Origin: a virus
IMG/VR virus record: IMGVR_UViG_3300022200_005406
Location: 1-24,098 of that record
DNA length: 24,098 bases
Direction: 5' to 3' (one strand)
Made by a program: the position numbers and the translations under genes. The notes under the pieces were generated by a model. The model was not told where the DNA came from. It ran no database searches and saw only the letters and a program-made list of their open reading frames with translations. Of this stretch, positions 1 to 24,098 are shown piece after piece (positions within the stretch are counted from its first letter, which is position 1; every line of letters starts with the position of its first letter).

Positions 1-191
1 ACCATATTCCACAATGGCTGAATGAAGTTTTTCCACACCAGTAGAGCAGATGCTGCTAACTGCATCCAAAATGATTGAAGGAAGGTTGCCTTGGCCTTGG
101 TCTTACCCAGCAAAGTAGTTGCATCATTTTTAGCCTTTTCGATCTCTTCTTGAGCAAGCTCTCTGAGAATCTGGTCGATACGATCGTTCAT
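1..191 (-). CDS. Hypothetical protein, 5' part (runs off the window edge)
   Basis: Only the first 63 codons are inside the window. The start ATG lies in an ATGA overlap with the stop of the gene before it, so translation is probably coupled; there is only a weak GGTG ribosome site. Residues 1-35 are charged and helix-prone, rich in Glu, Lys and Ala. After about residue 40 the chain becomes hydrophobic and aromatic (Trp, Phe, Leu), which could be a membrane segment. I do not recognise the family. It follows the ClpB-like ATPase and a 58-residue protein in one transcription unit. Confidence 0.6.
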   Translation of the reverse strand, partial: MNDRIDQILRELAQEEIEKAKNDATTLLGKTKAKATFLQSFWMQLAASALLVWKNFIQPLWNM

Positions 192-364
192 GTTTCACCA
201 CGTTGGTTGATAAAATCTTCTAGTACAGGCTTGAGGACTCTACGAGACACTGAGTCATTGACGTTAAAGTCGAGATAATTGTGAATAGTAGTTATCTCAT
301 CTACTATTGCTTTCAGCAAAATGTCAACAGCTCGTTCGAGTTGTTGATTAGTGAGGCTGCCCAT
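188..364 (-). CDS. Small hypothetical protein, 58 aa
   Basis: This short gene fills the gap between the ClpB-like ATPase and the gene at the window edge. Its ATG shares an A with the stop of the ATPase gene (TAATG), and its own TGA overlaps the next start (ATGA), so it appears translationally coupled on both sides. The protein starts MGSLTNQQLERAVDILLKAI and looks like a helical, acidic, soluble polypeptide with no motif I can name. The start codon sits in the loop of an 11-bp hairpin described separately. The exact fit between neighbours is the main support for its being real. Confidence 0.65.
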   Translation of the reverse strand: MGSLTNQQLERAVDILLKAIVDEITTIHNYLDFNVNDSVSRRVLKPVLEDFINQRGET

Positions 365-383
365 TAGGCAGCCTCACTTTTTT
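351..383. other. Strong hairpin with stop/start codons in its loop
   Basis: Arms at 351-361 and 367-377 are perfectly complementary over 11 bp, with a 5-base loop. On the minus-strand transcript the loop reads TAATG: the stop of the ClpB-like gene overlapping the start of the next gene. On the plus strand the hairpin is followed by six T residues (378-383) and would look like an intrinsic terminator, although no plus-strand gene is visible. On the minus strand there is no U-tract after it, so it is more likely a structure affecting coupled translation or mRNA stability, perhaps also blocking antisense transcription. Confidence 0.6.
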
Positions 384-2523
384 GATTGGAGAGTCGAGTG
401 TCAAACGCTTTCGTTTCTGTGTTATATACAAGCTCGAGCCGCGAAGAAGTCACTTGATTCTCGAGGATCATATTAACGACCAGCGGCTCGATATTAGCAA
501 CAACATACCCCTGCAAGCCACGTGCACCGTGCCGCGGTTGATAATGATCAGCGCAGAACGCTTTGATCGATTCGTCAGAGAATACGATATCAACTCCATT
601 CTCACCATATGCCGATTTCAGACCATTCAATTCACGCTTAACGATCTTTTCAATCGAATCTAGATCCAGTCGGTTAAAACACACGATGTTCTGCCGACCT
701 GCAAAACGGTTCAAGAATTCAGGACGATAGACGCTATCCAACTCAACGTTTGCCAGCCGCTCAGCCTCGTCATCCGACATCGAGTCATCAAGAAAGAACG
801 TTTGACCGATGTTGGTGGTCATGATAACCATCGACTCGGAGAAGTTGACAGTCCGACCATGGTTGTCTGTAAGACGTCCATCGGAAAGAATTTGAAGGAA
901 CAGATCGAACACAGCAGGATCCGCCTTTTCGATCTCATCAAACAGGATGATACGGTGTGGGTTTTGACGCATGGCGTTCGTGAGAATACCACCGCGTTCA
1001 GACCCTTCGTAGCCAGCGGGAGCACCGATCAGTTTAGCAACCGAGTGCTTTTCCATATATTCCGACATATCGAAGCGAGTCAGAGCAGCCTCATCGTCTT
1101 TCAACGCGTGAGCAAGTGCTTTACACACTTCCGTCTTACCAGTGCCCGAAGGTCCCATGATCAAGAAAGCAGCTTGCGGCTTACCGCCGTTACGACGACC
1201 GATCCGTGCAACCTTGATGGCGTTGGCAATTTTGTGAATTACCTGCTCTTGGCCGAACACACGACCATTCAACATAGCCTCCAAGTTCCGCAGCTTGACC
1301 TTTTCGTCTTCATTCAGCTTCGATGCAGGAATACCAGACAGACGGCTGAACTCAGCAAGCACGTGTTCTTTCGTCAGTGTCAATTGCTGGTTAATCTGTT
1401 CCGTGAGAACGTCAAACTCCGCGCGATTCTCGTTAATCACTTGTTGAAACTGACGGATTTTACCGCGCAGCTCACGGACAGCAGGAGACTCGAAGCCTCC
1501 AGACGCTGCTACATTGGAAAACATTTGAATTCGACGTGAGCCATCGTCTTGCGGAGCGGCAGGCGCATCTCCACGAGCCTTCGCCTCTTCTTCCTGCTTT
1601 TGAACAGCGGTAATCTGCTCTTCGAGGTCGATAACAGCCAGTTCACCGTCACGTTGCAGCCTGAACAACTCCTTGATCCGAATTTGCGTTTTAGCGAATT
1701 CGGCATCCAACTGCACAACGCGAGGATCATCCTCTTTAACGCCTGATGCGAGTAGGTACGTCACTTGAGGATGGCGCTTATGCGCATCCAATCGATACGT
1801 TGCAAATGCTCGGTCAATCAGGTTAGCCGAACGCTCGGGCTGAGCACGAGAAAGACTCGAGTCGCGAGTGCGGTACTTGTTGGTCAACTCGATTGCAGTC
1901 ATTACTGCATCATCTTCGACGCGAATATCGTGATGCTTTGATAGTCGCTGTGCATTTGACAGCGAAATGTCAATAAGATCCTGGCCAAACGGTTCATTGA
2001 GATCGATAATCGTGTAGCACTGCTTCATGTCCGAATGCGAAGCGAGCACCATATCCAGATCGGGATCACGGACTTCGAGGATCGCTTGTGCTTCTCCAGT
2101 CTTGACAGCCGCATTCAACGAATTGACAAAATGGCTACACCCGTTATTGCGTGCAGCTTCGATAAAGTCACGCGTATCTTCAATCACTAGGATCGAATCG
2201 GGAGTACGTTTCAGAATGGTCAGAACACCATTAAATCCTTTGTTGATTTCATCGTGATTACCCGACGAAAACAGCTCGTCAGTCTTCAACCAGAAGATTC
2301 GCTTCGAGACGATATCAAACGGAACGTCAGGATCGTCTTTAAGAGCCTGGAGTCCCATAATCAGTGCAGACGCACCGACACCACCAGGACCGACCAGGAT
2401 TGCTGATGCGGCTTTGTTCCGCATCAGCACCGAAGTTAGACGCTTCATGTCATTTGCACGCCCGACGAGTTTAAAGTCGGGGTGCTTAGACAGAAGTTCG
2501 CTACCAGAGATAAGAAATTGCAT
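364..2523 (-). CDS. ClpB/ClpA-like AAA+ ATPase with degenerate first ATPase domain
   Basis: A 719-residue Hsp100-type AAA+ protein. The ATG at 2523 is preferred over an upstream in-frame start because it has an AAGGAAAGAGAG ribosome site and begins 13 bases after the stop of the preceding gene. There is no separate N-terminal Clp domain. NBD1 has GPGGVGAS at 45-52 where GxxGxGKT is expected, so the Walker A lysine is Ala, and the Walker B region reads ILVIED (111-116) instead of the usual hydrophobic-DE; it should not hydrolyse ATP. Residues 270-395 form a charged middle region like a ClpB M-domain. NBD2 is intact: Walker A GPSGTGKT (457-464), Walker B IILFDE (525-530), sensor-1 TTN, RPEFLNRF, and a GAR sensor-2. 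I see no IGF/IGL ClpP-binding loop, so a ClpB-style unfoldase or remodeller is likelier than a protease partner. It probably works with the TelA-like protein encoded just upstream. Confidence 0.88.
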   Translation of the reverse strand: MQFLISGSELLSKHPDFKLVGRANDMKRLTSVLMRNKAASAILVGPGGVGASALIMGLQALKDDPDVPFDIVSKRIFWLKTDELFSSGNHDEINKGFNGVLTILKRTPDSILVIEDTRDFIEAARNNGCSHFVNSLNAAVKTGEAQAILEVRDPDLDMVLASHSDMKQCYTIIDLNEPFGQDLIDISLSNAQRLSKHHDIRVEDDAVMTAIELTNKYRTRDSSLSRAQPERSANLIDRAFATYRLDAHKRHPQVTYLLASGVKEDDPRVVQLDAEFAKTQIRIKELFRLQRDGELAVIDLEEQITAVQKQEEEAKARGDAPAAPQDDGSRRIQMFSNVAASGGFESPAVRELRGKIRQFQQVINENRAEFDVLTEQINQQLTLTKEHVLAEFSRLSGIPASKLNEDEKVKLRNLEAMLNGRVFGQEQVIHKIANAIKVARIGRRNGGKPQAAFLIMGPSGTGKTEVCKALAHALKDDEAALTRFDMSEYMEKHSVAKLIGAPAGYEGSERGGILTNAMRQNPHRIILFDEIEKADPAVFDLFLQILSDGRLTDNHGRTVNFSESMVIMTTNIGQTFFLDDSMSDDEAERLANVELDSVYRPEFLNRFAGRQNIVCFNRLDLDSIEKIVKRELNGLKSAYGENGVDIVFSDESIKAFCADHYQPRHGARGLQGYVVANIEPLVVNMILENQVTSSRLELVYNTETKAFDTRLSNQKSEAA

Positions 2524-2536
2524 ATTCTCTCTTTCC

Positions 2537-4201
2537 TTAGAAGTTGAACGGGCGCTTGACTTGAGCAGTCGGCTCGTCATTAGCGGCTTTAGTATCTTCG
2601 CCCATAACGATGTCAGCTACAACAGCTTTCGACTCGAGTACGGTCTGTGCGACTTCTTCTGCAGTCTTCTGCATCAGATCGAGGTTTTCACGCATCGTCT
2701 GAATGCCCGAACGGGTGAACTCAGTTGCGACTTTGTTGACCTCACCATACTGCGACAGGCTTTCGATTGCACGGACCAGATCGTTGTTGCGATCTTGATA
2801 TCCCATCGCAATCCGCATCGATTCCTTTTGTGCGATCACGTCGGTGTTGTTCGACATCGCAGTCAGGGTCTCAGCAGTCATCGCATTCGATTCCGCGATT
2901 GCAGCAGCACCGACAGCTTGAATCACCGTCGACAGACGATCGGCGACACCAGCGACACCACGAGCGTGCATATCACGAGCCATTTGAATCTGTTGCTGGT
3001 TAGCATCGCGCATGTTCTTGATACGGATCGATGCCGTGGTCAGATCTGCAACAGTAGCGGTCGTATCAACAGCCGACACTTCCAGCATCTGGATGTGTTC
3101 GTCGAGATCGCGCTGCTTGTTTTCACGAGTCAGCTTTTCCACCATGTTTTCAGTCTCAGGTGCTTTCAGCACGTCTGCTCGCATCTTTTTGTTCTCAGCT
3201 TCGGCGCCCTTAACACCCTCACCCAGAATGGCATAGATGAAGCTCATCTGGCTGTTGGCATCCTCAAGGTTCTTCGTCTGGTCGCCCATGTGAGACAGAT
3301 GTCCACGAATCGTTTCGATCTTTTCCTTGGATGTCTGCACGAAGTTGACAGCCGAGTTGATCAGGTTCTGCGAACGCTGCTGGTGCTCATCTGTTGCCAG
3401 GTTGAGCATTTCTTTCAACATCGCCTTAGCTTCCTGGTTGTTGATCTTGGATTCGCCTTGTGTCTGATTCTGACGAGCGGCTTCAGTTTCCGCGGCGATG
3501 CGCTTAAGCTCTTCGGCTGCATTCTCGATAGCAACGTTATTGCGAGCGATCTTCTCAACCGACTCCGGCTTAACACCACCAAGCCCGAAGAACCCTTTAT
3601 TCTGCTGTTCGATGCGGTTCTGTGTTTTCATTTCATCGATCCGAGATTGCACCTTCGAAATCTGCTCGTTCAGTTCATCTTCACGCTTGCGGATGGCTTC
3701 GTTGCGCTTTTCCTCGTCTTTGATTTCACGGAAAGCATCCAGCGTCTGATTTTCAGCACGGAGAACATGCAGCGCATCGATGATGTCAGTCAGCGGCTTC
3801 ATATCATTTTCGAAGTCGATCAGAGCAGTATTGATGTCCTCGAACACTTGCTTGAGTGTTGCGAAGTTTTTCGTGTCGGACATTTTGATGATCTGCGTTG
3901 CCATCGCTTCACGCTCTGCTTGCAGATACTCTTTGAACAAATCGAACGCCTTCACGCGCTCGCGATTTTCTTCCCGAGTGCCGGTAAACGTCATCAGCTT
4001 GGTCACAGCAGCTTGCTTGGCCTCAGGCGACAACGACTCATCAAAAATCGTCTTAAAAAACGGGTTGGTTTCGATATTGGCAAAGCGGGAGTCTTTCGCC
4101 TTGGTTTCTTCCTTTTGCTTGGACGTCGGTGTAGCCCGACCACGGACAGCAAGGATTTCATCGAGTTGCTGCTGACGGGTAAGTTGTGCAGATGCGCTCA
4201 T
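2537..4201 (-). CDS. Large coiled-coil protein, possibly TelA-like (toxic anion resistance)
   Basis: A 554-residue protein starting MSASAQLTRQQQLDEIL, with a clear AGGAG site 9 bases before its ATG. Almost the whole chain is predicted helical and heptad-like, rich in Glu, Gln, Lys and Ala, with a Gly/Phe patch (FFGLGG) near residue 203. There is no signal peptide or membrane segment, so it should be cytoplasmic. The overall architecture, and its location next to a Clp-type ATPase, resemble the TelA/KlaA family found in tellurite-resistance (Ter) type stress modules, but I cannot confirm this by motif. A generic coiled-coil scaffold or partner of the ATPase is the alternative. The long open frame opposite this gene on the plus strand is a shadow of its codon usage. 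Confidence 0.55.
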   Translation of the reverse strand: MSASAQLTRQQQLDEILAVRGRATPTSKQKEETKAKDSRFANIETNPFFKTIFDESLSPEAKQAAVTKLMTFTGTREENRERVKAFDLFKEYLQAEREAMATQIIKMSDTKNFATLKQVFEDINTALIDFENDMKPLTDIIDALHVLRAENQTLDAFREIKDEEKRNEAIRKREDELNEQISKVQSRIDEMKTQNRIEQQNKGFFGLGGVKPESVEKIARNNVAIENAAEELKRIAAETEAARQNQTQGESKINNQEAKAMLKEMLNLATDEHQQRSQNLINSAVNFVQTSKEKIETIRGHLSHMGDQTKNLEDANSQMSFIYAILGEGVKGAEAENKKMRADVLKAPETENMVEKLTRENKQRDLDEHIQMLEVSAVDTTATVADLTTASIRIKNMRDANQQQIQMARDMHARGVAGVADRLSTVIQAVGAAAIAESNAMTAETLTAMSNNTDVIAQKESMRIAMGYQDRNNDLVRAIESLSQYGEVNKVATEFTRSGIQTMRENLDLMQKTAEEVAQTVLESKAVVADIVMGEDTKAANDEPTAQVKRPFNF

Positions 4202-4238
4202 TGTATAGTTCTCCTATGATTCATTATGTTGTGTGAGT

Positions 4239-4267
4239 GTTGTAACTGAGTCTGGGTTATTTGTCAA
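4239..4267 (-). promoter_or_regulatory. Candidate sigma70 promoter upstream of the TelA-like and ClpB-like genes
   Basis: On the minus strand a perfect -35 TTGACA (4262-4267) is followed after 17 bp by TACAAC (4239-4244), a partial match to TATAAT. It lies in the 75-bp gap just before the TelA-like gene and would drive it together with the ClpB-like gene as an early-type unit. The -10 is imperfect, so this is tentative. Confidence 0.45.
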
Positions 4268-4276
4268 CTGCTGATC

Positions 4277-4642
4277 TTACAAAGCCGATATGATTACGTG
4301 AGCAACATATCCGACGATCAGCAACACAACCATCGCTGTTTTAGTCAGCCGCGGTTTCTTTTGCTCGATCTTCAATTGCTTGCCGATCCTTTGCAACCTC
4401 GTCTGTACGGCCATTTTTGCTTCCAACTCAGAAACATACATGCGCTGCAAGGTAATGTTGTCTGCAGTTAACTTGGATATGTGTTTTTGAAGCCGTTCCA
4501 CAGAGGCGGATGATTTATTACTATCATCAGTAGCGACCTCTATGGCGGAACCGTGCTTACGTGCCATACGGAGACACGAAATTGCTTCATCTTCCGAAGA
4601 GGTGCTCATGGCCTTGGCAAGCAGTGTGTTGATCTTACTCAT
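4277..4642 (-). CDS. Membrane-anchored protein with a DUF2786-like N terminus
   Basis: A 121-residue protein. Residues 1-32 (starting MSKINTLLAKAMSTSSEDEA) resemble the start of DUF2786 proteins: an I-x-x-LL-x-KA-x-x-T segment followed by a helix with an A-x-x-x-G end. Residues 45-92 are coiled-coil-like and charged. Residues 97-121 form a C-terminal membrane segment preceded by a basic KKPRLTK stretch, so the protein should be tail-anchored with the bulk in the cytoplasm. The ribosome site is a weak GAGAG. It follows a 64-residue membrane protein, so the two could be a pair acting at the inner membrane. The DUF2786 call is a visual resemblance only. Confidence 0.6.
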   Translation of the reverse strand: MSKINTLLAKAMSTSSEDEAISCLRMARKHGSAIEVATDDSNKSSASVERLQKHISKLTADNITLQRMYVSELEAKMAVQTRLQRIGKQLKIEQKKPRLTKTAMVVLLIVGYVAHVIISAL

Positions 4643-4655
4643 GTCTCGCTCTCAT

Positions 4656-4718
4656 TTGTTATACTCACACAATAATACAGTTTGTGCCAAAAAACAACAG
4701 CGATAGTTTGTATTATTG
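4656..4718 (-). promoter_or_regulatory. Intergenic 10-bp inverted repeat and possible degenerate late promoter
   Basis: Arms CAATAATACA (4670-4679) and TGTATTATTG (4709-4718) are perfectly complementary across a 29-base loop. The outer arm contains the stop codon of the 64-aa gene. Beyond it on the minus strand lies TATAACAA (4656-4663), which is T4-late-like but differs from TATAAATA at two positions; the same octamer occurs before pnuC at 21326-21333. I cannot tell whether this is an operator, a processing site or chance. Confidence 0.3.
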
Positions 4719-4907
4719 CCCTGTAGTATTCGGAAGTTGTTTGATGGCGTCCACAGCTTCGTTTGCAGCAGCGGTAGCAGCCTCCATTTTCACAATCACT
4801 TCATCAAAACGAGGTTGAATCCACTGTGTGGTGAAGTAGTAGGACATAACGATGGATGCGACTGCGGCAAGCGGAAGAATGAAGAACAAGGCTTTCAAAA
4901 ACGACAT
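4713..4907 (-). CDS. Small single-pass membrane protein, 64 aa
   Basis: Starts MSFLKALFFILPLAAVASIV, so residues 4-24 form a hydrophobic helix that is a membrane anchor or uncleaved signal, followed by a hydrophilic, Ala- and Glu-rich helical tail ending in GQ. A good AAAGGAAAAT ribosome site precedes the ATG. The size and topology are compatible with many phage accessory membrane proteins (lysis regulators, superinfection proteins), but no family motif is visible and I assign no function. It begins a pair with the DUF2786-like membrane protein downstream. Confidence 0.7.
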   Translation of the reverse strand: MSFLKALFFILPLAAVASIVMSYYFTTQWIQPRFDEVIVKMEAATAAANEAVDAIKQLPNTTGQ

Positions 4908-5055
4908 TTTATTTTCCTTTCAGTGTATTTTTACTGTTGACATTTCTGCAATTAGCAGGATAATAGGATTACGATCCATGAAATACTTTAGCTAAAGTTA
5001 TAGTGCAATTCAGCAAAATATCTAAAGTTACCCATCGGTTCGTTTATTGATTTGA
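4908..5055 (-). promoter_or_regulatory. 148-bp intergenic region with direct repeats and a palindrome
   Basis: The largest gene-free gap in the window. It holds two copies of CTAAAGTTA (plus strand 4992-5000 and 5022-5030) exactly 30 bp apart, and a perfect 12-bp palindrome CTTTAGCTAAAG (4986-4997) overlapping one copy. On the minus strand TTTAGA and TATAAC are spaced 18 bp apart and could act as -35 and -10 for the 64-aa membrane protein gene. Two tiny open frames (15 and 19 codons) exist but lack convincing ribosome sites. I read this as a probable control region; the promoter is unproven. Confidence 0.35.
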
Positions 5056-5262
5056 TCACAAATTGTGGAACAAGATGGCTACAACGTTCGATTGTTCAGG
5101 TAGTTTTAACACACCTGGCACACGTATCAGTTTTCCGTCATCGCCCCGTTCGAACGAGGGCGCGACTTCATAGTCCTCATATCGAGGAAGCGCATATGTA
5201 ATCAATATGCATATTGTTCGACCTTCGCCAGTGGCTGAATAGTCGCATACAACAAACTTCAT
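5056..5262 (-). CDS. Hypothetical protein, 68 aa
   Basis: A small soluble protein starting MKFVVCDYSATGEGRTICIL. The AAGAGG ribosome site is formed by the last codons of the preceding gene, and the start lies 3 bases after that gene's stop, so the two are coupled. Alternating hydrophobic residues in the first 25 positions suggest beta-strands, followed by a charged loop (FERGDDGKLIR) and a C-terminal strand. No recognised family. Confidence 0.65.
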   Translation of the reverse strand: MKFVVCDYSATGEGRTICILITYALPRYEDYEVAPSFERGDDGKLIRVPGVLKLPEQSNVVAILFHNL

Positions 5263-5265
5263 GTT

Positions 5266-5538
5266 TTACCTCTTGAAGTAGTATACCATAGATTTGCCAG
5301 TATATCCATCACTAACTATGGTTACATCGACAAACTCCAGATCGTCATCCTCACTGGCGTGGGATGATGCCCATTCCATTGCTTCTTTAAATGAATTGAA
5401 TCCATTAGTAAGGTGGGCATATGAATAATGCCTCCAATACTCCTCGTCATATTCAAATGGCTTTGGGCTCGGATAAAACAGGATGGGGTGGTATGTCCCA
5501 TCCTGTTTATCTTCCATTACGCAAATCTTGTTCGTCAT
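5266..5538 (-). CDS. Hypothetical protein, 90 aa
   Basis: The ATG at 5538 overlaps the ligase stop codon (ATGA), which argues for this start rather than a slightly longer upstream one. The protein, starting MTNKICVMEDKQDGTYHPIL, is rich in Tyr, Asp and Glu, with a segment FNSFKEAMEWASSHASEDDD resembling the small phage and plasmid proteins that carry an F-x-S-x-x-EA-x-x-W helix. No catalytic motif is visible. It probably travels with the DNA ligase gene as part of one unit. Confidence 0.65.
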   Translation of the reverse strand: MTNKICVMEDKQDGTYHPILFYPSPKPFEYDEEYWRHYSYAHLTNGFNSFKEAMEWASSHASEDDDLEFVDVTIVSDGYTGKSMVYYFKR

Positions 5539-6875
5539 GTAAAGCACATAGCCATTTGCTTGATCTCGAGTGCACGCTCAAGCGTATCGGTTTCTGTTTT
5601 GTCAGTACGCACTTCATCGAACCGAGGATGAGACAGAGCGTAATAGTCGTTGTTACGTCCCTTGACAATATCGTTGCAGCTCACAGCCATAATATTGCCA
5701 ATGTAGCTGTCACGATCCTCATTGATTTTACTCAACTGGCTATCCGAAAGACCGGATACAGAACCCTTGATCATCCCATCATCGGTTTGGAATGTGATTG
5801 CACCAAACGTTTTTTCACGCTTTGTTCCGATACTGCCTTCTTTGAATCCGGTGATACGGACGTCGATCGACATTTCCAGTTTCATTTTCAATTGATGTTT
5901 GCTCGTACCATCTTTGTAGACGCCATCAGCATCTTTCAGAATCCCGCCCTCAAGATCTTGCTCCATCCATGCAGTAACCTTTTCGAATGCCTCTGAGATG
6001 CTGTTGACCAGATGCGATTCGATTGCTTTCAATTGACGATGGCCAACCTGTCCGAGAATCTCGATCAATTGGCGAAGACGCTTCGAGTATTTGGTGGTAT
6101 TTTTCACCTTACGCGATGCGTTGGTATACTCTTCGGGAGTGACGTAGTCCCACAGATAAAACGTGATTTTATCCATTGGAGGATTGTCTGAATTCAGTAG
6201 ACCGTTGCTTTCCGCACGGTTCTCAGTCCCTTCGACAATCATCTCACCCATGTAATGGCCATCAGGAAGTTGGCCAGCAAGATCGTCAGCAAATGTGTAC
6301 TCATATTGTTCACCACTACGAGACAGGAACTCGACCTTACCGTTCGACACTTGCATCTCACGATACGTCCCATCCGCTTTCAATTGGATGAATGCAGGGA
6401 ACTTGATGTCTTTGGCGGTCTTAGACGAGAAGACACCGCAACGCATATACACCGGCTTGGTGATCAGATCGCCGAACACTTTGTTAACTTGAGTGCGGCC
6501 GCAGTTGATCCGTAGATCGCGGTTAATGATCTTCATAACGAGATCACGATCTTGATCTCCCAACGCATTGAAAACAGTATCCATCTCTTGGATCGCATCG
6601 TTGCCGGTCAGCTCACGAGTCGCCAACTTATTTTCTAGGAAATCGAGTGCTGCATCAAGGGAGGTGGTGGGGTTCGGGTTCGATTCGAACGGATTGGATC
6701 CGCTCTTCTTGTACCAGTGATTCATCGTCAGGTAATAACGATAAACGACCTTGTCGTAGGTCATCTTCAACACGCGTTGAAGCAGTTGGTCGGCTTTGTG
6801 CTTTTTCAACACAGCAATCTTGTGGTTGGAGCTGTTGCTCGCACAAAGCTCGTCGATAATATCGTGGATGCTCAT
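5535..6875 (-). CDS. ATP-dependent DNA ligase, T4 gp30 type
   Basis: A 446-residue ligase that seals nicks in duplex DNA during phage replication, recombination and repair using ATP. Motif I KADG has the adenylated lysine at K166, in the context AFIQLKADGT as in T4 ligase. Motif III is around FYLWDYV (239-245), motif IV is EGGILK (309-314) and motif V is KMK near 330-332. The N-terminal 140 residues match the helical DNA-binding part of T4 ligase and the C-terminal 110 residues the OB-fold, so it is near family length (T4 enzyme 487). The start at 6875 is chosen over an upstream ATG because AAGGG lies 7 bases before it. A candidate promoter lies immediately upstream. Confidence 0.93.
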   Translation of the reverse strand: MSIHDIIDELCASNSSNHKIAVLKKHKADQLLQRVLKMTYDKVVYRYYLTMNHWYKKSGSNPFESNPNPTTSLDAALDFLENKLATRELTGNDAIQEMDTVFNALGDQDRDLVMKIINRDLRINCGRTQVNKVFGDLITKPVYMRCGVFSSKTAKDIKFPAFIQLKADGTYREMQVSNGKVEFLSRSGEQYEYTFADDLAGQLPDGHYMGEMIVEGTENRAESNGLLNSDNPPMDKITFYLWDYVTPEEYTNASRKVKNTTKYSKRLRQLIEILGQVGHRQLKAIESHLVNSISEAFEKVTAWMEQDLEGGILKDADGVYKDGTSKHQLKMKLEMSIDVRITGFKEGSIGTKREKTFGAITFQTDDGMIKGSVSGLSDSQLSKINEDRDSYIGNIMAVSCNDIVKGRNNDYYALSHPRFDEVRTDKTETDTLERALEIKQMAMCFT

Positions 6876-6910
6876 ATAGTAACCCTTGTCATGATGTATC
6901 ATTGTGTTTG

Positions 6911-6939
6911 TATATACAGCAACACGAGAGCTTTTTCAA
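6911..6939 (-). promoter_or_regulatory. Candidate sigma70 promoter for the DNA ligase gene
   Basis: Minus strand TTGAAA (6934-6939), a 17-bp spacer, then TATATA (6911-6916), ending 35 bases before the ligase start. The -35 falls in the loop of the hairpin at 6920-6950. Spacing is ideal and both boxes are close to consensus, but this is sequence inspection only. Confidence 0.45.
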
Positions 6940-6950
6940 CTCTCGTGTTG
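6920..6950. terminator. Intergenic 11-bp hairpin between the small-gene cluster and ligase
   Basis: Arms CAACACGAGAG (6920-6930) and CTCTCGTGTTG (6940-6950) pair perfectly around a 9-base loop. It begins 6 bases after the stop of the 54-aa gene, where a terminator for the upstream unit would sit. The minus-strand tail (CTGTATATAC) is not a classic U-run; on the plus strand the tail is T-rich. It may act as a weak or bidirectional terminator or as an mRNA 3' end stabiliser. Confidence 0.45.
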
Positions 6951-6956
6951 CATTTA

Positions 6957-7121
6957 TTATTCGTCTTCGTCGAAGTATCCGCCATCTTTCAAGCTGTCGT
7001 GATACCATTCCCAGTTATCAACACCACCTGATTCGAGAGCTAGTCTCCAATTTCGATCATCAAGAAGACTGTCATATTCTTTCCTAGAAATCGTGACCGT
7101 TTCCGATGAATCAGTCTTCAT
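6957..7121 (-). CDS. Small hypothetical protein, 54 aa, paralogue of the 50-aa protein nearby
   Basis: Starts MKTDSSETVTISRKEYDSLL; its ATG lies inside the end of the previous gene (11-base overlap). The core VTISRKEYDSLL followed by G-G-V-DNWEWY matches the pattern IVIHREEYDKLR followed by G-I-EEWEFW in the 50-aa protein encoded at 7491-7643, so the two are probably paralogues. Such short EYD-x-L...W-x-W proteins are common in phage accessory regions and I assign no function. The C terminus is strongly acidic. Confidence 0.65.
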   Translation of the reverse strand: MKTDSSETVTISRKEYDSLLDDRNWRLALESGGVDNWEWYHDSLKDGGYFDEDE

Positions 7122-7254
7122 CTTCGAGGTCCCATTCCTGGTTTTCGTCTACGAAACCATCCTCGTACATTGCAGCGAAAATGTCATCGACCATATGGTC
7201 ATCACCTTCGATAAGCATCATGCACCATTTTGCGTATTGTTCAGCGGTAGCCAT
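7111..7254 (-). CDS. Small acidic hypothetical protein, 47 aa
   Basis: The ATG directly follows the stop of the 79-aa gene (TAAATG), whose final codons supply an AAGGAAAGA ribosome site. The protein starts MATAEQYAKWCMMLIEGDDH and is dominated by Asp and Glu, with a very acidic tail. It is too short for family assignment. Its place in an unbroken chain of overlapping small genes supports expression. Confidence 0.6.
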   Translation of the reverse strand: MATAEQYAKWCMMLIEGDDHMVDDIFAAMYEDGFVDENQEWDLEDED

Positions 7255-7494
7255 TTATCTTTCCTTTACCTTGTTTTCCATGTATTCCATGCACGGAACG
7301 TAATACTCGTTCCTGCTCTCTTCGACAAACGATAGTACGATATTGGGCTTGTGAAATTGTCTCCACCAAACCCAATCCTTCCCATCCCACCAAATTGCTT
7401 TCCAGAAATTGCCGTCCTGGTCGGCATTGAAGTATTCTGTGATATAATATCCAGAACGGGAGGGTACGTTATCAGGATATGAGCTCCAGTTCAT
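7255..7494 (-). CDS. Trp-rich hypothetical protein, 79 aa
   Basis: Starts MNWSSYPDNVPSRSGYYITE and contains eight Trp residues in its first half. The pattern of a W near the start, a P-x-x-SGYY step and FWKAIWWDGKDWVWW faintly recalls the small DUF551-type phage proteins (W...P..G.Y...W..G..W), but the match is not secure. The start ATG overlaps the stop of the 50-aa gene (ATGA), and the ribosome site plus start lie in the loop of a long hairpin, suggesting controlled translation. Confidence 0.65.
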   Translation of the reverse strand: MNWSSYPDNVPSRSGYYITEYFNADQDGNFWKAIWWDGKDWVWWRQFHKPNIVLSFVEESRNEYYVPCMEYMENKVKER

Positions 7495-7514
7495 TTGCGC
7501 TCCGAACTGGAGCT
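7482..7514 (-). promoter_or_regulatory. Hairpin presenting Shine-Dalgarno and start codon in its loop
   Basis: Minus-strand arms AGCTCCAGTTC and GAACTGGAGCT form an uninterrupted 11-bp stem around the loop GGAGCGCAAAT. The loop holds the GGAG ribosome site and the first two bases of the ATG for the 79-aa protein; the stop of the 50-aa gene overlaps the same ATG. Both arms are coding sequence, so the structure is embedded in two genes. It probably makes translation of the second gene depend on ribosomes finishing the first, or on a binding factor. Confidence 0.6.
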
Positions 7515-7643
7515 TAAAGCATTGATAGCCTTATCCCAGAACTCCCATTCCTCAATCCCGTAGGACCGAAGAATGGCGAGTAGTTCATGCTCTTGTCTTA
7601 ACTTATCGTACTCTTCGCGGTGGATTACGATCTTATCGTTCAT
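7491..7643 (-). CDS. Small hypothetical protein, 50 aa, paralogue of the 54-aa protein
   Basis: Starts MNDKIVIHREEYDKLRQEHE after an AGAGAG site. It shares the EYD-x-L helix and W-x-W motif with the 54-aa protein encoded at 6957-7121. It ends with SSSSERK, where the Ser codons build the left arm of the hairpin around the next start codon. It is too short for a firm family call; it may be a modulator or DNA-mimic-like accessory, but nothing visible proves this. Confidence 0.65.
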   Translation of the reverse strand: MNDKIVIHREEYDKLRQEHELLAILRSYGIEEWEFWDKAINALSSSSERK

Positions 7644-7659
7644 GTGTGGGCACTCTCTG

Positions 7660-8829
7660 TTATTGGTTTTCTGATACAGGAGCCGCTACTTTTAGTCTTG
7701 CAACTTGGATTTCCTTGGACGACGTCTTTCGCAAATCGAGAGGGTTGTATGTCACGTGAAACAACTGCTTACCTTTAGTTGAGGTGTACTTCATATTGTA
7801 CTGTGCGGTCTCGAGATTGGGATACACGAAGAGATATGGGTGTGATGTCCACGTAGTCTCCTCTCCAACAGAATACTCCAACTTGGAATAACTCTGTACT
7901 CCTGGACCGTATTTACCATCGCCCATGTCACGTAGAATTTTGTATCCCATGAACCGCAGCTTATCATAGCTGTCTTCGGACCCATTCAACACTACGCAGT
8001 TTTTGGGCTTGACATCACCCAAAGCGCGAACGGGCGTCGAGGTTTCCATATCAACGATGAAATAGTCGCCTTCGCTGTTGACTACAACATGTTTTACCTC
8101 ATCTGAAAACATATCTTCGAGGTCTTCTGCAGTCCTCGAAGAGTAATCATCCGTGCCTGACGCTTCAAATGTCGTGAAGTCTTGGATATTGCTGAGTAGA
8201 TCCAACGCTGCTTCTACTGAGAATGGTGTGTCGCCGCGTGCTAGTTTCACTTCACGGCCATACGTTCCGCCAATTTGCGATTCCAACTCCTCCCAGGAAG
8301 TCGGCATACCTTTTTGGATTGCCGTCAAAATCATACGAATCAATTCAGGCTTTCCGATGAAAAACCCCTTGGCGATGTACTTATTGACACGCAGGATGCT
8401 ATTCAGAGGATAACGGGTATTAGGATTGAAACGTAATGTCTTAGTTGCGATGTCAGGGTAGAAATCCTCATGGAAGATGTAGGTTTCACTATCGCAATCA
8501 TACGCACCCATGCAAACTGTGAAATCAAAGTTTTCAAAGATTTTTTCAGCCGTTTCGAAAGAGTCGTATGTCATCACCTGTATAGTCGCGCGTTCGTCGT
8601 TCATACCAACAATGCTATTCGACCTGAATGTCACTGCACGATCGGTGATGTTAACGATGAAACAGTTATCCTCTAGAAGATGATGGAACGCCTCGATCAT
8701 ATCTTTATTTGACTTAGGGTAGACATCATAATCGTTGATGTCGGTCCGTGTTGCTACCGAAAGGACAGCTCCACCCGCGATGAAACACCCAGGCAAATGT
8801 ACCTCGAATTGCTTTGGTAATCTACTCAA
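7660..8829 (-). CDS. Nucleotidyltransferase-fold protein (Pol beta superfamily, tRNA-NT-like head)
   Basis: A 389-residue protein starting with TTG: the codon overlaps the previous stop (TTGA) and has GAGGGAG six bases upstream, and no ATG fits. The N-terminal part carries the nucleotidyltransferase signature, GG at 19-20 followed by DYD at 33-35, as in CCA-adding enzymes and minimal nucleotidyltransferases. A possible third acidic site lies in the strand ATIQVMTYDS. The middle region (about 120-200) is helical and could bind nucleic acid; the C-terminal half is unlike tRNA nucleotidyltransferases. The likely chemistry is transfer of a nucleotide to RNA or protein, with substrate unknown. It sits beside a metallophosphoesterase, and both may handle nucleic-acid ends or nucleotides. 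Inactive or toxin-antitoxin-type homologues are the alternative. Confidence 0.65.
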   Translation of the reverse strand: MSRLPKQFEVHLPGCFIAGGAVLSVATRTDINDYDVYPKSNKDMIEAFHHLLEDNCFIVNITDRAVTFRSNSIVGMNDERATIQVMTYDSFETAEKIFENFDFTVCMGAYDCDSETYIFHEDFYPDIATKTLRFNPNTRYPLNSILRVNKYIAKGFFIGKPELIRMILTAIQKGMPTSWEELESQIGGTYGREVKLARGDTPFSVEAALDLLSNIQDFTTFEASGTDDYSSRTAEDLEDMFSDEVKHVVVNSEGDYFIVDMETSTPVRALGDVKPKNCVVLNGSEDSYDKLRFMGYKILRDMGDGKYGPGVQSYSKLEYSVGEETTWTSHPYLFVYPNLETAQYNMKYTSTKGKQLFHVTYNPLDLRKTSSKEIQVARLKVAAPVSENQ

Positions 8830-9008
8830 GTTTGACTCCCTCGTTGATCATAATATTGTTTGATTTTATTGTAATCGCTTTCAACCACATAGACGTTGTT
8901 GCCAGATTGCACTGCATTTCCTGGAGTAACCTCTATGAAATCGTCTGTACCGTCCTCTTTATAGAAGCGATGGCCTTCGTGAACCACGATGATATTAGTT
9001 TCGGTCAT
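8826..9008 (-). CDS. Hypothetical protein, 60 aa
   Basis: Starts MTETNIIVVHEGHRFYKEDG and overlaps the end of the metallophosphoesterase gene by 14 bases, then overlaps the TTG start of the nucleotidyltransferase gene by 4. Composition suggests a small beta-rich domain with a C-terminal Tyr-rich helix. No motif recognised. The tight overlaps suggest that the phosphoesterase, this protein and the nucleotidyltransferase are made together. Confidence 0.65.
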   Translation of the reverse strand: MTETNIIVVHEGHRFYKEDGTDDFIEVTPGNAVQSGNNVYVVESDYNKIKQYYDQRGSQT

Positions 9009-9570
9009 TCCACTGCTTAGCCTCCACTGCTAGCGTTTCAATATGGACGGGCGTGTAGTTAACTTGCTCGACGCACACGCAGTAATATGGACCAGGCGGA
9101 GCTGGATTTGTGTGGATGTGGCCGAACACATTAAGCAACTGCTTCGAGAAGTCCGTGCTGCTGTACAAACTAGTCTCATGACGAGGATCGTGAGTCAGGA
9201 TTAATCCAAACTCAGGATATTTACGCCAGAACATCACCTTTTCAAATAGCCACCGACCTTCTGAGTCCTTACCTGAGAGATAGCGTATATCATCATGATT
9301 GCCAACAATCAAACGCTTACGACCGTTGAATCTGCGCCAGTCCTTTTCAAATCGAACGCGGTGTTCAGGTGTCCTGTCATAGAACACGTCGCCGAGATGA
9401 TATACGATATCACCAGGTTTGACGACGCTATTCCATCCCTCGATGATACGCTCGTTCATCTCTTCAACGTCAGCAAAATCTCGTACTCGACGTCCCTTGA
9501 AATCATAGAACGTTAATATGTCTGGTTGGTTGTAATGGGTGTCAGATATCACCCATATGTCTCTACTCAC
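8995..9570 (-). CDS. Calcineurin-like metallophosphoesterase
   Basis: A 191-residue binuclear-metal phosphoesterase with all the expected motifs: DTH at 10-12, GDVF (D61), GNHD (90-93), LTHDP (H127) and GHIH (150-153). This compact form resembles the small phage and bacterial metallophosphoesterases of the YfcE/MJ0936 type that hydrolyse phosphodiesters or nucleotides; the exact substrate cannot be read from sequence. The start is GTG at 9570, overlapping the previous stop (GTGA) with a GAGG ribosome site upstream. No signal peptide is present, so it is cytoplasmic. It is followed by a 60-aa protein and the nucleotidyltransferase-fold protein. Confidence 0.88.
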   Translation of the reverse strand: MSRDIWVISDTHYNQPDILTFYDFKGRRVRDFADVEEMNERIIEGWNSVVKPGDIVYHLGDVFYDRTPEHRVRFEKDWRRFNGRKRLIVGNHDDIRYLSGKDSEGRWLFEKVMFWRKYPEFGLILTHDPRHETSLYSSTDFSKQLLNVFGHIHTNPAPPGPYYCVCVEQVNYTPVHIETLAVEAKQWNDRN

Positions 9571-9929
9571 TTACGTACCTCAATACTCATTTTCTTTCTA
9601 TCGATGTGGAACGTCGCTCTCTCGCTCCACCGCGATTTAATCCGATTAAGACAAGACGATAAACTTGCAAAAGACCTCTTTTGCATATCGTTTTTCGTCA
9701 GTTTCTGGCACTCATCAAGAAGGTCGATTTCATCCTGGAACGCTTTCATTAGCGACGCTTCAAACTCTGCAATGATAGCCTGATGCTGTTGTAGAGTTTG
9801 AAGCTGGGCCTCGAGCCGATTAATACGGTCAATCAACTGTTGTTGAGGGCCGACGGGCTCATCCACTTTTTGAGGTTCGGGGAGCTCCGTCAACAATTTC
9901 TTATTAATCTTCATTTCTTTTACTGCCAA
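9567..9929 (-). CDS. Coiled-coil hypothetical protein, 120 aa
   Basis: Residues 30-60 form a Gln/Leu-rich coiled coil (RINRLEAQLQTLQQHQ), followed by an acidic helical segment and a basic C terminus. Two starts are possible: TTG at 9929, with AAGGA eight bases upstream, or ATG at 9914 with only a weak A-rich site; I prefer the TTG. Its stop overlaps the GTG of the metallophosphoesterase gene. No enzymatic motif is visible; it may oligomerise or act as an adaptor. Confidence 0.65.
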   Translation of the reverse strand: MAVKEMKINKKLLTELPEPQKVDEPVGPQQQLIDRINRLEAQLQTLQQHQAIIAEFEASLMKAFQDEIDLLDECQKLTKNDMQKRSFASLSSCLNRIKSRWSERATFHIDRKKMSIEVRK

Positions 9930-10096
9930 ACCAAAAATCCTTCCTTGGTCACTGTCTCTTTTTCGAGATCAGAGAGACATACAAACTTTGCAGTGAACCT
10001 ACCATCAACTTCAACGATGGTGTATTCAACGTACTTGAGTATCGTCTGATTGATACGCTTACGGACAGAGGAAGCAAGTTTGTATGTTTTGTTCAT
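9920..10096 (-). CDS. Small basic hypothetical protein, 58 aa
   Basis: Starts MNKTYKLASSVRKRINQTIL at an ATG with GAGG eight bases upstream, chosen over an in-frame GTG slightly upstream. The N-terminal 20 residues form a basic helix, followed by beta-type segments (YTIVEVDGRFTAKFVCL). It could be a small nucleic-acid-binding protein, but nothing specific is visible. It overlaps the start of the coiled-coil protein gene by 10 bases. Confidence 0.6.
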   Translation of the reverse strand: MNKTYKLASSVRKRINQTILKYVEYTIVEVDGRFTAKFVCLSDLEKETVTKEGFLVWQ

Positions 10097-10120
10097 AGGG
10101 AGCACCTCATCTATAAGGTT

Positions 10121-10187
10121 GAACCTACCACATTTACGTACAACCTACAACAATCATTTGTCGGTAGGAGACCACGTCAACCTACAA
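10121..10187. repeat. Three short AACCTAC repeats in and around an intergenic gap
   Basis: On the plus strand, GAACCTACCA (10121-10130) is followed by two identical CAACCTACAA copies (10141-10150 and 10178-10187). The last copy lies inside the 3' end of the 168-aa gene. Reversed GTAGG also occurs at 10164-10168. This might be an operator cluster upstream of the 58-aa gene, but the copies are short and irregularly spaced. Confidence 0.3.
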
Positions 10188-10660
10188 TTCATCTTGATTC
10201 CATTGCCTGAACGCTCTGGTTTCATGAAGTAGTGGCATCGACCTTGTTTGCCAATATACACTTGCTTTCCAATATACGGTTCGACAAGTTTCAAGGTCGC
10301 CTCAATAATCGAAGCTGATGCAATTTCTTTTTCAGTTTGAGGATTCGGGATCGTCTCTAACGCATTGTACATAGCGCAGAAACGACTTGGGTTATCATCC
10401 AAGTACACGTTCTCAAACTCATCGACGCATACCTGTTTGGTGTCAGAAATATTCGTCATGTGTGTGTTCCAATTCGCTCGATCCGATCCATCGTACGCAT
10501 CCGTTTCGTTTTGACGGGTTTCCGAATCAGAGACGGTCAATTCATCGTCTGTCACAACAATTTCTGCGCGTTCGTGCTGCTCAGCTTCTAATAGAAGAGG
10601 TACTTTCCAGCCGATGTATCTTTCAATACTCGACGTTGTGGTAATCTTATATATTCTCAT
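10154..10660 (-). CDS. Hypothetical protein, 168 aa
   Basis: The true start is probably the ATG at 10660 (MRIYKITTTSSIERYIGWKV), which has GGAG eight bases upstream; the frame continues open further upstream but only over another gene. The two genes overlap by 14 bases. The N-terminal part looks like a small beta/alpha domain, the middle (50-80) is acidic, and the C-terminal part has a basic surface (YIGKQVYIGKQGRCHYF). No known motif; it could be a phage-specific accessory protein. Confidence 0.65.
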   Translation of the reverse strand: MRIYKITTTSSIERYIGWKVPLLLEAEQHERAEIVVTDDELTVSDSETRQNETDAYDGSDRANWNTHMTNISDTKQVCVDEFENVYLDDNPSRFCAMYNALETIPNPQTEKEIASASIIEATLKLVEPYIGKQVYIGKQGRCHYFMKPERSGNGIKMNCRLTWSPTDK

Positions 10661-10931
10661 TGATCTCACTCCGTAATTTGTCCCACACAGCTTCGATCGC
10701 CCGCATCGACAAATTATCAGGATGGTTGGGCGAGTAATCGAACCCACCGATAAGTTGTGGAATCCATTCTGTTTCCCAAAGTTTGAACTCGTTTCGAATA
10801 TGACGGCCAAGTGTCGAATGATACACCATGAGGTGGTTCCGATCGCACTTTAAAAACTCGTCTCGCTGCTCCGCCGTCGACTTGGTGAGTTGAGTAGCTA
10901 CGATCCCAACCATTTCTTCGAAACTGTTCAT
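10647..10931 (-). CDS. Hypothetical protein, 94 aa (DUF6794-like pattern)
   Basis: Starts MNSFEEMVGIVATQLTKSTA, with AAAGGA seven bases before the ATG, partly encoded by the end of the helicase gene. The region HSTLGRHIRNEFKLWE followed by HPDNLSMRAIEAVWDKL matches a pattern I associate with the small helical phage and bacterial proteins of DUF6794 (LGR-x-IRN-x-x-x-LW, HPD-x-x-S). The function of that group is unknown. It is made directly after the helicase and overlaps the next gene. Confidence 0.65.
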   Translation of the reverse strand: MNSFEEMVGIVATQLTKSTAEQRDEFLKCDRNHLMVYHSTLGRHIRNEFKLWETEWIPQLIGGFDYSPNHPDNLSMRAIEAVWDKLRSEINENI

Positions 10932-10935
10932 TGCA

Positions 10936-12042
10936 TCATCCTTTCAAAATCGTGACTTTTTCGGAAGCTCGTGTAATCGCTGTATACAACCACCGTTGCC
11001 ACACATCTCTGAAACACCAAGACTCATCGTAAATCAGTACATTGTCCCATTGGCTACCTTGGCTCTTGTGGCATGTGATCGCGTAACCATAGTCGAACCG
11101 CTGCGAGCCTTTGAGAGTTTTCCAATCTGGCACAGCAACATCACTCATGAAAAAACTCTTGTGTACCTTTACTGGTACGGGAACACCTTCTGCTTCATCG
11201 GATCTGTTAAGAGTCATGTGTAGAAAGTTGGTCTTGTATTTTTGGTTGGTGAAATCGTCAATGTTGAACATACCACCATTGTAAATCCCGACATCATAAT
11301 CGTTCTTCAAGCAGATCAAGCGATCGCCAATCACAGGTGTGTCGGGGTCTAGTTTCAACATTTTCCGCATCTTACGATTCAGGTCGTCGCGAGTTATGTT
11401 GCGACCTACGATGATTTGGTTAGCATGTAGAGCATCTTGGGAATTGATCTTGGAAATGACGCGACTGTCTCCATACTCGCCAATGTCAGGAAAGGTTCCA
11501 TTGCGAACTTCCGTAGCAAGGTAAATAATCGGGTTTTCTTCTGCTTGACGGTGAATTTCGGTCAGCATCACGTCAGGTTTTGCCTCGGTGAAAAACCCTG
11601 CTCCATCGACAGGAGGCAATTGTGCTGGATCGCCGAGTACGAGAATCGGCTTGCGAAATGATAGCAGATCTCTTGCCATCTTTTCATCAACCATCGAACA
11701 CTCATCGACGATTAACAGCGCAGCGTCATTTAGAGCGCTTTGGCTGCGATTCAATCTGAAATTGACCTCACCTGTCTTATTGTTCACTTCCGCAACATAT
11801 ATCAGACTGTGTATCGTCCGTGCGCCTACACATCCGTTCCTCTGCATCATCAGCGCTGCTTTGCCAGTGAATGCAGCGTAACAGACTTCCCCGTCGATGT
11901 GTTCAGCAAAATGTCGAGCGAGTGTCGTCTTGCCTGTCCCCGCATATCCAAATACACGGAATACTTGTTTTTTCTTCGATTCTTGGTAAAACCACTTGTC
12001 CACAGCTTTTAAAGCTGCGTTCTGTTGAGGGGACCATTTCAT
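10936..12042 (-). CDS. Dda/RecD-like superfamily 1B DNA helicase
   Basis: A 368-residue SF1 helicase. Walker A is GYAGTGKT (32-39), Walker B and motif II are LLIVDECSMVD (109-119), motif III is GDPAQLPPV (137-145), motif IV has an H-R-Q pattern, and motifs V/VI are YAITCHKSQGSQWDNV and RWLYTAITRAS near the C terminus. This is the order seen in RecD2 and T4 Dda, which unwind DNA 5' to 3' and help start replication and remodel forks. It is somewhat shorter than T4 Dda (439) and lacks a RecD N-terminal domain. The start ATG has only a weak AAAGATG site. Together with the ligase it belongs to the phage replication/repair set. Confidence 0.9.
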   Translation of the reverse strand: MKWSPQQNAALKAVDKWFYQESKKKQVFRVFGYAGTGKTTLARHFAEHIDGEVCYAAFTGKAALMMQRNGCVGARTIHSLIYVAEVNNKTGEVNFRLNRSQSALNDAALLIVDECSMVDEKMARDLLSFRKPILVLGDPAQLPPVDGAGFFTEAKPDVMLTEIHRQAEENPIIYLATEVRNGTFPDIGEYGDSRVISKINSQDALHANQIIVGRNITRDDLNRKMRKMLKLDPDTPVIGDRLICLKNDYDVGIYNGGMFNIDDFTNQKYKTNFLHMTLNRSDEAEGVPVPVKVHKSFFMSDVAVPDWKTLKGSQRFDYGYAITCHKSQGSQWDNVLIYDESWCFRDVWQRWLYTAITRASEKVTILKG

Positions 12043-12045
12043 ATA

Positions 12046-12549
12046 TCACATCTTTCGTTCAAAAATTGCTTTTGGAATAAACGCAAACCCTTCCATCCCA
12101 GGAACGATGTGCACATCCCACGAGAAAGCTCTACGACCATAATAGGGGTCGTTATGGTATACCCGATCGGTAGAAAATGCAACGGGGTTCATAAAGAAAG
12201 GCCCCGCATAGTTGCTTTCCTTTAACGCATCAAAGAAGGTCGTTTCGCCCATAACAATCGCGTACTTATCTACATCGTATACATGGATTCCAAATCTCTC
12301 CATATCATTAACTGCTTCGAGTACGCGGTCAGTTAGCAGTTTTTTCTTAGATGGTGTGAAATCCCATACTTCCGTTTCAACATCCTCGAAATGTTGTCGG
12401 AGATATCCCCACTTGGTGAGGAGATTGAACATCTTACCCGAAACCCAATCTTTGAAATCGTTGTTCGTTTTCCTGATCTCATAAACGTCTTTGATCATTT
12501 TTTTGAAGGACGATCGTTTGACCTTTAAATGTCGTACATAATCTCTCAT
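12046..12549 (-). CDS. Hypothetical protein, 167 aa
   Basis: Starts MRDYVRHLKVKRSSFKKMIK; GGAG lies seven bases before the ATG. The N-terminal 60 residues are basic and helical, which could be a DNA-binding segment. The C-terminal half reads like a compact alpha/beta domain with GRRAFSWDVHIVPGMEGFAF near the end. I do not recognise the family. Its ribosome site comes immediately after a terminator-like hairpin, so its expression may depend on readthrough from the SPFH gene. It ends 3 bases before the helicase gene. Confidence 0.65.
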   Translation of the reverse strand: MRDYVRHLKVKRSSFKKMIKDVYEIRKTNNDFKDWVSGKMFNLLTKWGYLRQHFEDVETEVWDFTPSKKKLLTDRVLEAVNDMERFGIHVYDVDKYAIVMGETTFFDALKESNYAGPFFMNPVAFSTDRVYHNDPYYGRRAFSWDVHIVPGMEGFAFIPKAIFERKM

Positions 12550-12560
12550 ACATTAACTCC

Positions 12561-12586
12561 AAAAGGGAGGGGATTGCTCCCCTCCC
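12561..12586 (-). terminator. GC-rich hairpin with a GCAA tetraloop and U-tract, abutting the next ribosome site
   Basis: Minus-strand stem GGGAGGGGA/TCCCCTCCC (9 bp, perfect) closed by a GCAA (GNRA) tetraloop and followed by TTTT. It lies 7 bases after the SPFH stop codon and has the form of an intrinsic terminator with a short U-run. The U-run is directly followed by GGAG, the ribosome site of the 167-aa gene. It probably ends or attenuates the transcript coming from the NadV/SPFH side. Confidence 0.7.
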
Positions 12587-12593
12587 GTCATAC

Positions 12594-13466
12594 TTACTGT
12601 GCAGGACCTTTAGCTTCTTCCGTAACATCGATGAACGGAATAGCTCCATCACCAGTCATCCGAGGTAGTACGCCGTCCCACTTTTCGAGAGCCCGATAAC
12701 GGACAAGTTCGTCCGTGATCGATTCGGCCAGCAGCTTGTTAGCTTGCGCTTGTGCCTCAGCCACCCTCAAGATGGACTGTGCTTCGCCTCGTGCCACTTC
12801 AATCGCTTTATCCGCTTCGGCTATTGCTTGCTCGACCTCATTCCGACGTTGTTGAGCCTTTTGTGTAGCTTCGATCTTGGCGTTGATCGATCCGATCACG
12901 TTGTCGGGCAGACGAATCTCTCCGATCCAGTAAATCTTCGATACAATAATTCCCTGCGACTGAACCTGATCCCGAACAATCTGGAGGGCGGTTTCGATCA
13001 AGGCAGCCTTACCAGCTCCGTACACATATTCGACAGGTTTGTCGGACGCGACTTTGACAAGAGCATCTCTGACCATGTTGCGAAGGAACGTATCGGTGAT
13101 TTCATCAACGCCGCGCCGATACGTTTGATAAATCTCGGTCACCTGCATAGGATCGATCGAGTAAGAGATTCCGACATCAGCGTTGACAGTCAAGCCTTCA
13201 ACCGTTTGGAATGAAATAGACTCGTCGTTTTCAGATCCACCTCGAGAATCAGCAGTCCACTCATAGTTTTGCATAAACGTGGGGAACAGGTACAGTTCTT
13301 CATTGAACCCGATCCAGTAACGGCCAACGCCCAATTCTTCTGAATCAACACCCTTGTCACCGCCGAGCAGGTACACTTTCACTCCGACATGTCCCGCTGG
13401 AACCTTAGAGCACGCTGCGAGAGCTCCGAGCAGCATTGCAGTCAATACAACATTACGAATTTTCAA
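12594..13466 (-). CDS. SPFH/prohibitin-family lipoprotein (HflC-like)
   Basis: A 290-residue protein of the stomatin/prohibitin/HflKC superfamily, which forms ring-like scaffolds on membranes and often regulates proteases. I chose TTG at 13466 as the start because AAGGAG lies 7 bases upstream and the frame then begins with a textbook lipoprotein signal (MKIRNVVLTAMLLGALAACS). The lipobox is LAAC with Cys19, and Ser at +2 favours export beyond the inner membrane in E. coli-like hosts. Residues 25-190 form the SPFH domain (VPAGHVGVKVYLLGG; ISFQTVEGLTVNADVGISYS). Residues 195-255 are an Ala/Glu/Gln-rich coiled coil (AIAEADKAIEVARGEAQS), as in prohibitins. It follows a small membrane protein with which it overlaps. 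Confidence 0.85.
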   Translation of the reverse strand: MKIRNVVLTAMLLGALAACSKVPAGHVGVKVYLLGGDKGVDSEELGVGRYWIGFNEELYLFPTFMQNYEWTADSRGGSENDESISFQTVEGLTVNADVGISYSIDPMQVTEIYQTYRRGVDEITDTFLRNMVRDALVKVASDKPVEYVYGAGKAALIETALQIVRDQVQSQGIIVSKIYWIGEIRLPDNVIGSINAKIEATQKAQQRRNEVEQAIAEADKAIEVARGEAQSILRVAEAQAQANKLLAESITDELVRYRALEKWDGVLPRMTGDGAIPFIDVTEEAKGPAQ

Positions 13467-13659
13467 TTTTAATCTCCTTGTTTGTAGGTCGCTTTGCATA
13501 CTTTATAATCGCATAAATGACAACTGGCATACTGATAATATAAGCAATACCAACCATCACGAGAACGTTGCTAGCTGCCGATATTAGAAACGGTAGCACA
13601 ACCCCAAAACTGGCTATGATATACAATCCTGCCAGCACAATCAACCCATATAGTCTCAT
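13453..13659 (-). CDS. Small two-helix membrane protein, 68 aa
   Basis: Starts MRLYGLIVLAGLYIIASFGV; residues 3-26 and 29-53 are strongly hydrophobic and likely form two transmembrane helices, followed by a basic cytoplasmic tail (KYAKRPTNKEIKIENS). The ATG at 13659 has AAAGGAG five bases upstream, better than the in-frame GTG just before it. Its last codons contain the ribosome site of the SPFH lipoprotein, with a 14-base overlap, so the two are coupled and may act together at the envelope. Confidence 0.75.
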   Translation of the reverse strand: MRLYGLIVLAGLYIIASFGVVLPFLISAASNVLVMVGIAYIISMPVVIYAIIKYAKRPTNKEIKIENS

Positions 13660-13679
13660 CACGACTCCTTTGTAAGATG

Positions 13680-13704
13680 GTTGAGGGGCTCAAAGCCCCT
13701 CAAC
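13680..13704. terminator. 11-bp hairpin around the stop codon of the 55-aa gene
   Basis: Arms GTTGAGGGGCT and AGCCCCTCAAC pair perfectly with a 3-base loop; the TGA stop of the 55-aa gene lies at the apex. The minus-strand tail (CATCTTAC) lacks a U-run, so it is not a textbook terminator. It could mark a transcript end, protect a processed 3' end or slow the ribosome at the stop. Confidence 0.5.
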
Positions 13705-13857
13705 ATTTGTAACGTCTGTGTTCTGATCAGGTTTTCCTTCACAGAACGGTTTCGGGGTTCCGTCAGCATACCGCAACCCTTTATTGCGCTCATCGTTCAT
13801 CTTCCAAGCGCGCGCCATCAAGGCAACTTCATCGTAAAGGTTTTTCTCAACATACAT
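13690..13857 (-). CDS. Small hypothetical protein, 55 aa
   Basis: Lies directly after NadV: its ATG comes 2 bases after the NadV stop, and AAAGG is provided by the final NadV codons. The protein starts MYVEKNLYDEVALMARAWKM. The first half is a charged helix; the second half is loop-like (YADGTPKPFCEGKPD). The position makes co-expression with NadV nearly certain if it is translated, but there is no recognised motif. Confidence 0.65.
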   Translation of the reverse strand: MYVEKNLYDEVALMARAWKMNDERNKGLRYADGTPKPFCEGKPDQNTDVTNVEGL

Positions 13858-13859
13858 GA

Positions 13860-15311
13860 TTAGTACCTTTCAATTTCTTGAGGGACATACTCTTTTTCAT
13901 CGAGAGCAGCCCGTTCGCGAATTTGCTCGAATGTATCTTCGATGAGCAACTCTCCATTGACGAAGATGGTGCGCATCAAATTGTCTTGCGGTTTAACAAT
14001 ATGTTCGGGTAGGCTACGGAAACCGCAGCTCCCAACTCCACACTGTCGCACAAGAGCCAGGCGACCTTGCTTCGACTGCTTGCCTTTGTCAGTGATGGGA
14101 TCTTTACTGAATCCGACCCATTCCCCGCCATCGATTCGAATTGCGGACGCCTTCATTGCATATTTGAGGGTGTCGCGGTTCCATGCTTGGAGCAGACCTC
14201 CACCCATGCCGAATGCAATGTTATCAGCGCTGAACCCTTTTGCTTTGAGGTTCTCCAAGATGACAGGCAACGACGCTTCATTGATACCATCCCCTTGGAT
14301 CACACGGATGTAAGGAGGAAGAACCTTATACCCTTTCGAGTTGACAGTGAAACCAAACTTCTCAGCGAGAATCTCGATCACTTCAACAGGCACCGTTTCC
14401 GGATCACCTGAGTCAGGACGTACCACTAAGGTGCCGCCCATATTGACGATCTTATCTTTGAGCTGTTCACCCCAAAGATCACGGCAAGCTGCGTAGATAT
14501 CAAAGCTGTCAGAAACACAGGCGACAATCTTTCCAGGGCCGCCAAACGTGTCTAGCATATTTTCGTACGCGTCGACCTCATTCTCACGTCCCCACGAGGT
14601 GATCGTAGAGTGTTCAGAAGCGGGAATCGAGAACCCAACCACCTGATCGGTGTTGTAGTATGCCATCACCCCTTCGATTGCCTCGAACGTATCAGTGCCC
14701 ATGAAGTTGATCAAATGGCCCATACCACCAAGAACAGCGGTCTCACCAGAAGAAGCGCCACGAGCTCCAAAGTCGTGCAGTTTGAACATCAGTTGATCCA
14801 TCACAGGAACGTCCGACGTTTCGTTTAGATATTTGGCAATCACGACTTTCATCTTACGACTTTTGGTCGCAACGGTGGAAGGATACCACACACCACGCAG
14901 CAAAGCGGTCTCGATGTACGAGGTCAGCCACCACAGACGAGGATCGGTATTAACAACCTGCACTTGGACGTTGCGAGTATCCATTACAGTCCCTTCCGGA
15001 ACAGCTTGGATCTCAAGAGGAAGCATGCCATTGTATTCATTGACGATGACTTCCCAACCTTCGCGGTTGAATGGAAGACCGTGTGCAGTGACGATCTTCT
15101 CGGCCCGATCGATGTCTTTCATCGTGATCGGAGTAAGTAGGTAGTCTTTGATGAACGCTTGCAGCCCAAAGAACACCGACTTGTCTTCGCCTCCACGCGA
15201 CTCGATGTACGAGCTGATATGCGTGGTCCCTTTGGGATATTGCTTCCACTGACTGAATTTGTAGCTGTCAGTGCGGACAATAAGACTCATAAGTGATAGT
15301 GCGTTTTTCAT
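13860..15311 (-). CDS. nadV: Nicotinamide phosphoribosyltransferase (NAMPT)
   Basis: A 483-residue enzyme that joins nicotinamide to phosphoribosyl pyrophosphate to make NMN, the first step of recycling nicotinamide to NAD+. Family landmarks are present: DSYKFSQ near the N terminus (15-21), the nicotinamide pocket KLHDFGARGASSGETA (D180), the catalytic His in IPASEHSTITSWG (H234, matching human His247), and VVRPDSGDPE (R298, D300) for the phosphoribosyl group. Length is typical (human NAMPT 491). The ATG has GGAG eight bases upstream, held in a hairpin loop, and a strong promoter precedes it. NadV with an NMN adenylyltransferase is the two-enzyme NAD+ reconstitution route known as NARP2 in phages; KVP40-type phages also carry nadV. 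The adenylyltransferases are encoded 2-4 kb upstream on the same strand. Confidence 0.96.
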   Translation of the reverse strand: MKNALSLMSLIVRTDSYKFSQWKQYPKGTTHISSYIESRGGEDKSVFFGLQAFIKDYLLTPITMKDIDRAEKIVTAHGLPFNREGWEVIVNEYNGMLPLEIQAVPEGTVMDTRNVQVQVVNTDPRLWWLTSYIETALLRGVWYPSTVATKSRKMKVVIAKYLNETSDVPVMDQLMFKLHDFGARGASSGETAVLGGMGHLINFMGTDTFEAIEGVMAYYNTDQVVGFSIPASEHSTITSWGRENEVDAYENMLDTFGGPGKIVACVSDSFDIYAACRDLWGEQLKDKIVNMGGTLVVRPDSGDPETVPVEVIEILAEKFGFTVNSKGYKVLPPYIRVIQGDGINEASLPVILENLKAKGFSADNIAFGMGGGLLQAWNRDTLKYAMKASAIRIDGGEWVGFSKDPITDKGKQSKQGRLALVRQCGVGSCGFRSLPEHIVKPQDNLMRTIFVNGELLIEDTFEQIRERAALDEKEYVPQEIERY

Positions 15312-15361
15312 AATAGAAACTCCTTCTATTGTTTGTGTTGTGCCAGCTCTCTCTGAACTGG
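15312..15361 (-). promoter_or_regulatory. Twin-hairpin leader of nadV
   Basis: First hairpin (15343-15361): stem CCAGTTC/GAGCTGG (7 bp, one G-U) with loop AGAGA. Second hairpin (15312-15330): stem AATAGAA/TTCTATT (7 bp, perfect) with loop GGAGT, the ribosome site; the ATG follows immediately. The spacer is 12 bases. The two loops match those of the leaders before the NadM-Nudix, pnuC and 120-aa genes, while the stems differ in sequence but still pair. Confidence 0.7.
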
Positions 15362-15374
15362 TCTTTCATTCTAG

Positions 15375-15402
15375 ATAGTAGCATATTCTACAGTAATGTC
15401 AA
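15375..15402 (-). promoter_or_regulatory. Strong sigma70-type promoter for nadV
   Basis: Minus strand TTGACA (15397-15402), a 16-bp spacer, and TACTAT (15375-15380) with a TGC extended -10 just before it. It overlaps the end of the CYTH gene, and the predicted start of transcription lies just before the first leader hairpin. This suggests that host RNA polymerase expresses nadV early. Confidence 0.6.
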
Positions 15403-15888
15403 CAGATTCCTTGCATATGCTACATCAGAAAGTCTGGAACTGGTAAAGTCGTAATATCTATTTTTCGGAACATCATAAACTATATGCGATTTCAAAAGGT
15501 CGAGAATTTCTTCGGGCTTGTCAGCTTTCGAATCAAGCATCTCGCATTCTGCCATCGCAAAATAGATAGAACCTTGATCGAAGAAGAAATCAATGTCCCA
15601 CGTATTTCCGTACTTATCCTTCGAGGTGTATCTTTCCTTTTCGAGACGATTCGAACATACAGGATAGCAACGTTCGAATTCTTCTTTCGATATTTCCATT
15701 TCAAATTCTTCAATCACATCGTTTTGGACTAGCTTGTAGTTGAACGTGTAAAAACCATCTTGATTTCTGAAACGTGCTCCACGGTTATCATACCCTTGAA
15801 CGATTCGAGAACCATTTAGACTATTCGTGTGTACAAACATTGTATACGATTCAGGACTTAAAACGTATTTAAGTTCGTTTTCGATCAT
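15388..15888 (-). CDS. CYTH-domain protein (triphosphate tunnel fold)
   Basis: A 166-residue protein beginning MIENELKYVL, the ExExK signature (E3, E5, K7) of the CYTH superfamily. Later strands fit the tunnel fold: YTFNYKLV, EEFEMEIS, a basic RLEKERYT turn, WDIDFFFDQG, and AECEM with acidic metal ligands. Members include adenylate cyclase IV, thiamine triphosphatase, inorganic triphosphatase and RNA triphosphatases; the metal-dependent reaction at a triphosphate is a family inference and the substrate is unknown. The GGAG site is eight bases before the ATG. It lies just upstream of nadV and carries the nadV promoter in its final codons. Confidence 0.7.
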   Translation of the reverse strand: MIENELKYVLSPESYTMFVHTNSLNGSRIVQGYDNRGARFRNQDGFYTFNYKLVQNDVIEEFEMEISKEEFERCYPVCSNRLEKERYTSKDKYGNTWDIDFFFDQGSIYFAMAECEMLDSKADKPEEILDLLKSHIVYDVPKNRYYDFTSSRLSDVAYARNLLTLL

Positions 15889-15912
15889 TCAATTAGCTCC
15901 ATTTTAGCTGCT

Positions 15913-16170
15913 TCATACCATTTTCACAGTCACGGTCGTTTCAACTTTCAACGGCTTGACGCTAACGGCCTTGAACTTTTTGTTCCGGTTGGTTAGCTGT
16001 GTAACCTCATTGCAAAAATCCGTCCAGCTCGTGAATGATCGATAGTTGATTGTTTCTTCATAATGCTCTGGATATCCGTGACCAGGATTTGTTCTCGAGC
16101 GTTCGTCGCCAGGAATGTAGATTCGGTCTACAGTAATGATTGCCCAATGCTCTTCATCTGGAATATTCAT
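15913..16170 (-). CDS. Hypothetical protein, 85 aa
   Basis: Starts MNIPDEEHWAIITVDRIYIP, with AGGAG six bases before the ATG and a TAATG overlap with the preceding 33-aa gene. Predicted strands at 9-19 and 65-85 surround a polar loop (RSRTNPGHGYPEHYEE) and a helix (TSWTDFCNEVTQLTNRNKK). No motif recognised. Confidence 0.65.
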   Translation of the reverse strand: MNIPDEEHWAIITVDRIYIPGDERSRTNPGHGYPEHYEETINYRSFTSWTDFCNEVTQLTNRNKKFKAVSVKPLKVETTVTVKMV

Positions 16171-16271
16171 TAACGTCTCCTCTTGTTGATTGTACGGCGC
16201 ACGTCAAACACAATCTTAAACCTAGGGAGGATCTCAATCCGAAACCAACCAACTCTAAAATTGATATTCAT
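16170..16271 (-). CDS. Tiny basic protein, 33 aa
   Basis: This short frame exactly fills the gap between the zinc-ribbon gene and the 85-aa gene: its ATG overlaps the preceding stop (ATGA), and its TAA overlaps the next ATG (TAATG). The protein begins MNINFRVGWFRIEILPRFKI and ends in a basic run (NKRRR). An amphipathic or membrane-active basic peptide is possible. The double coupling is the main argument that it is a gene. Confidence 0.6.
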   Translation of the reverse strand: MNINFRVGWFRIEILPRFKIVFDVRRTINKRRR

Positions 16272-16579
16272 TTGATACCTGCGTCGTCGATATAGGATTT
16301 GCTCTTATACCAACTACTGGACCATGGTGTGAGATTGTTATAGTCGAAAGGCCAATCTTTTCTCGGAACGTCTGCGATAGACGAGCAGACGGGACATTTG
16401 AAGCAAACTGCTGGATCTCGAGAGCCCCAGCTATCGCCAGGAACTCCCTCGTAATACCGGAGATCGTCCTTATCAACCAACAAGGTTGCTTCACATCCTT
16501 TGTGGCCGTTACCGTGTCCCGTGCAGACCGCTTCCATAGCCCACTTTTCGCCATAACGGCCTGGTTTAAGAACTTTCAT
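16268..16579 (-). CDS. Zinc-ribbon-like hypothetical protein, 103 aa
   Basis: Starts MKVLKPGRYGEKWAMEAVCT; the GGAG site is six bases upstream and the gene overlaps the HNH gene by 14 bases. Cys and His residues are arranged as C19, H22/H26, C30, then C59, C62 and C65, so one or two zinc sites are likely (CTGHGNGHKGC and FKCPVC). Tryptophans cluster in the second half. Small zinc-ribbon proteins of this sort in phages can modulate transcription or bind nucleic acid; the role here is unproven. An overlapping frame of similar length is a shadow without a ribosome site. Confidence 0.7.
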   Translation of the reverse strand: MKVLKPGRYGEKWAMEAVCTGHGNGHKGCEATLLVDKDDLRYYEGVPGDSWGSRDPAVCFKCPVCSSIADVPRKDWPFDYNNLTPWSSSWYKSKSYIDDAGIK

Positions 16580-17072
16580 TATTTACTCCACGTGTTAACC
16601 GTTGTAGATTTTCCGCAATTAGATGAAGTTCGTCAACAGTCGCATCGTTTTTAATTCTGTTGGCTCTATTTGAGCAAACGATTACGTTCTCAGGCACATA
16701 ACCTTTGGTTGGATTTAAACGATCGATACTTTTATTGCGATCGGGAAACGCAATGCAGTCTTCCTGAGTTTCGTTTAACCTGACCCCTAAATACGGACAA
16801 GTGTTAGTGTTGTCTAGAGCTTCTCGTAACCATTCCAACGTCAACATGAATTCTATCCCTCGCTCACGAGATCTCATCTTTATCTCGTTAAATCTTTCCC
16901 GCGAGCGATTATACACGTAGTTGTTTTTTCTACGTTTTGCATGAGCGTCCGTGACACAACGGGGACAAGTATTGTCGAGTACAGCAAACGCTTGCAAACC
17001 GTGACGTTTACACACGTTGTAGTACTTTTTTGTCCCCGTTGCTTTTGCTTCTGAAAGATTACTCGCTATCAT
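16566..17072 (-). CDS. HNH/endonuclease VII-type nuclease
   Basis: A 168-residue protein with an N-terminal zinc knuckle (C21, H24, C36, C39), a basic linker (KRRKNNYVYNRSRERFNEIK) and a C-terminal region typical of phage HNH-type endonucleases: CPYLGVRLN (92-100), SIDRLNPTKGYVPENV (115-130) and CSNRANRIKNDAT. These proteins are often free-standing homing-like nucleases that move between phage genomes. GGGAGAG lies 4 bases before the ATG, and an exact T4-type late promoter and a hairpin lie upstream. It interrupts the NAD gene region between the NadM-Nudix gene and nadV, which fits insertion. Confidence 0.75.
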   Translation of the reverse strand: MIASNLSEAKATGTKKYYNVCKRHGLQAFAVLDNTCPRCVTDAHAKRRKNNYVYNRSRERFNEIKMRSRERGIEFMLTLEWLREALDNTNTCPYLGVRLNETQEDCIAFPDRNKSIDRLNPTKGYVPENVIVCSNRANRIKNDATVDELHLIAENLQRLTRGVNNESS

Positions 17073-17080
17073 TTTACTCT

Positions 17081-17108
17081 CCCGGTAAAGTTTGTTTCCC
17101 TTACCGGG
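17081..17108 (-). other. 8-bp hairpin before the HNH gene
   Basis: Arms CCCGGTAA and TTACCGGG surround a 12-base loop, ending just before the GGGAGAG ribosome site. The late-promoter start is expected inside the left arm, so the full hairpin would form only on readthrough mRNA from the NadM-Nudix gene and might then limit translation of the nuclease from early transcripts, as seen for T4 intron and homing genes. Confidence 0.45.
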
Positions 17109-17116
17109 TATTTATA
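17109..17116 (-). promoter_or_regulatory. T4-type late promoter upstream of the HNH gene
   Basis: An exact TATAAATA followed by C, immediately after the NadM-Nudix stop codon. This octamer is the T4 late promoter consensus read by the gp55 sigma factor. It should start RNA near 17103 and drive the HNH nuclease and the small genes after it. Confidence 0.65.
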
Positions 17117-18289
17117 TCAAATTCCTAGAAAATGTGAAATAATATGGTAGTGATCCTCAAAAAATTCCTCTTGGCGCAGTTTACTGAATGGCAACCAATA
17201 TGCATCAGCAGCATCATCGGACCCCTTGACTTTAGGTAACTCACCGACACCAAGATCGATAAAGTACGCTTGGGTAATAGTACGGCCTCGCTGAGAACGG
17301 TTGGGAGCATCAAACGTTTTGGATTCTTTGATGGACCCTTTGAGCACGGGAACAGGAACTTTAATCTTCGTCTCCTCTTTCAATTCCCTAATGCAGCCAT
17401 CCAACATTGTCTCGTCTTGATTGAGGAAACCGCCAGGCAACGCTTGCAAATTTTTCCCAGGCATGTCGCCACGCTTGACCAGGAGGATGTGACCAGATTG
17501 AACCACGACAGCATCGACAGTCATGAACGTTGGAGGGAAAGGTGCGGCCTTCCACGCTTCCTTGTACTTTTTGATCATCTGGTATTCCGTACGAAGGGTC
17601 AGCCATGAGTCGGAATAACCGTCAGGACCGTCAGCGACAATTTTCGAAACCACACGAACGGCTTCTTTCGGCATGACGGAGGCCGGATTCAGACCTTCTA
17701 CGTTGTTCCCGAGAAGAGCTACGCGAATATCAGTCGCATTGATACCACCAACATCTGGAACTTCAATATGGTTCTTCCAACGCGGGAAGATATTCAGGTA
17801 GTAGCTGGTGCTATCTTTGGAGTGGCCGATCAGACCGACGTCTTTCGCGTAAGGAACCGCATCATCGACGATCTTCTGAATCGCGTTGACCCATTTGTTG
17901 TCGTCGTACGGGTAATCGGAGACAGGAACGACAAGAACACGAGGCACTGTATAAGCACCACGCTCAGCACCAATGTCTTCGCCGTTGATCGTGGTCGTCT
18001 GATCTTTGTAGATCGACTCGATCATGGCTTTGCGTTCTTGGAATGTGAAGGGGTTTCGAATATTGCGAGCTGCAAAACTAGAACCGACAACAACGATGAC
18101 CTGTTTAGCTTGCTCGAGCGCGGCATCGATGACCGCTTTGTGTCCATTGTGGAATGGCGAAAATCTCCCAATAAAGACTAGTGCGTCACGCACCGTCTTG
18201 TCTTGTTGTGGCTTCTTCGACTTGGGCAAGTTGTCAAACTCACCAGTCCAGTATTCGCCGCTTTTCTTATCGCGAGGATCATATTCCAT
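17117..18289 (-). CDS. Bifunctional NMN adenylyltransferase / Nudix hydrolase (NadM-Nudix)
   Basis: A 390-residue fusion. The N-terminal half is an NMN adenylyltransferase that makes NAD+ from NMN and ATP: GRFSPFHNGH (41-50) carries the HxGH nucleotidyltransferase motif, and INATDIR (183-189) is the ISxTxxR-type motif. The C-terminal half is a Nudix domain with the full box from G287 (GGFLNQDE...RELKEET), preceded by a strand that reads VDAVVVQSGHILLVKR; such domains in these fusions hydrolyse ADP-ribose. The same architecture is known in cyanobacterial NadM-Nudix and the KVP40 natV product. The start ATG at 18289 follows the SD-loop hairpin. It works directly on NMN made by NadV and by the NadR kinase domain. 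The first 30 residues are a lysine-rich extension. Confidence 0.94.
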   Translation of the reverse strand: MEYDPRDKKSGEYWTGEFDNLPKSKKPQQDKTVRDALVFIGRFSPFHNGHKAVIDAALEQAKQVIVVVGSSFAARNIRNPFTFQERKAMIESIYKDQTTTINGEDIGAERGAYTVPRVLVVPVSDYPYDDNKWVNAIQKIVDDAVPYAKDVGLIGHSKDSTSYYLNIFPRWKNHIEVPDVGGINATDIRVALLGNNVEGLNPASVMPKEAVRVVSKIVADGPDGYSDSWLTLRTEYQMIKKYKEAWKAAPFPPTFMTVDAVVVQSGHILLVKRGDMPGKNLQALPGGFLNQDETMLDGCIRELKEETKIKVPVPVLKGSIKESKTFDAPNRSQRGRTITQAYFIDLGVGELPKVKGSDDAADAYWLPFSKLRQEEFFEDHYHIISHFLGI

Positions 18290-18291
18290 GT

Positions 18292-18335
18292 GCAAAAACT
18301 CCTTTTGCTATATTATGTGGGCCTCTCTGGCTCAC
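18292..18335 (-). promoter_or_regulatory. Twin-hairpin leader of the NadM-Nudix gene
   Basis: First hairpin (18317-18335): GTGAGCC/GGCCCAC with one A-C mismatch and loop AGAGA. Second hairpin (18292-18308): GCAAAA/TTTTGC with loop GGAGT, holding the ribosome site nine bases before the ATG. The spacer is 8 bases. The late promoter upstream would start RNA at about the first base of hairpin 1. Confidence 0.7.
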
Positions 18336-18340
18336 GTTTG

Positions 18341-18348
18341 TATTTATA
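18341..18348 (-). promoter_or_regulatory. T4-type late promoter upstream of the NadM-Nudix gene
   Basis: Exact TATAAATA followed by C. RNA from it should start within a base or two of 18335, where the first leader hairpin begins. It implies late-phase expression of this NAD gene in addition to any readthrough from upstream. Confidence 0.65.
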
Positions 18349-18350
18349 TG

Positions 18351-18536
18351 TCACTTTTGCTGACGAGCAGCAGTCTCCCACGACAATTTCATTAGGTCGT
18401 AGCAAAGATTGTACATTTGACGATCCCTAGTGACATCAGGCATTGACTTGCATATTAACCCATGAAACTCATCGAAAGACAACGTGTCGATTTTGTTTAT
18501 TTGATCCTTACGCATATCAAAGATTGAAGTGGTCAT
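18351..18536 (-). CDS. Small hypothetical protein, 61 aa
   Basis: Its ATG overlaps the stop of the NadR-like gene (TAATG), and GAGGGA lies five to ten bases upstream inside that gene. This start is preferred to an upstream in-frame one that would lie wholly within the NadR-like gene. The product, beginning MTTSIFDMRKDQINKIDTLS, is a helical soluble protein with two Cys and no recognised motif. Its expression is coupled to the NadR-like enzyme. Confidence 0.65.
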   Translation of the reverse strand: MTTSIFDMRKDQINKIDTLSFDEFHGLICKSMPDVTRDRQMYNLCYDLMKLSWETAARQQK

Positions 18537-19567
18537 TAGTCCCTCACGTATTCCGCGATGTGCTTTGTTTGATCGTCGAAAAGATGGATGACCTTTCGAG
18601 CGACTTCCATTTGCTGGTAACGCTGCGACGTTGCAGTAACAACGTGGTAGTTGCAACCATATTCTTCCAGAAGATCAATCCAGAATTGAGTCGGGCTCTC
18701 ACGCTTGTCACCGCCATAGCGAATAGGATCAGCTTCGAAGGGAATCAGATCGTTCATCACGATATACAGGTCAGACTTGGTACGTTTCGCGTAGTATTCT
18801 ACGAGATCGTTGTCGTGATCAGTGCCTCCACCCCAAAGACGGTAGTAGCCCAACGTGCTGAATAAATCAGTGTCTTGGAAGATGAACGGCTTGTTGAACA
18901 GATCGTGTTGAGCAGTTTGCTGTAAAGCATACTGCCCGTGGATGATATCTCGCATCTTATCATCAGTGATTTCAGCGCCAACAGTTTCGAGATATTCACG
19001 AGCCCATTCGGGAACAAAGTGTCCATTGAGCTCTTTAGCGAGCCATCGAGTCATCGTGGTTTTCCCGCAACTCTCAGCACCGAAGATAGTCACAGTTTTA
19101 CGAATGTTGCGCTGAAAAGCAGGGAGGATAAACTCGAAGCTGTCCATCAAATCGTGCCTGACATCGGATCCCTTAATTGGAACCGTCTCCCGATAGCGGT
19201 TGCATGGCATGAATTTGCAGCCGAGAACATTAGCCATATCCATCCCGTAGAGCTCGCTGGCAACAAAGTAGTCGTCGGGTTGAACGTCCACAAACTCTCG
19301 AACAATGTCTTTCCACACATTCCAGAAGTCAGGGTGTTCGCTGGGATCTTGAGGGACGTCACGGTGCAAGTGATGAATTGTGACTTTAGAGTCCAACCTA
19401 TACACTTCGTTAAACGCTGTTACTCGCTTCCAGCCCTCAACAGGTTCTCGGTCCATCGTGCCAACAATTACGTGGACATGGCCTGCTAAATTTTTAGCGT
19501 AGTCGATCAGGTACTTGTGCCCAACAGTGGGCACAAGTGCAGTCATTAAAACAATAGCATTAGTCAT
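18536..19567 (-). CDS. nadR: NadR-like NMN adenylyltransferase / ribosylnicotinamide kinase
   Basis: A 343-residue bifunctional enzyme. Residues 1-150 form an adenylyltransferase domain with TVGH (14-17) as the (H/T)xGH site and IKGSDVR (131-137) as the second substrate motif. Residues 158-330 form a P-loop kinase: Walker A GAESCGKT (163-170), EWAREY (187-192) and FQDTD (230-234), matching the ribosylnicotinamide kinase half of NadR. It would phosphorylate nicotinamide riboside to NMN and adenylylate NMN to NAD+. Unlike Enterobacteria NadR there is no N-terminal helix-turn-helix, so it is not a DNA-binding repressor. AAGGA lies eight bases before the ATG. Linkage to pnuC and nadE supports its job in riboside uptake. 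Confidence 0.92.
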   Translation of the reverse strand: MTNAIVLMTALVPTVGHKYLIDYAKNLAGHVHVIVGTMDREPVEGWKRVTAFNEVYRLDSKVTIHHLHRDVPQDPSEHPDFWNVWKDIVREFVDVQPDDYFVASELYGMDMANVLGCKFMPCNRYRETVPIKGSDVRHDLMDSFEFILPAFQRNIRKTVTIFGAESCGKTTMTRWLAKELNGHFVPEWAREYLETVGAEITDDKMRDIIHGQYALQQTAQHDLFNKPFIFQDTDLFSTLGYYRLWGGGTDHDNDLVEYYAKRTKSDLYIVMNDLIPFEADPIRYGGDKRESPTQFWIDLLEEYGCNYHVVTATSQRYQQMEVARKVIHLFDDQTKHIAEYVRD

Positions 19568-19763
19568 CGTTCGATTCCTTGTCTGAAACTTTCAGGATGA
19601 GACGTTTCACTGCATCGAAGAAATTATCGTGCTGGTCAACAAAGCCATTGGCTTTCATTACGTCAACCAGTTCAATAGCTGCATCCGCCGATAATTTGTT
19701 TTCGGCAACGAGATCGAGAATCTTGTTAACAGTACAACTAACAAACCTGATAGGCTTATCCAT
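19560..19763 (-). CDS. Small hypothetical protein, 67 aa
   Basis: Starts MDKPIRFVSCTVNKILDLVA two bases after the nadE stop and overlaps the NadR-like start by 8 bases. The body is two or three amphipathic helices (LSADAAIELVDVMKANGFVD...FDAVKRLILKV). No known motif is visible. An in-frame TTG six bases upstream is an alternative start. Its place between two NAD enzymes suggests co-expression, not necessarily shared function. Confidence 0.65.
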   Translation of the reverse strand: MDKPIRFVSCTVNKILDLVAENKLSADAAIELVDVMKANGFVDQHDNFFDAVKRLILKVSDKESNDD

Positions 19764-19765
19764 GA

Positions 19766-20584
19766 TCAATCGTCCAATTTAAAGCCAACCGGCCAGTTTC
19801 TCTTGTGTCGTGTCTTTTCATACTGCGCTACAATCTTTGCAACTACAGCGGCTTCAATATACTTGCCCTCAAGGAAATTGTCAAGGTCTTCGTATGAAAA
19901 ACCTAGCGCAACTTCATCGGGGTTTTGTGGTTTGTTGTCCTCAAGATCGGCAGTCGGTGTTTTGTTAAACATCGTACTAGGTGCGCCGAGCGTTTCTGCA
20001 ATCTTACGAACCTGGCGCTTATTCAAACCATTGAGCACAGTAACATCGCACGCTTGATCGCCCCACTTGGTGTAGAATGCTGGAACCAGCTCAGAGTTGT
20101 GATCAGTCCCCACAACTAGACACCCGAGAAGTCCGGCGATGTCGTATTGTGCGACCATTCGGATTCTTGCTTTCACGTTGCCTTTGTTGAAGTCCGAATG
20201 GTGTTCGTTTTCAAACAGACCAGACAACTGACTGTGCAGCGTATCCGTCGGCTCTTTGATGTTTACCGTGATGACCTCGTCGGGATTAATGAACTGTAGC
20301 GAGGCTTGTGCGTCCGCCTCATCTCGTTGCGTGCCGTAGGGTAGGCGCACAGCGTAGAAGTATGCTGTGTATCCTTGTTCGCGCAGCTCTGTACAAGCAA
20401 TCTGGCACATGCGCCCTGCAGTCGTGCTGTCGACTCCACCGCTGATTCCAAGCACGTAGCCGTTGAGCCCAGTTTCGACCAGGTAGTTTTTAAGGTAATC
20501 AATTCGCGCTCTGGCTTCTGCGACGAAGTCAATATCCTCGGTTGCGCGAACGCCGTGGAGGTGGAAAATTTCGTGTTCGGTCAT
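19766..20584 (-). CDS. nadE: NH3-dependent NAD+ synthetase
   Basis: A 272-residue enzyme that amidates nicotinic acid adenine dinucleotide to NAD+ using ATP and ammonia. The ATP-pyrophosphatase P-loop SGGVDS is at 48-53. Other conserved blocks are VGTDHNSELVPAFYTKWGD, LNKRQVRKI and PTADLEDNKPQNPDEVALG, matching the E. coli NadE pattern and size (275). There is no glutaminase domain, so free ammonia is the donor. The ATG at 20584 is chosen because AGGAG lies seven bases upstream; the frame extends further but only over the upstream hairpin. It adds the deamido route, so the phage could use nicotinic acid precursors made by the host and adenylylated by NadD-like activity. Confidence 0.94.
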   Translation of the reverse strand: MTEHEIFHLHGVRATEDIDFVAEARARIDYLKNYLVETGLNGYVLGISGGVDSTTAGRMCQIACTELREQGYTAYFYAVRLPYGTQRDEADAQASLQFINPDEVITVNIKEPTDTLHSQLSGLFENEHHSDFNKGNVKARIRMVAQYDIAGLLGCLVVGTDHNSELVPAFYTKWGDQACDVTVLNGLNKRQVRKIAETLGAPSTMFNKTPTADLEDNKPQNPDEVALGFSYEDLDNFLEGKYIEAAVVAKIVAQYEKTRHKRNWPVGFKLDD

Positions 20585-20610
20585 TTTGCTTCTCCTATAA
20601 AATAGTGGTA

Positions 20611-20632
20611 GTGGCTGCAATTAAGCAGCCAC
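20611..20632. terminator. 8-bp hairpin around the pnuC stop codon
   Basis: Arms GTGGCTGC and GCAGCCAC enclose a 6-base loop containing the TAA stop of pnuC. No immediate U-run follows on the minus strand, so complete termination is doubtful. It may reduce readthrough to nadE or stabilise the pnuC message end. Confidence 0.4.
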
Positions 20633-21277
20633 CATGGTCTTTTTCCATTGGATGTGACCAATTACAGTATTTCCGAGGAAGAAGATATACTGGAAAGCAA
20701 CCAAAGTCAACCCACTGTGAATGAAGAACGGAATGGAAACGATATCGATCACAGCCCACAGAGACCAGGTTTCGAGTTTTTTGTTGTCAAGCATTAGCTG
20801 TGCAACACCGCTTGCAACTGCAAGTCCAACATCGATCGGGTTGAGAGCAGTCAGACCGGCAGGGTTGAACAGGAGGTTCGCAAGAAGGAACAGTCCCAGA
20901 ATTACGAGTCCGATTGCACCGTACCCAGCATACCATTTCGGTGCAATCCGAGTCACTGGCCGAGTGTTATCATCGCTGCCCCAACGGAACCAGCCATAGA
21001 TCAGAGAAAAGACGAGGTACAGATTGAAGATCGCCAGAGCAATCATACCCCACTGATAGAACAAAACGGAATACGCTGCCGTCGTTACGATGCCAATCGG
21101 GTAATTCCAGCGGCTTTGACGGGTGCACAACCAAGTGCAGCTATAGCTGGTGGCGACAGCGAATACTTCCAGCCAGTTGAGATCGACGATCCAACCCATC
21201 CAAATTCCTACACCGTAGCTCAGTGCAGTCAGTACAATCGCAAGAGCAATCGATTCGAGAATGTATTTGGTAGTCAT
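20621..21277 (-). CDS. pnuC: PnuC-family nicotinamide riboside transporter
   Basis: A 218-residue inner-membrane protein with about seven hydrophobic helices. PnuC landmarks include SRWNYPIGI, LIYGWFRWG in the middle, and KKLETWSLWAVIDIVSIPFF in the second half, where Trp and Asp line the substrate path. It should take up nicotinamide riboside by facilitated diffusion, trapped by the kinase domain of the NadR-like enzyme encoded 1.7 kb downstream. The ATG at 21277 lies nine bases after the GGAG in the SD-loop hairpin; an in-frame TTG just before it lies within the hairpin stem and is unlikely to be the start. Size is typical for the family. Confidence 0.93.
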   Translation of the reverse strand: MTTKYILESIALAIVLTALSYGVGIWMGWIVDLNWLEVFAVATSYSCTWLCTRQSRWNYPIGIVTTAAYSVLFYQWGMIALAIFNLYLVFSLIYGWFRWGSDDNTRPVTRIAPKWYAGYGAIGLVILGLFLLANLLFNPAGLTALNPIDVGLAVASGVAQLMLDNKKLETWSLWAVIDIVSIPFFIHSGLTLVAFQYIFFLGNTVIGHIQWKKTMVAA

Positions 21278-21279
21278 TT

Positions 21280-21322
21280 GCAAAAACTCCTTTTGCTGTT
21301 TACAGAGAACTCTCTGTTCTCT
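21280..21322 (-). promoter_or_regulatory. Twin-hairpin leader of pnuC
   Basis: First hairpin (21304-21322): AGAGAAC/GTTCTCT, perfect 7 bp, loop AGAGA. Second hairpin (21280-21296): GCAAAA/TTTTGC with loop GGAGT. The spacer is 7 bases. The upstream TATAACAA (21326-21333) may be a degenerate late promoter placing the RNA start at hairpin 1. It has the same design as the nadV and NadM-Nudix leaders. Confidence 0.7.
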
Positions 21323-21328
21323 TTGTTG

Positions 21329-21691
21329 TTATACCTTTTTGATGTCGACTGCGATAATATCGCCGCCGCTACCCCACGTGTAGAAGTCGTCCAGCTTTAC
21401 AGCATATTCAACGACGTCGCGGAGCTTACCTTGCACCGTTCCGAGATCGGGTTGGTAATGATGGCCACCCAAATCACAGTTCGGGTCTTCACCACAGATT
21501 CGCCAGACTCCCACATCGTCAAGGGTGTGGGTTTTCAGCAATTTACTCGCACCATAAGAGGTTCGAATCCACTTTTCTGCCTTATTGGCAGCAGAGCGTT
21601 CCACCTCACATTCGTGTGCAATCGCTACGGTGTAGGAATCAAACACACTACCATCAGAGCACGTGTACGTGGTCGATTTCAGGATAGCCAT
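21329..21691 (-). CDS. Hypothetical protein sharing the NAD-gene leader, 120 aa
   Basis: Starts MAILKSTTYTCSDGSVFDSY at an ATG nine bases after GGAG in the SD-loop hairpin. The sequence has a Y-x-C-x-DG-x-x-F and A-x-AHE pattern like many small phage proteins, a Cys/His-containing middle (CGEDPNCDLGGHHY) that could bind metal, and ends with YTWGSGGDIIAVDIKKV. I do not recognise the family. It carries the same leader element as three NAD genes and directly precedes pnuC, so a role linked to NAD supply or its regulation is a reasonable inference, no more. Confidence 0.7.
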   Translation of the reverse strand: MAILKSTTYTCSDGSVFDSYTVAIAHECEVERSAANKAEKWIRTSYGASKLLKTHTLDDVGVWRICGEDPNCDLGGHHYQPDLGTVQGKLRDVVEYAVKLDDFYTWGSGGDIIAVDIKKV

Positions 21692-21693
21692 TT

Positions 21694-21737
21694 GCAAAAA
21701 CTCCTTTTGCTAGTATGAATAAACACTCGCTGGTTTA
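21694..21737 (-). promoter_or_regulatory. Twin-hairpin leader of the 120-aa gene
   Basis: First hairpin (21720-21737): TAAAC/GTTTA plus an inner C-G pair with one bulged base, loop AGCGA. Second hairpin (21694-21710): GCAAAA/TTTTGC, loop GGAGT, identical to the pnuC and NadM-Nudix copies. The first hairpin is the weakest of the four, but the arrangement is the same. Confidence 0.6.
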
Positions 21738-21746
21738 CTCTGTATG

Positions 21747-21893
21747 TTACTTTGGGCTGCGTACGGCGGTATCGTACACATCATCTTTAATATGTGCTGC
21801 AATTGTATGCGCCAACTCCAGAGAATCGGTAACGATCTGTCGGACCTTCTGCATAGAAACGAACACATCAACGACATACTGCTTATTAACCAT
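21747..21893 (-). CDS. Small hypothetical protein, 48 aa
   Basis: Starts MVNKQYVVDVFVSMQKVRQI with AAAAGGAA before the ATG; downstream of a strong promoter and a leader hairpin. It is one helical stretch ending in RSPK, with no motif. A longer open frame overlapping it in another phase lacks a ribosome site and is a shadow. It would be the first gene of the transcript that continues into the NAD genes. Confidence 0.65.
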   Translation of the reverse strand: MVNKQYVVDVFVSMQKVRQIVTDSLELAHTIAAHIKDDVYDTAVRSPK

Positions 21894-21928
21894 CTTACAT
21901 TCCTTTTCATTAACGATTGAATATGGTT

Positions 21929-21959
21929 AACATCTGGCGATGTTTTACCGCCAGATGTT
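21929..21959 (-). other. 11-bp hairpin at the expected 5' end of the NAD-region transcript
   Basis: Arms AACATCTGGCG and CGCCAGATGTT pair perfectly around a 9-base loop. The expected RNA start of the promoter at 21963-21990 falls at its first base or two, so the mRNA would begin with this hairpin, which could protect it from decay. It may also serve as a terminator for the upstream unit, though there is no U-run. Confidence 0.5.
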
Positions 21960-21962
21960 TTA

Positions 21963-21990
21963 AGTATACGTTATTTTGACATTAAGTCAA
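21963..21990 (-). promoter_or_regulatory. Strong sigma70-type promoter before the NAD region
   Basis: Minus strand TTGACT (21985-21990), a 16-bp spacer, then TATACT (21963-21968), each one base from consensus. The -35 overlaps the stop codon of the upstream 132-aa gene. Likely an early promoter used by host polymerase for the 48-aa, 120-aa, pnuC and later genes. Confidence 0.6.
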
Positions 21991-22385
21991 CCCAGAGCTT
22001 TGAGCTCTGCTTCGATTTCTTCAATCGAACGGGATTCCAGCTCCTGGTCTTTCTTCTTCGCAATCAACTCCAGGAGTTGCTCACGACGTTTTGCCTTTTC
22101 GGCCGCGTCTACACGCGATGCGTTCTCTTGCAGTTTGACTGCGATGATGTGTTTCACGATCTCCAGCTTCGCTTCCAGTTCCACCTTTTTGGTGTTTCGG
22201 GATACGGTGACAAAGCTCTCTTCCTCTTCGGCTTTCAACTGGGTGTTGATAGCCTTTGCGACATCATTGAGATTTGCACTGCGAGTAGAAGTCAGCGGCA
22301 GATCCCACAGTTGAATGACGTTGAGGTTTCCGACTGCCGAAGCAAACTGGAAGTTTTTACGGGTAGCGTTTTCAAAAATATTCAT
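21987..22385 (-). CDS. Conserved phage hypothetical protein, 132 aa
   Basis: Starts MNIFENATRKNFQFASAVGN with AAGGAG a few bases before the ATG; an in-frame start nine codons upstream is inside the preceding gene. The layout (MNIFE-x-ATR, a G-x-L-x-V...LWDLPLTS segment, an SFV strand, then a long Glu/Lys helix ending in SIEEIEAEL) is one I have seen in phages of many hosts, but the function is not established. The C-terminal 60 residues are a coiled coil. It follows the large DUF2135-like gene by 10 bases. Confidence 0.75.
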   Translation of the reverse strand: MNIFENATRKNFQFASAVGNLNVIQLWDLPLTSTRSANLNDVAKAINTQLKAEEEESFVTVSRNTKKVELEAKLEIVKHIIAVKLQENASRVDAAEKAKRREQLLELIAKKKDQELESRSIEEIEAELKALG

Positions 22386-22395
22386 GATATTCTCC

Positions 22396-24098
22396 TTAGA
22401 AGTTGATTTCATATTGCTGATTCAGATTCTGGCCTTTAACGTGAACGATCACGCTGTCTTTCTTGGTAGAAGAGAAACCCAGACCACTCATTTGGTTGTC
22501 CGTGTGTCGGCACTTCATTTTGTCCCCCAGAATTTCAAACACCTTGCGGTGCTTTTCCAGATCTGTACGGAGGAATTCGTTGTAGAATCCACGAGTGTCA
22601 TCAGGGTTGACACATCCTTCCAGAATAAAGAACCAATGTTTGTTCCCGACAGCTTTCTCGTCCCAGTGGTTAGGGCTTGCAACGATCGTGCTCACCTTAA
22701 CGAAGTCTTCGGTATTCAACCCCCACACGTTTTGGCTGCTAAAGGTCGAGACGATACGGGGATGGGTATTTACCGATACAACTACACCACCTTTGACAGT
22801 GAGGTCAACTGCTTTCACGTCGCCACGTACTGCATGCTGATACGAGAATTCGTAGATCTTTCCTTCCGATTCGACTTGGAGGTTAAATCCGACATCGATC
22901 GACTCGCGGACATTGTAGTTGTTGACGATCACTTGGTAGACCCCATCAGCCGGTTTTTGCAGCCAGCGAACGTTTTCAACAGCATCTCGTACGGGCATAG
23001 AGATGTTCATATCCACATCGAGCTTTCCGCACTTGTTGTGGAAGCAGATCCGATTGCCGTTCGGTTCGATCACGTGAATGTCGAGGTCATCCTTGTTGAA
23101 CCAATTGAGGCTCGCACGCAGTCTTGCATCGACGTTACCACCTGCCCGCTTGACCTTTTCCTTGATGGAATCGGTGATGTTGCCATTGTAAGACCATCCA
23201 AAGCCATTGTCCCACTTAAACAAGTTAGGAGCGTCAGAGTGGACCGGAGCAGTAAGGCTAGCAAGGTTGCCAGTCATGCTGTTTTTCACCAGAAGATCGA
23301 TTGAAGATGCCCGCGGAACGATGTTCGTCATGAAATCATCGATCGAAATAGCGGTGGCTCGGTCGGTATTCTTTTTGGTCGATTTCACTTCCTGCATCAA
23401 CAGATCAGCGATACCACCGTCACGCATTTTGCCTTTAACGGCATTGTCAACAAACAGGGCATTGTTCACGCTGATGTCTGCCAGATTGGCGAACCGACGA
23501 TCGAGGCTGCGATCTACTCCGAGCGTTTCGATGGTCTTCATTGCATCTTTGACCATCATCGGTGTAATCAACGCACTCGTACGCTTGTAGTTGGTGGGAG
23601 CGACCTTTGATTCGTACATCCGAACGGCAGCTTCCATATCCACATTGTCGGACAGATCCTGAACCAACGTTCCGATAACGGTGTTGCGAAACTTCGCAGC
23701 GAAGCTATTGACATTCTCCCATACGAAAGCTGCTCGCGCTTGGTCGGAATTCAGCTTCGTGTATTTGTCCTTGAGAGCTTTGAACTCCTTGACCAGAGAA
23801 TTAAACTCGGTCCCGCGGTAGATCAGATTGTCACGGATCAGCGCCAACACTGTTTCCAATGCGGTAATGGTCAGCTCGTCGAGTCCACGCTTGAATACTT
23901 GTGCAGTAGAATTTGCCTCCGACACAATCGTTGCGGTGTCACGAGATACAAATTTACGGTTGAGTTTGGCTTCGAAGTGATCCCAACGAATCACGGATTT
24001 GTCAGCCAGTTGTTGGTGATTATAGGCGGTCCCGTATTGCGACTCCGTCTTACGGAAAATCGTCCGTACAGTAGCGGCCTTCACCTGATCCGACAAAG
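22396..24098 (-). CDS. Large protein with DUF2135/YfaP-like domain, 3' part
   Basis: At least 567 residues; the frame is open to the window edge and the first Met-like codon seen is an internal TTG, so the 5' end lies outside. The first 250 residues visible are helical. The segment starting LRASLNWFNKDDLDIHVIEP has a W...D-x-D-x-HV-x-x-PNG strand pair, then KLDVDMN, and later GVYQVIVNNYN, the pattern of DUF2135/YfaP-type beta-sandwiches and TerD-like metal-binding domains. The C-terminal 130 residues include HWDEKAVGNKHWFFILEGC and are not recognised. It could belong with the TelA-like and Clp-like proteins to a Ter-type stress module, but they are 18 kb apart here. Confidence 0.6.
   Translation of the reverse strand, partial: LSDQVKAATVRTIFRKTESQYGTAYNHQQLADKSVIRWDHFEAKLNRKFVSRDTATIVSEANSTAQVFKRGLDELTITALETVLALIRDNLIYRGTEFNSLVKEFKALKDKYTKLNSDQARAAFVWENVNSFAAKFRNTVIGTLVQDLSDNVDMEAAVRMYESKVAPTNYKRTSALITPMMVKDAMKTIETLGVDRSLDRRFANLADISVNNALFVDNAVKGKMRDGGIADLLMQEVKSTKKNTDRATAISIDDFMTNIVPRASSIDLLVKNSMTGNLASLTAPVHSDAPNLFKWDNGFGWSYNGNITDSIKEKVKRAGGNVDARLRASLNWFNKDDLDIHVIEPNGNRICFHNKCGKLDVDMNISMPVRDAVENVRWLQKPADGVYQVIVNNYNVRESIDVGFNLQVESEGKIYEFSYQHAVRGDVKAVDLTVKGGVVVSVNTHPRIVSTFSSQNVWGLNTEDFVKVSTIVASPNHWDEKAVGNKHWFFILEGCVNPDDTRGFYNEFLRTDLEKHRKVFEILGDKMKCRHTDNQMSGLGFSSTKKDSVIVHVKGQNLNQQYEINF

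Follow-up and report, generated by a model that had tools for sequence, protein, structure and literature searches.

The window (the whole stretch of DNA that was analysed, 24,098 nucleotides) is a 24-kb fragment from a large phage, in which all NAD genes lie on the minus strand. The NAD cluster is transcribed in the order 120-aa gene, pnuC, nadE, 69-aa gene, nadR-like gene, nadM-Nudix, and nadV. Two successive hairpins (hereafter, HP1 and HP2) precede the start codons of nadV, nadM-Nudix, pnuC, and the 120-aa gene; nadE and nadR, both downstream of pnuC, do not carry this element. The start of nadM-Nudix is the ATG at 18289, not the TTG picked by the open reading frame list. The features are as follows (CM, covariance model; SD, Shine-Dalgarno sequence).

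13860..15311, minus strand: nadV, nicotinamide phosphoribosyltransferase, 483 aa (Pfam NAPRTase/NAMPT_N)
15312..15330, minus strand: HP2 of the nadV leader, stem AATAGAA/TTCTATT, loop GGAGT with the SD, abutting the ATG at 15311 (folding)
15343..15361, minus strand: HP1 of the nadV leader, stem CCAGTTC/GAGCTGG, loop AGAGA (CM match 15313-15365, E 9e-6; folding)
17117..18289, minus strand: nadM-Nudix, NMN adenylyltransferase plus Nudix, 390 aa (Pfam CTP_transf_like and NUDIX)
18292..18308, minus strand: HP2 of the nadM-Nudix leader, stem GCAAAA/TTTTGC, loop GGAGT, before the ATG at 18289 (box search and folding)
18317..18335, minus strand: HP1 of the nadM-Nudix leader, stem GTGAGCC/GGCCCAC with one A.C mismatch, loop AGAGA (CM match E 5e-14, the sequence itself being part of the model)
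20621..21277, minus strand: pnuC, nicotinamide riboside/NMN transporter, 218 aa (Pfam NMN_transporter)
21280..21296, minus strand: HP2 of the pnuC leader, stem GCAAAA/TTTTGC, loop GGAGT, before the ATG at 21277 (box search and folding)
21304..21322, minus strand: HP1 of the pnuC leader, stem AGAGAAC/GTTCTCT, loop AGAGA (CM match E 5.5e-11, sequence outside the model)
21329..21691, minus strand: 120-aa gene, phrog_33851, an annotation without function; the element is also present before the gene of a relative in L026
21694..21710, minus strand: HP2 of the 120-aa gene leader, stem GCAAAA/TTTTGC, loop GGAGT, before the ATG at 21691 (box search and folding)
21717..21740, minus strand: HP1 of the 120-aa gene leader, stem AGTAAAC/GTTTATT with a bulged U, loop AGCGA (CM match E 1.4e-8, sequence outside the model)

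A megablast search of the window against phage records returned no match, and its nearest relatives are G001 (a 283 kb contig, PnuC 90% identical) and G002 (519 kb, PnuC 86% identical). Elsewhere in the window, a Band 7/SPFH (prohibitin-like) protein is encoded near the NAD genes (12594-13499), and a different hairpin (CCCGGTAA...TTTACCGGG) lies on the minus strand at 17072-17115, right before the start of a 168-aa gene.

A sequence-only reading of this DNA had described four leaders with a common order, namely HP1 with loop AGAGA or AGCGA, a spacer, HP2 with loop GGAGT, and ATG, and this order is present on the minus strand as claimed. Reading of the leaders confirmed that the HP2 stem is GCAAAA/TTTTGC in three of them and AATAGAA/TTCTATT in nadV; the size of the second hairpin was corrected to a stem of 6 bp in the former and 7 bp in the latter. 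HP1 and HP2 make up both the minimum free energy and the centroid structure in 4/4 leaders (ViennaRNA), with folding z-scores of -2.0 to -2.9 in three leaders and 0.06 (no excess stability) in that of the 120-aa gene. Three copies of the HP2 box are present in the window, where 0.05 would be expected.

The same reading held that pairing is preserved with different bases, and relatives of the window bear this out. In the nadV and pnuC leaders of G001, the loops, their order, and their spacing are as in the window and the HP1 stems are different. A covariance model (R1), built from ten near-ungapped leaders, found matches in many contigs before nadV, nadM, and pnuC, and 13 of the 14 base pairs in this lineage showed double compensatory changes. 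A second lineage of nadV and nadM leaders (lineage B; model R2), in which the HP1 loop is ATAGA and the usual closing pair is G-C, had double changes at 12 of 13 pairs. Paired cells amounted to 94.3% in the R1 lineage (60.4% when shuffled, 30–56% when slid) and to 91.6% in the R2 lineage (control: 58.7%), percentages that are somewhat inflated because the alignments were fitted to the models, even though the seeds have practically no gaps and pairing collapses in the slid controls. Both helices therefore carry the compensatory base changes that define a structured cis-regulatory RNA. The sequence-only reading would have been given up if relatives kept the GGAG without the pairing or covariance searches found no further members; we found the pairing kept and new members.

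The described pattern is genuine and extends further than first stated. The proposed number of at least four genes holds for the window and is too low overall, given that the element occurs in dozens of large phages that are in many cases only distantly related. Our collection comprises 79 distinct leaders (48 loci), nearly all located before nadV, nadM-Nudix, or pnuC. Their HP1 loops (AGAGA, AGTGA, AGCGA, ATAGA, and AAAGA) give the consensus ANNGA, and a further form (type C, GNNGUA) precedes nadM and nadV in the enterobacterial jumbo phages RaK2, Munch, and SNUABM_44 (Klebsiella/Salmonella/Erwinia phages), which were identified by inspection. The overall HP1 loop is RNNG(U)A on a stem of free sequence, with a variable closing pair (C-G, G-C, A-U, or U.G). 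HP2 loops follow GGA(G/A)N, and GGAAC, GGAUU, and GGAAA also occur; the spacer between the hairpins is 3–18 nt long, contains 4% G, and is motif-free (79 members). Nearly all multi-element loci show a single loop type per phage, and the type varies between phages. The first two types (AGNGA and ATAGA) look interchangeable, because G002 combines AGNGA (pnuC) with ATAGA (nadV, nadM), and L102 has ATAGA whereas its close relative has AGAGA.

Among named phages, model matches at both nadM and nadV were found in Rhodobacter phage RcXuper, Phaeobacter phage MD18, and Synechococcus phage B23, and Xanthomonas phage LucasX was assigned by model at nadM (E 0.04) and by inspection at nadV. Carrier hosts span cyanobacteria, alpha-, and gammaproteobacteria, and the cultured phages RcXuper, MD18, B23, LucasX, and RaK2 are among the carriers. 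Some nadV genes have HP2 only (L025, L084) and some HP1 only (Munch), and in RcXuper the HP1 of nadV is intercistronic, overlapping the end of the preceding gene. Phages phi-Grn1, phiM7, and YB07 encode NadM-Nudix and NadV and lack HP1. Separately, Ochrobactrum phage OC and L271 have a GGGG-type loop at the HP1 position; the twin hairpins at NAD genes of L113 (861-2957) and L271 (1565-3563), both with a GGGG-type upstream loop, may form a further subtype, as may the nadV leader of a 457-kb phage (L020 [G018], ~8930-8992), in which both hairpin loops are seemingly GAAGT.

To define the gene association, models and hairpin patterns were compared between NAD genes and other genes. Over 12 contigs (2.3 Mb), R1 matched only NAD-cluster genes down to E 7e-5, with the next match at E 0.13, and over 16 records (3.4 Mb) all R2 matches with E<0.05 belonged to nadV, nadM, or a small gene within that cluster; in four phages with the enzymes and without the element, the best model match had E 0.75. 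Hairpins of at least 5 bp with the SD in the loop were found at 69 of 84 nadV starts (82%) and 65 of 84 nadM starts (77%), compared to 15 of 890 other genes (1.7%), several of which are element-bearing neighbours. ANNGA-loop hairpins were present in 74/213 NAD leaders and 20/1089 others, whereas seven control loop patterns reached at most 6/213. When the bare 17-mer GCAAAAGGAGTTTTTGC was scanned in 2.9 million viral contigs with no NAD query, the sites followed by an SD-spaced start codon led to nadM, nadV, pnuC, and their neighbours, with one non-NAD exception that is protease-like. The 17-mer matches listed for bacterial genomes (GTDB contigs) score little above the seed and look like chance. 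The earlier proposal that a structured element at translation starts marks an NAD-gene regulon is upheld by this comparison with relatives. At the level of sequence comparison, both hairpins, their compensatory evolution, their position at the start codon, and their restriction to NAD genes are established.

Rfam contained nothing relevant to the window (E<=10) or to a lineage-B locus (E<=5), and no RNA element of phage NAD genes was found in the literature (mainly open papers, with subscription papers largely outside the scope). We consider that the element represents a widespread, apparently undescribed RNA family that would define a translational regulon of phage NAD salvage; its structure and gene association are strong, and its novelty rests on Rfam plus open papers. 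The NAD+-II riboswitch (pnuC motif) is likewise small, lies in pnuC leaders, overlaps the ribosome-binding site, and is linked to NAD genes, but in Streptococcus it comprises P1, P1a, and a pseudoknot (PMC7749635), whereas the element consists of two plain hairpins in phages. No NAD+-II match was obtained from Rfam in the window at E<=10, using a library not confirmed to contain the NAD-II model.

The sequence-only reading had named host CsrA/RsmA and the T4 RegB nuclease as candidate readers of GGAG in the HP2 loop, which we now regard as highly improbable. The loop GGA does resemble CsrA sites and the GGAG RegB sites, and CsrA/RsmA-repressed leaders also combine a hairpin-loop GGA at the SD with a second upstream hairpin, an arrangement that suits a dimeric binder. 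However, CsrA-bound hairpin loops contain GGA and the HP1 loops, being of the ANNGA form, do not, and a RegB target would have GGAG in all members whereas GGAAC, GGAUU, and GGAAA occur among the HP2 loops. In 14 element-bearing phage records (phage records only), no CsrA gene was found by a search that detected its positive controls, and no RegB by a search without a positive control. To our knowledge, CsrA is not a general feature of cyanobacteria or alphaproteobacteria, and the carriers' hosts include groups without it.

Candidate readers were also sought among shared proteins. A blastp comparison of RcXuper, MD18, B23, and LucasX (E<1e-3, crude ORF calling, so that small or fast-evolving regulators could escape) left NadM-Nudix and NadV as the only shared NAD proteins, together with a likely ribonucleotide reductase and antisense frames. 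NadM-Nudix is encoded in every element-bearing record long enough to judge.

These results bear on a possible new riboswitch, in which the twin hairpins would bind NAD+, NMN, nicotinamide riboside, or ADP-ribose and hide the SD loop of HP2, a reading that is the main rival of the one preferred below, although we find it less likely than not. The controlled genes of known function all serve one metabolite, each gene has one copy of the element, the hosts are diverse, and the distant carriers have no dedicated regulator protein in common. Guanidine-II (mini-ykkC) is a precedent for the architecture, having two successive hairpins with short conserved loops and a variable linker in leaders of genes for one metabolite; its hairpins both have ACGR loops, its loop-adjacent stems are conserved, and its linkers are mostly at least 13 nt (PMC5486947). 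The element instead has ANNGA or GNNGUA in HP1 and GGA(G/A)N in HP2, free stems, and linkers of 3–18 nt. In 15/79 members, a simple length estimate gives a spacer that cannot span both stems for end-to-end loop docking; this speaks against a switch of the guanidine-II kind, with the reservation that stems may fray. Five-base loops, free closing pairs, and an unconserved linker also leave little room for a binding pocket, and the nadV leaders with a single hairpin and the loop types that vary between phages also count against this reading.

Alternatively, an RNA-binding protein or small RNA of the host or phage that is unrelated to the NAD enzymes may read the HP1 loop, given that conserved hairpin loops commonly mark protein or kissing-RNA recognition and that small proteins evade homology search. 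We consider this unlikely, since the four-phage comparison revealed no such shared protein, the hosts differ at the phylum level, and the HP1 loop varies between phages.

The reading we prefer, as a tentative one that falls somewhat short of an even chance, is a translational operator of the NAD-salvage regulon with NadM-Nudix or NadV as feedback repressor; it is favoured because these two are the only NAD proteins shared by the four distant carriers. In this reading, the element is a conserved RNA that acts in cis where translation of the NAD-salvage genes of phages begins. From its anatomy and conservation it follows that HP2, with a five-base loop on a weak stem adjoining the AUG, probably displays the SD, and that the conserved HP1 loop probably serves as a recognition mark. 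A trans-acting factor would bind this loop and, via HP2, block or gate ribosome entry, so that nadV, nadM-Nudix, pnuC, and companion genes would be co-controlled at translation. If the factor were the pathway's own protein, with NadM-Nudix as the first candidate and NadV as the second, NAD synthesis would be under feedback; we infer the repressive direction, the factor itself, and NAD status as the signal. Loop types that are uniform within and different between phages could reflect either co-evolution with a reader acting in trans or shared ancestry; the motif-free spacer and the variable closing pair also speak for such a reader. Against an enzyme as reader, G002 would need one factor to read both AGNGA and ATAGA, and many phages have NadM-Nudix and NadV yet no HP1. 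We know of no case in which either family acts as a sequence-specific mRNA repressor. Phage translational operators include those of T4 gp43 and RNA-phage coat protein, which resemble the element in placing a conserved-loop hairpin near the SD and in that gene products may be autorepressors, whereas here one operator type would extend over a whole metabolic pathway and distantly related phages.

A passive architecture without sensing, in which HP1 acts as a shield for a 5' end and HP2 displays the SD, would agree with the sigma-70-like promoters seen by inspection just 5' of HP1 in many leaders. It appears very improbable, because it leaves the loop conservation and NAD-gene restriction without explanation, and the HP1 of RcXuper nadV, overlapping the preceding gene, is not at an mRNA 5' end. 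The same intercistronic HP1 led us to reject 5'-end protection or NAD-capping at +1 as a general reading. Two pairing schemes were also discarded: kissing between the HP1 loop and HP2, where AGAGA could pair weakly with UUUCU or UUUUU, is broken by AGTGA members and lineage-B HP2s (inspection), and base pairing between the 16S tail and the HP1 loop does not hold for type C loops.

It is somewhat more likely than not that the element belongs to a new class of phage NAD-sensing RNA control, in the form of a tandem-hairpin riboswitch or of a metabolic enzyme doubling as a repressor that reads an RNA loop. The former would be a new NAD riboswitch class, and the latter a rare instance of metabolic enzymes repressing translation of their own pathway. 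Phages counter NAD+-destroying defence systems by rebuilding the cofactor, and we know of no account of how they time or tune this rebuilding; if the proposed control is true, viral NAD rebuilding would be tuned to the NAD level of the cell, for example, after an NAD-depleting defence. The element would provide a common, compact RNA handle on the NAD pathway in large phages that is testable now, since several carriers are cultured.

The element may also serve as a sequence marker for NAD-linked phage genes without assigned function. The 120-aa protein of the window (21329-21691) and a 125-aa protein of L026 (3039-3416) are homologues (phrog_33851) whose genes both carry it, suggesting that this family may be NAD-linked. 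Genes of phrog_12218 (108–109 aa) with the element were observed in L028 (4611-4937), L042 (6605-6931), and L082 (4459-4788). Those of L028 and L082 lie upstream of nadM, which in L028 comes next and has no element of its own. Members of a 213-aa family next to nadM (phrog_1843) carry the element in L093 (8274-8915) and HP2 only in L253 (3970-4614).
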